In this document: piece after piece, positions 1 to 56,474 of the stretch
Numbering within the stretch: the stretch's first letter is position 1
How the letters are laid out: the number at the start of each line of letters is the position of its first letter
Source: Clostridium sp.
GTDB lineage: Bacteria > Bacillota > Clostridia > Clostridiales > Clostridiaceae
Direction: 5' to 3'
DNA: 56,474 nucleotides
NCBI GenBank assembly: GCA_022767515.1
Contig: JALENK010000066.1
Coordinates: forward strand, 1-56,474
Program-made: the position numbers and the translations under genes
The notes under the pieces: model-generated
Seen by the model: the letters and a program-made list of their open reading frames with translations, nothing else
What the model was told of the DNA's origin: nothing
Database searches by the model: none

Positions 1-204
1 TTACATATGCCATTGTGTTCAAGTTGGATATTTAGACGTGGTGAAAAGCCTTTTATGTGTAGTAAAAACTTAGAATTAGATGAATATATAAAAAGAAAAG
101 GAATTAAGATTGAAACACAATCTAAGTTAGATAAGAGGAAAAAAGTTTCCAAGAAGGATTTGGAAGATATATTCTACGTTGAAGATATCTATGATTCATT
201 GTAA
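1..204 (+). CDS. C-terminal end of an unidentified protein (5' cut by window edge)
   Basis: The reading frame is open from base 1 to a TAA at 202-204, so this is the tail of a gene that begins outside the window; the internal ATG at 7 need not be its start. About 67 residues are visible. They are basic and Lys-rich in the second half, with two Cys near the beginning (CSSW and MCSK) and an acidic end. No family is recognised. It lies just upstream of a lipoprotein and a kinase cassette and could belong to the same accessory region, but the next gene seems to have its own promoter. Confidence 0.45.
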   Translation, partial: LHMPLCSSWIFRRGEKPFMCSKNLELDEYIKRKGIKIETQSKLDKRKKVSKKDLEDIFYVEDIYDSL

Positions 205-207
205 AGT

Positions 208-236
208 TTGTCTAAAAAAAATAAGTTAAATTTAAT
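208..236 (+). promoter_or_regulatory. Candidate sigma-A promoter for the lipoprotein gene
   Basis: TTGTCT at 208-213, a 17-base spacer and TTTAAT at 231-236. Spacing is ideal, the hexamers are each imperfect. The predicted start point falls in the inverted repeat at 237-278. Reading only, no scoring was run. Confidence 0.35.
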
Positions 237-278
237 GTATTATTAGTTTGTCAGTAAAAACTGAACAACTAATAATAC
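237..278 (+). repeat. Long inverted repeat ahead of the lipoprotein gene
   Basis: A 12-base arm at 237-248 pairs perfectly with 267-278, and the intervening sequence contains a second small stem, CAGT at 252-255 with ACTG at 260-263 around AAAA. It has no T-run on either strand, so it is not an ordinary terminator. It lies right after the candidate -10 and ends immediately before the ribosome binding site, so it could be an operator or a 5' leader hairpin. Confidence 0.55.
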
Positions 279-296
279 AAAAAAGGAGAGATTATT

Positions 297-1157
297 ATGA
301 AAAAAATACTTATGGCTCTTATGAGTGCAATACTTTGTTTTTCATTAGTAGCATGTAATAACGGAAATGGGATTGATGAGAAGGATGTTGAAAATGCTCT
401 TAATGAATTAGATAAGGGAGGTAATAAAAAGAAAAATGGGGAATGTAACCCTTTTGAAGACATTTCTGTTACATTTGAGGGATACTCACCAAGTGGAATA
501 GTAAAAATTAAGAATACTAAAAGTGGAATTACTTATACTCCAGATAAATCAACAGGATTAAAAAATGGAGATACTGTTACAATAAAGGCTGAATCAAAAT
601 ACTACAAATTAACTAAGGAAGAAGAGGAATATACAGTTAGTAATTTGCCAGAATATGTTCAAAAACTAGCTTCCATTCCAAAAGAAACTGATAATAAATT
701 ACAAAAAAATTCAACAGATGTAATAAAGGCCAGTGCAGCAGATTGGGATGAAGGAAAGAAAATTAAAGATATAAAATTATTGGGATGTTATTTATTAACT
801 AAAAAAGATGAAAATACAAGCTCAGAATATAATCAGATTTATTATGTCTATAAGATTACATCAGAGGTAAAAGGATTAAAAAGAGGTGGAGATGGTCAAA
901 CAGAGGAAGTAGGTAATGAAAATTATTATTTATATGTAAAATATGAAGATTTAATTTTATTAGAAGATGGGACATGCTCTGTTGATAGCAATCGTTATGA
1001 AATGACACATAACACAATTGAAAGTGACTATGGAAGAGAAAATTTTATTTTCAACTATTATACATATAGAGGTTATAAGGACTTAGATTCTTTATTTAAT
1101 GACTGCGTAACTAAGCAATTAGATAAATATGAATATGAAAGTAATGTAAAGAAATAA
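297..1157 (+). CDS. Secreted lipoprotein with an Ig-like/beta-rich segment, function unknown
   Basis: 286 residues. A classical lipoprotein signal peptide is visible: basic start, hydrophobic stretch and lipobox LVAC with the modified Cys at about residue 20, so the protein should be anchored on the outer face of the membrane. The first region after the signal is Asn/Lys/Gly-rich. Residues about 55-110 (from DISVTFEGYSPSG) look like the beta-rich modules seen in Firmicute zinc-ribbon and surface proteins, and the rest is charged with many Tyr. The start has a good AGGAG site at 284-289. It precedes a small membrane protein by 44 bases. No enzymatic motif is seen; a role in envelope sensing near the downstream kinases is only a guess. 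Confidence 0.8.
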   Translation: MKKILMALMSAILCFSLVACNNGNGIDEKDVENALNELDKGGNKKKNGECNPFEDISVTFEGYSPSGIVKIKNTKSGITYTPDKSTGLKNGDTVTIKAESKYYKLTKEEEEYTVSNLPEYVQKLASIPKETDNKLQKNSTDVIKASAADWDEGKKIKDIKLLGCYLLTKKDENTSSEYNQIYYVYKITSEVKGLKRGGDGQTEEVGNENYYLYVKYEDLILLEDGTCSVDSNRYEMTHNTIESDYGRENFIFNYYTYRGYKDLDSLFNDCVTKQLDKYEYESNVKK

Positions 1158-1201
1158 TTTGTTAGTTTATGAGCAAGTAGTTCAAAAAAGGAGGATTTAT
1201 T

Positions 1202-1528
1202 ATGGAAAGATTAAAAATTGCACAGTATATTGCATTAGGAGGATTAGGGTCAATAGTATTAGGAGTACTTATTACAAATGCAGGTTTAAGTTTGGGATCA
1301 TATTTGATGGTTTTTGGTTTCTTTGGAGGTTTAGTATCTTATTTTTTTGGTGGTTTTGGAACTGCTATGGATATGTCAAGTAAAATTGCAAAGAAGGGTT
1401 GGTATATTATACCCTTCCCATACGATATCCTAACATTTATAGCAACATTTATTACTGCAATTTTTTTCTTTTTATTCCTTCCAATTATTCCAGTAAGGAA
1501 GGCATACAAGGAGAGAATGCGTTATTAA
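1202..1528 (+). CDS. Small multi-span membrane protein, unknown
   Basis: 108 residues with three to four hydrophobic segments: about residues 7-25, 32-52 (very Gly- and Phe-rich) and 75-100, separated by a short polar stretch around MSSKIAKKGW. The carboxyl end is basic (RKAYKERMRY), which suggests it is cytoplasmic. A strong AAAGGAGG ribosome site lies at 1189-1196. An overlapping frame at 1159-1383 is a shadow: it lacks a ribosome site and the hydrophobic pattern belongs to this frame. It probably shares the transcript of the lipoprotein. No family name can be given with confidence. Confidence 0.75.
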   Translation: MERLKIAQYIALGGLGSIVLGVLITNAGLSLGSYLMVFGFFGGLVSYFFGGFGTAMDMSSKIAKKGWYIIPFPYDILTFIATFITAIFFFLFLPIIPVRKAYKERMRY

Positions 1529-1622
1529 AAATAGTTTTTGTTTAAAAGTATGACTCCTCAATTATAGTGCTTAGGTATTAAAATAATAGATATAGCTAAT
1601 AGTAGAAAGGAGTTAAGTGTAT

Positions 1623-2633
1623 ATGTACAGTAATAAATGTGAAACAGAAATTATAAAAGACGAAATAGCGAGATGTGAAGATATTGATGAATTAATAGAA
1701 AGAATTTTTCCAATGCTTGAATCACAAGAAAAGCAATGGTCGCATAAAATGGGTGAAATTATAAAAACGAGTGGTTTAAGACAAGGTGAATTTGCAAAGA
1801 GATGTGGAATGAGCAGAGTTACAGTAAATAACTGGTGTAATGGAGTTATACCAAAGAATAGAGAAAGATTTCTTCGAATTGGTATGGCAGCTGGTTATGG
1901 AAAAGAAGAGATGAATCAGCTTCTTGTTAGATATGGTCGTTATCCTAAATTGTATCCAAAGAGTTTGGAGGACTGTGTTTGTATTTTCGTATTAGGTAAA
2001 GAATACGGTGAAGAAACATTAAAAAAGTATAACTATATTTTAAATAAAATAAAAGAAAATATAATAAAAGATGATACAGATGGTATAACAAACGTAGATA
2101 CTGAAAAGTTTAATGAAAAGCTTTCTGATATTAAGGATGAAGATGAATTAGAGAAGTTTATATCAGATAATATTGCAACTTTTTCAACAACATATCATAG
2201 GTTTTATACTAATGTAAAAATGTATATTAAGACAAACTATCAGAAGTATGGAGAAACATTTTCTGAATTAGCAGCAGCTCAAGGATGGTCATCATCATTA
2301 AAACAGTGTGTATCAGAAATTAATCAACATAAATGGTATCCAACGCGAAATAAGATTATTTCTTTGGGATTACATTTAAGTATGGATCATGAAATGATTG
2401 ATTATATGCTTGAGGCTGCACAAATGGAACCATTATGTGCTAAAAATATTTTTGAGAGTGTAATAATGTTTATTCTTGATGATGCAAGCCTAAATAATAT
2501 TCTTAATACAGAATCTGAAGAGTTTGATCCTGATGAATTATGTAGATATGCTAGAAAAGTCTTAAATAAGATTGATTTACCACAGGTAAAATCTTTTATT
2601 ACAGAATTATCGGAGATGAATGATGATGTGTAG
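1623..2633 (+). CDS. DNA-binding-like protein with two tandem helix-turn-helix modules
   Basis: 336 residues from ATG 1623, which sits ten bases after AAAGGAG at 1606-1612; a GTG at 1617 is too close to that site. The first HTH spans about residues 42-100 (LRQGEFAKRCGMSRVTVNNW), a typical XRE-type pattern. A second copy of the same architecture occurs at about 200-265 (FSELAAAQGWSSSLKQCVSE, then NKIISLGLHL and EMIDYMLEAA, matching RFLRIGMAAG and EMNQLLVRYG in copy one). A charged linker separates them. It opens a gene unit with FHA and Ser/Thr kinase genes and overlaps the FHA gene by 14 bases, so it may be the kinase substrate or the regulator of the unit. That role is inferred. Confidence 0.8.
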   Translation: MYSNKCETEIIKDEIARCEDIDELIERIFPMLESQEKQWSHKMGEIIKTSGLRQGEFAKRCGMSRVTVNNWCNGVIPKNRERFLRIGMAAGYGKEEMNQLLVRYGRYPKLYPKSLEDCVCIFVLGKEYGEETLKKYNYILNKIKENIIKDDTDGITNVDTEKFNEKLSDIKDEDELEKFISDNIATFSTTYHRFYTNVKMYIKTNYQKYGETFSELAAAQGWSSSLKQCVSEINQHKWYPTRNKIISLGLHLSMDHEMIDYMLEAAQMEPLCAKNIFESVIMFILDDASLNNILNTESEEFDPDELCRYARKVLNKIDLPQVKSFITELSEMNDDV

Positions 2634-3174
2634 AAAAGGAAATAATTTGGTGATAATTGAAAGCGGACAACTTATAGAGTATGCATTAGATGATAAAAAT
2701 ATATGGGAAATAGGAAGACCTACGAAAGGTAATATACCTGATATTAAGTTATATTCTACGACAGTAAGTAGAAAACATGGAAAATTTGAGAATATGGATG
2801 GAATATGGTTTTATATTGACTATAATGGTAAAAATGGAACGTTTTACAATCACAAGCATATTGAAACTGGACTAAACGGAAGAATTAAACCAATTATGCT
2901 CAAAGATGGGGATATATTTGTATTTGGTGCTGGAAAAGAGGAAGTCATTAATTGTAAGACTATTTGGGGAATGTTTATTACTAGGGATTATAATCAGAGG
3001 TGGCGAGTTGTAGATTCCAAGGGATATAACGAAGTAAGTTTTATATCAGGAGGCATAGAAATTTTATTATCTGAGCCAGACAAAGGAACTGTTATTAAAG
3101 AAGAGAATGGAATTGCAATTTATATGGGTGACTTGACATATATGATTGGAGATATGGAATTAGCAACTTGCTAA
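2620..3174 (+). CDS. FHA-domain phosphothreonine-binding protein
   Basis: 184 residues. The FHA signature is clear: EIGR at about residue 31-34, TTVSRKHG at about 47-54 (the Ser and His that contact phosphothreonine) and NGKNGT at about 69-74, followed by the KDGDIFVFG strand. The C-terminal 70 residues (after GMFITRDYNQ) form a second, unassigned beta-rich part. FHA domains bind phosphothreonine peptides, usually made by Hanks-type kinases, and two such kinases follow directly. The start overlaps the end of the HTH gene by 14 bases and could also be the second or third Met; the gap to the kinase is 15 bases. No signal peptide or membrane segment. Confidence 0.88.
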   Translation: MMMCRKGNNLVIIESGQLIEYALDDKNIWEIGRPTKGNIPDIKLYSTTVSRKHGKFENMDGIWFYIDYNGKNGTFYNHKHIETGLNGRIKPIMLKDGDIFVFGAGKEEVINCKTIWGMFITRDYNQRWRVVDSKGYNEVSFISGGIEILLSEPDKGTVIKEENGIAIYMGDLTYMIGDMELATC

Positions 3175-3189
3175 TGGAAAGAGGAGAAT

Positions 3190-5025
3190 ATGCAGGTTTT
3201 TAATAAAGCTAGTATAGAGAAAGTACTTCTTCAGTTGGAAGGTGAGATATTTTTAGATTGTCGATACAAATTTTATAAAGTGAATAATGAGCTTTGTCTA
3301 TTAGGCTTAGGTGGTTCTTCTTTAGTATATGATATGTATGATTCACAGATGCCTGATAGACATTATGCCATTAAAATATATGGGTTAAATGATAAGCTAG
3401 TGCAGTCAAATCTTGGCGACAATGTTTCAGTTCAGTGTTATCTAGGAGAACAATCTAAAAATATAGTAAGAATTATTGGATTTTGTATGATTAAATTATT
3501 ATTAGATAAAGACTACAATATAACTGATATTATCGGAAGAAATGAAAGTGATTATGAAAAATTTGATGGATTAGAACTTCAAATTGTTTGTATGGAAAAA
3601 TTGAATAATATTATTTCTAAAGATAAATTTGGTAATGTTAAACTATTGAAAAGTGATTTAGAAACAGAAGATGAAGTGGTTAATTTTGCAAAGCAAGTGG
3701 GAAGTGCTTTGCTTATAACTCATAATAATAACTTTTTACATAGAGATGTTAAACTTGAAAATATATTTTGGGATGAAGAACTTCAACAATATAAGTTGGG
3801 GGATTTTGGAGAGGTAAAATATGCAGAAAATGGAAATGCAGAAACAGTAATATTTACTGATGGATATGGAGCACCAGAAATAGAAAAAAGGCTACAAGGT
3901 TCTTATAATGCGACTGCTGACATTTATTCATTTGGAGTTACATTATATCTTTTACTTAATGACTTAAGGTTTCCAGGCTCTAACTCATATAGAACTAATA
4001 GTATTCAGTATGATAAAGACTTTGTCTTTCCTGCTCCAATCCATGCTTCTAAAGATATGGCTAGGATTATTAGAAAAATGTGTAGTTATAGAGCAAATGA
4101 TCGATATCAGTCGATTGAGGAAGTCTTGATTGAAATAGGAAATCTTAATCGAAATTATATAGAACAAGAATTTGAAGAAGAATATGAAGATATAGAAACT
4201 GAAGTGTATAGTGAGAGGAATACTTTAGAAGGAGTTGGAGCAGAATTAAAAAAAACTGAAGTCCTATGGTGGGAAAAGGACGAGTCAGAACTAACTCGTG
4301 AAGAACGAAAAAAGCGTGATAAGGCATATGAAAGTATGTATATAAAATCAAGTATTTGGAGAGTATTTTTTTTCGCTATTTTTAGTGTATTTTTATTTAA
4401 AGCATTATCTCCAAATGCTAATTATATAGCCGACTGGAAATTTTGGGTGCTACCAATAATTTTATTTGGACAAGCAATATTGCAAAGTGTAAAAGAGTTT
4501 CATATTGAGTTTGGGGTAATTACGATTTGTTTAGCTGTTTTTTCTATGTATTCGTTAGAGATAGATGTACCACAAGTATTAATTTTATTGGTTGTATTTC
4601 TTGGTATACCAGCAATAACAACTGGATGTGCAATTGGAATAGAACTATGGATTGCACAAATGCTAACAGGAAAGCTAGCATGGTTAGATTTTTTTAGTAA
4701 ATTTAATTTAGGATGGCTAACTATAGTTGCTCTTATAGCAGTTGTTGGAAATTATATTCTTTTAAGAATTGGCTTTGATAGGGAGAGTAATAGAAGGGCA
4801 GCCATTTGGTTTAGGTTATTGAATAAAACTTGGATTATTTTAATTGTTGTTGGAGTGATTTTATTATTATTGGAAAGATTTAATGTTATTATTGTTCCTG
4901 AAATACTAAAACATATACAGCTTATTAAAACAGGAATAGGAATCTATATTCTTAAGAGGGTGTATATGTATGATTTGGATTATGAAAATGAGGATGATAC
5001 AGTAGATGAATATTTGGACGAGTGA
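3190..5025 (+). CDS. Transmembrane Hanks-type Ser/Thr protein kinase 1
   Basis: 611 residues. Kinase domain about 15-320: Gly-rich loop GLGGSSLVY, the YAIKIYG Lys, catalytic loop HRDVKLEN with Asp at about residue 186, and DFG at about 205-207, then GYGAPE and DIYSFGVTLY. All catalytic elements look intact. After an acidic linker (about 325-390) come about six hydrophobic segments between residues 398 and 595, so the kinase faces the cytoplasm and is anchored by a polytopic tail and not by the single span with PASTA repeats of PrkC/PknB. No extracellular sensor domain is visible. It overlaps the next kinase gene by 20 bases. The ribosome site GAGGAG at 3180-3185 supports ATG 3190. Confidence 0.9.
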   Translation: MQVFNKASIEKVLLQLEGEIFLDCRYKFYKVNNELCLLGLGGSSLVYDMYDSQMPDRHYAIKIYGLNDKLVQSNLGDNVSVQCYLGEQSKNIVRIIGFCMIKLLLDKDYNITDIIGRNESDYEKFDGLELQIVCMEKLNNIISKDKFGNVKLLKSDLETEDEVVNFAKQVGSALLITHNNNFLHRDVKLENIFWDEELQQYKLGDFGEVKYAENGNAETVIFTDGYGAPEIEKRLQGSYNATADIYSFGVTLYLLLNDLRFPGSNSYRTNSIQYDKDFVFPAPIHASKDMARIIRKMCSYRANDRYQSIEEVLIEIGNLNRNYIEQEFEEEYEDIETEVYSERNTLEGVGAELKKTEVLWWEKDESELTREERKKRDKAYESMYIKSSIWRVFFFAIFSVFLFKALSPNANYIADWKFWVLPIILFGQAILQSVKEFHIEFGVITICLAVFSMYSLEIDVPQVLILLVVFLGIPAITTGCAIGIELWIAQMLTGKLAWLDFFSKFNLGWLTIVALIAVVGNYILLRIGFDRESNRRAAIWFRLLNKTWIILIVVGVILLLLERFNVIIVPEILKHIQLIKTGIGIYILKRVYMYDLDYENEDDTVDEYLDE

Positions 5026-6715
5026 AGAAATAGATAAAATTTTAATACAGCTTGATGAAATGGGAGTTTTATTTAAGAAATATTCCTTTGCTTATGAGAA
5101 TGGCAAACTTAAACTTATTGGGAGTGGAGGCTTTGCTTATGTTTATGAGGCAGTAAAACGCTTAAAGCATAAAGGAAGCTTTGCTATAAAGGTAATTGGA
5201 TTTAATAACAAAGGCGTTGATTCAAAAGCTTTTAATGAGATAGTTGAGGCTCAAAAGTATATTGGGGATGTGTATAATAACGTTGTTAAGATATATGATT
5301 ATAAAGAGCTTTGGGTAATTTTGAATGAGGAAGATAATGTGGTAGATGTATTAGAAGATGAGCCCAAACAGTTATCTAAAATGAGCTTAAAATTACAATT
5401 TATTGTAATGGAAAAAATTACTCCAGTTATTCAGAAAACTAAATTCGGAAAGATAAAGATGACTCCTAAAATATTATTAGATGGTAATGAAAAAGAAATT
5501 TTAAAATTGGCTTATGATATAGGTTTAGCTTTGCAGCGAGCTCACAATAATAATATTATTTATCGTGATGTTAAATTGGAAAATATTTTTTACTCACAAA
5601 AGAAAAAGCAATATAAGCTAGGGGATTTTGGAATAGCTGAAAAAACACCTGATGGATTTGCTAGTACAGTTGCATTTACTAAGGGGTATGCTGCACCAGA
5701 GTTAATTAATAGGAGAAAAAATGATAGATATGATAATACGGTTGATATCTATTCTTTTGGAATGATGCTTTTTGTATTAACAAATGAATTGAAATTTCCA
5801 ATTTTAAATACAAATGATGAAAATGCAGATATACAATATAGTAAAGGTTTTATTTTACCACGTCCTAAAAATGATATTTCTGAAGGTTTATATCGTTTAA
5901 TGGTAAAAGCATGTATGTATGATCCAGAGCAGAGATATCAGTCAATGGAAGAAGTTATTCTTGATATAGAAAAGCTTATGTATAGCTTCAATTTAGGTTA
6001 TAGGAAAGAGCATAAAAAGCTTTCACTTGTGGTGGGTTCAATTTTTTTGGTATTAGGAACCATTGCATGGAAAATGACATTAGTTCCAGAGATGAATATT
6101 ACTTTTTCTTTATGGGAGTATATTTTTCTCAGTGGATGTGTATTTAAGGGCATTTTAAAAGCATTTAATAAAGATACTTTTTTTGAAAGCTTTTTAATGT
6201 TTTTTTTAGGAATATACTTAATTATTTCAACGGGATTTACATTCGGTAAGTTTATTTTTATCTTGTGTATGGTCTTTTCTGATGGAGTATTATCAGGATA
6301 TTTTGGAGTAGGTGCATTTATAATTAATTTTGCATCATTATTGCAGTTTGCTAGCGAAAGTGATTTGAGTATGTACAGAGAATATAATTGGGTAGCAATA
6401 ACATTTATTTCGCTTGCTGTTGTTTTATTAGGTCAGTATTTTATTCTTATATTAGAGGAAAGAAAAAATATTCAAAAATATTATGAGAAAATTTTTTGGC
6501 CAGTTATTTTTTTACTTTATTTTGAACTGATTTTTTGTATTCAAAATGAAACTGTAAGAAGTATATTTAGAGAAATATTAGGAGATAAGATATTTTATAC
6601 TATGCAAGAAGTTGATTTGCAAAAGGTAGGTATTTTTGGGTTGGTTTTTTGTATATTTTGGATGGTAAGAGAAAAAATATTGATTTTTTATCAAAAAAGT
6701 TCATTAAAAAAGTAG
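5006..6715 (+). CDS. Transmembrane Hanks-type Ser/Thr protein kinase 2
   Basis: 569 residues, paralogous to the gene before it. Kinase domain about 10-325: GSGGFAYVY, FAIKVIG, then YRDVKLEN (His of HRD replaced by Tyr, as occurs in many active kinases), DFGIAEKT, GYAAPEL and DIYSFGMML. The C-terminal 230 residues contain about seven hydrophobic segments and again no recognisable extracellular sensor. The start lies inside the end of kinase 1, so the two are likely translationally coupled. The membrane tails of the two kinases show no obvious identity to each other by eye, unlike the catalytic domains. Substrates are unknown; the FHA and HTH proteins of the same unit are natural candidates. 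Confidence 0.9.
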   Translation: MNIWTSEEIDKILIQLDEMGVLFKKYSFAYENGKLKLIGSGGFAYVYEAVKRLKHKGSFAIKVIGFNNKGVDSKAFNEIVEAQKYIGDVYNNVVKIYDYKELWVILNEEDNVVDVLEDEPKQLSKMSLKLQFIVMEKITPVIQKTKFGKIKMTPKILLDGNEKEILKLAYDIGLALQRAHNNNIIYRDVKLENIFYSQKKKQYKLGDFGIAEKTPDGFASTVAFTKGYAAPELINRRKNDRYDNTVDIYSFGMMLFVLTNELKFPILNTNDENADIQYSKGFILPRPKNDISEGLYRLMVKACMYDPEQRYQSMEEVILDIEKLMYSFNLGYRKEHKKLSLVVGSIFLVLGTIAWKMTLVPEMNITFSLWEYIFLSGCVFKGILKAFNKDTFFESFLMFFLGIYLIISTGFTFGKFIFILCMVFSDGVLSGYFGVGAFIINFASLLQFASESDLSMYREYNWVAITFISLAVVLLGQYFILILEERKNIQKYYEKIFWPVIFLLYFELIFCIQNETVRSIFREILGDKIFYTMQEVDLQKVGIFGLVFCIFWMVREKILIFYQKSSLKK

Positions 6716-6721
6716 GATAGG

Positions 6722-7177
6722 GTGAAAAAATTGGATACATTTATAATTTTTTGGGCAGTCGCTTTTGCTATATTATTTTTTATTATTGGAATTTTTTTTA
6801 AGGTCTTAGCATCAACATTTTATGCAATTTTAAATTCTATAGTAAGTATTTTAAAAATAAGTGGAGTCACTTTATTATCTATAGTTACATTATTTTTATT
6901 GTATGGCATAGTAGAAGAAACTGTTAAGAGTAGTTTTGGGAGAGCTTTAGCACTAGTTGGTATCTTGGTGATTGAAGTGGTTGTTGGTACAGTTTTTATT
7001 TTAGGAATAAGCTCATTTGTATTAACATTTATTCTTATGGTTTTGGAATGTATAGTAGGTATTATTATATTCATATTAAAAAGTATTTTGGGAATTTTAG
7101 ATTGGATTTCTGATGCTTGTGAAAAAATATATAAAAAATTATTGACGATAATTGTTAGTCGATTGGATAAATATTAG
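6722..7177 (+). CDS. Multi-span membrane protein, unknown (kinase unit)
   Basis: 151 residues, almost entirely hydrophobic, with four to five membrane segments (about 7-33, 38-60, 75-100, 100-125) and a short amphipathic end DWISDACEKIYKKLL. The start is a GTG at 6722, six bases after the previous stop; a TTG at 6731 is possible. Base composition and the Ile/Leu/Val-rich style match the membrane tails of the kinases. No family recognised. Position suggests a membrane partner of the kinases. Confidence 0.7.
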   Translation: MKKLDTFIIFWAVAFAILFFIIGIFFKVLASTFYAILNSIVSILKISGVTLLSIVTLFLLYGIVEETVKSSFGRALALVGILVIEVVVGTVFILGISSFVLTFILMVLECIVGIIIFILKSILGILDWISDACEKIYKKLLTIIVSRLDKY

Positions 7178-7185
7178 GAGAAGAA

Positions 7186-7761
7186 ATGAAAATAAGTTTT
7201 AAAAAAAATAATAAAAATATATCAATAGTCGCTAGGATAATTCATTGGCTTGTTTATTGGCCAGTATTTGTTATGTATTTTGCATTTGAAGTAGCAAAAA
7301 TTATTTTTACTAAATTGAAATATATTACTATTCCAATATTTATTGCTTTAGTGATATTAGAGAATTGGTTGTTACCTAAGTTAGGAATAGATAACTTATT
7401 GGTTTTGAAAAAACTATTCTTTAAAGAACAATGGTTATCATATGTAGAAGGTGTTTTGGATACATCAGTAATTAATTGTTTGGGTTCGATAATTCTATCA
7501 TTAATACTAATAGTTAGTTTATTATCCATTTATATTCTTCCAGCATTGTTTGTTTCAATGTTTATTTCAGAATTTTCAGATGACTTTAATAAGCGATTTG
7601 ATTGGGAGGGTATTGAAAGAACTTTTAAGGAGATTTTTGCAAAATTAAAAAGTAAAACGGAGGATGAATACATAGCACAGGGTAAAACTTTTATTAAAAA
7701 TAAGATTCCCAAAATAATTATTAATTTGGTAAGTCTTGTAATATTAATAAATGTTCTTTAG
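7186..7761 (+). CDS. Multi-span membrane protein, unknown (end of kinase unit)
   Basis: 191 residues with a basic N terminus (KISFKKNNKNI) and four to five hydrophobic segments at about 17-40, 44-62, 95-130 and 175-190. A soluble stretch at about 130-170 (EFSDDFNKRFDWEGIERTF) is probably cytoplasmic. ATG 7186 follows AGGAGAAG eight bases after the preceding stop, so it is co-transcribed. No family recognised. It is the last gene of the six-gene unit that starts at 1623; no terminator hairpin is obvious after it. Confidence 0.7.
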   Translation: MKISFKKNNKNISIVARIIHWLVYWPVFVMYFAFEVAKIIFTKLKYITIPIFIALVILENWLLPKLGIDNLLVLKKLFFKEQWLSYVEGVLDTSVINCLGSIILSLILIVSLLSIYILPALFVSMFISEFSDDFNKRFDWEGIERTFKEIFAKLKSKTEDEYIAQGKTFIKNKIPKIIINLVSLVILINVL

Positions 7762-7807
7762 TCATGATTATTGTTTTCAAATTTAGTATATAGTAAAATA
7801 TATCTGA

Positions 7808-8183
7808 AGTATAGGTTTATTATCTACATTTTTAGGAATGGATTCATATATGGCAATAGGTATTGCGTTATCTTCTGATGTACTAGCAAGTGCAATTTCT
7901 GCTTATACATATCACAAAAATAAAAATCTTGATATAAAAAAATGGAATCATTATGATGTTAAGTGTTTTGGCTTTCACAGTTGTTGGAAGCTTTGTGGCA
8001 AGTCGTGTATCATCATCAACAATGGTAGGCTTCTCTGTGTTTATGACATTATTGGGTGTTAAATGCATTGTACGTCCGGTTATGACTACGAAGGAAGCAA
8101 TGCAAGGAGTTTCAAAAAAGAAAAGAGCAATTCAATCTATTTTATGTGGTGTTATGATAGGATTTATTGAATTAAATATCTGA
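7808..8183 (+). pseudogene. Remnant of a TauE/SafE-family sulfite/anion exporter
   Basis: Two reading frames together give a contiguous piece of the TauE/SafE membrane permease family. Frame one, open from 7808, reads GLLSTFLGMDSYMAIGIALS then SDVLASAISAYTYHKNKN. Deleting one A from a run of seven at 7936-7942 joins it to frame two (DIKNGIIMMLSVLAFTVVGS, then ending KKRAIQSILCGVMIGFIE), which matches the family's expected order. The N-terminal third and the half after GFI, including the second Gly-rich half-repeat, are missing. The frameshift alone might be a sequencing error in a homopolymer, but the lost ends show it is a relic. Confidence 0.75.
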
Positions 8184-8264
8184 AGCACTAATGATAGTAT
8201 ACTATATTATTAAACGTTGCACATATGCAAATATGAGCTAAATATTTACTTAAGGAGATTTTGA

Positions 8265-9455
8265 ATGATAGTACCAGATTATTTTGAAAAATTTAAATGT
8301 ATTGGTGGAATATGTAGTGATAGCTGTTGTATTGGATGGGATATAGATATAGATAAAAAAAGTTTTAGACAGTACCATAAAACTAGCAATCAGGATATGA
8401 AAAAGATGTTTCAAAAGTATGTACATAATAATCAATATTGTACTGATGAAAATATAGATTATGGAAGAATTAAACTTCCTAAGGATAAGAGATGTCCTTT
8501 TTTAGATGATGAAAATTACTGTATAATATATAAAAACTTAGGAGAAGAAGCTCTATCCTGTGTGTGTACACATTTTCCTAGAACCCTAAATATAGTTGAT
8601 AATGTTTATGAGATGTCACTTGATTTAGCTTGTCCTGAAGTTTCAAGAATAGTATTAAATAAGGAAGAGGGAATCAAGTTTAAAGAGATTGATAAAAAGC
8701 TAGGAAAGCATATAGTATCTGGAATAATAGATACAAAAGAAAATAAAGATAATATAATGAAGTTTTTTAAGGAAATTAGAAAAACATCTATTGATATAAT
8801 ACAAAATAGAAAATTTACATTAAGTGAAAGATTATTTATGCTTGGTAATTATTTAAGTGATATTGATGAATTATCTGAAGAATCATTAAATAAGGTTGAA
8901 AAATATATTTCAAGCTTCGATTTTGATAAATCTGATTATGAAAGAGAAGATATAAATTATATTTTGCAAATTTCATTTTTAAAAAAAATAGTAGATGATT
9001 TAAATATTATAGAAGAGATAGATAATGTTAAATTTAAGGAATATACAAAAGAAATTCTTAAAAATTATAATTTAAATACTGATGAAGATTTACAAAATAA
9101 TGCTCAAAATTATTTAAATGCATACATAACCTATACAGAAGAATTTATTAATAAATATGAGTATATATTTGAAAATTATTTAGTAAATTCTATGTATAAT
9201 AACTTATTTCCTTTTTCAGATAATGAATTTATTTTTGATGGATATATGATGTTATTAATTATGTACTCATTAATTAGATTTTATTTGGTTGGAAAATATA
9301 TAAATAGTAAAGTTGATTCTAAGGATGAAATTATAAATTTTATTCAAAATTTTGTTAAAGCAGTAGAACATGATAAAAATTATAGGACAGAAATACTTGA
9401 AAATATCAGAGGGAATTATCTAAATAATATGGAATTTGCTAAAATATTAATATAA
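8265..9455 (+). CDS. fliB: Flagellin lysine-N-methylase, FliB family
   Basis: 396 residues. The FliB-type Cys pattern is clear: FKCIGGICSDSCCIGW near residues 10-25, then KRCPFLDDENYCIIY at about 75-90 and LSCVCTHFPR at about 98-107, followed by LDLACPE. These Cys are thought to hold an iron-sulphur cluster; family members methylate surface Lys residues of flagellin. The remainder is helical and poorly conserved. The ribosome site AAGGAG at 8251-8256 supports ATG 8265. Upstream are two perfect palindromes (8194-8205, including a TATACT -10-like element, and 8217-8230) that could belong to its promoter. No flagellin gene is in the window; the chemotaxis receptor and CheX suggest a motile organism. 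Confidence 0.82.
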   Translation: MIVPDYFEKFKCIGGICSDSCCIGWDIDIDKKSFRQYHKTSNQDMKKMFQKYVHNNQYCTDENIDYGRIKLPKDKRCPFLDDENYCIIYKNLGEEALSCVCTHFPRTLNIVDNVYEMSLDLACPEVSRIVLNKEEGIKFKEIDKKLGKHIVSGIIDTKENKDNIMKFFKEIRKTSIDIIQNRKFTLSERLFMLGNYLSDIDELSEESLNKVEKYISSFDFDKSDYEREDINYILQISFLKKIVDDLNIIEEIDNVKFKEYTKEILKNYNLNTDEDLQNNAQNYLNAYITYTEEFINKYEYIFENYLVNSMYNNLFPFSDNEFIFDGYMMLLIMYSLIRFYLVGKYINSKVDSKDEIINFIQNFVKAVEHDKNYRTEILENIRGNYLNNMEFAKILI

Positions 9456-9484
9456 TTAAATACATATTTTTAGGGGGATACTTT

Positions 9485-9721
9485 ATGAATTCAAAGAGGA
9501 TATTGTATTTAGATAATTTGAAAAATTTTCTTATTTTATTGGTAATAACACACCATGCTGCACATGCATATATCTTTAAATTCTCCAATATTCCATCACC
9601 TGATTGGATTATAAAGGATTATGCTTCAACAGAGATGTGGTTAAATAATATACTTATAGTAAATATGACATTTGTTATGAGTGTTTTTTTCTTTATAATT
9701 ATTTCCAATATCTTTTCATAA
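9485..9721 (+). pseudogene. Truncated N-terminus of an acyltransferase-3 family membrane protein
   Basis: 78 residues that look like the start of the acyltransferase-3 family: RILYLDNLKNFLILLVITHH with the conserved His pair, then WLNNILIVNMTFVMSVFFFI, after which intact members continue with a Gly-Tyr motif and some 300 more residues. Here the frame ends six residues later, and the following 160 bases contain no continuation in any frame. A good GGGGGATA-type ribosome site precedes ATG 9485, so a short peptide could still be made, but it would be enzymatically dead. The 3' part has been lost by deletion. Confidence 0.7.
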
Positions 9722-9884
9722 TCCATACAAAACAATACCTTTCCAAATATTTTCTATTTCTAGTATTGCCATAATATATCACTTTTATACACAATTGAGC
9801 TTAGTATAAATAATTTCTTTTTTTATGAATAAATTTAATAAAAGTGAACATAATATATACTAAGTAATCATTTTGGAGTTGTGT

Positions 9885-10220
9885 ATGGAAAAAGTTACAC
9901 AAAGTCTTTTAAAGAGAAAATTAATTTTATTATATCTATTAAATGTTAGTGACTTATTTTTTACTTATATTTTATTAGATAGTAAATTATTTTTTGAGGG
10001 AAATGCTTTTATGGCTTCTGTTATTAACAATAAGTACTTAAGTATATTTTTAAAATGTATATTAGTATTAGTTCTTATTATTTTTATTTGCTTTAGGATG
10101 AAAAATGCAACGGTTAAACAGATTAAGATAGCTAATATTTTAATTAATATTATACTAATAATTTATTTTATTATTAATATAAGTCATATTTTAGGGATTG
10201 CATTTGTGATAAATTTATAA
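9885..10220 (+). CDS. Small membrane protein of the DUF5658 type
   Basis: 111 residues from ATG 9885, six bases after TGGAG at 9874-9878; the TTG at 9873 overlaps that site and is unlikely. Three hydrophobic segments (about 13-34, 52-72, 80-105). The pattern LYLLNVSDLFFTYILL followed by EGNAFMASVINNKY resembles the DUF5658 family (nearly invariant Asp, then E-x-N). Function is unknown. It is followed after 17 bases by another small membrane-anchored protein. Confidence 0.65.
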   Translation: MEKVTQSLLKRKLILLYLLNVSDLFFTYILLDSKLFFEGNAFMASVINNKYLSIFLKCILVLVLIIFICFRMKNATVKQIKIANILINIILIIYFIINISHILGIAFVINL

Positions 10221-10237
10221 GTTAAGTAGGTGTTTTT

Positions 10238-10831
10238 ATGTCTATGCCAATTATTACATCAATTATTTCAGCTGCATCAATTATATTAGGTTCATTATTA
10301 GGTGCTTTTTTTAGTTATAAAATAAATAATGTTATGTACATTAAAAAATGTGCTCAAGATAAAATATTAAGCAGAGAAAAAATTAATTATGATGTGAGTA
10401 AGCGACTTATAGAAATAAGTGAAAATGCAAATATAATCAGATTAGATATAGCAACTAGCATATTTGAATGTATAAGGAGCATTAAAAGAGGTGATATTGA
10501 TATAGAATATATCGCATATTTTCCTATTTACTTAGATTATTCTAAAGCTATATCATCATTATATAATGCATTTTCACTAAAGGAGATTAGTTACATATAT
10601 CAGCTTTATGCACGTATAGATAAACTAAATTATGATATAAAAAATCACAATACAAAAGACATTAAAAAGGATATAATATTAATATTAAATAAAATTTATG
10701 GTGATAATTACATGAAGATACTTATGGTAGACCCTGATAAAGTGAGCTTTAAGGAATTGTATCAAAATAATTATATAATTTCAGAATATAAAGAAATTTT
10801 ATTAAAATTAGATGAAATTTGCGAAAGATGA
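10238..10831 (+). CDS. Membrane-anchored protein with one N-terminal span, unknown
   Basis: 197 residues. One hydrophobic segment at about 5-28 (IISAASIILGSLLGAFFSYK) followed by a long, charged, mainly helical cytoplasmic part. The layout resembles the many small bacterial proteins with an N-terminal anchor and an amphipathic helical body, but no family is recognised. The ribosome site is weak (TAGGTG at 10226-10231). Short spacing to the preceding gene suggests a shared transcript. Confidence 0.6.
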   Translation: MSMPIITSIISAASIILGSLLGAFFSYKINNVMYIKKCAQDKILSREKINYDVSKRLIEISENANIIRLDIATSIFECIRSIKRGDIDIEYIAYFPIYLDYSKAISSLYNAFSLKEISYIYQLYARIDKLNYDIKNHNTKDIKKDIILILNKIYGDNYMKILMVDPDKVSFKELYQNNYIISEYKEILLKLDEICER

Positions 10832-10846
10832 AATAAACTTTTAACC

Positions 10847-10872
10847 ATATTATATTAAAGGTAATATAATAT
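10847..10872 (+). promoter_or_regulatory. Perfect inverted repeat over the promoter of the Cys/Gly-rich gene
   Basis: An 11-base arm (10847-10857), a four-base centre and a perfect 11-base complement (10862-10872). The right arm contains TATAAT at 10865-10870, the probable -10 element, with TTAACC at 10841-10846 as a weak -35. An operator or DNA cruciform is plausible; it is not a terminator because no T-run follows. Confidence 0.5.
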
Positions 10873-10902
10873 ACTATTCAAAAGAATAGGAGTTGATATA
10901 CT

Positions 10903-11118
10903 ATGTCAGGTTGTTGCAGAAATAATTGCTTGTGTAATAGAGGTTGTTGTTCTTCATGTAATAACTGTTGTAGAGGAAATATAGGAAATTGTGGCGGATT
11001 TGGAAATTGTGGAGGTTTTGGAAACTGTGGTTTTGGATTTTTTCCATGGGTTTGGATACTTTTACTATTTGGATTCGGCTTTGGAGGCTTTGGTTTAGGA
11101 GGTCCATGGTTTTTCTAA
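10903..11118 (+). CDS. Small Cys- and Gly-rich protein, unknown
   Basis: 71 residues with 12 Cys in the first two thirds, arranged as CC, CxC and CxxC clusters, then a GGFGNCGGFGNCGFG repeat, and finally a very hydrophobic Phe/Gly/Trp tail (FFPWVWILLLFGFGFGGFG). A clear AGGAG site at 10889-10893 and its own promoter and terminator show it is a real gene. Small Cys/Gly-rich proteins of Firmicutes include spore coat components and metal-binding proteins; neither can be assigned here. The codon use (GGA, TGT) matches the genome. It sits alone, upstream of rluB. Confidence 0.75.
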   Translation: MSGCCRNNCLCNRGCCSSCNNCCRGNIGNCGGFGNCGGFGNCGFGFFPWVWILLLFGFGFGGFGLGGPWFF

Positions 11119-11126
11119 AATAATAT

Positions 11127-11161
11127 CAATGAGGTATCTTATAGATGCCTTGTTGCTTTTT
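11127..11161 (+). terminator. Rho-independent terminator after the Cys/Gly-rich gene
   Basis: Stem from 11127-11139 with 11143-11155 (three wobble or weak pairs, core AGGTATCT/AGATGCCT), loop TAT, then CTTTTTG. Confidence 0.7.
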
Positions 11162-11223
11162 GTATTGTTATTTTATGTATAAGGTTATATAATCTAAAGG
11201 AATAAAGTTTTGGAGTGAAAAAT

Positions 11224-11934
11224 ATGGAAGAAAGACTACAAAAATACATGGCAAGTTGTGGAGTAGCCTCAAGAAGAAAATGTGAAGAAATTATTTTATC
11301 TGGTAGGGTAAAAGTAAATGGAATAATTATTAAAGAACTTGGTAGCAAAGTTGATTTAGAGAAAGATATAGTAGAAGTAGACGGAAGTGTAATCAAAAAA
11401 GAAGAGAGAAAGGTTTATTATATGTTAAATAAACCAGAAGGATATATAACTTCTGTAAAGGATGAAAAAAATAGAAAAACAGTACTTGACATAATAAAAA
11501 CAGAGGAGAGAATATATCCTATTGGAAGACTTGATTATGATAGTAGTGGTCTTATTATTCTTACAAATGATGGAGATATTTATAATAAAATAATACATCC
11601 AAGGGTAGAGATAATAAAGCAATATAGAGTAGTAGTAAAAGGCGAATTTAGACAAAAAGATATAGCAAAATTTGAGAGGGGCGTTGATATAGGTGGATAT
11701 GTCACATCAAATGCTAGCTTAAAAATATTAGGGAGTATTGATAATCGTACTAGTCTCGAAATTGGGATACATGAAGGGAAAAATAGGCAGATTCGTAGAA
11801 TGTTAAGTGCACTTGGTTATGAAGTTATTTCACTTAAGAGAGTAGCAATAGGTAAAATAAGGCTTATGAATCTTCCAAAGGGTGAGTATAGAGCGCTTAC
11901 TGAAGAGGAGTTAAAATATTTAAAGTCACTATAA
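11224..11934 (+). CDS. rluB: 23S rRNA pseudouridine synthase, RluB/RsuA family
   Basis: 236 residues from ATG 11224, eight bases after TTGGAG; a GTG at 11215 overlaps that site. N-terminal S4 RNA-binding domain about 3-50 (LQKYMASCGVASRRKCEEII), then the catalytic domain with YPIGRLDYDSSGLIILTNDG, where the Asp of RLD is the nucleophile, and GKNRQIRRM near the end. The family isomerises a uridine in the 23S peptidyl transferase region (RluB, U2605) or in 16S rRNA (RsuA); the length and S4 domain fit both, and RluB is the usual assignment in Firmicutes. Confidence 0.88.
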   Translation: MEERLQKYMASCGVASRRKCEEIILSGRVKVNGIIIKELGSKVDLEKDIVEVDGSVIKKEERKVYYMLNKPEGYITSVKDEKNRKTVLDIIKTEERIYPIGRLDYDSSGLIILTNDGDIYNKIIHPRVEIIKQYRVVVKGEFRQKDIAKFERGVDIGGYVTSNASLKILGSIDNRTSLEIGIHEGKNRQIRRMLSALGYEVISLKRVAIGKIRLMNLPKGEYRALTEEELKYLKSL

Positions 11935-11961
11935 ATTAAATAGTAAGATTGTTTTAATTTG

Positions 11962-11970
11962 TGTTATACT
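11962..11970 (+). promoter_or_regulatory. Extended -10 promoter candidate for the RpiR gene
   Basis: TGTTATACT: a TGn extension followed by TATACT at 11965-11970, about 100 bases before the start codon. No good -35 at 17 bases, which extended -10 promoters can do without. Confidence 0.35.
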
Positions 11971-12070
11971 ATCATAAGGTAGAGATTTTTCTATACTGCA
12001 TAAGTTTTTGAACTAGAGGTATATAATGGAAATTAAAAAATAATACATATTAGACGATAGGATGGGGTAT

Positions 12071-12967
12071 ATGGATAGTGAGCATAATGAAGAAGTAAAA
12101 GACTTAATGAAAATTATTCAAATTAAGTATCCAAGATTAAGTAAAAGTCAGAAATTAATTGCAGAATATATATTAAGCAGTTATGATAAAGCTGCATTTA
12201 TGACTGCTGCAAAGCTTGGTGTTTCGGTTGGTGTCTCGGAATCAACAGTAGTTAGATTTGCTAATGAAGTAGGCTTTGAAGGTTATCCTAAGCTTCAAAA
12301 AGCTCTTCAGGAGCTTATTAAAAATAGATTGACGACAGTACAAAGATTAGAATTATCTAATGACTATCTTTCTAATGAATATGCATTAAGAAGTGTTTTG
12401 AAGGCAGATATAGATAATATAAGAATCACACTCGAAAAGATTGATTTTAAAATGTTTGAAAACGTGATTGATTCTATTTTTAGAGCTAATAAAATATATA
12501 TAATAGGACTAAGAAGTTCAACTGCATTAGCAGAATTTTTGGGATTTTATCTTAATGTAATTTTACAAAATGTCAAGGTTGTAAGTTATGGCATTTCTGA
12601 TATATTTGAACAAATGATAAATGTAAAAAAGGGTGATTTAGTTATTGGTATAGGTTTTCCAAGATATGCCGCTAAAACAATTAATGCATTAGATTTTGCT
12701 AAAAGCAGAGGAGCTGATGTTGTAGCAATTACAGATAGCAAACGTTCTCCACTTGCTTCTAAAGCAGATTATACACTTATTGCAGAGAGTAATATGGCGT
12801 CATTTGTAGATTCTTTAGTAGCGCCGCTTTCAGTAATTAATGCATTGATAATTGCTGTTGGTATGAAGGAAAAAGAACATATTTCAAAAACATTCAATAG
12901 TCTGGAAAATATATGGAAAGAATATAATATATATTCAGATAATAATAAAAATATAACAGATGATTAA
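12071..12967 (+). CDS. MurR/RpiR-family transcriptional regulator
   Basis: 298 residues (ATG 12071 follows AGGATGGGG; an ATG at 12062 lies within that site). N-terminal HTH_6 domain about 12-90 (LSKSQKLIAEYILSSYDKAA, then VSESTVVRFANEVGFEGYP) and a C-terminal SIS sugar-phosphate binding domain about 120-260 (YIIGLRSSTALAEFLGFYL, VIGIGFPRYAAKTINAL). Such proteins sense phosphosugars such as MurNAc-6-P or glucosamine-6-P and control nearby catabolic genes, but the neighbours here are unrelated housekeeping genes, so the target and ligand cannot be read from context. Confidence 0.9.
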   Translation: MDSEHNEEVKDLMKIIQIKYPRLSKSQKLIAEYILSSYDKAAFMTAAKLGVSVGVSESTVVRFANEVGFEGYPKLQKALQELIKNRLTTVQRLELSNDYLSNEYALRSVLKADIDNIRITLEKIDFKMFENVIDSIFRANKIYIIGLRSSTALAEFLGFYLNVILQNVKVVSYGISDIFEQMINVKKGDLVIGIGFPRYAAKTINALDFAKSRGADVVAITDSKRSPLASKADYTLIAESNMASFVDSLVAPLSVINALIIAVGMKEKEHISKTFNSLENIWKEYNIYSDNNKNITDD

Positions 12968-12968
12968 A

Positions 12969-12996
12969 TATTACCAGCATTAAAGTGCTGGTAATA
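12969..12996 (+). terminator. Strong hairpin between the RpiR gene and the flavoprotein gene
   Basis: Eleven-base stem (12969-12979 with 12986-12996), loop TTAAAG. Only a weak T-run (ACTATTTAT) follows, so termination may be partial. Confidence 0.5.
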
Positions 12997-13023
12997 CTAT
13001 TTATAAACTGGAGGAAGTTTGTT

Positions 13024-14238
13024 ATGAAGGTAGCAATAATAGGAGCAGGACCAGCTGGTATGATGGCAGCAATTACTGCTAGTAAAAATCATCAGGTGAT
13101 TTTAATTGATGGAAATGAAAAAGTAGGTAAAAAACTATTTATAACTGGAAAAGGAAGATGTAATGTAACAAATGCAAAGGACATTTCAGAATTTTTTGAT
13201 TTTATTCCTGGAAATCCTCACTTCTTATATAGTGCTCTTTATACATTTACAAATGAAGATACAATTAAGTACTTTGAGGGGCAAGGAATAAAGTTAAAAA
13301 CTGAAAGGGGGGGAAGAGTATTTCCTCTTTCAGATAAGTCCTCTGATATAATTAAAGGGCTTGAAAAAGGATTGCAAAAAGAAAATGTAAGATTATTATT
13401 AAATTCTAGAGTTAAGGACATAGTATTTTCTGATAGTAAAATTAATAAACTTATTTTAGAAAATAATGATATAGTAGAAGCGGATTATTTTATTATTGCA
13501 ACTGGAGGTGCATCTTATCAAACTACAGGTTCAAAAGGAGATGGCCAAAGATTTGCAAAAAAGTTAGGGCATAATATTATTAAGTTAACTCCATCATTAG
13601 TACCGATTGAAATAGAAGATGATTATGTTAAAAGGCTTATGGGATTATCTCTAAAAAATGTTATGGTTACAATTAAAGAAAATAATAAGAAGGTTGTTTA
13701 TAAAGAACAAGGTGAAATGCTATTTACACATTTTGGTATTTCTGGTCCGTTAATTTTATCAGGAAGCAGATGTATTTCTGAAAATAAGGAATATAATATA
13801 TATATAGATTTAAAGCCAGCACTTGAAATTAATGAGTTAGATAAAAGAATACAAAAAGATTTTCAAAAATATATTAATAAAAACTTTAAAAATTCACTAG
13901 ATGAATTATTGCCTAAAAAATTAATTCCTGAGATTGTTATTTTATCTGGAATTGATGAAAATAAGAAGGTTAATGAGATAACAAGAGAAGAAAGAAAAAA
14001 TCTTGTAAGCATTATTAAGAATATGCCTATGAAGGTAAAAGGACTTAGAGGGATAAATGAAGCAATAGTAACAGCTGGAGGAATTGATACAAAAGAAATA
14101 GACCCTTCCACAATGAAATCGAAGATTATAAGTAATTTATCATTTGCAGGTGAAGTTATTGATGTAGATGCATTTACGGGTGGTTATAATGTTCAAATTG
14201 CATTATCAACTGGTTTTTTAGCAGGAAGTAATATTTAA
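13024..14238 (+). CDS. HI0933/YhiN-family FAD-dependent flavoprotein
   Basis: 404 residues. The true start is ATG 13024, after GGAGGAAG; an upstream in-frame ATG at 12985 lies inside the preceding hairpin. N-terminal dinucleotide fold AIIGAGPAGMMAAI, then GKRCNVTN-like GKGRCNVTNA, TGGASYQTTGS near residue 155, and a C-terminal AGEVIDVDAFTGGYNVQIA FAD signature typical of this family. The substrate is unknown in general. It stands 55 bases downstream of the RpiR gene and 71 upstream of cmk, an arrangement common in Clostridia. Confidence 0.88.
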   Translation: MKVAIIGAGPAGMMAAITASKNHQVILIDGNEKVGKKLFITGKGRCNVTNAKDISEFFDFIPGNPHFLYSALYTFTNEDTIKYFEGQGIKLKTERGGRVFPLSDKSSDIIKGLEKGLQKENVRLLLNSRVKDIVFSDSKINKLILENNDIVEADYFIIATGGASYQTTGSKGDGQRFAKKLGHNIIKLTPSLVPIEIEDDYVKRLMGLSLKNVMVTIKENNKKVVYKEQGEMLFTHFGISGPLILSGSRCISENKEYNIYIDLKPALEINELDKRIQKDFQKYINKNFKNSLDELLPKKLIPEIVILSGIDENKKVNEITREERKNLVSIIKNMPMKVKGLRGINEAIVTAGGIDTKEIDPSTMKSKIISNLSFAGEVIDVDAFTGGYNVQIALSTGFLAGSNI

Positions 14239-14309
14239 ACTTGTTAAAGGTAAAGAAAATATATATAATGTAAATATGATACTTAAAATAACAAGTGTTG
14301 GAGGATGTA

Positions 14310-14969
14310 ATGGTGAATTATTCAGTAGCAATAGATGGGCCTGCTGGTGCAGGAAAAAGTACGATTGCAAAGTTAGTAGCAAAAAAATTTGATTTGATGT
14401 ATATAAATACTGGAGCTATGTATAGAGCTGTAGCTTTAAAAGCAATAGAAAAAAATATTCAACCTAATGAGGTGGAAAAGTTAGAAGCATTAATAGATAC
14501 TATGGAAATGGAATTTGTTAATGATGATTTATATTTGAATGGCGAAAATATCCAAGATAAGATAACAATGCCAAGCATAAGTAATATTGTTTCTAATTAT
14601 GCTAGTGTTTTGGAGGTTAGAGTAAAGCTTGTTGATCTTCAAAGAAGGATGGCTAAGAAGTTTAATGTTATTATGGATGGTAGAGATATCGGTACTGTAG
14701 TATTAAAAGATTCTAAGTATAAGATATTTTTAACTGCAACAGCAGAAGAGAGGGCAAAGCGTCGTTTTGATGAACTTACTGCAAGAAATATAGAATGTTC
14801 TTATGAAAAAATATTAAAGGATATTATAGATAGAGATTATAAAGATTCACATAGAGAAGTGGACCCTTTGAAAAAAGCAGATGATGCAATAGAAGTAGAT
14901 ACTACAGGCTTAAATATTGAGCAAGTAACAAATAAAATTATATCAATAATTGAAGGAAAAAATGTATGA
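14310..14969 (+). CDS. cmk: Cytidylate kinase
   Basis: 219 residues from ATG 14310, five bases after GGAGG. P-loop GPAGAGKST at about residue 9-17, NTGAMYRA, MDGRDIGTVV and the lid region around DRDYKDSHREVDPL are the standard cmk motifs. It phosphorylates CMP and dCMP using ATP. The stop overlaps the start of ispH-rpsA by four bases (ATGA), which indicates translational coupling. Confidence 0.95.
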   Translation: MVNYSVAIDGPAGAGKSTIAKLVAKKFDLMYINTGAMYRAVALKAIEKNIQPNEVEKLEALIDTMEMEFVNDDLYLNGENIQDKITMPSISNIVSNYASVLEVRVKLVDLQRRMAKKFNVIMDGRDIGTVVLKDSKYKIFLTATAEERAKRRFDELTARNIECSYEKILKDIIDRDYKDSHREVDPLKKADDAIEVDTTGLNIEQVTNKIISIIEGKNV

Positions 14970-16867
14970 GAAATGTAATTTTAGCTAAAGAGGCTGGTTT
15001 TTGCTTTGGCGTTAAAAGAGCTGTAGATGAAACATTAAAAGCAAAGAAGCAATATAAGAAAAACATATATACTCTTGGTCCACTAATACATAATACAGAT
15101 GTGGTAAAATACTTAGAAGAAAAACAAATTTTTGCTATTGAATTATCAGATATTGACAAGTTACAGGCAAATGATGTTATAATTATTAGGTCGCATGGTG
15201 TTTCTAAAGAGGTTATAAAACAATTGGAAAAAAAAGGTCTGATTATAATTAATGCAACATGTCCATTTGTTACAAATATTCAAAAGAAAGTGGAAAAATT
15301 CTCAGAAGAGGGGTATACTATAGTTATTCAAGGTGATGAAAATCATCCTGAAGTGATTGGAATTAATGGTTGGTGTAATAATTCTGCTATAATTACTAAA
15401 GATGGAAGTTTGCCAAGATTAGATTCTAAGAAGGTATGTCTTGTATCCCAAACAACTGAAAAAGTAGAGAATTATAATAAGACATTATGCGCTTTAAAGA
15501 ATATGGATATATATTTAAGAGATTTTAATACAATTTGTTCAGCAACAGATGTAAGACAAAAAAGTGCTGATGAATTGTCTAAAAAAGTAGATGCAATGAT
15601 TGTAATTGGAGGAAAGCATAGTTCTAATACTACTAAGTTATTTCAAATCTCAAGTAAAAATTGCGTCAACACTTTACATATTGAAAATGCTTCTGAATTA
15701 CCAGAAGAATATATAAATAATAAAAATTTTAAAAAAATAGGTATTACAGCTGGTGCATCAACACCAGATTGGATTATCAGGGAGGTTATCAATATTATGC
15801 AAGAAATAAACAATCAAGAACAATTAGAATTAATGAATCAATACGATAAAGTAAATATGTGTATTGGTGATGAAATAGAAGGAGAAGTAGCTTCTAAGAC
15901 TAATGAAGGTATTATAGTATCTATTCCTGGATATGGAAAAGATGGTATTATAAAATATAATCAGTTAACAGCTGGAGATGATGGTCAAGAATATGCTGAA
16001 ACTTTAAATAAAGGTGACAAGATAAAAGCAAAAATTATAAAGTTCAATGTTGAAGGATATGTAGCATTATCTAGAGTTGAATATGAAAAGAATTTAGCTT
16101 ATGAAGAATTAGAAAAGCTTTATAATAATGAAGAAGTATTTGATTTGAAGATTAGTCAAATACTACCAAAGGGAATAGCAGGATTCTATAAGGGTGTAAG
16201 AATATTTGTACCAGTATCTCAAATAGATGTTAAATTTATAAAGGATAAAGAAGCATTAAAGGGTCAAACATTACAAGTTAAGCTTACAGAATTCTCTAAA
16301 GAAAATCCTTCAAAGATTATTGCTTCAAGAAGAGTAATAATTGAAAAAGAATACTTAGAAAAAGAAGAAAAAGCGTGGGCTGGATTAACAGTAGGTGCAG
16401 TAGTTAAGGCAGAAGTTAAGAGATTTACTAACTTTGGTGCATTTGCTGATGTTAATGGTATAGATGGTTTGATACACTTATCACAAATTTCATGGAAGCA
16501 TATAAAGAGTGCAGAAGATGTATTAAAGCAAGGCGATATTATTGATGTTAAGATTATAGATGTTGATAGAGAGGCAAAGAAGCTTTCATTAAGCATAAAG
16601 CAATTAACAGGAGAACCATGGAGCAATGTAAAGGAAAAGTATCCAGAAGGAGAAGTTGTTCAAGGAACAGTTGTAAGAATAAATGATTTTGGTGCATTTG
16701 TTGAATTAGAACCAGGATTAGATGCTTTAGTTCACATTTCTAAAATAAGTCATGATAGAATAGAACATCCTTCACAAGTTCTTACAGTTGGTGAAGAAGT
16801 TACAGCTAAGATATTATCAGTTGATGAAGAGAAGAAGAGAATTAGCTTAAGCATAAAAGATAAGTAA
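14966..16867 (+). CDS. ispH: Bifunctional IspH (HMBPP reductase) fused to S1 RNA-binding domains
   Basis: 633 residues. Residues 1-280 are IspH, the last enzyme of the MEP isoprenoid pathway, with the three cluster-binding Cys in GFCFGV (Cys13), NATCPF (about 98) and NTICSATDVRQ (about 191), plus conserved IRSHG, GDENHPE and TAGASTPDWI. Residues about 300-633 contain four S1 domains; the third and fourth are the best conserved (FTNFGAFADVNGIDGLIHLS and INDFGAFVELEPGLDALVHI). The fusion is a known feature of Clostridia and places an Fe-S isoprenoid enzyme on a ribosomal-S1-like RNA-binding chain. It overlaps cmk by four bases and ends at a strong terminator. Confidence 0.95.
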   Translation: MRNVILAKEAGFCFGVKRAVDETLKAKKQYKKNIYTLGPLIHNTDVVKYLEEKQIFAIELSDIDKLQANDVIIIRSHGVSKEVIKQLEKKGLIIINATCPFVTNIQKKVEKFSEEGYTIVIQGDENHPEVIGINGWCNNSAIITKDGSLPRLDSKKVCLVSQTTEKVENYNKTLCALKNMDIYLRDFNTICSATDVRQKSADELSKKVDAMIVIGGKHSSNTTKLFQISSKNCVNTLHIENASELPEEYINNKNFKKIGITAGASTPDWIIREVINIMQEINNQEQLELMNQYDKVNMCIGDEIEGEVASKTNEGIIVSIPGYGKDGIIKYNQLTAGDDGQEYAETLNKGDKIKAKIIKFNVEGYVALSRVEYEKNLAYEELEKLYNNEEVFDLKISQILPKGIAGFYKGVRIFVPVSQIDVKFIKDKEALKGQTLQVKLTEFSKENPSKIIASRRVIIEKEYLEKEEKAWAGLTVGAVVKAEVKRFTNFGAFADVNGIDGLIHLSQISWKHIKSAEDVLKQGDIIDVKIIDVDREAKKLSLSIKQLTGEPWSNVKEKYPEGEVVQGTVVRINDFGAFVELEPGLDALVHISKISHDRIEHPSQVLTVGEEVTAKILSVDEEKKRISLSIKDK

Positions 16868-16881
16868 AATGTAATTATTTT

Positions 16882-16916
16882 AAAAAACTCCCATATATTT
16901 TTAATGGGAGTTTTTT
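16882..16916 (+). terminator. Rho-independent terminator after ispH-rpsA
   Basis: Twelve-base perfect stem (16882-16893 with 16905-16916, core CTCCCA/TGGGAG), followed by T residues. Confidence 0.9.
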
Positions 16917-16935
16917 GCTAATGTGGGGATAAGCA

Positions 16936-17811
16936 ATGATAAAAATAAAAAAATTATCTACTGCTAACTTTAAAGATTTCAAGTACTTGCTAATTAAAGC
17001 TAAAAAGCAGTTACAATATAATTTAGATTTTGATAGGAACTATGCAAATAAAAATGCGCTTTATCGCTATATAATGAGAAAAATGGTTACACTTGTTTAT
17101 GAAGATGAGAAACCAGTTGGTTATATTTGGACTGATGCTTTCAGTTTTGAACAACAATTAAAAATTAATGATATGTATTTTGTTGAGGAGTGCTTGCCTA
17201 AAATCAATAGTGGTATGATTAAAATTTTAAAAAATAACAATGTGATTTATGAAGCCTTTGAAAATACATATACAAGTATGCTTGTAAGCAAATTAAATAT
17301 GACAAAGTATAGAGAAACTCATTTGTTAAAATTAAAAGAGTATAATAATAAAATTCAAAACAATAATATATATATGAAAAAATGTAGAAAGAAGCTTGAT
17401 AGAAAATTAAGATGTGAGATTCAAAATGATATTTTCTATGAAGCACAAAGAATACCACTTACAGTAAGTGATATTGAGTATGATGAAAATCAAGACTATT
17501 ATATTGATGATTTGTGTTATTTTATGATTAAGGATAATTGTGTGATTGGTTATGGCCAAATTATATTTAGTAAAGGAGCATTTTTTATTGTTAACTTTGG
17601 AATAGTTCAACAATATAGAGGAAGGGGCTATGGTAAAATTCTTTTAAATGAATTGATTTATATTGCACATAAAACAGGAATAAAAGAGTTATATATACAA
17701 GTTGATAAAAGAAACCATATAGCAGAGAGGCTGTATTTGGAGAATGGCTTTGAAAGGATAGGTAATATATCATTTTGGAAATGGGATAATAAAATAAGGT
17801 CGGATGGTTAG
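16936..17811 (+). CDS. GNAT-family N-acetyltransferase, probably tandem-domain
   Basis: 291 residues. The C-terminal half (about 155-285) is a clear GNAT domain, with the acetyl-CoA loop QQYRGRGYGKILL (R/Q-x-x-G-x-G/A) followed by IQVDKRNHIAERLYLENGFE. The N-terminal half has the same strand pattern (VTLVYEDEKPVGYIWTDAFS) but no acetyl-CoA loop, so it looks like a degenerate first GNAT unit. The substrate is unknown. The last codons and the stop lie inside the bidirectional terminator shared with the convergent SGNH gene. Confidence 0.82.
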   Translation: MIKIKKLSTANFKDFKYLLIKAKKQLQYNLDFDRNYANKNALYRYIMRKMVTLVYEDEKPVGYIWTDAFSFEQQLKINDMYFVEECLPKINSGMIKILKNNNVIYEAFENTYTSMLVSKLNMTKYRETHLLKLKEYNNKIQNNNIYMKKCRKKLDRKLRCEIQNDIFYEAQRIPLTVSDIEYDENQDYYIDDLCYFMIKDNCVIGYGQIIFSKGAFFIVNFGIVQQYRGRGYGKILLNELIYIAHKTGIKELYIQVDKRNHIAERLYLENGFERIGNISFWKWDNKIRSDG

Positions 17812-17833
17812 TTAATTCATCCGACCTTATTTT
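17791..17833. terminator. Bidirectional terminator between convergent GNAT and SGNH genes
   Basis: Perfect 16-base stem (17791-17806 with 17818-17833) with AAAA at one end and TTTT at the other, so it works in both directions. It contains the last GNAT codons; the GNAT stop is in the loop and the SGNH stop codon (17827-17829) is in the stem. Confidence 0.9.
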
Positions 17834-18483
17834 AAATATTTTTCTTGAATTGATTTTATTATATCATAGCCATCTTGTGATAGATGTAATCCATCATTTA
17901 AGTAGGCATTATATATTAGAGAATTATTATTAAAAAAATGAGTATAAAAATCAATATATTGTAAATTATATTTTTTAGATAATTCATTTATGTTTTTATT
18001 ATATTTTTCAATTGTTGAATTTTTGTTTGAAAAATTTTTTTCATTTACTGGTAATACACTCTCAATATATAATTCGGTATTTGGACAACTAGAAGTTATT
18101 TTGTTTATAATTTTTTCATAATTTTTTAAACTTTCATCGAAGCTAATATAGTTACCTAGTAGGTCATTAATGCCAATTAATAAAAAGATTTTATCAAAAT
18201 TTTTACTAATAACTGAATCTATTCTGTTTAATATATTAAATGTTGAGTCTCCCATAATGCCAAAGTTTATTAATTCATCATTTGAAGATGGATATAGTTT
18301 ATTAAAATCACAATTATAGGTAATACTATCTCCTAAAAATGCAATTGTTTTTTTATTTTGTATATCATTGTTTGTTATGGTATACTCTAAAGATTGATTT
18401 TTTTCAGTCTTACAAGAAATCATAAGAACTGATAGTGAAGTTATTAGTAAAATAAATAATAAATAGTTGTGCTTTTTTAACAT
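17827..18483 (-). CDS. SGNH/GDSL-type esterase lipoprotein
   Basis: 218 residues on the minus strand from ATG at 18483, which follows GAGG by six bases; a GTG at 18495 overlaps that site. A lipoprotein signal with lipobox VLMISC (Cys about 24) anchors it outside the cell. Catalytic blocks of SGNH hydrolases are all visible: FLGDSIT (Ser), NFGIMGDST (Gly), LLIGINDLL (Asn) and DGLHLSQDG (Asp and His). Typical length for the family. Likely deacylates or deacetylates an extracellular lipid, peptide or glycan; the substrate is not deducible. Confidence 0.88.
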   Translation of the reverse strand: MLKKHNYLLFILLITSLSVLMISCKTEKNQSLEYTITNNDIQNKKTIAFLGDSITYNCDFNKLYPSSNDELINFGIMGDSTFNILNRIDSVISKNFDKIFLLIGINDLLGNYISFDESLKNYEKIINKITSSCPNTELYIESVLPVNEKNFSNKNSTIEKYNKNINELSKKYNLQYIDFYTHFFNNNSLIYNAYLNDGLHLSQDGYDIIKSIQEKYLK

Positions 18484-18591
18484 ATTATTCCTCACATTAC
18501 ATTAATATTATAATTAATATTATAATCATAATAAAAAATATATTCTATATTTATGATATAATATAAAAAAAATAATTAAGGATGTATGAAT

Positions 18592-19647
18592 ATGAATAAT
18601 AGAGATATAATAAATAAGTTATTTGATGAACATGATGCTACAGATGATGAATTACTATTTTTACTTGATAATATAAATGAAGATGATAAGGCTTATCTAA
18701 TTAGTAAAGCAGAAATAATTAGAGAAGAACATTATTCTAAAAGTGTATATATGAGGGGGCTTATTGAGTTTACAAATTATTGTGTTAAAAATTGTGAATA
18801 TTGTGGAATAAGAGCTAAAAATAAAAATGCAGATAGATATAGGCTTTCTGTAGATGAGATTTTGTCATGCTGTGAAATGGGAAATAGGTTAGGATATAAA
18901 ACTTTTGTACTTCAAGGTGGAGAAGATCCATATTATACAGATGATGTTATGGTTGAAATAATAGAAAAAATAAAAAAGAAATATCCAGATAATGCAATTA
19001 CCCTATCTATAGGAGAAAGAAACTATGAATCCTATAAAAAAATGTTTGAAGCAGGTGCAGATAGATATCTTTTAAGACATGAAACCGCTTCAAGAGAGTT
19101 GTATGAAAGTCTTCATCCTGAGGCAAGCTTTGATAATAGGCGTAAGTGTTTGCAAAATTTAAAGGATATAGGATATCAGATAGGGGCTGGATTTATGGTT
19201 GGGCTTCCAAATCAGGGAAATAAAGAGTTAGTTATGGATTTAAGATATTTAAAGGAGCTGCAACCTCATATGTGTGGGATTGGTCCCTTTATTCCACATA
19301 AGGATACTAGTTTAAAAGATGAAAAGCAAGGAACTGTTGAAATGACGACAACATTACTTGCTATTATAAGATTAATTTTGCCAGAAGTTCTTTTACCAGC
19401 AACTACTGCACTTGGAACAATTTCACCAAATGGAAGAGAGCAAGGAATAAAGGCAGGAGCTAATGTTGTTATGCCTAATTTATCTCCACTTCAAGTAAGA
19501 GACAAGTATTCCTTATATAATGGAAAAATATGTACAGGTGATGAAGCTGCAGAATGTAGGGCGTGTATAGAGAGAAGAATTAATAGTATTGGATATTATA
19601 TTGACTCGTCAAGAGGGGATAATAAAGCTTGGTCTAGAAATATATGA
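18592..19647 (+). CDS. hydE: [FeFe] hydrogenase H-cluster maturase, radical SAM HydE
   Basis: 351 residues from ATG 18592, nine bases after AAGGA; ATG 18586 is possible but too close. The radical SAM Cys triad is CVKNCEYC (about residue 62-69), after MRGLIEFTNY. Family motifs LQGGEDPYY, SIGERNYESY, RHETAS, GAGFMVGLPNQ, GIGPFIPHKDTSL and NLSPLQVRDKYSLY mark HydE and separate it from BioB and HydG. HydE helps build the dithiomethylamine bridge of the active-site cluster. HydF, HydG and the hydrogenase are not in the window. It is transcribed divergently from the SGNH gene. Confidence 0.93.
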   Translation: MNNRDIINKLFDEHDATDDELLFLLDNINEDDKAYLISKAEIIREEHYSKSVYMRGLIEFTNYCVKNCEYCGIRAKNKNADRYRLSVDEILSCCEMGNRLGYKTFVLQGGEDPYYTDDVMVEIIEKIKKKYPDNAITLSIGERNYESYKKMFEAGADRYLLRHETASRELYESLHPEASFDNRRKCLQNLKDIGYQIGAGFMVGLPNQGNKELVMDLRYLKELQPHMCGIGPFIPHKDTSLKDEKQGTVEMTTTLLAIIRLILPEVLLPATTALGTISPNGREQGIKAGANVVMPNLSPLQVRDKYSLYNGKICTGDEAAECRACIERRINSIGYYIDSSRGDNKAWSRNI

Positions 19648-19796
19648 ATAAATAGTTAATTTTATATTTTTATATAGAATTATCTGAATTGAAAATATAT
19701 AATAAAACTGTAAATAAGCTAATATTAGATACAAGGAGAGTGTTTTGTTTTTTTTGCATTTAGTTTTCATAATATATTTGGAAGAGGGGATGCAAA

Positions 19797-21542
19797 ATGA
19801 GAAGTATTAAAATAAAATTAGTAGTATATATTTCAGTATTATTAGTAACGATAATTTTTGGTTTATGTTATATGGGATACTCTATCTCAAATAAAAATAT
19901 GCTTGAGTTAGCTAATAAGCAAAATAAGATTAAGGTTGAGTCGGATATAAATAGTTTTGACAGATATATTGAATTTTATTATGGAAGTAGATTTGAAATA
20001 AAAAATGGCAAACTTGTAAGTATTAAAGGTGCAACAATAAATGGTGATTTTACTTGTGTTAATAGAGCAGAAAAAGATATGAATGACCTGGCATCAGTAT
20101 ATATTTTTCAAGAACAGGAAAATAATTTTATTGTAGTATCATCTAATATACTTGATGATTCAGGGTCTATGTTAGAAGGTAGAGTTATTGATGAAAACTC
20201 TGAAATGTATGAAACCGTTGTTGTTAATAAAGAAGTTTATACTTGTGAAGAAGAGATTTTAGAACATAATTATTTAACATCATATAAGGCTTTATTAAAT
20301 GGAGCTGATAGGGTAATTGGAATAATATCTGTATCAGTTCCTATAGAGGATGCTATGGCAGAAGTAAATACTTCATCGCAAACACTTACAGATATGTTTT
20401 TATATTTAGGTGGGGCAAGCATAGTTGTAGCTATAATAATTATATTATTAGTAGGTATAAGTATTACTAGCAAGTTAAAAGCAACTGTTAATTTTTCTAA
20501 GAATATTGAGAATTTGGATGTATCTAAGGATGTACCAAAGAAACTTACAAGACGAAGGGATGAAGCTGGTAAAATTGCAAAAGCTATGGAAAGTATAACA
20601 TCTAATTTAAGAGCCTTTATAAAGGATACTAATAATCTTTCAAGTAAAGTAAACGATTCATCTGTAAAGTTGACTAGTAATGCCAAGCAGGTAAGTGCAA
20701 CAGCAAAGGATATTTCAAATGTTGTAGTTGAAATTGCAATAAGTGCGACAAAACAAGCACAGGAAACAGAAATAGGTGTTCAAAAAGCTTATGAACTTGG
20801 CAATGATATTGAAGTTAGTCGTGAAATGTTAAAGGTCCTTACTAAGGCGATGAAAGAGGTCGAAAGGTTAAGAAAAGAAGGACTTAAAACTGTTGATGAA
20901 CTTAGCTTAGGAAGTGAAGCAACTGATAAAGCTACAAAAGAAATATACAAAGTAATTAAGGATACTAATGACAAAGCAAAAGAAATAAAACAAGCTAGTA
21001 AAAAATTATCTAGTATATCTGATCAAACAGATGTCTTAGCATTAAATGCAGCTGTTGAAGCAGCAAGAGCAGGAGAAGCAGGAAGAGGTTTTGCAGTGGT
21101 TGCAGGACAAGTAAGACAACTTGCTGAAGAATCTAGCGTTTTTGCAGATAGGATTCAAAAGGTTATTGATGATTTATCAGAAAAATCTCAAACTGCTTTA
21201 GTTACGATGGATAAAATGGTAGATATAATTAATGCACAATCTAATTCTGTAAGAGAAACAGCTAATGATTTTAATGGTATGTCTCAAAGCATTTCGGATT
21301 CAATAAATTCATTAAATCAATTGAATCAAGCTTCTGATTCAATGGAAAAAGGTAAAAATCAAGTTTTAGATATTATGACAAATCTTTCATCAATAGCTGA
21401 AGAAAATGCAGCATCTACTGAGGAAGTATCAGCTTCTGTAGAGGAACAAACAACTATATTATCTGAGTTTGATAATGCAATTGCAATGCTTGCTAAATTA
21501 GCTGAAGATATGCAAAAAAATATTGATAAATTCAAGTATTAG
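19797..21542 (+). CDS. Methyl-accepting chemotaxis protein with extracytoplasmic sensor
   Basis: 581 residues. Membrane segments at about 8-28 and 200-222 bracket an extracellular sensor of about 170 residues, probably a single Cache domain. A HAMP region follows (about 222-275), then the coiled-coil signalling domain with the invariant hairpin tip [20 protein letters not shown] and [19 protein letters not shown]. Near the end [14 protein letters not shown] is a probable methylation region. It has a GAGGGG ribosome site and stands as a single gene with its own terminator. The ligand cannot be deduced. Confidence 0.93.
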
Positions 21543-21546
21543 AAAG

Positions 21547-21581
21547 ATTCCATATAGCTTTTTGCTATATGGAATTTTTTA
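21547..21581 (+). terminator. Rho-independent terminator after the chemotaxis receptor
   Basis: Perfect 12-base stem (21547-21558 with 21564-21575), loop TTTTT, followed by a T-run. Confidence 0.9.
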
Positions 21582-21624
21582 TTGGTAATAATGTTAACAA
21601 TTATATTTGATGGTATATATAAAC

Positions 21625-21653
21625 TTGACAAGCAAATAATAGTGCTGTAATAT
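21625..21653 (+). promoter_or_regulatory. Sigma-A promoter of the fatty acid operon
   Basis: TTGACA at 21625-21630, 17-base spacer, TAATAT at 21648-21653. This is the best match to consensus seen in the window. The predicted start point is near 21660, about 50 bases before acpP. Confidence 0.8.
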
Positions 21654-21655
21654 GA

Positions 21656-21678
21656 AATTATTCACATAGTGAACAATT
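21656..21678 (+). promoter_or_regulatory. Imperfect palindrome over the start point of the fatty acid operon: candidate operator
   Basis: AATT-a-TTCAC-ATA-GTGAA-c-AATT: two nested perfect arms separated by one mismatched pair, centred on ATA at 21666-21668. It starts three bases after the -10 element, the place where a repressor would block initiation. It does not resemble the FapR consensus. The MarR-type regulator at the end of the same operon is the obvious candidate to bind it. Confidence 0.5.
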
Positions 21679-21711
21679 ATATAGAATAATGTATTTTATG
21701 GAGGTAACAAA

Positions 21712-21945
21712 ATGTTTGAAAAAATCAGAGAAATAATAGTTGATCAATTAGGGGTATCAGAAGATGAGGTAACTTTAACAACTTCATTAAAGGAAGAATT
21801 AGGAGTAGATTCATTAGATTTATTTGAAATAATTATGCAATTAGAAGAAACATTTGGAGTAGAAATACCATCAGAAGATTTAGTTGATGCAGTAACTATT
21901 GAAGATGTAATAAAATACTTAAACAGCAAAGGAATTACAGAATAG
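21712..21945 (+). CDS. acpP: Acyl carrier protein
   Basis: 77 residues, acidic, with the phosphopantetheine site in GVDSLDLFE (Ser about 37). It carries growing acyl chains for all other enzymes of this operon. Strong GGAGG site at 21701-21705. As first gene it is directly behind the promoter, and a perfect hairpin overlapping its stop separates it from fabK, which may let it be made in excess of the enzymes. Confidence 0.97.
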   Translation: MFEKIREIIVDQLGVSEDEVTLTTSLKEELGVDSLDLFEIIMQLEETFGVEIPSEDLVDAVTIEDVIKYLNSKGITE

Positions 21946-21962
21946 TTTTCTATTCTGTAATT
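21933..21962 (+). repeat. Intercistronic hairpin between acpP and fabK
   Basis: Perfect 13-base stem (21933-21945 with 21950-21962) with TTTT loop. The left arm contains the acpP stop codon. The following bases are TTATGGTATAAGC, without a proper T-run, so partial termination or mRNA protection is more likely than full termination. Confidence 0.7.
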
Positions 21963-21975
21963 TATGGTATAAGCT

Positions 21976-22896
21976 ATGAAAAGTAGAATATGTGAATTAT
22001 TAGGAATTGAATATCCAATATTCCAAGGTGGTATGGCATGGGTTGCAGAGCATACTTTAGCAGCTGCAGTTTCAAATGCAGGCGGACTTGGAATAATAGC
22101 AGCAGCTAATGCACCAACTGAAGTGGTACGTGATGAAATCAGAAAAACAAAGGAATTAACTGACAAGCCTTTTGGTGTTAATATAATGCTTCTTAGTCCA
22201 TATGCTGACGAAATAGCTAAGCTAGTAGTAGAAGAAGGTGTAAAGGTTGTTACAACAGGTGCTGGAACACCAGAAAAATATTTTCCAATGTGGAAAGAAG
22301 CAGGAGTTAAAATTATTCCTGTAATTGCATCAGTAGCATATGCTAAAAGAATGGAAAAGTATGGAGCAGATGCAGTAATAGCAGAAGGATGTGAATCTGG
22401 AGGACATATTGGTGAAAATACTACTATGACTTTAGTGCCACAAGTTGTTGATGCAGTATCTATCCCAGTTTTAGCAGCGGGTGGTATTGCTGATGGTAGA
22501 GGATTTGCAGCAGCTATGATGCTTGGAGCAGATGCTGTTCAAATAGGAACTAGATTTTTAGTTGCAGATGAATGTCAAATTCATGAAAACTATAAGGAAA
22601 AAGTAATTAAAGCAAAAGATATAGATACTGTCGTTACAGGAAGAAGTACAGGACATCCTGTTCGTCAATTAAGAAATAGTATGACAAAGAAATATTTAAA
22701 GATGGAAGAGGAAAGAGTAAGCTTTGAAGAATTAGAAAGTCTTACTGTTGGTTCTTTGAGAAATGCAGTTAAGGATGGAGATGTTCAAAACGGTTCATTT
22801 ATGTCAGGTCAAATTGCAGGTCTTGTTAAAAAGAAACAATCTTGTAAGGAAATTATTGATGAAATAATTTCAGAAGCAGGTAAACTTTTAAAATAA
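21976..22896 (+). CDS. fabK: Enoyl-ACP reductase II (FMN-dependent)
   Basis: 306 residues of the nitronate monooxygenase/FabK fold. Seen: YPIFQGGMAW at the start, AGGLGIIAAA, the ESGGHIG phosphate/flavin motif at about 138, LAAGGIADGR and DAVQIGTRF. FabK reduces the enoyl-ACP at the end of each elongation cycle and replaces FabI in many Firmicutes. Its position between acpP and fabD supports FabK over a nitronate monooxygenase. The ribosome site upstream is poor (no GGAGG before ATG 21976), which fits lower expression than acpP. Confidence 0.95.
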   Translation: MKSRICELLGIEYPIFQGGMAWVAEHTLAAAVSNAGGLGIIAAANAPTEVVRDEIRKTKELTDKPFGVNIMLLSPYADEIAKLVVEEGVKVVTTGAGTPEKYFPMWKEAGVKIIPVIASVAYAKRMEKYGADAVIAEGCESGGHIGENTTMTLVPQVVDAVSIPVLAAGGIADGRGFAAAMMLGADAVQIGTRFLVADECQIHENYKEKVIKAKDIDTVVTGRSTGHPVRQLRNSMTKKYLKMEEERVSFEELESLTVGSLRNAVKDGDVQNGSFMSGQIAGLVKKKQSCKEIIDEIISEAGKLLK

Positions 22897-22912
22897 AAAG
22901 TATGGAGGAATT

Positions 22913-23839
22913 ATGAATAAATTAGCTTTTGTATTTCCAGGTCAAGGTGCACAATATGTAAATATGGCAAGGGAATTTTACGAAGAATTTGAAGAAAGTA
23001 AAATGATATTTGAAAAAGCACAGAAAGTACTAGATTTTGATCTTATAGATTTGTGTTTTAATGAAAATACAAGAATTAATGAGACTGAATATACTCAAGC
23101 AGCAATGGTAACAGCCGAAGTTGCAATTTTAGAGCATATTAAGACATTAGGGGTAAAACCAGATGTTACAGCAGGATTAAGTCTTGGAGAATATACTTCA
23201 CTTGTTGCATGTGGAGCAATTGATTTTGAGGATGCGGTTAAACTTGTAAGAATCAGAGGAAAGCTTATGCAAGATAGTGTTCCACTAGGAGTTGGGGCAA
23301 TGGCAGCGGTTATGGGTATGACAGCAGATAAGATAGAGGAAATATGTGCTTTATCAAATGGTAAGGTGTCAATTGCAAATTATAATTCACCAGCACAGAT
23401 TGTAATAACTGGAGAGGCAAAAGCACTTTCAGATATTAGTGAAAAGCTTATTGAAAATGGTGCAAAAAAAGTAGTTCCTCTTAAGGTAAGTGGACCTTTC
23501 CACTCAAGTTTATTAATAGGTGCAGGAGAAGAATTATATAAGCATCTTGTAAATGTGGAAATTACAAAACCAAAGTATCCATATGTATCTAATGTTACAG
23601 CTGATTATGTAGAGGATGAAAAGGTTATTGCTGACTTATTGAAGAAACAAATTTCATCATCTGTAAGATGGCAACAAAGTGTTGAAAGAATGATTGAAAA
23701 TGGTGTGGATACATTTATTGAAATTGGACCAGGTAAAACATTATCTTCATTAATTAGAAGAATAGATAAAAATGTTAAGTGTATAAACATTGAAAAAGTA
23801 GAAGATTTAAGTAAACTTTCAGAGGTGATTGGATGTTAA
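22913..23839 (+). CDS. fabD: Malonyl-CoA:ACP transacylase
   Basis: 308 residues. FPGQGAQYVNMA at the N terminus, the nucleophile motif GLSLGEYTSL (Ser about 90), and the His in GPFHSSLL. It moves malonyl from CoA to ACP. GGAGG at 22904-22908 supports the start. The end overlaps fabG by seven bases. Confidence 0.96.
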   Translation: MNKLAFVFPGQGAQYVNMAREFYEEFEESKMIFEKAQKVLDFDLIDLCFNENTRINETEYTQAAMVTAEVAILEHIKTLGVKPDVTAGLSLGEYTSLVACGAIDFEDAVKLVRIRGKLMQDSVPLGVGAMAAVMGMTADKIEEICALSNGKVSIANYNSPAQIVITGEAKALSDISEKLIENGAKKVVPLKVSGPFHSSLLIGAGEELYKHLVNVEITKPKYPYVSNVTADYVEDEKVIADLLKKQISSSVRWQQSVERMIENGVDTFIEIGPGKTLSSLIRRIDKNVKCINIEKVEDLSKLSEVIGC

Positions 23840-24573
23840 GTGGTAAGATTGCTGTAATAACAGGTGCAAGTAGAGGTATTGGTAGAGAAATAGCATTAAC
23901 ATTTGCAAAGTATAATGCGACAGTTGTAATTAATTATAATGGCTCAGAAGAAAAAGCTAATGAAGTTAAAAGTGAAATTGAAAAGATGGGTCAAACTGCA
24001 AGTGTCTATAAGGCAAATATTTCTAATTTTGATGAAGCTAAAAAGTTAATTGAAGATACTCAGAAAAAGTATGGAAGAATTGATATATTAGTTAATAATG
24101 CAGGGATTACTAAAGATAATCTAGTACCTGCAATAAAAGAGGAAGATTTTGATAGCGTTATAAATACAAATTTAAAGGGAACTTTCAATTGTATTAAGAG
24201 CGTATATAGAGTAATGTTAAAGCAAAAATATGGAAGAATTATAAATATGTCATCAGTAGTTGGAGTAATGGGAAATGCTGGACAAGTAAATTATAGTGCT
24301 TCAAAAGCTGGAATTATTGGAATGACTAAATCAGTTGCAAGAGAGGTTGGAAAGCGTAACATAACAGTTAATGCTATTGCACCAGGATATATTCAAACTG
24401 AGATGACAGCCGTTTTATCAGATGAAGTTAAGTCTAATATTGCAAAAGATATTCCACTAAATAGGCTTGGGGAAACTAAAGATATAGCTGAAACTGCAGC
24501 TTTTTTAGCATCAGATAAAGCTTCATATATTACAGGGCAAGTTATTCAAGTTGATGGCGGATTAAGAATGTAG
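23833..24573 (+). CDS. fabG: 3-oxoacyl-ACP reductase
   Basis: 246 residues of the short-chain dehydrogenase family: NADP-binding TGASRGIG, NNAGIT, catalytic Ser in INMSSVVG, and YSASKAG for the Tyr and Lys, then C-terminal GQVIQVDGG. It reduces the beta-keto group with NADPH. Its start lies inside fabD, so the two are coupled. Confidence 0.96.
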   Translation: MLSGKIAVITGASRGIGREIALTFAKYNATVVINYNGSEEKANEVKSEIEKMGQTASVYKANISNFDEAKKLIEDTQKKYGRIDILVNNAGITKDNLVPAIKEEDFDSVINTNLKGTFNCIKSVYRVMLKQKYGRIINMSSVVGVMGNAGQVNYSASKAGIIGMTKSVAREVGKRNITVNAIAPGYIQTEMTAVLSDEVKSNIAKDIPLNRLGETKDIAETAAFLASDKASYITGQVIQVDGGLRM

Positions 24574-24585
24574 GAGAAATGAAAT

Positions 24586-25821
24586 ATGAAAAGAGTAGTA
24601 ATAACAGGAATGGGTGCTATTACACCGATAGGAAATTCAGTTGAAGAATTTTGGAATAATGTAAAAAATAAAAAGGTAGGTATTGGAGAATTAACTAAAT
24701 TTGATACTACTGATTATAATGTTAAGCTAGCTGGTGAAGTTAAGGATTTTAATCCACGTGATTTTATGGATTTTAAAAATGCTAGAAGAATGGAACCATT
24801 TAGCCAATTTGCAATAGCAGCAACTAAACAAGCTATTGATGATTCAGGATTAGATTTAGAAAAAGAAGATTTAACAAGAATTGGAACATGTATTGGTTCT
24901 GGTATTGGTAGTCTTCAAACAATACAATCAGAATATAAGAAAATATTAGAAGGACATCCAAACAAGGTTCATGTTCTTATGATACCAAAATTAATTTCTA
25001 ATATGGCAGCAGGTAATGTTGCAATTAACTTTGGATTAAAAGGAAAGTGTACTAACGTAGTAACAGCATGTGCTACAGGAACACATTCTATAGGTGAAGC
25101 TTTTAGATCAATACAAGCTAATGAAGTTGATGTGATGGTAGCAGGGGGTACAGAAGCACCTATATGTGAATCAGGTGTTGCAGGATTTACAGCACTTGAA
25201 GCATTAACTACTGCAACAGACCCACTTAGAGCATCTATTCCTTTTGATAAAGAAAGAAGTGGATTTGTAATAGCTGAAGGAGCTGCTGTTTTAGTTTTAG
25301 AATCACTTGAACATGCACAAAAAAGAGGAGCTAAAATTTTAGCTGAAATAGTTGGTTATGGTGCAACTTGTGATGCATATCATATAACATCACCACAAGA
25401 AGATGGAGATGGTGCTGCAAGAGCTATGTTATTTGCAATAAATGAAGCAGGAATTAATAAAGAGGATGTTGATTATATTAATGCTCATGGAACTAGTACT
25501 CATTTAAATGATTTATTTGAAACTAGAGCTATAAAGAAAGCACTTGGAGACCATGCATACAATGTAAATATAAACTCAACTAAATCTATGACAGGACATA
25601 TGCTTGGTGCAGCTGGTGCAATTGAAGCAATAACATGCGTTAAGTCAATACAAGATAGTTATGTTCATGCTACTGTAGGTTACAGTGTGAAGGATGAAGA
25701 ATTAGATTTAAACTATACACCTGAAGCAGTTGAGAATAAAGAGATTAATTATGCATTAAGTAATTCATTAGGATTTGGTGGACATAATGCAAGTATTTTA
25801 ATTAAGAAATATACAGAATAA
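24586..25821 (+). CDS. fabF: 3-oxoacyl-ACP synthase II
   Basis: 411 residues. Thiolase-fold condensing enzyme with catalytic Cys in VVTACATGTHS (about residue 163) and the two His in NAHGTSTHLND and KSMTGHMLGAAG. The Cys-His-His set separates FabF from FabH, which uses Cys-His-Asn. It elongates acyl-ACP with malonyl-ACP. No FabH lies in this operon, so initiation must be encoded elsewhere or done differently. 12 bases after fabG. Confidence 0.96.
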   Translation: MKRVVITGMGAITPIGNSVEEFWNNVKNKKVGIGELTKFDTTDYNVKLAGEVKDFNPRDFMDFKNARRMEPFSQFAIAATKQAIDDSGLDLEKEDLTRIGTCIGSGIGSLQTIQSEYKKILEGHPNKVHVLMIPKLISNMAAGNVAINFGLKGKCTNVVTACATGTHSIGEAFRSIQANEVDVMVAGGTEAPICESGVAGFTALEALTTATDPLRASIPFDKERSGFVIAEGAAVLVLESLEHAQKRGAKILAEIVGYGATCDAYHITSPQEDGDGAARAMLFAINEAGINKEDVDYINAHGTSTHLNDLFETRAIKKALGDHAYNVNINSTKSMTGHMLGAAGAIEAITCVKSIQDSYVHATVGYSVKDEELDLNYTPEAVENKEINYALSNSLGFGGHNASILIKKYTE

Positions 25822-25850
25822 TATAAAATTGTAGAAGGAGTTAGGAAAAT

Positions 25851-26306
25851 ATGAACGTTGATGAAATTATACAGCTTATCAATGCTGTTAATAAATCTAA
25901 TTTAACAAAATTTAAATATAGTGATGAAAATAGTAAAGTTGAATTTGAAGTTAATAGAGAAGTAAAGACTGTTATATCTGGTAATGAAGTAGTGGTAAGT
26001 CCTTCTACAATTGGCTTGGAAAGTGCTATAACTGATGAGAATAATTTGGATGTAGAAAGTGCTATGGATGAAGGACATTTAATTACTTCTCCAGTTGTAG
26101 GAACATTCTATGCTTCTAAAAAAGAAGGTGGAGAACCATTAATTAAGGTTGGGGATACAGTTACAGAAGGTCAGGTAATTGGAATTGTTGAGGCTATGAA
26201 GCTTATGAATGAGATTGAAGCGACTTCATCAGGCATAGTCGAAGAAATTTTAGTAGAAAATGGCGAGCTAGTTGAATGGAATCAGCCATTAGTGAGGTTA
26301 AGATAA
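25851..26306 (+). CDS. accB: Biotin carboxyl carrier protein of acetyl-CoA carboxylase
   Basis: 151 residues. N-terminal dimerisation segment, an acidic variable linker and the C-terminal biotinyl domain with VEAMKLMNEI (biotinylated Lys about 118) and the SPVVGTFYAS thumb region. The stop overlaps the fabZ start by one base (TAATG). GGAG precedes the start. Confidence 0.96.
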   Translation: MNVDEIIQLINAVNKSNLTKFKYSDENSKVEFEVNREVKTVISGNEVVVSPSTIGLESAITDENNLDVESAMDEGHLITSPVVGTFYASKKEGGEPLIKVGDTVTEGQVIGIVEAMKLMNEIEATSSGIVEEILVENGELVEWNQPLVRLR

Positions 26307-26737
26307 TGAGTAATGGATTAAATATTAATGAGATTTTAAATGTATTACCTCATAGAAGTCCTTTTTTATTAGTTGATAGGATTTTAGAATTAGAAGAAGG
26401 TAAGAAAGCAATAGGAAGAAAATGTGTTACATTTAATGAGCCATTTTTTGCAGGACATTTCCCAGGAGAACCAGTTATGCCAGGTGTTCTTATAATTGAA
26501 GCAATGGCACAGGTTGGAGCTGTGGTATGTCTTTCTGTTGAGGAATATAAAGGTAAAACAGCTTATTTTGGTGGAATTGAAAAAGCAAGATTTAGAAACA
26601 AAGTGGTTCCAGGTGATGTGTTAACAATTGAAGTTGAGCTTATAAAGCAAAAAGGACCTATGGGAGTTGCAAAGGCAAAGGCATATGATGACGAAAAGGT
26701 ATTTGCAGAAGCAACAATCACATTTGTTATAGGATAG
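26306..26737 (+). CDS. fabZ: 3-hydroxyacyl-ACP dehydratase
   Basis: 143 residues from ATG 26306 which shares a base with the accB stop; an in-frame upstream ATG at 26276 lies within accB and would add 10 unrelated residues. Hot-dog fold with active-site His in LPHRSPFLLVDRI and Glu in GHFPGEPVMPGVLIIEAMAQ. It dehydrates hydroxyacyl-ACP. It is the only dehydratase in the operon. Confidence 0.95.
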   Translation: MSNGLNINEILNVLPHRSPFLLVDRILELEEGKKAIGRKCVTFNEPFFAGHFPGEPVMPGVLIIEAMAQVGAVVCLSVEEYKGKTAYFGGIEKARFRNKVVPGDVLTIEVELIKQKGPMGVAKAKAYDDEKVFAEATITFVIG

Positions 26738-26748
26738 GTGGTAAAATT

Positions 26749-28089
26749 ATGTTTCAAAAAATATTAATTGCAAATAGAGGCGAAATAGCAGTTAGAATAA
26801 TTCGTGCATGCAGAGAGATGGGAATAGAAACTGTTGCAGTATATTCAGAAGCAGATAAAGATTCCTTACATGTTCAATTAGCTGATCAAAGTGTATGTAT
26901 AGGACCTAATAATCCTAAAGATAGCTATTTAAATATGGGGAGAATTTTAAGTGCAACAATAGCAAGTGGTGCAACAGCAATACATCCTGGTTTTGGATTT
27001 TTATCTGAAAACCCAAAATTTGCAAAGATGTGTGAAGAATGCAATATAGTATTTATTGGACCAAAAGCAGATATTATACAAAAGTTAGGAGATAAATCAG
27101 AGGCAAGAAAGACAATGGAAGAGGCAGGAGTTCCTGTTGTTCCAGGAAATAGTGAACCTATATTTGAAACTGAGAAGGCTTCAAAAATAGCAGAAAAGAT
27201 TGGTTATCCGGTTATTGTAAAGGCTGTAGCTGGTGGTGGCGGTAAAGGTATGAGAATCATAAATTCAAAAGAGGATTTTTGTGAATTATTTGAAACCGCT
27301 CAAGCAGAAGCTGAAAATGCATTTGGAAATGGCGCTATGTATATTGAAAAATATATAAATCCAGCGAAGCATGTTGAGTTTCAAATTTTAGCTGATGAAT
27401 ATGGAAATGTTGTTCATTTAGGAGAGAGAGATTGTTCAATTCAACGTAAGCATCAAAAGATGATAGAAGAAGCACCATCAAGCGTTATTGATGATAAACT
27501 AAGGGAGCAAATGGGTTCGATTGCTGTTAAGGCTGCTAAAAGTGTAGGTTACAGTAATGCAGGTACTGTAGAATTTATATTAGATAAGGATAGAAATTTC
27601 TATTTTATTGAAATGAATACAAGAGTTCAGGTTGAGCATGGTGTAAGTGAATTAGTTACAAATGTCGATATTATAAAGGAACAAATAAGAATTGCTGCTA
27701 AAGAAAAACTAAGCCTAACTCAGGATATGATAAATATAAAGGGTTATGCAATTGAAGTTAGAATTAATGCAGAAGACCCCGAAAAAAATTTTAGACCATC
27801 TCCAGGAACAGTGACTAATTTGCATTTTCCAGGTGGAAATGGTGTAAGAGTTGATTCAGCATTATATACAGGTTATAAGGTGCAACCATACTATGATTCA
27901 CTTATAGCAAAGCTTATGGTTATTGGTAAAAATAGAGATGAGGCCATAAGCAAAATGAGAAGTGCTCTTAGTGAATTTGTTGTAGATGGTATTAAAACAA
28001 ATATTGATTTTCAATATAGCATACTTTATGAAGATGATTATATTAATAATAATATTGATACTGGTTTTGTAGAAAAGATAATGAGGTAG
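26749..28089 (+). CDS. accC: Biotin carboxylase subunit of acetyl-CoA carboxylase
   Basis: 446 residues: [15 protein letters not shown] start, ATP-grasp Gly-rich loop [25 protein letters not shown], and [12 protein letters not shown]. Carboxylates biotin on AccB using bicarbonate and ATP. It lies 11 bases after fabZ and 5 before accD, so it is co-transcribed. Confidence 0.97.
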
Positions 28090-28094
28090 ATATT

Positions 28095-28949
28095 ATGCTA
28101 AAAGGAATGTTTAAAGAAATAAACAATAAGATGCAAGGACAACAAGATAAAAAAGTAAAAGCAAGTATGTACGAACCAACTGTTCCAGATGGGATGTTTA
28201 CAAAATGTGCTAAATGTAATAAGATAATTTATTCTGAGGATATTATTGAAAATAATCATATTTGTCCAAATTGTAATTATAACTTTAGAATTAATCCTAA
28301 AATTAGAATTAATATGATTATTGATAAAGATACTTTTGAGGAATCTGATGTTGACATGCCAATAAGCAATCCTTTAGATTTTCCAGGATATGAAGAAAAG
28401 TTAAAAAAAATGAGAGATGTAACATCATTAAAGGAAGCAGTGGTTACTGGATTTGGAAAGATTGATGGTACAGAGGTTGCAATTGGTGTTATGTCATCTG
28501 AATTTTTTATGGGAAGTATGGGGTATGTTGTTGGTGAAAAGATAACAAGACTTATTGAAAAGGCCACAGAAAAGAGAGTACCACTTATTTTAGTATGTAC
28601 ATCTGGTGGAGCTAGAATGCAAGAAGGGATGTTTTCTTTAATGCAAATGGCAAAGACAGCACAAGCGTTAAAGAAGCATGATGAGGCAGGTCTTTTATAT
28701 ATTTCACTATTAACAGACCCAACAACTGGAGGAGTAACAGCAAGCTTTGCAATGCTTGGAGATATAATTTTAGCAGAACCTGGGGCATTAATTGGATTTG
28801 CAGGACCTAGAGTTATTCAACAAACAATTGGACAAAAGCTACCAGAGGGATTTCAAAGTTCAGAATTTTTGTTAGAACATGGGTTTGTTGATAAAATAGT
28901 TAAACGTGAAAAGTTAAAACAAACATTAAGCATGTTAGTTAGGAGTTAA
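28095..28949 (+). CDS. accD: Acetyl-CoA carboxylase carboxyltransferase subunit beta
   Basis: 284 residues. Four-Cys zinc ribbon at about 35-58 (CAKC, then CPNC) followed by the crotonase-like carboxyltransferase core with [18 protein letters not shown] and [12 protein letters not shown]. Forms the transferase with AccA, moving the carboxyl group from biotin to acetyl-CoA. Confidence 0.97.
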
Positions 28950-28954
28950 GAAAT

Positions 28955-29746
28955 ATGGAAAATGAATTAACACCTTGGGATAAAGTTAAAATAGCAAGAA
29001 GTAAGGATAGATTAACAGCCCTTGATTTTATAAAAAATATTTTTGATGATTTTATTGAATTGCACGGTGATAGATTATTTGGTGATGACAGGGCAATAGT
29101 TGCAGGATTAGCTACATTGAGTGGTAAACCTGTAGTTGTAGTAGGGCAACAAAAGGGAAGAAATACCAAGGAAAGTATTAAGAGAAATTTTGGTATGCCA
29201 AAGCCTGAAGGATATAGAAAAGCTCTTAGAATTATGAAGCTTGCTGAAAAATTTAATAGACCTATTATTTGTTTTGTTGATACACCAGGAGCATATTGTG
29301 GAATTGAAGCAGAAGAAAGAGGTCAAGGAGAATCGATTGCAAAGAACTTATTTGAGATGTCTTCATTAAAAGTGCCTGTACTTGCAATAATGATTGGTGA
29401 AGGTGGAAGTGGTGGAGCACTTGCACTTGCGGTTGCAAATGAGGTGTGGATGCTTGAAAATGCAACCTATTCTATATTATCACCTGAAGGATTTGCAGCT
29501 ATTTTATGGAAAGATAGCAAAAAGGCTCCTGAAGCTGCAAAGGTAATGAAAATAATTGCCGAAGATTTAAAGAATTTGAATATTATTGATAAGATAATAC
29601 CTGAGAAACAAAATCCAACTGATGAGGATAAGTATCAGTTAATAAAAGAATTAAAACAAGATATAATAGAATTTCTTGATAAAAATAAAGATAAATCAAA
29701 AGAAGAAATTGTGAATGAAAGATATTCACGTTTTAGAAATATGTAA
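28955..29746 (+). CDS. accA: Acetyl-CoA carboxylase carboxyltransferase subunit alpha
   Basis: 263 residues. Crotonase fold with [36 protein letters not shown] and [17 protein letters not shown], all hallmark AccA stretches. Somewhat short at the N terminus compared with E. coli AccA, as usual in Clostridia. Five bases after accD. Confidence 0.97.
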
Positions 29747-29777
29747 TCAAAATAAATATCGAAGAGGTATGAAATAG

Positions 29778-31421
29778 ATGAGTATGAAAGAACATGCTAT
29801 AATTGAAAGATATATTAAGACGGAAACTAATGATAAGGGAGAATTAAAGAAAATATCATTCATAAATGATGATGAATTTAACTTTTCCTTCGACATTGTA
29901 GATGAATTAGCTAAAAAATGTCCAGATAAATTAGGGTTACTTCATATATCTGATACAAAAGAAGAAACAAGATTAACGTTTTCACAGCTTAGTAGTTTAT
30001 CTTCAAGGGCTGCAAACTATTTTGAGTCTTTAGGAATAAAAAAAGGCGATAGGGTAATGGTTGTATTAAAGAGACATTATGAATTTTGGATTACTGTACT
30101 TGCCTTAAATAAAATTGGTGCAATATTCTGTCCTACTACTAATTTGCTAGTAGAAGAAGATTTTGAGTATAGATTTAAGGCGGCTAATATTGACCATATT
30201 ATATCTACATCTGACAATAAGATGCCTGAAATTATTGATAAGGCTAATGAAGTATATGGTAAATTAGCTAATAAGGTTGTTGTTGGAAAATCTGCAGAAG
30301 GTTGGCACAACTTTAATGATGAATATAAAAACTTTTCTGATGAATATATCTGTAAAGGTGAAAAGCCTGCTGGAAATGATTTGATGTTTTTATTATTCAC
30401 ATCAGGAACTAGCGCATATCCAAAGATTGTAAGACATAGTAATAAATATCCATTAGGTCATTATATTACAGCGAAGTATTGGCAAAAGGTAAATCCAGAA
30501 GGGTTACATTTAACTGTTTCTGATACAGGATGGGCTAAAGCATTATGGGGAAAAATATTTGGACAGTGGTTATGTGAAGCACCTATATTTGTATATGATT
30601 TTAACAAATTTGATCCAAATGAGATATTATTAATGATTCAAAAATATAGAATTACAACATTTTGTGCACCACCAACTCTATATAGATACTTAATAAAGAT
30701 GGACTTAAAGAAGTATGATATTTCATCTTTAGAAAATGTTACAGTAGGTGGAGAAGCATTGAATCATGAAGTATTCGATAAATTCTATGAAGAAACAGGT
30801 TTAAAGCTTATGGAAGGATATGGACAAAGTGAAACTACATTAGTTTGTGGAAATCCATATTGGGTTGAACCAAAGGTTGGTTCAATGGGAAAAATATCTC
30901 CTTTATATGATGTTCATTTATTAGATACTGATGGAAATGAAGTAAGTCAGGGAGAAGTTGGAGAAGTCTGTATAAATACAGAAGTAATACCAAATGGTTT
31001 ATTCTTAGGATACGATAATGATGAAGAAATGAATAAAAAGATTTGGCATGATAGTTTTTATCATACTAGAGACTTAGCTTATATGGATGAAGATGGATAT
31101 TTATGGTATGTAGGTAGAAGTGATGATATGATAAAAACAGCTGGATATAGAGTAGGGCCTCTTGAAATTGAAAATGTAATTATGAAGCTTCCATATGTTT
31201 TAGAGTGTTCAGTTACTGCAATTCCAGATAAGTCTAGAGGGCAAGCAATAAAAGCATTTATTGTATTAGTAGATGGTGAAGAACCTACAAGGGAATTAAA
31301 TAAAAAGGTACAGGTTTATTTAAGAGAGAATTTAGCATCATATAAGTGGCCTAAGGTTATTGAATTTGTAAAAGAACTTCCTAAGACAATTAGTGGTAAG
31401 GTAATTAAAAAGAAATTATAA
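29778..31421 (+). CDS. AMP-dependent acyl-CoA synthetase (acetate/medium-chain type)
   Basis: 547 residues of the adenylate-forming family. Phosphate loop LLFTSGTSAYPKIVRH (about residue 210), EGYGQSETTL, YHTRDLAYMDEDGYLWYVGR hinge, and the C-terminal catalytic Lys in TISGKVIKKKL. The DTGWAKALWG motif is typical of medium-chain/propionyl-acetyl acyl-CoA synthetases. Thirty-one bases after accA with no terminator between, so it is likely in the fatty acid operon; it could activate exogenous fatty acids or acetate for synthesis. Substrate chain length cannot be read. Confidence 0.85.
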   Translation: MSMKEHAIIERYIKTETNDKGELKKISFINDDEFNFSFDIVDELAKKCPDKLGLLHISDTKEETRLTFSQLSSLSSRAANYFESLGIKKGDRVMVVLKRHYEFWITVLALNKIGAIFCPTTNLLVEEDFEYRFKAANIDHIISTSDNKMPEIIDKANEVYGKLANKVVVGKSAEGWHNFNDEYKNFSDEYICKGEKPAGNDLMFLLFTSGTSAYPKIVRHSNKYPLGHYITAKYWQKVNPEGLHLTVSDTGWAKALWGKIFGQWLCEAPIFVYDFNKFDPNEILLMIQKYRITTFCAPPTLYRYLIKMDLKKYDISSLENVTVGGEALNHEVFDKFYEETGLKLMEGYGQSETTLVCGNPYWVEPKVGSMGKISPLYDVHLLDTDGNEVSQGEVGEVCINTEVIPNGLFLGYDNDEEMNKKIWHDSFYHTRDLAYMDEDGYLWYVGRSDDMIKTAGYRVGPLEIENVIMKLPYVLECSVTAIPDKSRGQAIKAFIVLVDGEEPTRELNKKVQVYLRENLASYKWPKVIEFVKELPKTISGKVIKKKL

Positions 31422-31461
31422 AAGTTAAATATAAGTTTTTATAGACAGGGAGCAGTTGGAT

Positions 31462-31923
31462 ATGGATAATGAATCTAATGAAAGACTATTAGGAGCATGG
31501 CTTAAATTATGTTCTGCTATTTGGAGTAATAGAATATTGTCCGATATTTTATCATATAATGAGGCATTTGTATGTAAATTATTATTTGATAGAAAGAAAG
31601 CAAATCCTTCCAAACCGTATTTACCTATAAAAAATTTATGCGAATATACTGGATTATTAAAGTCTCAAATGAATAAGACTTTAAATGATTTAGAAAAAAG
31701 AAATTATATTGAGAGACATAGATTTGACACAGATAGAAGAATGGTATATGTATCATTAAGTCTATCAGGGGAAAAAGCTTATTTAGAATCTCATGAAAAT
31801 ACTATGAAATTTGTAAATGAAGTATCTCAAATTATGGGGAAAGAATTAGTACTTAGTGCTACATCTTCATTTGAAGAAGTGGCTGAAATTGTTAATAAGA
31901 TAATTGAAAATAAGGGAAGATAG
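31462..31923 (+). CDS. MarR-family regulator at the end of the fatty acid operon
   Basis: 153 residues from ATG 31462, nine bases after AGGGAG; a TTG at 31456 is too close. Winged HTH about 45-105, with LCEYTGLLKSQMNKTLNDLE as recognition region and RHRFDTDRRMVYVSLS as the wing. Function resembles FabT, the MarR-type repressor of fatty acid genes in streptococci, but FabT is normally at the head of the operon and this is the last gene. The palindrome at 21656-21678 is a possible target. Assignment as FabT-like is inference. Confidence 0.82.
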   Translation: MDNESNERLLGAWLKLCSAIWSNRILSDILSYNEAFVCKLLFDRKKANPSKPYLPIKNLCEYTGLLKSQMNKTLNDLEKRNYIERHRFDTDRRMVYVSLSLSGEKAYLESHENTMKFVNEVSQIMGKELVLSATSSFEEVAEIVNKIIENKGR

Positions 31924-31946
31924 CACTTGTTTTGCTATCTTTTTTT
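31917..31946 (+). terminator. Rho-independent terminator of the fatty acid operon
   Basis: Nine-base stem (31917-31925 with 31933-31941, core GATAGCA/TGCTATC), then a run of T. The left arm overlaps the end of the MarR gene. Confidence 0.85.
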
Positions 31947-31997
31947 GTTAAAAATTTTTAAATAAAATCTTAAATTAATAGTTGTTTTTGTTTTTTG

Positions 31998-32006
31998 TGG
32001 TAAAAT
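31998..32006 (+). promoter_or_regulatory. Extended -10 promoter for the large GGDEF gene
   Basis: TGGTAAAAT, that is TGn plus TAAAAT at 32001-32006, about 40 bases before the start codon. No clear -35. Confidence 0.4.
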
Positions 32007-32048
32007 AGAATTAAGTATGAAAATTGCAATGTAAAATGGGTGATAAGA

Positions 32049-35000
32049 ATGAATGATTTGTACAACAATTATATAGGCCAATTGATTAGCTCATTAATTG
32101 ATAATAGCGAAATCGAAAATAATACTGTATTATGCATTAAATATTATAATTATTTGGATTTAGATAGAAGTAATATTGCAAAAGTTATTAAAAATACAAA
32201 TAGTAAGTTGTTATTTTATACTTTTGATAGTTCAAAATTTGAAACCGCATTTAGTCCTGTACTAGGGTGGATTAAAGAATTATATGAACAAAATTTTTCA
32301 GATATGGAACTTGAAAAGTTTTTAAATGAATGTGATGTGTATTACTTACATAGAAGTATATTTGAAAAATATATGAATGAGGGGATATGTACAAGAAAAG
32401 AAAGTGTTATTATTGACGAGATAAAATATGATTATAACATGTTTATAAAATCATTATGTAATATTTTATGTTATATCTCAACTAGGGTTAAACTCATATT
32501 AGTTTTAAACAAAATTCAATTTTCAAGTAGTTCAACATTAGATTTTATATATGAGTATTTAATAAATTATAAAAGTGATATGTTGACTTTAATATTAACA
32601 ATGGATGCCACAGTTGAAACAGAAGAATATATGGAAGAAAATTATAGAAAACTGATTAATAAGTTAGATGATATGAATTGTATAGTTGAACTTACAATGA
32701 AGAAGGATGAATGTCAGTTTGATTATCAAAATAAATTTGTTCCAAGAATTGATGATTTTGAATATTACTTAACTAGTATTTATAATATGATTATGACATT
32801 AAGCTTAGAGCAAGCTTTATATTATCTTGATATAATAAATAATAATATTGAAATAAATAAATTAGACTCACAAAATAAAAAAATTAAATTTTATTCATTA
32901 TATGCATTAGCATATATATATAGTAATCTTAATTCTAGTGCATTACTTCTTTGTCAAAATCTAAAAGTTTTGGCAGATGAGGTTAAGAGCGATGAAGTAT
33001 ATTATATTTATTATTATTTATTGATATTATCAAGATTAAGTGATAAAAATAGGGATTTAATATACTATGATGAATGTTTAAAGTTTGCATTAAAGACTAA
33101 AAATAAAGAAAATGTTATAAGAGCAAAGCTACTTGAATATAGTAAATATTTTAGTGATTGGCAGATTTTGTTCTTAAGTGATAACAATCCAGATTTTCCA
33201 GAAGAATTTTTGAAAGAATTGAAGCAATATGGATATTATAATCATCTAGCATATATATATGGTTTTTGTTTAGGAAATACCAGAACAGATTTTGTTAGAT
33301 TGATTAATGATTATGATAATAGTTATTTTAACAAGAGTATATCAATAGCTAAAAAAATAAAAAATGATAATTTTTTATTAAATGCATATAAGAAAAATAT
33401 TATGATAGCTTCTTGCTTTAATAGGTATGACTTAATATCTTCATATTATTCTAAATGTATTGAAATCGTACGTAAATTAGACAATCCTAAAGAAGAGTCT
33501 GATATAAATAATGGACTTGGATATAATAAAATAATCTCAGAAAGGTATGTTCCTGCTAATGAATATTTTAATAATTCATTAGAAATATTATATAAAATTT
33601 CAGATGCTGAGGGAATGTCTGAGACGCTATATAATATGGCAATGAATGCTTTTTGTGCACAAAACTATTATGATGCAAGAGAATTTTTAAATTTAGTATT
33701 ATTAATTATTGATAAGCTTAATATGATTACTATAAGAGTATGTAATTTGTCAAAAATATATGGACTATTAGCAGTTTGTAATTTTTATTTAGAATTTGAC
33801 TTCAACTGTTATTCATGCTTAAATAAGATGACGAGTATATTAAGTCATTTATTAGACGATGAAAAAGAAGTCGATTACACTTTATGGGATGATGATTTGT
33901 TTTTGTATTATTTTGTTTTTGGTTTAATAAGTAAAAAGCAAAATTCTTTAGACAAGGCAAGAGAGTACTTTGATAAGGCGGAATATCATATTTATAGGTC
34001 AATAGGAAGTATGTTTTATACCTATCCTCTTTTTACTATTGAAAAAGCAAAGCTATTAAAAAAGTTAAATTTGAAGGATGAGGCAAAGCTATGTATAGAA
34101 AAGTGCATGACATATTGTAGAAAAAATAATTATATGAATAAATTATTACTATTGAGTTCAGAATATAATGATATGGTCTTTAAGCTTGAAATAGTACCAT
34201 TACGATTACAAAAAATAACAAAGGAGCAGATTGTAGAACTTGTAAATATAGTGAGTTTAGAAAAGGAGCTTACCTACTATAAAAATGAAGTATTGTTCCT
34301 AACTGTTTGGCAAGATATGTTAAATATGCATCATGAATCTTTAGAAGAATTGATTTATACTAGTGTTCAGTCTTTTAAGAATAATTTCGGTACAGATAAG
34401 GTTATTTTTATTAATACTGAAGGAGAAGAGCCAAAACTAATATATTGCGATTCGGATATTGGACTAACTTCAAATGATATAAATAAAATAATAGAATATT
34501 TTAAAGTAAACAATAAAGAATTTATTACTTCAAAAATAAATTCTAATTATGTACAGCGTAAAAGTATAATTGAGATTTTTGGTGTAAACAAGATTTTCTC
34601 ATTTGCAGGAATTCCATTATTTTCAAATGGAAAACTAACCAATATATTAATTTGTTATATAGAAGTACATAAAAATTATGTAGAAAATAAAAGAATGTTT
34701 TTAGAGAATAACTTAAGTTCTATGAAATATATATTTAAACAGCTCATTGATGCTATATTAAAATATAAGACACAACAAAATTTAAAGAGAATTAATGCAA
34801 TAAATGAAAGAAATGCAGTTACAGATTTATTGACAGGCTTATATAATAGACAAGGGTTTGAGAGAATAATTAGTGGCAAAGGAAACTTTAATATTGACTT
34901 TAATCTAGAGGATAGAACAGTTATTTTATATATATATTTAGATAACTTTAAGTATTACAATGATACATTTGGACATGATATAGGAGATAATTTATTAATT

Positions 35001-35351
35001 GCATTTTCTGAAGTATTTAAAGCAGCTGTTAAGAATATAGGCTTTTCAGTTAGATATGGAGGCGACGAATTTTTAATTGGTATTCCAAAGGGAGACAAGG
35101 AGTCTGCTATAGAAATTGCTGAAAATATATATGCTGTTATTAAGGAAACTAATGGATTTGAGGATTACTTAAAGAATAAAACTAAAAAGGAAATTAGTAT
35201 ACCGATTGAAAAAAGAATATCTTGTTCTATAGGAATTTCTATTTCAAAAAATAATGAAAAGGATAATATATTAAAAGCTATAAAACAAGCGGATACAGTT
35301 TTATATGAAATAAAGAAGGCTGGTAAGAATAATTATAAATTTTATGAATAA
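32049..35351 (+). CDS. Large signalling protein: NTPase-like, TPR-like, GAF-like and GGDEF regions
   Basis: 1100 residues from ATG 32049 (a GTG at 32040 lies in the ribosome site). Residues about 1-230 look like an AAA/STAND NTPase remnant: LILVLNKIQFSSSSTLDFIY resembles the Walker B region, but no P-loop GxxxxGK[ST] exists. About 240-720 is helical with TPR-like repeats (for example MSETLYNMAMNAFCAQNYYD). About 735-900 resembles GAF. About 925-1100 is GGDEF with the motif intact at 1004-1008 (YGGDEF). However, the first metal-binding Asp of diguanylate cyclases (Asp327 of PleD) is replaced by Tyr963 in LYIYLDNFKYYND, and no RxxD I-site is present. Activity is doubtful. No membrane spans. Confidence 0.85.
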   Translation: MNDLYNNYIGQLISSLIDNSEIENNTVLCIKYYNYLDLDRSNIAKVIKNTNSKLLFYTFDSSKFETAFSPVLGWIKELYEQNFSDMELEKFLNECDVYYLHRSIFEKYMNEGICTRKESVIIDEIKYDYNMFIKSLCNILCYISTRVKLILVLNKIQFSSSSTLDFIYEYLINYKSDMLTLILTMDATVETEEYMEENYRKLINKLDDMNCIVELTMKKDECQFDYQNKFVPRIDDFEYYLTSIYNMIMTLSLEQALYYLDIINNNIEINKLDSQNKKIKFYSLYALAYIYSNLNSSALLLCQNLKVLADEVKSDEVYYIYYYLLILSRLSDKNRDLIYYDECLKFALKTKNKENVIRAKLLEYSKYFSDWQILFLSDNNPDFPEEFLKELKQYGYYNHLAYIYGFCLGNTRTDFVRLINDYDNSYFNKSISIAKKIKNDNFLLNAYKKNIMIASCFNRYDLISSYYSKCIEIVRKLDNPKEESDINNGLGYNKIISERYVPANEYFNNSLEILYKISDAEGMSETLYNMAMNAFCAQNYYDAREFLNLVLLIIDKLNMITIRVCNLSKIYGLLAVCNFYLEFDFNCYSCLNKMTSILSHLLDDEKEVDYTLWDDDLFLYYFVFGLISKKQNSLDKAREYFDKAEYHIYRSIGSMFYTYPLFTIEKAKLLKKLNLKDEAKLCIEKCMTYCRKNNYMNKLLLLSSEYNDMVFKLEIVPLRLQKITKEQIVELVNIVSLEKELTYYKNEVLFLTVWQDMLNMHHESLEELIYTSVQSFKNNFGTDKVIFINTEGEEPKLIYCDSDIGLTSNDINKIIEYFKVNNKEFITSKINSNYVQRKSIIEIFGVNKIFSFAGIPLFSNGKLTNILICYIEVHKNYVENKRMFLENNLSSMKYIFKQLIDAILKYKTQQNLKRINAINERNAVTDLLTGLYNRQGFERIISGKGNFNIDFNLEDRTVILYIYLDNFKYYNDTFGHDIGDNLLIAFSEVFKAAVKNIGFSVRYGGDEFLIGIPKGDKESAIEIAENIYAVIKETNGFEDYLKNKTKKEISIPIEKRISCSIGISISKNNEKDNILKAIKQADTVLYEIKKAGKNNYKFYE

Positions 35352-35412
35352 TTTAGTTTACAAATAGTTAATGCTTTGTTAATTCTTTTGAAACATAAAT
35401 GAAGAAGTTTTA

Positions 35413-35421
35413 TGGTACAAT
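35413..35421 (+). promoter_or_regulatory. Extended -10 promoter for cheX, followed by a short palindrome
   Basis: TGGTACAAT (TGn plus TACAAT at 35416-35421). Directly after it, CGTAT-GAA-ATACG at 35425-35437 is a perfect palindrome over the expected start point, a possible operator. Confidence 0.4.
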
Positions 35422-35458
35422 ATTCGTATGAAATACGTACTAAGGGGTGAAGCAGAGA

Positions 35459-35917
35459 ATGGACGCAAAACATGTAAACAATATATTACTAGCATTTACA
35501 AATATTATGCCTATGTTAGGTATGGATGATGTACAGAAAAAGGGTATGTCACTCAAAGGCAAAGATATTCATAGTTTAGGTATTGGAGTTGTTATTAGTT
35601 TAGTTGGTGATATAAAGGGAAATATTATTTATACTATGACTGAAGATAGTGCGAAAAAATTTGCCTCAAAAATGATGATGGGAATGCCTGTTGAGACACT
35701 TGATGATATGTCTAAAAGTGCAGTATCAGAAATGATTAATATGTTAACAGGAAATGTGGCTACTAATTTTTCTAATGATGGAGTCACAATTGATATATCT
35801 CCACCAGCATTTTTACAAGGAGAAGTTTTAATAAGCGCAAGTACAACTCAAGTATTGTCGTTAGATATGTGTATTAATGGAATTGATATACAAGTAAACA
35901 TTTCTTTAGAAGATTAG
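35459..35917 (+). CDS. cheX: CheX-family chemotaxis phosphatase
   Basis: 152 residues from ATG 35459, after AAGGGGTG; a GTG at 35447 overlaps that site. The ExxN catalytic motif of CheC/CheX/FliY phosphatases is present in AVSEMINMLTGNVATNF (Glu and Asn of E-M-I-N), and the single copy of this motif and the length favour CheX. Such enzymes dephosphorylate CheY-P to end the chemotaxis signal. It stands alone between its own promoter and terminator; no CheY is near. Confidence 0.88.
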   Translation: MDAKHVNNILLAFTNIMPMLGMDDVQKKGMSLKGKDIHSLGIGVVISLVGDIKGNIIYTMTEDSAKKFASKMMMGMPVETLDDMSKSAVSEMINMLTGNVATNFSNDGVTIDISPPAFLQGEVLISASTTQVLSLDMCINGIDIQVNISLED

Positions 35918-35965
35918 ATTTTAGCGTACATATTACTTTTTATATGTGCGCTAAAATTTTGTTTT
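35918..35965 (+). terminator. Rho-independent terminator after cheX
   Basis: Sixteen-pair stem (35918-35933 with 35942-35957) with one T-G wobble, followed by TTTTGTTTT. Confidence 0.9.
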
Positions 35966-36032
35966 GAAAGTATAGAATAAAAACACATGGGTAATAATAT
36001 AAGATAGATAATAATGGAGGGTAGGTTGAGAA

Positions 36033-37424
36033 ATGTTTAATAATTTATTAAATACAATAAATAATTATTTATATAGTAATCTTTTGATTATTTTATTAGT
36101 TTTTACAGGATTGTTTTTTTCTATAAGAACACGATTTATCCAAATTAGAATGTTAAAAGAAGGATTGAAACTGTTAGGCGAAAAAAATAAAGATACAAAA
36201 GGAATATCATCATTTCAAGCATTGATGGTATCTACTGCTTCAAGGGTAGGAAGTGGAAATATTGTAGGTGTGGCAACAGCCATTTCCTTTGGTGGTGCAG
36301 GTTCTGTATTTTGGATGTGGCTTATGGCTATAATAGGTAGTGCTTCTGCTTTTATTGAAAGTACCTTAGCTCAAGTTTATAAAACTAAAGATAAGGATGG
36401 TTTTAGAGGAGGACCTGCTTATTTTATAGCTACAGGATTAAAAAAGAGGTGGATGGGAACATTATTTGCAATCTTTTTAATCTTATGTTTTGGTATTGGG
36501 TTTAATGCTCTTCAAGCTTATAATGTAAGCTCTTCCTTTGATTATTATTGTAGCAGTGATGAAATGAAACAAGTGGTAAGTGTTACTGTAGGTATAGTGC
36601 TTGCAATACTAACAGGACTTGTAATATGGGGTGGAACGCATAGAATAGGGATAATAGCATCAGTATTAGTGCCTATCATGGCAGTTTTGTATATTTCTTT
36701 AGGATTATTTATTACAATAAAAAATTATGATGTATTACCAAGTATATTTAAAAGCATATTTGAAGGGGCATTTGACTTTAAAGCAATATTTGGTGGATTT
36801 GCTGGTTCTTGTGTGATGTATGGAGTGAAGAGAGGATTGTTTTCTAATGAAGCAGGAATGGGGTCGGCACCTAATGCGAGTGCTACTGCATCTGTAAGTC
36901 ACCCTGTTAAACAAGGACTTGTTCAGATGATATCAGTATATATTGATACATTAATAATCTGCACAACTACAGCGATAATATTGTTAGTGTTTGGTGTAGA
37001 TAAGAGTCTTACTGGTATGGAATATGTACAAAGAGCAATTCAAAATGAAATTGGTACAATAGGAATACATTTTATTACTATAGCTATGCTACTGTTTGCT
37101 TTTAGTTCTATAATTGGAAACTATATTTATTGTGAATCTAATTTTAAATTTATAACTAAAAGTAAAAAAGCCTTTGTTATTTTTAAATGCTTTTGTGTAT
37201 TAGTTGTATTTTATGGGGCAATATCAAGTTTTGATATTGTATGGAATCTTTCAGATATTCTAATGGGATTTATGGCAATAATAAACATCATAGCTATATT
37301 AGCACTTAGCAAAGTGGCTTTAAAAACATTAAGGGATTATGAATATCAAAAGAAAAAAGGAAAGGAGCCTAAATTTAATCCAAAAAAGCTTGAAATTGAA
37401 GATACAGAGTGTTGGGATGAGTAA
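36033..37424 (+). CDS. Alanine/glycine:cation symporter, AGCS family
   Basis: 463 residues with about ten to eleven hydrophobic spans. Signature region FQALMVSTASRVGSGNIVGV and ISFGGAGSVFWMWLMAIIGS is the AGCS (sodium:alanine symporter) pattern; FRGGPAYFI and RGLFSNEAGMGSAPNASATA are also conserved. It imports D/L-alanine or glycine with Na+ or H+. GGAGGG at 36016-36021 precedes the start. The C-terminal 35 residues are charged and cytoplasmic. No glycine riboswitch was recognised in the short upstream region. Confidence 0.93.
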   Translation: MFNNLLNTINNYLYSNLLIILLVFTGLFFSIRTRFIQIRMLKEGLKLLGEKNKDTKGISSFQALMVSTASRVGSGNIVGVATAISFGGAGSVFWMWLMAIIGSASAFIESTLAQVYKTKDKDGFRGGPAYFIATGLKKRWMGTLFAIFLILCFGIGFNALQAYNVSSSFDYYCSSDEMKQVVSVTVGIVLAILTGLVIWGGTHRIGIIASVLVPIMAVLYISLGLFITIKNYDVLPSIFKSIFEGAFDFKAIFGGFAGSCVMYGVKRGLFSNEAGMGSAPNASATASVSHPVKQGLVQMISVYIDTLIICTTTAIILLVFGVDKSLTGMEYVQRAIQNEIGTIGIHFITIAMLLFAFSSIIGNYIYCESNFKFITKSKKAFVIFKCFCVLVVFYGAISSFDIVWNLSDILMGFMAIINIIAILALSKVALKTLRDYEYQKKKGKEPKFNPKKLEIEDTECWDE

Positions 37425-37609
37425 TGTAAAAATTAGATGTTTTAGTTTGAAAAATGTAATAAATAAACAAATAGTAAAAAAAATAATAAACTTTTTTAAT
37501 TAGTATGATTTATAGACAAAATAGAGAGTAAATATACAAATAATAGATTTGCTAATTGATATAATAAAAATTGTAATGATACTAGTATATATCTAAGGAG
37601 TGAAACACT

Positions 37610-38173
37610 ATAGAAAGATATACAGTAGTTAAATGGATACACGATTTTATAAAAACGAAAGTTAATATTGGAGATAGTTGTATTGATGCAACTTGTGGAA
37701 ATGGAAATGATACTTTGTTTTTATGTAATTTGGTAGGAAGTAATGGAAACGTTATATCTTTTGATATACAGGACATTGCGATAGAGAATACTGAAAAATT
37801 ATTGAAAGAGAGTAATTTAGAAGGTGTGGCAAGATTATATAAAACTAGCCATGAAAATATGCCAGATTATGCAGAAAAAGAAAGCATTAGTGCCATTATG
37901 TTTAACTTGGGTTATTTACCTAAAGGAGACCATAAAATTTCAACTAAGAGTGAAAGTACTATAAATGCAATATCAAAGGGACTTGATTTGTTAAAACCAG
38001 GTGGTGTTATGAGTATATGTATTTATAGTGGTAAAGACAGTGGATTTGAGGAAAAAGAGAATGTTTTAAGTTATTTAAAACAGCTTGATAAGAATAAATA
38101 TCAAGTCATTGTAAATCAATTTTACAACAGGCCTAATAATCCGCCAATACCAGTATTTATTATAAAATGCTAA
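37610..38173 (+). CDS. mnmM: MnmM/YtqB-type SAM methyltransferase with ATA start
   Basis: 187 residues if translation begins at ATA 37610. In-frame sequence before the SAM motif IGDSCIDATCGNGNDTLF begins IERYTVVKWIHDFIKTKVN, which aligns with the known N terminus of the family, and AAGGAG at 37595-37600 is nine bases upstream. The first ATG (37715) would remove SAM motif I and is unlikely. Other motifs: VISFDIQDIAI, AIMFNLGYLPKGDH and LKPGGVMSICIYSG, typical of the rRNA_methylase/YtqB family, recently assigned to the final methylation of mnm5s2U34 in tRNA. Either a rare AUA start, an inactive start, or a base error. Confidence 0.7.
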   Translation: MERYTVVKWIHDFIKTKVNIGDSCIDATCGNGNDTLFLCNLVGSNGNVISFDIQDIAIENTEKLLKESNLEGVARLYKTSHENMPDYAEKESISAIMFNLGYLPKGDHKISTKSESTINAISKGLDLLKPGGVMSICIYSGKDSGFEEKENVLSYLKQLDKNKYQVIVNQFYNRPNNPPIPVFIIKC

Positions 38174-38210
38174 TTTATTATTACATATTTCAAAAAAAAA
38201 TCGATACAAA

Positions 38211-38239
38211 TTGATAGAAATATGTTAAAATTATATTAT
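38211..38239 (+). promoter_or_regulatory. Promoter of glgP, with a palindrome after the -10
   Basis: TTGATA at 38211-38216, 17-base spacer, TATTAT at 38234-38239. An inverted repeat AACGT-7-ACGTT at 38246-38262 lies over the expected start point. Confidence 0.65.
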
Positions 38240-38324
38240 CATTAAAACGTTATTATTACGTTGAATTTGCTAAATATTAACTTAGGAAAAACATTAAATT
38301 TATTATGAAGGTGGGACAATCTAA

Positions 38325-40589
38325 ATGGTAGAACAAAATTTAAAGAAAATTTTAAGTGAAAAATTTGACAAATCAATCAAAGATGCTAGTAATGCAGAAA
38401 TATATTCAGCATTATTACAATTGACAAAAGAAAACATCAAGACAAAAGGTACAAACAAAGGAAGCAAGAAGTTATACTACATTTCAGCTGAATTCTTAAT
38501 TGGTAAATTATTATCAAATAACTTAATCAATTTAGGATTATATGAAGATGTTAAGAAAGTTTTAGCTGAAAATGGTAAAGACTTAACTGAAATTGAAGAA
38601 ATGGAATTAGAACCTTCTTTAGGAAATGGTGGTCTTGGAAGACTTGCAGCATGTTTCATAGATTCGATTGCTAGCTTAGGTTTAAATGGTGATGGTGTAG
38701 GGTTAAATTATCACTTTGGATTATTCCAACAAGTATTTGAAGACAGAAAGCAAAAAGCAGTTAAGAATCCTTGGCTTACAGATGAAAGTTGGTTAAACAA
38801 ATCAGAAATTTCTTTTGAAGTTCCATTTGGAGGATTTAAAGCTAAATCTGTATTATATGATATAGATGTAACAGGATATGATAAGCCATCTAACAAGCTT
38901 CGTTTATTTGATATTGAAACAATTGATGAATCATTAGTTGGTGATGATAGCATTAACTTTGATAAGAGTGATGTATTAAAGAACTTAACTTTATTCTTAT
39001 ACCCAGATGATAGTGATGAAGCTGGACAATTATTAAGAGTATATCAACAATACTTTATGGTAAGTAATGCTGCACAATTAATCATTTTAGAAGCAGAAGA
39101 AAATGGATATGACTTACACAAATTACATGAACATGTAGCTGTACAAATCAACGATACACATCCATCAATGGTTATTCCTGAATTAATAAGATTATTAGGA
39201 CAAAAGGGAATAGGAATGGATGAAGCTATTGAAATAGTTTCTAAGACTTGTGCATATACTAATCATACAATATTAGCAGAAGCACTTGAAAAATGGCCAA
39301 TAGCATTCTTAGAAAAGGCAGTACCTCAATTAATGCCAATTATAAGAGAGTTAGATAACAGAATAAAAGCTAAATATAGCGATCCAAAGGTTGCAATTAT
39401 TGATGACATAAATAGAGTACACATGGCTCATATGGATATTCACTATGGATATAGTGTAAATGGTGTTGCTGCTCTTCACACTGAAATCTTAGAAAAAGAG
39501 GAATTAAAGCCATTCTATGATATATATCCAGAAAAGTTCAACAATAAGACAAATGGTATTACATTCAGAAGATGGTTATTACACTGTAATAATGAATTAG
39601 CTGATTATATTACTGAATTAATCGGAGATGGATATAAGAAGGATGCTTCTAAGTTAGAAGATTTAGGAAAATTCGTTAATGATAAGAAAGTTTTAGATAA
39701 GCTTGATGAAATAAAGAAGAATAATAAGGTTGCTTTGAAGAAGTACTTAAAAGAAACTCAAAATGTTGATATTGATGAAAACTCAATCTTTGATATTCAA
39801 GTCAAGAGATTACATGAATATAAGAGACAACAAATGAATGTATTATACATCATTGATAAGTACTTAAAGATTAAAAATGGTGAAGAAAAGCCAACAACTC
39901 CTATCACTATGATATTTGGAGCAAAAGCTGCACCAGCATATGTTATAGCACAAGATATAATTCATACTATTCTTTGCTTACAAGAAATCATCAATAATGA
40001 CCCAGATGTTAACCAATACTTAAAGGTAGTTATGGTTGAGAACTACAATGTAACAAAGGCAGAAAAATTAATTCCAGCTTGTAATGTTTCAGAACAAATT
40101 TCACTTGCATCTAAGGAAGCATCAGGTACTGGTAATATGAAATTTATGCTAAATGGAGCAGTTACATTAGGAACAGAAGATGGAGCTAATGTTGAAATCC
40201 ATGAATTAGTTGGAGATGAAAACATCTATATCTTTGGTAAATCAAGTGATACTATTATAGAACACTACAAGAAGGCTGATTATGTATCTAAAGACTTCTA
40301 TGAAAAGCCAGAAATCAAGAAATTAGTAGACTTCATCGTTAGTGAGCAAATGTTAAAAGTTGGAGATAAAACTAACTTAACTAGATTACAACAAGAATTA
40401 ATTAATAAAGACTGGTTTATGACTTTAATTGATATTGAAGATTATATAAAGACTAAGAATAGAGTATTTAAAGATTATGAAGATAGAGATGCATGGAATA
40501 AGAAGGCTCTTATTAACATAAGTAAGGCAGGATTCTTCTCATCAGATAGAACAATTGCTCAATACAACGAGGATATTTGGCATTTATAA
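38325..40589 (+). CDS. glgP: Glycogen/alpha-glucan phosphorylase (short form)
   Basis: 754 residues, shorter than the roughly 800-840 of E. coli/animal enzymes. Seen: [69 protein letters not shown], and the pyridoxal phosphate lysine in [19 protein letters not shown] followed by TEDGANVEI. It releases glucose-1-phosphate from glycogen. Codon use differs slightly from neighbours (more TTC, AAC, ATC and AAG), the signature of a highly expressed gene. Strong promoter and terminator flank it. Confidence 0.96.
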
Positions 40590-40608
40590 TTTGAATTAAA
40601 CAATTATG

Positions 40609-40640
40609 CCCCTTTTTGAAGAACAAAAAGGGGTTTTTTT
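40609..40640 (+). terminator. Rho-independent terminator after glgP
   Basis: Perfect 10-base stem CCCCTTTTTG/CAAAAAGGGG (40609-40618 with 40624-40633), then T-run. Confidence 0.95.
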
Positions 40641-40663
40641 ATTAAGAAGGGGATGTTTTAGGT

Positions 40664-42571
40664 ATGAAAAAGAAAGTTTTGAATTTAGTAGCTATCATAT
40701 CTTTGTGTATGTTTTTTTTAGTTGGTTGTGAAGAAGATGTAGTTAGTAGTTTAGATGGAAATAAAACTTCAGAAAATAAAGGCTGGAGTGTTTTTATGTA
40801 TCTTTGTGGAACTGATTTAGAGTCTGACAAAAATGGAGCAGCTTCTAGTAATATTGATGAAATATTACAGGCATCTTTGAATAGTAATATTAAATATTAT
40901 ATTCAAACTGGTGGTACTAATAACTGGGAGGATTCAAGAATAAATCCAGAAAAGAGTCAACGTTTTATAGTGGAAAATGGAGACTTGTTGCTTGTTGATG
41001 AATTTGAACTTCAGAATATGGGAGAAGAAAAAACATTTGAGGACTTTTTGAGATATGGACTTGAAAATTATAGCTCGGATAAAAATGCTGTGATTATTTG
41101 GAATCATGGTGGAGGTAGCATGAGCGGTGTTGCTTTTGATGAAAGATTTAACTTTGATTCACTTAAGCTATCAGAAATGTCTGAAGCATTTGAAAATGTA
41201 AATAGCAAATTTGAGTTTGTTGGATTTGATTGCTGTCTAATGTCAACAATAGAAACAGCATTAACACTAAAACCATATGCTAATTATATGATAGCCTCCG
41301 AAGAAACGGAGCCTAGTTGCGGATGGGATTATACTAACTTTTTAAATTATATTTCTAATAATATGAATGTAACTGGTAAGGAAGTAGGTAAGACAATTTG
41401 TGATTCATATTATGAAAAGTGTAAAATTTATGAATTAGATAAAATGGCAACCTTAGCAGTTACAGATTTATCAAAGTTAGATTCTTTTTCTGAAAAATTT
41501 GATGATTTGGTAGAAGAAATTTATAGTAATATAGATAGTATATCAGAATCCTCATTTATCTATAAGGCGGCTGGAAAAAGTGAACAGTACGGTGGAGGTT
41601 CAAAGGATGAAGGATATTCTAATTTGATTGACTTAGTAGATTTGCTAATTAGAATAAAGGAAAAGTATCCAAAGGCTGATGAGATGGTAAACTTAATTAA
41701 TGAGGCTGTAGTATACAAGGTAAAAGGAGAACAGAGAAGTAAGTCAAGTGGTATATCTATATATTTTCCACTTACTCAAGATGGTGATGATGTAAATGAA
41801 TATCAAAAACTTCCAATATCAAGTAGCTATAAAAATCTTGTAAAGAAAAGTGTTTCAGATTATAATGATAATATTAATAATAATTATATTAAATTAATAG
41901 ACGAGCCCTTTATTAATGATGATGGTGAGTTTCAGATGACAATTGATATGGACACTATTGATTATGTAGAAAATATTAATTTTTCATTATTTTCTTATAT
42001 TAAAGATGATGAGGACCATTTATTGTATTTAGGGACTGATGGTGATATTAATATAGATTATGATAAAGGTAGAGTTACAGATAATTTTTACGGCTATTGG
42101 CCAACTTTAAATGATTACTATATTAATTTGAATCTTATTGAAAATACGGATGATTACTATTTATATACAGTACCAATCATTTTAAATGGAAAAGAAACAA
42201 ACTTACGTGTAGCGTGGATTTATGATGAAAATGCAGATGAGGGCTTTAATGGTTATTATAAAATTCTTGGAACATGGGATGGAATAAACCAAGAAAATGG
42301 AATGAGTTCTAGAGAGTTGAAACCTTTAAGAAAAGGTGATGTAATAAATATTATTCAATTGTATTATAATATTAATACTAAAGAAATGACAGAAATGTAT
42401 TCAGATGATATAGTAGTTGATGAAAACACAAGAATAATAGAATCTGATCTTGATACTGGAGATTATTTATATAACTATAATATTGAAGATATATATAATA
42501 ATGAATATTCTACAGAGTTTGCTTGTTTTACAATTGGGGAGGATAGAAGTATTTATTCGAGTGAATTTTAG
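40664..42571 (+). CDS. Clostripain-like (family C11) cysteine peptidase lipoprotein
   Basis: 635 residues. Lipoprotein signal with lipobox FLVGC (Cys about 22). The C11 peptidase domain follows: WSVFMYLCGTDLES, catalytic His in IIWNHGGGSMSG (His148) and catalytic Cys in FVGFDCCLMSTIE (probably Cys191), then EETEPSCGWDY. Family members cleave after Arg or Lys and usually self-process. The C-terminal 230 residues are beta-rich and Asp/Asn/Tyr-rich, possibly a cell-surface or Ca2+-binding part. Probably exposed on the outside of the cell. The substrate is unknown. Confidence 0.9.
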   Translation: MKKKVLNLVAIISLCMFFLVGCEEDVVSSLDGNKTSENKGWSVFMYLCGTDLESDKNGAASSNIDEILQASLNSNIKYYIQTGGTNNWEDSRINPEKSQRFIVENGDLLLVDEFELQNMGEEKTFEDFLRYGLENYSSDKNAVIIWNHGGGSMSGVAFDERFNFDSLKLSEMSEAFENVNSKFEFVGFDCCLMSTIETALTLKPYANYMIASEETEPSCGWDYTNFLNYISNNMNVTGKEVGKTICDSYYEKCKIYELDKMATLAVTDLSKLDSFSEKFDDLVEEIYSNIDSISESSFIYKAAGKSEQYGGGSKDEGYSNLIDLVDLLIRIKEKYPKADEMVNLINEAVVYKVKGEQRSKSSGISIYFPLTQDGDDVNEYQKLPISSSYKNLVKKSVSDYNDNINNNYIKLIDEPFINDDGEFQMTIDMDTIDYVENINFSLFSYIKDDEDHLLYLGTDGDINIDYDKGRVTDNFYGYWPTLNDYYINLNLIENTDDYYLYTVPIILNGKETNLRVAWIYDENADEGFNGYYKILGTWDGINQENGMSSRELKPLRKGDVINIIQLYYNINTKEMTEMYSDDIVVDENTRIIESDLDTGDYLYNYNIEDIYNNEYSTEFACFTIGEDRSIYSSEF

Positions 42572-42592
42572 AATTCAGAAAGGAAGAAAATA

Positions 42593-43258
42593 TTGATTAA
42601 AGCAATAATTTTTGATTTAGACGGAACATTATTAGACACAGTAGATTCTATGGCATATAGTTGTAATAAAGCATTGAATTTTTATGGATTTTCTTCTATT
42701 GATAGAGAAAATTATAAATACTTTGCTGGCGATGGAGCAGAAATGCTAGTTAAAAGAGCATTAAAATATATTGATGTACTAGATGATAGTAATTTTAACA
42801 ATGTATTTAATAAGTATAAGGAATATTTTCAAATATACTGTACTTATAATGTTAAGGTTTATGATGGAATAAGAAAGCTAATTGAAAATTTAAAACAAAA
42901 GGATATTAAAATAGCGGTCTTATCTAATAAACCTCATGAAAGAACAATAGATGTTGTTAAGTGTTTTTTTGGAGAGAATACCTTTGATGAGATTCAGGGA
43001 CAATTAGAATCTAGAAGAAAAAAGCCATTTCCAGATGGTGCGAATTTTATTATTGATAAGTTTAAGGTTAATGCTGAAGAATGTTTACTTGTGGGAGATA
43101 CCTCTGTAGATATGAAAACAGGTAAAGAAGCTAATATACGAACAATAGGCGTTTTATGGGGATTTAGGACAAAAGATGAATTAATAGAAAATGGAGCATG
43201 GAAAATAGTAAAAAATCCATTAGAGATAGTAGAAATTATAGGAAAAGACGGTGTGTAG
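42593..43258 (+). CDS. HAD-superfamily phosphatase (phosphoglycolate phosphatase-like)
   Basis: 221 residues, TTG start at 42593 after AAAGGAAG. Motif I IIFDLDGTLLDT (nucleophile Asp8 and Asp10), motif II VLSNKP, Lys in RRKKPFPDG and motif III CLLVGDTSVDMKTG. The helical cap places it among PGP/Gph-like phosphatases; the real substrate is not known. It ends two bases before a zinc-ribbon gene. Confidence 0.88.
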   Translation: MIKAIIFDLDGTLLDTVDSMAYSCNKALNFYGFSSIDRENYKYFAGDGAEMLVKRALKYIDVLDDSNFNNVFNKYKEYFQIYCTYNVKVYDGIRKLIENLKQKDIKIAVLSNKPHERTIDVVKCFFGENTFDEIQGQLESRRKKPFPDGANFIIDKFKVNAEECLLVGDTSVDMKTGKEANIRTIGVLWGFRTKDELIENGAWKIVKNPLEIVEIIGKDGV

Positions 43259-43260
43259 TT

Positions 43261-43464
43261 ATGAGATTTTTTCGTATTCCCAAAGGTGAGTTAGATATTG
43301 AAATTTGTAGAGATTGTTTTAATAGGAGATATAAAACAAAGTTTGGAAAAGATGATTTTATTTATCATCAGCATACATTGATGGAATGTTCACGTTGTCA
43401 TGTAACAAGGCATGCAATATTAAAATTGAAAAAAAGTGCTATACTTAAATCAATATTTATGTAA
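43261..43464 (+). CDS. Small zinc-ribbon-like protein, unknown
   Basis: 67 residues from ATG 43261, two bases after the HAD stop; the longer frame from 43198 would run inside the HAD gene. Two Cys pairs, CRDC (about residue 19-22) and CSRC (about 44-47), can bind one Zn, with several His between. No family name recognised. Tightly placed between the HAD gene and trpS, so probably one transcript. Confidence 0.6.
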   Translation: MRFFRIPKGELDIEICRDCFNRRYKTKFGKDDFIYHQHTLMECSRCHVTRHAILKLKKSAILKSIFM

Positions 43465-43482
43465 ATAGGGGGGATAATTTAA

Positions 43483-44499
43483 ATGGATAAGAAAGTGATA
43501 TTAACAGGTGATAGACCTACAGGAAAATTGCATATCGGACATTATGTAGGTTCTTTAAGAAATAGAGTTGAGTTGCAAAATTCAGGATTATATGAAAGCT
43601 TTATAATGATAGCTGACCAACAGGCATTAACAGATAATGCTAGAAATCCTGAAAAAATAAGAAATAGTTTAATTCAAGTAGCCTTGGATTACCTTTCTGT
43701 TGGAATCGATCCGACTAAATCAACTATATTTGTACAATCACAAATTCCAGAACTTCATGAACTAACAATGCAATATTTAAATTTAGTTACAGTTTCTAGG
43801 TTATATCGTAACCCAACTGTAAAAGAAGAAATAAAGCAAAAAGAATTTAATAATAGCATTCCAGCTGGATTTTTTATATATCCAGTAAGCCAAGCTGCTG
43901 ATATTACAGCTTTTAAGGCAGAGATAGTTCCAGTTGGTGATGATCAATTACCAATGATAGAACAGGCTAGAGAAATAGTTAGAACATTTAATTCACTTTA
44001 TGGTGAGGTATTAGTAGAACCAAAAGCAGTATTGCCACCAAAGGGATCAGGAAGACTTCCAGGTACTGATGGAAAGGCTAAGATGAGTAAATCTATAGGT
44101 AATTGTATTTACTTATCAGATGATGCAGATACTGTAAGAAAAAAGGTAATGTCTATGTACACAGATCCAAATCATATAAGAGTTGAAGATCCAGGTCAAG
44201 TTGAAGGCAATACAGTATTTACTTATCTAGATGCTTTCTGTAAGGAAAAGGATGTTTTAGAAGAAATGAAGGAACATTATACTCGTGGTGGTCTTGGAGA
44301 TGTTAAGGTTAAGAAGTATTTAAATGAAGTACTTCAAGCAGAACTTGAGCCAATTAGAAAAAGAAGAGCAGAATATGAGAGTGATATTGATGAGATATAT
44401 AATATCTTAAAGAAGGGTAGTGATAAGGCAAGAGAAATAGCAGCAGCCACACTTAAAGAAGTTAGAGAAGTTATAGGACTTGAATATTTTAATAGGTAG
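43483..44499 (+). CDS. trpS: Tryptophanyl-tRNA synthetase
   Basis: 338 residues, class I synthetase. [12 protein letters not shown] is the HIGH motif and [11 protein letters not shown] the KMSKS loop; [23 protein letters not shown] binds tryptophan, and [15 protein letters not shown] lies near the C terminus. Charges tRNA-Trp. GGGGGG precedes the start. No T-box leader is visible in the short upstream gap. Confidence 0.97.
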
Positions 44500-44528
44500 G
44501 AAGTAACAATTGTTACTTCCATTTTTTT
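44499..44528 (+). terminator. Rho-independent terminator after trpS
   Basis: Perfect stem GGAAGTAAC/GTTACTTCC around AATT (44499-44520), followed by ATTTTTTT. The left arm includes the trpS stop codon's last base. Confidence 0.93.
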
Positions 44529-44594
44529 ATATAGATTCTAAGAAAAAATAATTCATAAAAATGTATATTATTGCGATACATATTAGAATTAAGG

Positions 44595-44603
44595 TGGTAT
44601 AAT
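44595..44603 (+). promoter_or_regulatory. Extended -10 promoter for the unknown/glycosyltransferase-like pair
   Basis: TGGTATAAT: TGn plus a consensus TATAAT at 44598-44603. TTGCGA at 44571-44576 is 21 bases away, too far for a good -35. Confidence 0.55.
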
Positions 44604-44650
44604 AATAGTATATAGTTAATAAAATAGTAGTGAGGAGTAGTTGTTGGTAT

Positions 44651-45190
44651 ATGAATATAAGAACAAGATTATGTACAAAACAGGACAATATTGATGAGAT
44701 AAACGAAGAAGAAAAAATAAATATGGCCACTATTTTATTAGATAAGTTCGATTTTGCAAGAGAAATAATAACACAAGATGAAGCTGCAATGTTAATTGAA
44801 AGTAGTATATATACGTGTTTTTTTGATGGGGTTAATTCTTATCTTCCAATAAGATATGATATGCTTCATAAAATACCAATAAGTGCTAAGAAGTTTAGAA
44901 ATAAATTGATTACAAAAGAAGAATTTTGGTCTGAGGATATAAAATATCAAAAATTATTGATAAATATTAAGTTAGATGGTAAAAACATATTTATACTTAA
45001 TATAGTAAAAAAAATAGAGCAGTACGTTTATTTGGAGAGCTATCAGAATGAAGTTGAAAAGCTAAAATTAAATGGTTTAATTGAAGATGAAAATGAAGAG
45101 AAGAACAATGAGAATAATCAAGGTTCTGAGAATGATGAAATAGTTACATCAAGTTCGGGAATTGTAGGATATGGTTTAGACTTAATATGA
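44651..45190 (+). CDS. Unknown acidic protein coupled to a glycosyltransferase-like protein
   Basis: About 179 residues from ATG 44651; the GAGGAG at 44632-44637 is 13 bases away, so the start is uncertain, with GTG 44630 overlapping that site. An alpha/beta N-terminal part up to residue 130 (IITQDEAAMLIESSIYTCFF) is followed by a Glu/Asn-rich spacer and the end SSSGIVGYGLDLI. No secretion signal. The stop overlaps the next start by four bases (ATGA), so the two proteins are made together and may form a complex. No family recognised. Confidence 0.65.
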   Translation: MNIRTRLCTKQDNIDEINEEEKINMATILLDKFDFAREIITQDEAAMLIESSIYTCFFDGVNSYLPIRYDMLHKIPISAKKFRNKLITKEEFWSEDIKYQKLLINIKLDGKNIFILNIVKKIEQYVYLESYQNEVEKLKLNGLIEDENEEKNNENNQGSENDEIVTSSSGIVGYGLDLI

Positions 45191-46026
45191 TTGAAGCATT
45201 TCATTCATTATGGACTAAACCTTATTTAATTAGTAATTTAACTTCAAAATATGAAATGAAAGATTATGAACTATTAGTAATGATACTTTCAGCATTAAAT
45301 TGGCGGAAAAAAAACGGTAGGCTAAGGTTAATTACAGATAGTATAGGATTCGAGTATATAAGGAGCTTAGAATTAGAATTTTTGTGGGATAATAATATAA
45401 GTTGTTTTTTAGATAAGGTACCAGAAAAAATAAACCCTAAATATTATTGGGCAGCTGGAAAGCTTTATGCATTATCAAGTGTACAAGCACCGATTGTTAT
45501 GCTAGATATGGATTTGATTGTATGGAACAGACTAAATTCTGATATATGGGATAAGGATGTTGTGGTGATTCATGAGGAAGAAATTATAGATGGTATTTAT
45601 CCTGATAAGGAATATTTTAAAAAAAATGGATATATATTCAATTCTGATTGGAATTGGAAGGTTAAGCCAGTAAATACAGCATTTCTATATATTTCAAATA
45701 ATGAATTTAAACAGTATTATGTTTCAAAGGCAATAGATTTTATGATTAATAATTATGAGGCAGAGGATAGAATAAAGTATATGGTTTTTGCTGAACAGAG
45801 ACTGCTAGCGATGTGTGCAGAATATAAAAAAAAGTCTATTAATAAATTGTATAATTTTTCTGAGTTAAATAAGCAGAAGGATTTTACACATATTTGGGGA
45901 GAAAAGAAAAATCTTAATAAGCAAAGTGAATTTTTTTGTAAAAAGTGCCTAGAAAGGATAATTAATGATTTTCCATATATGCTAAATAAATATTTAATAA
46001 AAAAATTATATAGAAAATATTTCTAA
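45187..46026 (+). CDS. GT-A-type glycosyltransferase-like protein (DUF6734-like)
   Basis: 279 residues. APIVMLDMDLIVWNRLN has the strand and DxD motif expected for a nucleotide-sugar/metal site in GT-A folds, and the surrounding FNSDWNWKVKPVNTAFLYIS resembles the following substrate region. Overall it resembles the DUF6734 family of glycosyltransferase-like proteins, whose reactions are unknown. No membrane segment. Its start is coupled to the previous gene by an ATGA overlap, which suggests that the unknown protein is its partner or acceptor. Confidence 0.7.
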   Translation: MIEAFHSLWTKPYLISNLTSKYEMKDYELLVMILSALNWRKKNGRLRLITDSIGFEYIRSLELEFLWDNNISCFLDKVPEKINPKYYWAAGKLYALSSVQAPIVMLDMDLIVWNRLNSDIWDKDVVVIHEEEIIDGIYPDKEYFKKNGYIFNSDWNWKVKPVNTAFLYISNNEFKQYYVSKAIDFMINNYEAEDRIKYMVFAEQRLLAMCAEYKKKSINKLYNFSELNKQKDFTHIWGEKKNLNKQSEFFCKKCLERIINDFPYMLNKYLIKKLYRKYF

Positions 46027-46087
46027 AAATATATTTTTTATCATTTTATGTGTTAATATATAAGTATTAAGGTATGAGGAGTTAATG

Positions 46088-47866
46088 ATGGAAGAATTAT
46101 ACAAAGAAATAATAGATGAAAGTACTATAGGGTGTATATGGGGAAATTTCAATAATGATAAGTTTTATGTATGCGGAATTAATAATCCTATTAAAGAACT
46201 ATTAGGTAATTGTAAGTATGAAAATGTTGAAATATCTGAATTGCTTCAAATTGATAATGATAATTTGTATAATATACTTAATAATCATGAAGAGGAAATT
46301 GAAATTTGTGAGCTTATTCCAAGATTTGGGGCATATTACTATATAGTGATAAATAGGCTTTTAGATAATTATTTTGCACTTTGGTTTACCTATAAAAATG
46401 AGTTTAACAAGTGGTCTAAAGATGTGCTTAAGTATTCAAAAATTGATATATATATGAAGGATAGTTTAGGAAGATGTATATTTTTGAATGGGGAAAAAGG
46501 CGAAAAATATCAAAAGTTTAATACATCTCCCCTACTTAAGAATGATGAGAGCTATACTGAATGCTTAAAGGTAGTTGATAATAAGCTATTTGCAAATACA
46601 TCTTATAGATCATCAATACCTAATTTTGAGGTAGGCTCATTAATAGATATAAGTGAAGAGAAAAAGCTTGATGATAATACAGCAATTCTTGGATTTAGAT
46701 ACAAATTACTTGAAAAATTATTAGATTATGTTCCTGATATGATTTTATGTTCTGATAATAGTGGTAATATTATATATATGAATTCTACTTTAACTTATTT
46801 GATCGGCAATAATAGAAATAAATTAAGTGGAGCTAAAGCTAGAACAGTTTATTCTGCTTTGTTTGAGGATGAAAGTAGAGCAGAGCATTTATTAAAATTA
46901 GATTCATCTGTTATAAAGAGTAAAAATAGTATTATTACAGCAAGGTATATAGATGATTCACCGTATATGTTTATTGATGGCAATTATTATTTGATTGAAA
47001 AAGTTCCTTTTTTTAATTGTTCTAATTATTCAGAAGGAGTTTTAACTACATTTAGAAATATTTCAGATTATATTTATGAAAGAAAGGAATTAGAAAGACT
47101 TAGTATAGATTTTTTAAAGAAATTTTCTGATAAGATTAGATTTCCGTTAGGTAACTATTTTGCTGCATTACAAATGGTTCAAGCTTTAGATAAGGATTTT
47201 AGTGAAAAATATGATAGATATTTGTCTATCGCAAGAAAAAATGGAATGAGACTACTTAAGCTTATCAATAATATAGTTGATTTATCTTTGATTGAAAAGA
47301 AAGAATTAGTTGTAACATATAATACAGAAGATATTGTGGAATATATCAAATTATTAATAGACACATCTAAAGCATATTTTGATATGAAGAAAATAGAGCT
47401 AAGTTTTACGACTAATATTGATGAATGTGTATTTTCTTTTGATAAGTTTAAGGTTTCAAGAATATTACTTAATCTTTTATCTAATTCTATTAAATTTAAC
47501 ACAGAAGGTGGACATGTTAAGGTAGAAATATATTATAGGAAATCTGCAATAGATATTTCTGTAACTGATGATGGAATAGGTATAGATAAGGACGATTTTG
47601 AAAATATTTTTAGGAAGTTTAAACAGATAGGAAATAGATTTACAAAAGTATGTGAAGGTCCAAGTATAGGTCTGTCTTTAGCGATGGAATATGCTAAAAT
47701 TCATGGAGGTAATATTAAGGTTGATAGTGAAAAAGGAAGATTTACAAAGTTCACCTTGGTTCTGCCTGTAAAGTTTATTAAAGATACTTATGATAGCGAT
47801 ATGATAAACCATTATGGTGATATTAATAGTGAAGTAGAAATAGCATTCTCGGATTTATATATGTAA
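46088..47866 (+). CDS. Soluble PAS histidine kinase lacking the phospho-accepting His
   Basis: 592 residues from ATG 46088, six bases after GAGGAG; an ATG at 46085 is possible. No membrane segment. N-terminal sensor-like region, PAS domain about 210-325 (LLDYVPDMILCSDNSGNIIY), then dimerisation helices where the H-box reads FLKKFSDKIRFPLGNYFAAL; the invariant His of SHELRTPL is Asp348. The ATPase domain keeps the N-box LLNLLSNSIKF (Asn466), G1 TDDGIGID (Asp494) and F-box FRKFKQ; the G2 box is GPSIGL with Ser for the second Gly. It could bind ATP but cannot phosphorylate itself on the usual site. The next gene has the opposite defect. Confidence 0.88.
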   Translation: MEELYKEIIDESTIGCIWGNFNNDKFYVCGINNPIKELLGNCKYENVEISELLQIDNDNLYNILNNHEEEIEICELIPRFGAYYYIVINRLLDNYFALWFTYKNEFNKWSKDVLKYSKIDIYMKDSLGRCIFLNGEKGEKYQKFNTSPLLKNDESYTECLKVVDNKLFANTSYRSSIPNFEVGSLIDISEEKKLDDNTAILGFRYKLLEKLLDYVPDMILCSDNSGNIIYMNSTLTYLIGNNRNKLSGAKARTVYSALFEDESRAEHLLKLDSSVIKSKNSIITARYIDDSPYMFIDGNYYLIEKVPFFNCSNYSEGVLTTFRNISDYIYERKELERLSIDFLKKFSDKIRFPLGNYFAALQMVQALDKDFSEKYDRYLSIARKNGMRLLKLINNIVDLSLIEKKELVVTYNTEDIVEYIKLLIDTSKAYFDMKKIELSFTTNIDECVFSFDKFKVSRILLNLLSNSIKFNTEGGHVKVEIYYRKSAIDISVTDDGIGIDKDDFENIFRKFKQIGNRFTKVCEGPSIGLSLAMEYAKIHGGNIKVDSEKGRFTKFTLVLPVKFIKDTYDSDMINHYGDINSEVEIAFSDLYM

Positions 47867-47885
47867 AGTTTAGGAGAGAAAAGAG

Positions 47886-49655
47886 ATGAAAAAAGAATTA
47901 TATAATAATTTACTAAGATGCATGCCTCTTCCGTGCATAATTGGGAAAATAGAAGATAAAGATATAGAAATTATATATGTAAATAATAAGTTTTATGAAA
48001 AAGCAGATAAAGTAGATTATATAAATTCTAAGTTTTCAGAACTATTACAGGAATATGATAAAAAAGAATTTATTTCTGCTTTAAATAAGTGTAATGAAAT
48101 TAAAAAAGAAATAGAATGCTTTGTCTTTGTTCCTATACTTTTTAATTTTTATAATATAAAAATTAAAAAGCTTGATGAAAGCTTGTATATGCTTACATTT
48201 TATGATTATATAAAGGTTGAAAAAAGTATAATGCATACTATATTGCATCAAGAAAAAACTATGGTTTATATTGAAGATAAATATAATAGATTAATATATT
48301 ATAATGATGTAGCAGAAAGCTTTTATTCAAAGCAATATAATATTCTAATAAATAGGAAGTATATAGGCAGTTCAATATATGATGTTTTGGGGAATAATAC
48401 CTCTCAAAAAATATTAGATGATAATTATAGTGTTATTTCTGGTAGAAGAAAAACTACATCTTCTATAAGAGAGATTAATGGAATATCACTTATAAATTAT
48501 GTTTTTCCCTTTAATGTAAATGGACGCTTGGAGGGAGTAATAGTTGTTGAATATAACATAGATGATTCTACCAATATTAGTTCGCTTAGAATATCAAAGG
48601 AGTTAATGTTTGAGCAGCTTATTGACACTCTTCCATATGGTATTTTCTATATTGATTCAAATTATAAATTTAAGTATTGTAATGAATCTATGTGTAAAAT
48701 TTTACATATTACTAAGGATGAAATAATGGATAAAAAAAGCGATACAACGTTTAGGGAAAATTCTGTCTTAAATTTACTATCATTATATAATGAGGATGTG
48801 TTAGTTAATAGAAAAACAGCAGTTTATACTGAAAATATTAGTGATAAATGTATTCAGATTACAAAGGTACCTTTTTATGATGAATATTTAGAACTAGCAG
48901 GAATCTGTGGAATAATTAGAAATGTTACTAAAACAAGTAAGATTAAAGAGGAAACAAGGCAGTTAAGTTTGCAATTTTACTCTAACTTAATGCATGAATT
49001 TATGACTCCAATTAATTTAATATTTTCTTTTATACAGTTAATGGAAGGAAATTTTGAAAAAGAAAAAGAAAGTCAATATTATGATAAGTATATAAAGTAT
49101 TTTGATGTTATCAAAAATAGCACTTTATTATTATTTAGTATGATAAATAATATTATTCTTGCTACAGAGATTGATACAAACATTATTAGTTATTCTCCTC
49201 AAAATCAAGATATAGTGGCATTTACTGAAAGAATTTTAAATAATATATTTAAATACAATAGTAGTATACAAAATATGATTTTTGATACAAATGAAGAGGA
49301 ACATATTATGGCGTTTGATTCTTCTATGATGGAAATGGTAATTTTAAATGGAATGAATTATGTAATAAAACATTTAAAAGTTCATGATGATTTTATTATT
49401 AATCTAGATATTGATAAAGATTGGGTTTCTTTAATTTTTGAAAATATATATTTTGATGAAAAGAAGATAGAATATGAAACTATAAAAAAAACTATCGAAA
49501 AATATATAAATGCTAACAAAAGTTTGGAATGTAATAGTATAAATTTATTTGTTACTGTGAAGCTTATTGGATTTCATAATGGAAAAATTAAGATAAAAAA
49601 AGATGGTTATAATAAAATAAGTGTTGTATATATGTTACCAAATAAAAAAATATAA
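47886..49655 (+). CDS. Soluble PAS histidine-kinase-like protein with His but degenerate ATPase domain
   Basis: 589 residues, same architecture as the gene before it. PAS domain about 245-350 (LIDTLPYGIFYIDSNYKFKY). The H-box FYSNLMHEFMTPINLIFSFI keeps the His (His370) and the following Pro. The ATPase domain is degenerate: the N-box reads ILNGMNYVIKH with Tyr492 where the catalytic Asn should be, the G1 box is ENIYFDEK without DxGxG, and the G2 box is CNSINL instead of GxGxGL, though KLIGFHNGKIKI shows the fold is kept. It can receive but probably not make phosphate. 19 bases after its partner; GGAGAG ribosome site. No response regulator is near. Confidence 0.88.
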   Translation: MKKELYNNLLRCMPLPCIIGKIEDKDIEIIYVNNKFYEKADKVDYINSKFSELLQEYDKKEFISALNKCNEIKKEIECFVFVPILFNFYNIKIKKLDESLYMLTFYDYIKVEKSIMHTILHQEKTMVYIEDKYNRLIYYNDVAESFYSKQYNILINRKYIGSSIYDVLGNNTSQKILDDNYSVISGRRKTTSSIREINGISLINYVFPFNVNGRLEGVIVVEYNIDDSTNISSLRISKELMFEQLIDTLPYGIFYIDSNYKFKYCNESMCKILHITKDEIMDKKSDTTFRENSVLNLLSLYNEDVLVNRKTAVYTENISDKCIQITKVPFYDEYLELAGICGIIRNVTKTSKIKEETRQLSLQFYSNLMHEFMTPINLIFSFIQLMEGNFEKEKESQYYDKYIKYFDVIKNSTLLLFSMINNIILATEIDTNIISYSPQNQDIVAFTERILNNIFKYNSSIQNMIFDTNEEEHIMAFDSSMMEMVILNGMNYVIKHLKVHDDFIINLDIDKDWVSLIFENIYFDEKKIEYETIKKTIEKYINANKSLECNSINLFVTVKLIGFHNGKIKIKKDGYNKISVVYMLPNKKI

Positions 49656-49661
49656 GTAAGA

Positions 49662-49702
49662 ATTAAAAGGACTAAATGCAATTTGCAATTAGTCCTTTTA
49701 AT
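49662..49702. terminator. Bidirectional terminator between the kinase pair and the MarR gene
   Basis: Perfect 14-base stem (49662-49675 with 49689-49702) with an inner TGCA/TGCA pair; A/T-rich flanks on both sides serve convergent genes. Confidence 0.8.
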
Positions 49703-49717
49703 ATAATTTAAAAACAA

Positions 49718-50164
49718 TTAAAAATGATTCTCTTCTAGTTTGGATAAAACATTATTAATCTTTGTTAATGAAGTATAAAATTCATTTAATTCCTCATCTG
49801 AAAGATTACTTAAAAATTTGCACATTCTATTAGAATTATCTAAAGAATTTTCTCTCATAAATGTTAGTGCTTTTTCTGTTACATAAATATTTGTAATTCT
49901 TTTATCTATACTATTTTGCTTTTTTTGCACCAGTTCTAATTCTTCTAATTTAGTAATTATTTTAGTCATGTTTTGCTTTGGCATATTCATGGAATTAGAA
50001 AGTGATGTAATTGTTGATTCTTTATTTCTATCTATAATACATAGAGTTAAAAACTGTAGAGGACTTAAGAAATTCTTAAAAGAATTTATGTATGGTACAA
50101 GCACCAGCCTATATATTGTGATAATAGTTTCATTTATAATTAATGGATATGAATTTTTATTCAT
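49718..50164 (-). CDS. MarR-family transcriptional regulator
   Basis: 148 residues on the minus strand, start at 50164 after GGGGGAAT. Winged HTH about 50-100 (ITSLSNSMNMPKQNMTKIIT as HTH, KQNSIDKRITNIYVTEK as wing). Divergent from glgB; the palindrome at 50186-50200 lies in the shared 145-base gap. It may control itself and glgB, or only itself. Ligand unknown. Confidence 0.88.
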   Translation of the reverse strand: MNKNSYPLIINETIITIYRLVLVPYINSFKNFLSPLQFLTLCIIDRNKESTITSLSNSMNMPKQNMTKIITKLEELELVQKKQNSIDKRITNIYVTEKALTFMRENSLDNSNRMCKFLSNLSDEELNEFYTSLTKINNVLSKLEENHF

Positions 50165-50185
50165 AATTATTCCCCCTTGACATTT

Positions 50186-50200
50186 ACATATTGGATATGT
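50186..50200. promoter_or_regulatory. Palindrome in the marR-glgB divergent promoter region
   Basis: ACATAT-TGG-ATATGT, perfect six-base arms, 22 bases upstream of the MarR start. A likely MarR-type operator. The rest of the 145-base gap is very AT-rich with several possible -10 elements. Confidence 0.45.
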
Positions 50201-50309
50201 TTATATATAAAATAGTAGTAAAAGTATTACTAATTTTTTTAAAGCATATATAATAATTATATAATTTCATATATAATTATTCAAGGCAAATATGAAGAGG
50301 GGGTAAATT

Positions 50310-52199
50310 ATGAACTGGGATACTATAAATCAATTTTATAATGGTAGTTCTTTCAATTCATATGAGGAGTTTGGGGCTCATTTTACAGTAGAAAATGGAG
50401 TGGAGGGTGTAAGATTTACGGTTTGTGCACCTAAAGCTTTTAAAATACAGGTAATTGGAGATTTTAATAACTGGTATGGTAATGGTTATGAAATGCAAAG
50501 ATTGGATAACAGAGGAACTTATTCTTTGTTTATATCTAATGTAAAAGAAGGTGCGAGATATAAGTATAGGGTATTTCAATGTACAGGGCGAGTAGTAGAT
50601 AAGTTTGACCCATATGCATTTTTTGGAGAGCTAAGACCAGAGACAGCTTCAATTGTAACAAAATATAATGATTTCAATTTTACTGATTCAAATTGGATTC
50701 AAAGTAGAACTAAGGCACTAGATGCTCCATTAAATATATATGAACTGCATTTTGGTTCATGGAGAATGAAGCATAATGCTTCTACGAACATAGTAGACAA
50801 ATGGTATCATTATACAGAGATATGTGATGAACTTATAGCATATGTTAAGGAAATGAACTTCACTCATATAGAACTTATGCCTATTACAGAACATCCATTT
50901 GATGGTTCATGGGGATATCAGGTTTCTGGCTATTTTAGTCTTACTGCAAGGTATGGTAATATTAATGAATTGAAATATTTCATTAATAAATGTCATAATG
51001 AAGGTATAGGGGTTATATTGGATTTTGTGCCTGTACATTATGTAAAGGATGATTTTGCTTTAGCTAGATTTGATGGTTCTTGTTTATATGAATATGAGTA
51101 CAAAGGTTTAGAATATAGCGAATGGGGTACATGTAATTTTAATTTGTTCAGAAAAGAGGTCAGAAGCTTCTTGTTTTCATCAGCCGCTTATTGGTTAGAA
51201 AATTTCCATTTTGATGGACTTAGAATGGATGCGATAGCTAATGCTTTATATTGGCAAGGAAATAGTGACAGAGGAGTAAATGTGGCAGGGGTTGATTTGT
51301 TAAAAACTTTAAATGCAGGTTTGAATGAAAGATTTAGAGAAATACTTCTAATTGCAGAAGATAGTACAGCATTTCCCAAAGTTACAGACCCAGTTGAAAT
51401 GGGAGGACTTGGATTTGATTATAAATGGGATATGGGATGGATGAATGATACATTAAAGTATTTTTCAATTAATCCAATAGATAGACATTATGAGCACAAT
51501 AAAATTAACTTTTCTATGTACTATTTTGGAAGTGAACATTTTATGATGCCATTTTCTCATGATGAAGTTGTTCATGGAAAGCATACAATAATAGATAAGC
51601 TTTGGGGAAGCTATGAGGATAAGTTTGCTCAGTGTAGAAGTTTATATGCATATATGTATACTCATCCAGGAAAGAAGCTTAATTTTATGGGAAATGAGCT
51701 TGCTATGTTTAGAGAATGGGATGAGAGTAAGGAACTGGATTGGAAAATTTTAGAGTTTGAAAAACATGAAAAGTTTCATAGGTTCTTTAGGGATTTATCT
51801 AAGATGTATGTATCTTACCCTTCATTAAATAAAGGTGATTTTACAGAGGAAGGCTTCAAGTGGATAGATGCAGATGATTCTAAGCATGGAGTGTTTTCAT
51901 ATATTAGAACTTATGAAGATGAAAGTTTAGTAATAGTTATGAATACTTTAGATAAATATTATGAAGACTATGCTCTTGGATATTTTGAAGAGGGAGAAAT
52001 GGTAGAAATACTAAATACAGAGAATGAGATATATGGTGGATGCAATATATTAAATGATGGAGTTTTAAAGACTACACAATTTGAGGACTATAAAGAAAGA
52101 AAAAAGAATATTAAAAATCCTAAAGAAAAAGTATTCCCATATTACTTTAATATAAAGCTTCCTAGATATGGAACATGTATATTTAAAATAAAAAAGTAG
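50310..52199 (+). CDS. glgB: 1,4-alpha-glucan branching enzyme
   Basis: 629 residues. N-terminal CBM48 region about 25-115 (VRFTVCAPKAFKIQVIGDFN), then the GH13 barrel: MPITEHPFDGSWGYQVSGYF, FDGLRMDAIANALY with the nucleophile Asp, LIAEDSTAFP with the acid/base Glu, and FSHDEVVHGKHTI. Makes alpha-1,6 branches in glycogen. GAGGGGG precedes the start. GlgA and GlgC are not in the window; glgP lies 10 kb upstream. The final 40 residues (GCNILNDGVLKTTQF) are typical beta-sandwich end. Confidence 0.95.
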   Translation: MNWDTINQFYNGSSFNSYEEFGAHFTVENGVEGVRFTVCAPKAFKIQVIGDFNNWYGNGYEMQRLDNRGTYSLFISNVKEGARYKYRVFQCTGRVVDKFDPYAFFGELRPETASIVTKYNDFNFTDSNWIQSRTKALDAPLNIYELHFGSWRMKHNASTNIVDKWYHYTEICDELIAYVKEMNFTHIELMPITEHPFDGSWGYQVSGYFSLTARYGNINELKYFINKCHNEGIGVILDFVPVHYVKDDFALARFDGSCLYEYEYKGLEYSEWGTCNFNLFRKEVRSFLFSSAAYWLENFHFDGLRMDAIANALYWQGNSDRGVNVAGVDLLKTLNAGLNERFREILLIAEDSTAFPKVTDPVEMGGLGFDYKWDMGWMNDTLKYFSINPIDRHYEHNKINFSMYYFGSEHFMMPFSHDEVVHGKHTIIDKLWGSYEDKFAQCRSLYAYMYTHPGKKLNFMGNELAMFREWDESKELDWKILEFEKHEKFHRFFRDLSKMYVSYPSLNKGDFTEEGFKWIDADDSKHGVFSYIRTYEDESLVIVMNTLDKYYEDYALGYFEEGEMVEILNTENEIYGGCNILNDGVLKTTQFEDYKERKKNIKNPKEKVFPYYFNIKLPRYGTCIFKIKK

Positions 52200-52225
52200 T
52201 TAAAATATTATAAATTATATAGAAA

Positions 52226-52270
52226 AATCTCTATATTTTTACTATAATGAAATATAGAGATTATTTTTTT
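52226..52270 (+). terminator. Rho-independent terminator after glgB
   Basis: Perfect 13-base stem (52226-52238 with 52250-52262) followed by ATTTTTTT. Confidence 0.88.
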
Positions 52271-52290
52271 ATGTTAGAGGAGTAATAATT

Positions 52291-53175
52291 ATGAAAAAAG
52301 AAATATTTAGGGGCGCAGGTGTAGCTATTGTAACACCATTAAATGAGAATGGAATAGATTTTGATGAACTTGCAAAGTTAATTGATTATAATATAGAAAA
52401 TGGAACAAATGCAATTATAATCACTGGAACAACTGGAGAGTCTGCAACATTAACGGATGAAGAGCACAAGGCTGCTATTAAGTTTACAGTTGATTACGTA
52501 AATAAGAGAATACCAGTAATTGCAGGAACTGGTTCAAATGATACGGATTATGCAGTTCAATTATCTATATATGCACAAGAGGTTGGAGCAGATGCACTTT
52601 TATTAGTGACACCTTATTATAATAAGACTTCACAAAAGGGACTTATAGAACACTTTACTTATATAGCAGATAGAGTAAACATTCCAATAATTCTATATAA
52701 TGTTCCTTCAAGAACTGGAGTTAATATTCAGCCTGAAACATACTTAGAATTATCAAAGCATCCAAGAATAGTTGCTACAAAGGAAGCAAGCGGAGATTTT
52801 TCGGCAGTAATTAAAATTAGAGCATTATGTAAGGATAATTTACATGTTTATTCTGGAAATGATGACCAAATAGTTCCAATGTTATCACTTGGATGTAAAG
52901 GGGTTATTTCAGTATTATCTAATATAATGCCAAAAGAAACAAGTGATATATGTAAGCTATTCTTTGAAGGAAAGGTTGAAGAAAGTAGCAAATTACAAAT
53001 TGAATTATTAGATTTAATTAATGCATTATTTATAGAGGTTAATCCAATTCCTATAAAAACTGCAATGAATTTAGTAGGTTACAAGGTAGGGGAACTTAGA
53101 AGACCATTAACTACTATGACTGATAAGAATCTAGAAGTTTTAAAACAAGCATTAAAGAATCATAATTTAATATAA
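52291..53175 (+). CDS. dapA: 4-hydroxy-tetrahydrodipicolinate synthase
   Basis: 294 residues, the normal length. TIM barrel with GTTGESATLTDEEH, the catalytic Tyr in ILYNVPSRTGVN and the Schiff-base Lys in IVATKEASGDF. Condenses pyruvate and aspartate semialdehyde in the lysine/diaminopimelate pathway. It has its own AGAGGAG site and terminators on both sides; no lysine riboswitch was recognised in the 90-base gap. Confidence 0.95.
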   Translation: MKKEIFRGAGVAIVTPLNENGIDFDELAKLIDYNIENGTNAIIITGTTGESATLTDEEHKAAIKFTVDYVNKRIPVIAGTGSNDTDYAVQLSIYAQEVGADALLLVTPYYNKTSQKGLIEHFTYIADRVNIPIILYNVPSRTGVNIQPETYLELSKHPRIVATKEASGDFSAVIKIRALCKDNLHVYSGNDDQIVPMLSLGCKGVISVLSNIMPKETSDICKLFFEGKVEESSKLQIELLDLINALFIEVNPIPIKTAMNLVGYKVGELRRPLTTMTDKNLEVLKQALKNHNLI

Positions 53176-53184
53176 TCTAGACAA

Positions 53185-53220
53185 AAAAATCTAACAATAT
53201 ATTATTGTTGTTAGATTTTT
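53185..53220 (+). terminator. Rho-independent terminator after dapA
   Basis: Thirteen-base stem (53185-53197 with 53208-53220, core TCTAACAA/TTGTTAGA), followed by ATTATAT. Confidence 0.85.
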
Positions 53221-53251
53221 ATTATATAAATATAGATTTAGGAGGGTAAGA

Positions 53252-54178
53252 ATGGAATTAGAAGTTAAAAATCTAAAAAAGAGCTTTCAAGGCAAAGAAG
53301 TTCTTCATGGTATTTCATTTTCGGTATCAAGTGGTAAAGCACTAGGACTGCTTGGTAGAAATGGAGCCGGTAAAACAACTACCATAAGAATACTTATGGA
53401 TGTTTTTAAAGCAGATGAAGGAGAAATTTTATTAGATGGAAAGCCTTTTGTTAGAAATCCAGAAAAAATTGGTTATTTGCCAGAAGAGAGAGGACTGTAT
53501 CCTAAGAAAAAGATAATTGACCAGATTGTCTTTTTGGCTTCACTTAGAGGTATGAAAAAAGCTGCTGCAAAAGAAAGTGGTATGAAATGGCTTAAAAAGC
53601 TTGGTATAGAAGAATATGCAAATAATGTTCTTGAAACATTATCAAAAGGAAATCAGCAGAAGGTACAAGTAGCACAAACACTTGTATGTAATCCTGACAT
53701 AATAATATTAGATGAGTTGTTTAGTGGATTAGATCCAGTTAACTCACAAGTATTAAAGGATATTGTAAATGAGCTTATAGCTGAAGGTAAAATTGTTATT
53801 TTCTCAAGTCATCAGATGGGATATGTAGAAGAATTTTGTGAAGATATAGTAATAATTAATAGTGGTAATCAGGTATTAAGTGGAAATTTAAAACAGATAA
53901 AAAAAGAATATGGTAAAGATAAGATGATATTAAGTGCAAATAATTATTCTTTGGATGAGCTTAAGGCAATATGCGAAGAAAAATATTCAAACATTGTAAC
54001 TGTCGACTCTGTAAAAAAAGAATTTTTGGTACTTAATTTAAATTCACAAAACTCAAAGAAAGAGTTACTTAAAAAGCTAATTGAATCAGATATAGATATA
54101 GAAAAAATTGCAGAATATGAACCAACACTAAATGATATATTTGTATTAAAGGCAGGTGACAATAATGAAGCAGTTTAA
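53252..54178 (+). CDS. ABC exporter ATPase, NatA type
   Basis: 308 residues. Walker A LGRNGAGKTTT, signature LSKGNQQKVQVAQ, Walker B IIILDELFSGLDP and the switch His in FSSHQMGYVEE. The C-terminal extension (about 225-300) matches the domain found in NatA-like ATPases. With the next gene it forms an ABC-2 exporter, often for Na+ or a toxic compound. GGAGGG precedes ATG 53252. It overlaps the permease gene by 14 bases. Confidence 0.93.
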   Translation: MELEVKNLKKSFQGKEVLHGISFSVSSGKALGLLGRNGAGKTTTIRILMDVFKADEGEILLDGKPFVRNPEKIGYLPEERGLYPKKKIIDQIVFLASLRGMKKAAAKESGMKWLKKLGIEEYANNVLETLSKGNQQKVQVAQTLVCNPDIIILDELFSGLDPVNSQVLKDIVNELIAEGKIVIFSSHQMGYVEEFCEDIVIINSGNQVLSGNLKQIKKEYGKDKMILSANNYSLDELKAICEEKYSNIVTVDSVKKEFLVLNLNSQNSKKELLKKLIESDIDIEKIAEYEPTLNDIFVLKAGDNNEAV

Positions 54179-55382
54179 GGAAGTTTTATTATTTGAGTTT
54201 GGAGGATATTTTAAGAGTAAATCTTGGATAATTACTAATATATTATTAGTATTGGCAATTATTATTGGATTATCATTACCTTCTATTATTGATTTTAATG
54301 GAAGTGAAGATACTGAAAAAACTACTTATGCAATATTAGATAGTAATAACATAATAGAAAATGATGAAATATTAAAGCAATATTTTCAAAATTCCGAATG
54401 GAAAAGATATAATACTGAAGAGGAACTTAATAAGGCTATAGAGGAAGAGGAAGTTGCAGAAGGCTTTATAATTAAGTCTACTACAGAATATGTAAATGTA
54501 GTATATAATAGTAGTTTTGATAGTGATACAAATATAACTTTTAATACACTTATGTCTAATGTTAATAGAGATAAATATTTTGCGTCTAAAGGTTTAGATG
54601 TCTTAGAAATAGAAAATATAATTAACACTCCTATTACGTCAGAAGTAAATGTTCTTGGAAAGGATTCGGCAAAAAACTTTGCTTATACTTATATGTTAGT
54701 GTTTATTGTTTATATGATGGTAATTATGTATGGTCAGATGATAGCAGTCTCTGTAGCTACTGAAAAGAGCAACAGGTCAATGGAAGTTTTAGTTACTAGT
54801 ACAAGCAGTAATAGCTTAATTTTTGGTAAGGTAATTGCAGGGGCTATAGCAGGTATTACTCAGGTTGCACTTATTCTTTCAGCAGCACTTATTACTTATA
54901 ATATAAATGGAAATGCTTGGAAAGGAAAGCTTGACTTTTTGCTAAATATTCCGGCTGAAGTTTTGATTGTATTTAGTATATTTGGATTATTTGGATATCT
55001 TTTATACTCCTTCTTATTTGGAGGACTTGGAGCACTTGTTTCAAAGGTTGAAGATGTAAATAAGAGTGCAACTCCACTTACAATGATAATGGTAGTAGTG
55101 TTTATGCTTGTTATGATGAATTTAACAGAGCCTGATGGTTCAGTTATGAAGATACTGTCATATATACCATTTAGTTCGTGTGTAGCGATGTTTGTAAGAG
55201 TTGGAATGGGTACGGTTAGTGTCATAGAGATAGTAATTTCAGCTATTTTATTAATTGTAACTACATTGGGTGCGGGATTTATTGGAGCTAAGATATATAG
55301 GCAAGGTACATTAAAATATGGTAATCCTATAAGTATTTCGACTGCTCTTAAATCTTTGAAAAAGTCAAACAAGGAGAATTAG
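54165..55382 (+). CDS. ABC exporter permease, NatB/ABC-2 type
   Basis: 405 residues from ATG 54165, eight bases after GCAGG; a GTG at 54156 is too close. One membrane span at about 22-45, then an extracellular region of about 130 residues (TTYAILDSNNIIENDEILKQ), then about five spans between 175 and 385, the NatB arrangement. VATEKSNRSMEVLVTSTSS is the conserved ABC-2 coupling stretch. Translationally coupled to the ATPase. Confidence 0.92.
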   Translation: MKQFKEVLLFEFGGYFKSKSWIITNILLVLAIIIGLSLPSIIDFNGSEDTEKTTYAILDSNNIIENDEILKQYFQNSEWKRYNTEEELNKAIEEEEVAEGFIIKSTTEYVNVVYNSSFDSDTNITFNTLMSNVNRDKYFASKGLDVLEIENIINTPITSEVNVLGKDSAKNFAYTYMLVFIVYMMVIMYGQMIAVSVATEKSNRSMEVLVTSTSSNSLIFGKVIAGAIAGITQVALILSAALITYNINGNAWKGKLDFLLNIPAEVLIVFSIFGLFGYLLYSFLFGGLGALVSKVEDVNKSATPLTMIMVVVFMLVMMNLTEPDGSVMKILSYIPFSSCVAMFVRVGMGTVSVIEIVISAILLIVTTLGAGFIGAKIYRQGTLKYGNPISISTALKSLKKSNKEN

Positions 55383-55383
55383 C

Positions 55384-56474
55384 GTGCAAAAAAAAGATAG
55401 CCTGAAAGCATATATTAATAGCAATACCTTAAGATGCTGTTTATTTATTTGCTTTGTAGTAATGGTATTAAAACTAATAGTAATAGATGTGGCAAGTGGT
55501 GATTACACTCAGTTTTTATCAGTTTGGATTAAGCATTTGAGAGAAAACGGTGGATTTGAGGCTATTTCAACTGTAGAAGCTGATTATAATGCGATATATT
55601 TGTATTTCTTGGCGTTATTTACCTATTTGCCTATAAATGATTTGTATTTAATAAAGTTTTTGTCATTCATATTTGATTTTGTATTGGCTATTGGGGCATT
55701 TAAGATTGTCTCGCACTTTTATAAAGATAATCAAAATAAAAATTATTATTCATTTTTAGCTTTTGCTTGCATATTATTAATGCCTACAGCATTTTCAAAT
55801 AGTGCACTTTGGGGACAATGTGATAGTATATATACAGCTTTTGTGATATTTACATTGTATTTTATGCTTGAGGAAAAGTATAATTTAGCATTTATAATGT
55901 ATGGATTCGCATTAACCTTCAAGCTTCAGGCAATTTTTATTTTACCATGTATAGGAATTATATTTTTAAAGAATAGGAATTTTTCTATTTTAAAATTCTT
56001 ATGGATACCTATTGTGAATATTATATGTTATATACCAGCAGTTATGTGTGGAAGGCCAATATCATCAGTTTTTGATGCGTATTTTTGTCAGGTTGGAGAA
56101 TATAGTTATAAGACAGTCTTTGGTTATCCCAATATATATTATTTCTTTTCTATTGATAATATAGATTTAATTAAACCTGGAATAATTTTAACCTTATTAT
56201 TATTGATTTTTCTTATGATATTTGTTTTGTTTACTAAAGGCAGATTATCTAAGAAAGAAATGTTACATTTGAGTATTTTGGTTATTTTTTTGGTAACTTT
56301 CTTTTTGCCAAAGATGCATGATAGATATGGCTATGCAGGAGAAATGCTTTCAGTTATTTATTTTATAATTATTAAAAAAGATTGGCATATATTTGCTTTA
56401 ATAAATATAAATACAATATTGAATTATTTATCTTATACATGTGTAGTTCCGGAAGAATATATGCCTTTTGTTGC
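55384..56474 (+). CDS. GT-C membrane mannosyltransferase-like protein (3' cut by window edge)
   Basis: Begins with GTG at 55384, seven bases after AAGGAG and directly after the permease stop, and stays open to the end of the window (363 codons). Multi-span: hydrophobic stretches at about 19-36, 72-95, 107-127, 132-150, 163-183 and further on. Motifs GDYTQFLSVWIKHLRENGGF (luminal Asp region), NSALWGQCDSIYTAF and FLPKMHDRYGYAGE are those of Gpi18/PMT-like GT-C glycosyltransferases that use lipid-linked sugars. May be in the same transcript as the exporter. Confidence 0.85.
   Translation, partial: MQKKDSLKAYINSNTLRCCLFICFVVMVLKLIVIDVASGDYTQFLSVWIKHLRENGGFEAISTVEADYNAIYLYFLALFTYLPINDLYLIKFLSFIFDFVLAIGAFKIVSHFYKDNQNKNYYSFLAFACILLMPTAFSNSALWGQCDSIYTAFVIFTLYFMLEEKYNLAFIMYGFALTFKLQAIFILPCIGIIFLKNRNFSILKFLWIPIVNIICYIPAVMCGRPISSVFDAYFCQVGEYSYKTVFGYPNIYYFFSIDNIDLIKPGIILTLLLLIFLMIFVLFTKGRLSKKEMLHLSILVIFLVTFFLPKMHDRYGYAGEMLSVIYFIIIKKDWHIFALININTILNYLSYTCVVPEEYMPFV

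What the first reader, a model, noticed from the sequence alone, without database searches (positions are those of the whole stretch)
46088..49655. Adjacent histidine kinases with opposite defects: a possible two-protein split kinase
Two consecutive genes, 19 bases apart, share one architecture (sensor region, PAS, dimerisation helices, HATPase, no membrane span). In the first, the phospho-accepting His is Asp348 (FSDKIRFPL) while N, G1 and F boxes remain. In the second, His370 is present (LMHEFMTPI) but the N-box Asn is Tyr492, DxGxG is absent and G2 reads CNSINL. Neither can autophosphorylate alone, but a heterodimer could do it in trans: the first supplies ATP, the second the His. CheA3/CheA4 of Rhodobacter is a known precedent for divided labour in another class. 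No response regulator is near, so the output is open. The weak G2 box of the first protein is a caution.
Basis: partly seen in the sequence, partly recalled or inferred. Interest (0 to 1): 0.9.

Follow-up and report, generated by a model that had tools for sequence, protein, structure and literature searches.

The report
Two neighbouring half-dead sensor kinases
Two neighbouring sensor-kinase genes in an unnamed bacterium each look broken in the part that the other has kept, which suggests one kinase shared between two proteins, perhaps feeding the spore switch Spo0A; this is inferred from sequence and still needs a test-tube check.

Summary
P1 (46085-47866) has lost the phospho-His and its two catalytic neighbours (H/E/T became D349/K350/F353) but keeps the ATP site, apart from one G2 glycine. 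P2 (47886-49655) keeps H370/E371/T374 but has lost N, G1 and G2. Over 70 columns conserved in 55 relatives the losses alternate in blocks: P2 keeps helix alpha-1 and the start of the ATPase domain, P1 keeps alpha-2 and the ATP core (runs z = -4.2; 0 of 172 intact pairs as extreme; a stricter shift test gives only 5 of 69). P2's sensor half is better conserved than in the intact G046 pair, the only other tandem pair found (2 of 225 genomes). P2 keeps most partner-choice residues of one verified clostridial Spo0A kinase, P1 does not; no response regulator lies on this contig, and Spo0A is in the genome.

Best explanation (0.47): a split HisKA kinase, P1 binding ATP, P2 sensing and accepting phosphate, acting on Spo0A. 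Rivals: pseudokinase or phosphatase regulators; decay. Against: no close relative shares the state, P2 is AT-drifted, and the nearest solved kinase (HK853) works in cis, as I recall. New variant of split kinases.

The parts
46085..47866 (+). P1: first kinase gene, 593 aa, proposed ATP-binding subunit (acceptor site dead)
46076..46081 (+). GAGGAG, ribosome-binding-like site before P1
   Evidence: read directly, sequence printed
47126..47146 (+). P1 H box S348-P354 with D349, K350, F353 in place of H, E, T
47219..47302 (+). P1 DHp helix alpha-2 region (379-406), kept: 7 of 9 conserved columns (P2 keeps 3)
47459..47767 (+). P1 ATP-binding core (459-561), kept: 30 of 37 conserved columns; G2 middle Gly is S527
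   Evidence: PF02518 E 3.3e-22; block pLDDT 81-93 except 57-61 over residues 511-530
47834..47863 (+). P1 C-terminal tail VEIAFSDLYM, counterpart of the IEFSDIY tail of intact relatives (G046a has one, P2 and G046b do not)
47867..47885 (+). 19-base spacer AGTTTAGGAGAGAAAAGAG with AGGAG
47886..49655 (+). P2: second kinase gene, 589 aa, proposed sensor/phospho-acceptor subunit (ATP site dead)
47886..48602 (+). P2 N-terminal sensor region (1-239), scores higher than the intact G046 proteins against five relatives outside the two tandem pairs
48990..49010 (+). P2 H box M369-P375 with H370, E371, T374 intact
49014..49040 (+). P2 partner-specificity residues (H+7 to H+15): N-L-S-F-Q-L
49203..49334 (+). 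P2 DHp-CA linker and start of CA (440-483), kept: 12 of 13 conserved columns (P1 keeps 6)
49335..49640 (+). P2 former ATP core (484-585): 11 of 37 conserved columns kept; Y492, N520, E525, K527, C549, S551, N553
   Evidence: fold still predicted
44630..45190 (+). orf186, no Pfam family; possibly the same transcription unit
   Evidence: terminator-like site at 44499-44520 before it
45187..46026 (+). DUF6734 protein; possibly the same transcription unit
49665..49699 (.). AAAAGGACTAA / TTAGTCCTTTT hairpin between the convergent P2 and MarR genes
   Evidence: read directly from the sequence printed; not listed by the scan, whose loop limit is 8

Best explanation
P1 and P2 are the two subunits of a split HisKA-type histidine kinase that arose from a tandem pair of complete orphan kinases by reciprocal loss. 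P2 senses (N-terminal PAS-like regions), offers His370 and docks the response regulator; P1 binds ATP and phosphorylates P2-His370 in trans inside a P1:P2 heterodimer. The phosphate most likely goes to Spo0A. Shown here: the reciprocal defects, the block-wise pattern of conservation, the orphan status, Spo0A-type specificity residues in P2 and their loss in P1, the presence of Spo0A. Inferred: heterodimerisation, trans geometry, ATP binding by P1 despite S527, phosphotransfer, Spo0A as target.
For: Catalytic positions lost: P1 3/3 DHp and 1/10 CA; P2 0/3 and 9/10. Columns conserved in at least 80% of 55 relatives: alpha-1 kept P1 4/11, P2 9/11; alpha-2 7/9, 3/9; linker and start of CA 6/13, 12/13; ATP core 30/37, 11/37 (blocks drawn after seeing the data). 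Block-free runs test z = -4.2, permutation p = 2e-4; 0 of 172 intact pairs as extreme, 1 of 1432 at the 60% threshold. P2's N-terminal region and PAS3 score above both intact G046 proteins against five relatives outside the pairs (29.8 against 16.4 and 13.0 bits; 38.1 against 15.7 and 9.7); P1's score lowest (8.0; 8.4). P2 specificity residues NLSFQL share 4 of 6 with verified Spo0A kinase CA_C0903 (NISAQL) and 3 of 6 with CA_C0323 (NVSAQV); P1 has GNAAQM, 2 of 6 with each. Orphan pair, Spo0A present. Made mutants of EnvZ with the same two kinds of defect complement in vitro. Adjacent genes, each with an SD-like site.
Against: No second genome with the same defects: searches of 68 genus, 206 family and 225 order genomes (each scoring only part of the first-look candidates per genome) showed one other tandem pair, intact in both genes. 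P1's nearest solved relative is HK853, a cis-phosphorylating kinase as I recall; a cis pair would fail, as ArcB mutants do. P1 lacks the middle G2 glycine. P2 has the most AT-driven composition of 31 window ORFs (FYMINK 48.4, GARP 7.8), a mark of relaxed constraint. A two-region (DHp against CA) test was not significant (p 0.15 and 0.28), column-wise losses are independent overall (table 23/24/12/11), the circular-shift control gives 5 of 69, and single intact relatives set against P2 or P1 reach z -3.8 and -2.4 (80%) or -3.6 and -3.3 (60%, where P1/P2 itself has -3.2). P2's residues also share 3 of 6 with the phosphorelay kinase KinA (TAGFQL) and 2 of 6 with CA_C3319 (SVGLQL). A pseudokinase can keep its whole ATP site without using it (DivL).
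Confidence: 0.47

Rival explanations
1. Two pseudokinase regulators, not one kinase. Each pairs with, or competes against, an intact kinase or Spo0A. The obvious partner is the 290-aa kinase core on contig C18, which has no sensor domain of its own and a similar specificity class. P2, with its HExxT motif, may act as a Spo0A~P phosphatase or a phosphate shuttle; P1 as an ATP-dependent allosteric partner, as in DivL or RetS.
For: The C18 core is intact and carries NVSLQS with no receiver domain on its contig (the gene lies at the contig's end, so a neighbour could be unseen). Candidate clostridial orphan kinases include some that act as phosphatases and reduce sporulation (PMC11210211 passages). 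DivL has Tyr for His, keeps all other motifs and works without kinase activity (PMC4211667 passages). A cousin in G202 has Tyr for His with an otherwise kept ATPase domain. P1 and P2 models match the RetS kinase region well (TMt up to 0.81 and 0.72).
Against: Does not by itself predict that the blocks kept by P1 and P2 are complementary or that the two faulty genes are neighbours. P1 has lost most regulator-docking residues, which speaks against a DivL-like role in binding a response regulator.
Confidence: 0.28
2. Both genes are decaying remnants of a tandem kinase pair in a shrinking genome; the reciprocal look is chance.
For: 2.17-Mb assembly (88.75% complete), among the smaller of 68 in its genus; P2 strongly AT-drifted; both on long branches (P2 4.35, P1 2.47), though intact G046b is as long (2.46); the two-region test was not significant. 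Reciprocity of two random single-domain losses is not rare.
Against: Both frames are open over about 590 codons; a random frame of the P2 ATPase stretch's base make-up would stay open for its 149 codons with chance about 1e-8 (this excludes old, not recent, loss). P1 keeps as many at-least-90% CA columns as intact G046b (27/35 each). P2's sensor scores above that of the intact G046 proteins, and its losses avoid alpha-1 and the start of CA (21 of 24 columns kept against 14 of 46 elsewhere, counted with blocks chosen afterwards).
Confidence: 0.17
3. P2 is a Spo0B- or ChpT-like phosphotransferase (a kinase whose ATPase domain has gone) fed by a receiver domain, and P1 is unrelated to that reaction.
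For: P2 keeps the acceptor His and a predicted CA fold without nucleotide motifs. No Spo0B-family match reaches the cut-off in this genome, so the post could be vacant. P2 shares 3 of 6 specificity residues with KinA.
Against: P2 keeps a long sensor half, which the 192- and 195-residue Spo0B constructs of PMC6136694 have no room for. N and S at H+7 and H+11 are those of CA_C0903 and CA_C0323, not of the phosphorelay kinases or Spo0B in that table. Own Spo0A reads as NEFIDYD, as in C. acetobutylicum, for which the table gives Spo0F and Spo0B as not encoded (my reading of the positions).
Confidence: 0.06

Closest known systems
CheA3/CheA4 split kinase of Rhodobacter sphaeroides (PMC3591291, passages seen)
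   Same: Neither protein autophosphorylates alone; one gives ATP binding, the other the phosphorylatable His.
   Different: CheA class; the split there is by absent domains (CheA4 lacks P1, CheA3 lacks P3 and P4). Here both HisKA proteins keep the domain plan and differ by residue losses in reciprocal blocks. Activity is shown there, not here.
Hik36/Hik43 (PilL-N/PilL-C) of Synechocystis (PMC7656254, passages seen)
   Same: A kinase divided over two genes; two-hybrid contact shown.
   Different: CheA homologue, domain split, genes far apart in the genome.
Engineered EnvZ G2* + H243A heterodimer (PMC4734776, passages seen; Yang and Inouye 1991 seen only as its reference)
   Same: The same kinds of defect, one in the ATP site and one at the His; the heterodimer autophosphorylates in trans.
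   Different: Made in the laboratory from one gene; the ArcB mutants treated alike are used there to confirm cis (intramolecular) autophosphorylation.
Clostridial orphan Spo0A kinases CA_C0903, CA_C0323; adjacent-numbered pair CPR1953/CPR1954 (PMC6136694 section 7 and passages; PMC11210211, PMC11053440 passages)
   Same: Orphan kinases; specificity residues close to those of P2 and its relatives; in C. perfringens null mutants of either of two kinases are impaired.
   Different: No reciprocal catalytic defects are reported in the passages seen; by the title of PMC11053440, overexpressing either CPR gene without the other sufficed, so they do not behave as a split kinase.
DivL and RetS (PMC4211667, PMC12189002, passages seen)
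   Same: Kinase-fold proteins that act on other signalling proteins rather than as ordinary kinases.
   Different: One odd partner meeting an intact kinase, not two reciprocally faulty neighbours.
ChrS pseudokinase with HrrS, Corynebacterium glutamicum (PMC9491836, passages seen)
   Same: A kinase with broken CA working through a paralogue.
   Different: Laboratory-evolved frameshift; its His was not needed; partner intact.

Membership tests
HisKA-type sensor histidine kinase family (PAS-HisKA-HATPase_c) | PAS, HisKA and HATPase_c domains in order | tested here: inconclusive
   P1: PF02518 3.3e-22, PAS_9 3.6e-6, PF00512 8.1e-5 (under its cut-off, at it); P2: PAS families down to 8.1e-12, PF00512 4.1e-4 (under its cut-off), no PF02518. 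P2's CA is recognised by alignment and model only. Homology is clear for both, Pfam membership of P2's CA is not.
HisKA-type sensor histidine kinase family (PAS-HisKA-HATPase_c) | Complete set of catalytic motifs in one polypeptide | tested here: not met
   P1 lacks H/E/T; P2 lacks N2, G1, G2
Split histidine kinase | ATP-binding and phospho-acceptor functions on different proteins, neither complete | tested here: met
   By sequence only:
Split histidine kinase | Phosphorylation only when both proteins are mixed | not testable with these tools
   needs purified proteins
Split histidine kinase | The two parts form a complex | not testable with these tools
   the structure tool takes single chains; no complex was predicted
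Split histidine kinase | Pair conserved with its defects across genomes | tested here: not met
   The only other tandem pair found, G046, is intact; no close relative was available, so this is a weak test
Clostridial orphan Spo0A kinase | No cognate response regulator gene nearby | tested here: met
   0 of 20 receiver-domain matches on contig C15
Clostridial orphan Spo0A kinase | Specificity residues like CA_C0903 / CA_C0323 | tested here: inconclusive
   P2 NLSFQL: 4 of 6 with NISAQL, 3 of 6 with NVSAQV, but also 3 of 6 with KinA TAGFQL; P1 GNAAQM 2 of 6
Clostridial orphan Spo0A kinase | Phosphorylates Spo0A | not testable with these tools
   Spo0A is present
DivL-type pseudokinase (P1) | Non-His residue at the acceptor with otherwise intact H, N, G1, F, G2 boxes | tested here: not met
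   E and T of the H box and one G2 glycine are lost too, and the residue is Asp, not Tyr or Ala
Spo0B phosphotransferase (P2) | Match to the SPOB_a family | tested here: not met
   In the search of the own genome with PF14689 the only places found were on C18 and C53, both under the cut-off

The most novel reading that the evidence does not exclude
A naturally evolved, obligately heterodimeric HisKA histidine kinase in which two full-length paralogues have parcelled out one catalytic cycle residue block by residue block (P2: sensor, alpha-1 with His, regulator docking, start of CA; P1: alpha-2 and ATP core), one step beyond an intact tandem pair such as that of G046. It would make spore entry an AND gate between two proteins.
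Probability: 0.38. Interest if true: 0.85.

Novelty: new variant of a known kind. Interest (0 to 1): 0.6.

Why it matters
The split kinases that I found described are CheA-like and divided by loss of whole domains. A HisKA pair split by reciprocal residue losses would be the natural counterpart of the EnvZ mutant-complementation experiment, would show how a homodimeric kinase can become an obligate heterodimer after duplication, and offers a direct test: two purified proteins, ATP and Spo0A. Split bifunctional kinases are predicted to be able to give ultrasensitive or bistable output (PMC3591291 passages), which would suit a sporulation decision.

Tried and rejected
Same-species relatives to test whether the two defects persist: genus (68 genomes), family (206) and order (225) searches gave no close relative (per genome only the best 6 to 19 first-look candidates were scored, and the match lists were cut), and the one genome-contig scan gave only two distant kinases (records of the own genome may be left out there). 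The metagenome collection was capped at 0 and not tried. No dN/dS could be computed.

P1 and P2 as recent duplicates of each other: rejected by an AU test (p 0.027), with long-branch caution. P1 with G046a: 96/78, not starred, and flagged as two long branches meeting. P2 with G046b: neither shown nor rejected (p 0.478); the free tree puts P2 with G202 (84/84). G046a with G046b as sisters fits as well as the free tree (p 0.505), so two separate tandem duplications, one in each lineage, are not excluded. The four-protein clade test did not finish. All.

A plain DHp-against-CA conservation test did not support complementarity (p 0.15 and 0.28); the finer block pattern was seen only later, and then tested without blocks. 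That order is told because it makes the second test less than fully independent.

Structure: two AlphaFold2 jobs with shallow alignments (14 rows, mean pLDDT 63.4 and 59.0). They show DHp hairpins and a CA fold in both, but the alignments hold intact kinases, so a kept fold in P2 is weak evidence. Cis or trans could not be decided. Hairpin length from the His column to the conserved N is 47 in P1, the shortest of 58 rows, and 52 in P2; not interpretable without a dimer structure.

The upstream genes as a conserved cassette: orf186 found only in the own genome and, weakly, in G034 (2 of 204); dropped.

Rows dropped: of 111 phmmer hits of P1 (88 of P2), 70 unique cores passed an H-box pattern and length filter; one of the 70 was a second copy of P2, taken out from then on (for the counts). 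Eleven hits without the pattern are listed (five are P1 itself or pieces of it, one is G202, one has an intact His that the pattern missed, four are fragments or distant). The H column is therefore conserved in the reference set by construction, and the E, T and P columns nearly so. Far kinases were left out of the 55-row set. The control pairs are only those with at least 12 exclusive columns and at least 4 on each side.
Full report
What is there. Two genes on the plus strand, 46085-47866 (P1, 593 aa) and 47886-49655 (P2, 589 aa), lie 19 bases apart, each behind a purine-rich SD-like stretch. Both align to the same plan: an N-terminal sensor half, a DHp hairpin and a C-terminal ATPase (CA) domain. 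Pfam sees one PAS domain in each, next to the DHp; that the region before it is PAS-like is my reading of the predicted strands and helices. A terminator-like site closes trpS at 44499-44520; the scan found no other between genes up to 49655, only one inside P1 at 46852-46885, so orf186, the DUF6734 gene, P1 and P2 may form one unit. The window lies in a 2.17-Mb assembly of 113 contigs, 88.75% complete, unnamed; Clostridium-like by its gene content and kin (my inference).

The defects. Against 55 relatives, P1 has D349, K350 and F353 where H, E and T stand in 55, 53 and 54 of 55, and keeps 9 of 10 ATP-site positions (S527 for a glycine found in 55 of 55). P2 keeps H370, E371 and T374 and has lost 9 of 10 ATP-site positions. 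Of the 55 relatives plus G202, 9 of 56 differ anywhere in these 13 positions, none in more than three. In the own genome 13 HisKA places were found; P1 is the only one without His and P2 the only one without the second N-box Asn. Four of the 11 others depart in G1, so a weak G1 alone means little. PF02518 finds 19 places in the own genome, P1's among them and P2's not. The H column of the reference set is conserved by construction because rows were chosen with an H-box pattern.

Complementarity beyond the motifs. I listed the 70 columns conserved in at least 80% of the 55 relatives. P1 keeps 47 and P2 keeps 35. The columns lost by only one of the two alternate in long blocks: alpha-1 (kept P1 4, P2 9 of 11), alpha-2 (7, 3 of 9), linker and start of CA (6, 12 of 13), ATP core (30, 11 of 37). 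The blocks were drawn after the fact, so I tested the order of exclusive losses without blocks: 6 runs where 17 are expected, z = -4.2, p = 2e-4; thresholds 60, 70 and 90% give p 0.0016, 0.0024 and 0.0004. Of intact pairs with at least 12 exclusive columns, 0 of 172 (80%) and 1 of 1432 (60%) are as extreme. Against: a circular-shift control that keeps each protein's own clustering gives 5 of 69 shifts as negative; column-wise the losses are simply independent (23 kept by both, 24 by P1 only, 12 by P2 only, 11 by neither); P2 or P1 set against single intact relatives reaches z -3.8 and -2.4 at 80%, and at 60% -3.6 and -3.3, as extreme as P1 against P2 there (-3.2), though the means are near zero (-0.2 to -0.8); and a coarse DHp-against-CA test made earlier was not significant. 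So the pattern is there, but part of its strength comes from P2's ATP core being lost as a block.

P2 is not simply decaying. Scored against a profile of five relatives outside the two tandem pairs (two of them from G027), P2's N-terminal region gets 29.8 bits and its PAS3 38.1, more than the intact G046b (16.4, 15.7) and G046a (13.0, 9.7); P1 is lowest (8.0, 8.4). Yet P2 has the highest FYMINK (48.4%) and lowest GARP (7.8%) share of 31 long ORFs in the window, a sign of AT-driven drift.

Origin. The N-terminal profile A1 finds this kinase family (E under 1e-40) in 5 other genomes of the 225 searched in the order, all in the same genus; only the window's genome and G046 carry it as a tandem pair (2 of 225; 2 of 206 in the family). 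G027 has two copies with genes between. The G046 pair (L069 7547-9370 and 9383-11146, 12 bases apart) is intact in both genes. G046a shares with P1 an IEFSDIY-like C-terminal tail, which P2 and G046b both lack. Trees: P1 with G046a 96/78, P2 with G046b not rejected (p 0.478), P1 with P2 rejected (p 0.027); but G046a with G046b is not rejected either (p 0.505), and the branches are long. I take an old tandem pair of whole kinases with later reciprocal loss as the likelier course, from gene order and the tails; two separate duplications are not excluded. A cousin in G202 has Tyr in place of His with an otherwise kept ATPase domain (G1 Asp to Asn), so His loss has happened elsewhere in the wider family.

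Output. No receiver domain lies on this contig (0 of 20 matches). Of the 13 HisKA proteins, P1, P2 and a 290-aa kinase core on contig C18 are the only ones whose contig bears no receiver domain; the C18 gene lies at its contig's end. Spo0A is present. PMC6136694 (section 7 read whole, other passages seen) gives specificity residues of C. acetobutylicum sporulation kinases: CA_C0903 NISAQL, CA_C0323 NVSAQV, CA_C3319 SVGLQL, and of B. subtilis KinA TAGFQL. At the spacing H+7, 8, 11, 12, 14, 15 (which I fitted to the printed residues) P2 has NLSFQL (4, 3, 2 and 3 of 6 in common with these), the 56 relatives (G202 and the C18 core included) mostly N[VIL]S[SAT]Q[LM] (N in 55, S in 42, Q in 53), the C18 core NVSLQS, and P1 GNAAQM; the other ten own kinases do not show the N-x-S-x-Q pattern (nine computed, the C66 kinase read from the alignment). 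The own Spo0A reads N-E-F-I-D-Y-D at the positions that I take to give NEFIDYD in C. acetobutylicum (sequence). That paper also names orphan status plus a PAS domain as the signature of candidate sporulation kinases. So P2 looks like the regulator-facing partner and P1 does not; Spo0A is the best guess for the target, not a shown one.

Mechanism and its weak step. EnvZ mutants with these two kinds of defect autophosphorylate as heterodimers, that is in trans; the same mix of ArcB mutants was used to confirm that ArcB works in cis (PMC4734776 passages). Whether P1 and P2 form a trans pair is therefore the crux. Handedness of the DHp hairpin is believed to decide it (PMC11371814 passages). P1's nearest solved chains are HK853 (named), which I recall as cis. 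The AlphaFold2 models are single chains from shallow alignments and cannot decide; they do show a CA fold in both, with P1's ATP core at pLDDT 81-93 outside residues 511-530. Foldseek puts P1 and P2 next to ordinary kinases and the RetS kinase region.

What is known. Split kinases: CheA3/CheA4 and Hik36/Hik43, both CheA-like and split by domains. PMC3591291 counts 1556 of 42417 HisKA proteins without a HATPase match and says that some could be split kinases; P2 would fall in that class by Pfam. My phrase search for a heterodimeric histidine kinase found no paper (0 hits for four phrases), and 'split histidine kinase' found 13, of which I read passages of two. 'Obligate heterodimer' with histidine kinase gave four; I read passages of one, on two phytochromes that both autophosphorylate. 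Most subscription papers are not in that library, so this does not prove absence.

Verdict. Observation confirmed; split-kinase reading plausible at 0.47; new variant of a known kind; the decisive test is a mixing experiment. Mends made on checking: the family was found in 5 other genomes, not 6; the profile held two G027 copies and is not of single-copy genes only; the rival tree results, the runs test against single relatives, the shared residues with KinA and the G1 departures in other own kinases were added. For these I lowered the main odds from 0.5 to 0.47, the novel case from 0.4 to 0.38 and interest from 0.62 to 0.6.

Noticed in passing
L102 8377-9924 (G202): A related single kinase has Tyr in place of the phospho-His (NLSYEFMTP) with N, F and G2 boxes kept and G1 Asp changed to Asn: a DivL-like state in a family otherwise intact in my sample.
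   Followed up: partly
L074 206-1078 (own contig C18): A 290-aa intact kinase core without any sensor domain found by Pfam, of a specificity class like P2's (NVSLQS) and with an IEFSDIY-like tail; no receiver domain on its contig. It could be a partner of P1 or P2.
   Followed up: partly
L069 7547-11146 (G046): Intact tandem pair of the same kinase family, 12 bases apart; a possible picture of the ancestral state of P1/P2 and a good control pair for experiments.
   Followed up: yes
L070 3872-5710 and 8246-10105 (G027): Two near copies of the same kinase with genes in between, both with intact motifs.
   Followed up: partly
C-termini of relatives, e.g. L071 near 5633, L073 near 9591: A conserved C-terminal tail ending in IEFSDIY follows the ATPase domain in many relatives of this kinase group; P1 keeps it as VEIAFSDLYM. 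Its role is unknown to me.
   Followed up: no
window 44630-45190 and 45187-46026: An orphan ORF of 186 aa (match in 2 of 204 family genomes, the second weak) overlaps a DUF6734 gene directly upstream of the pair.
   Followed up: partly
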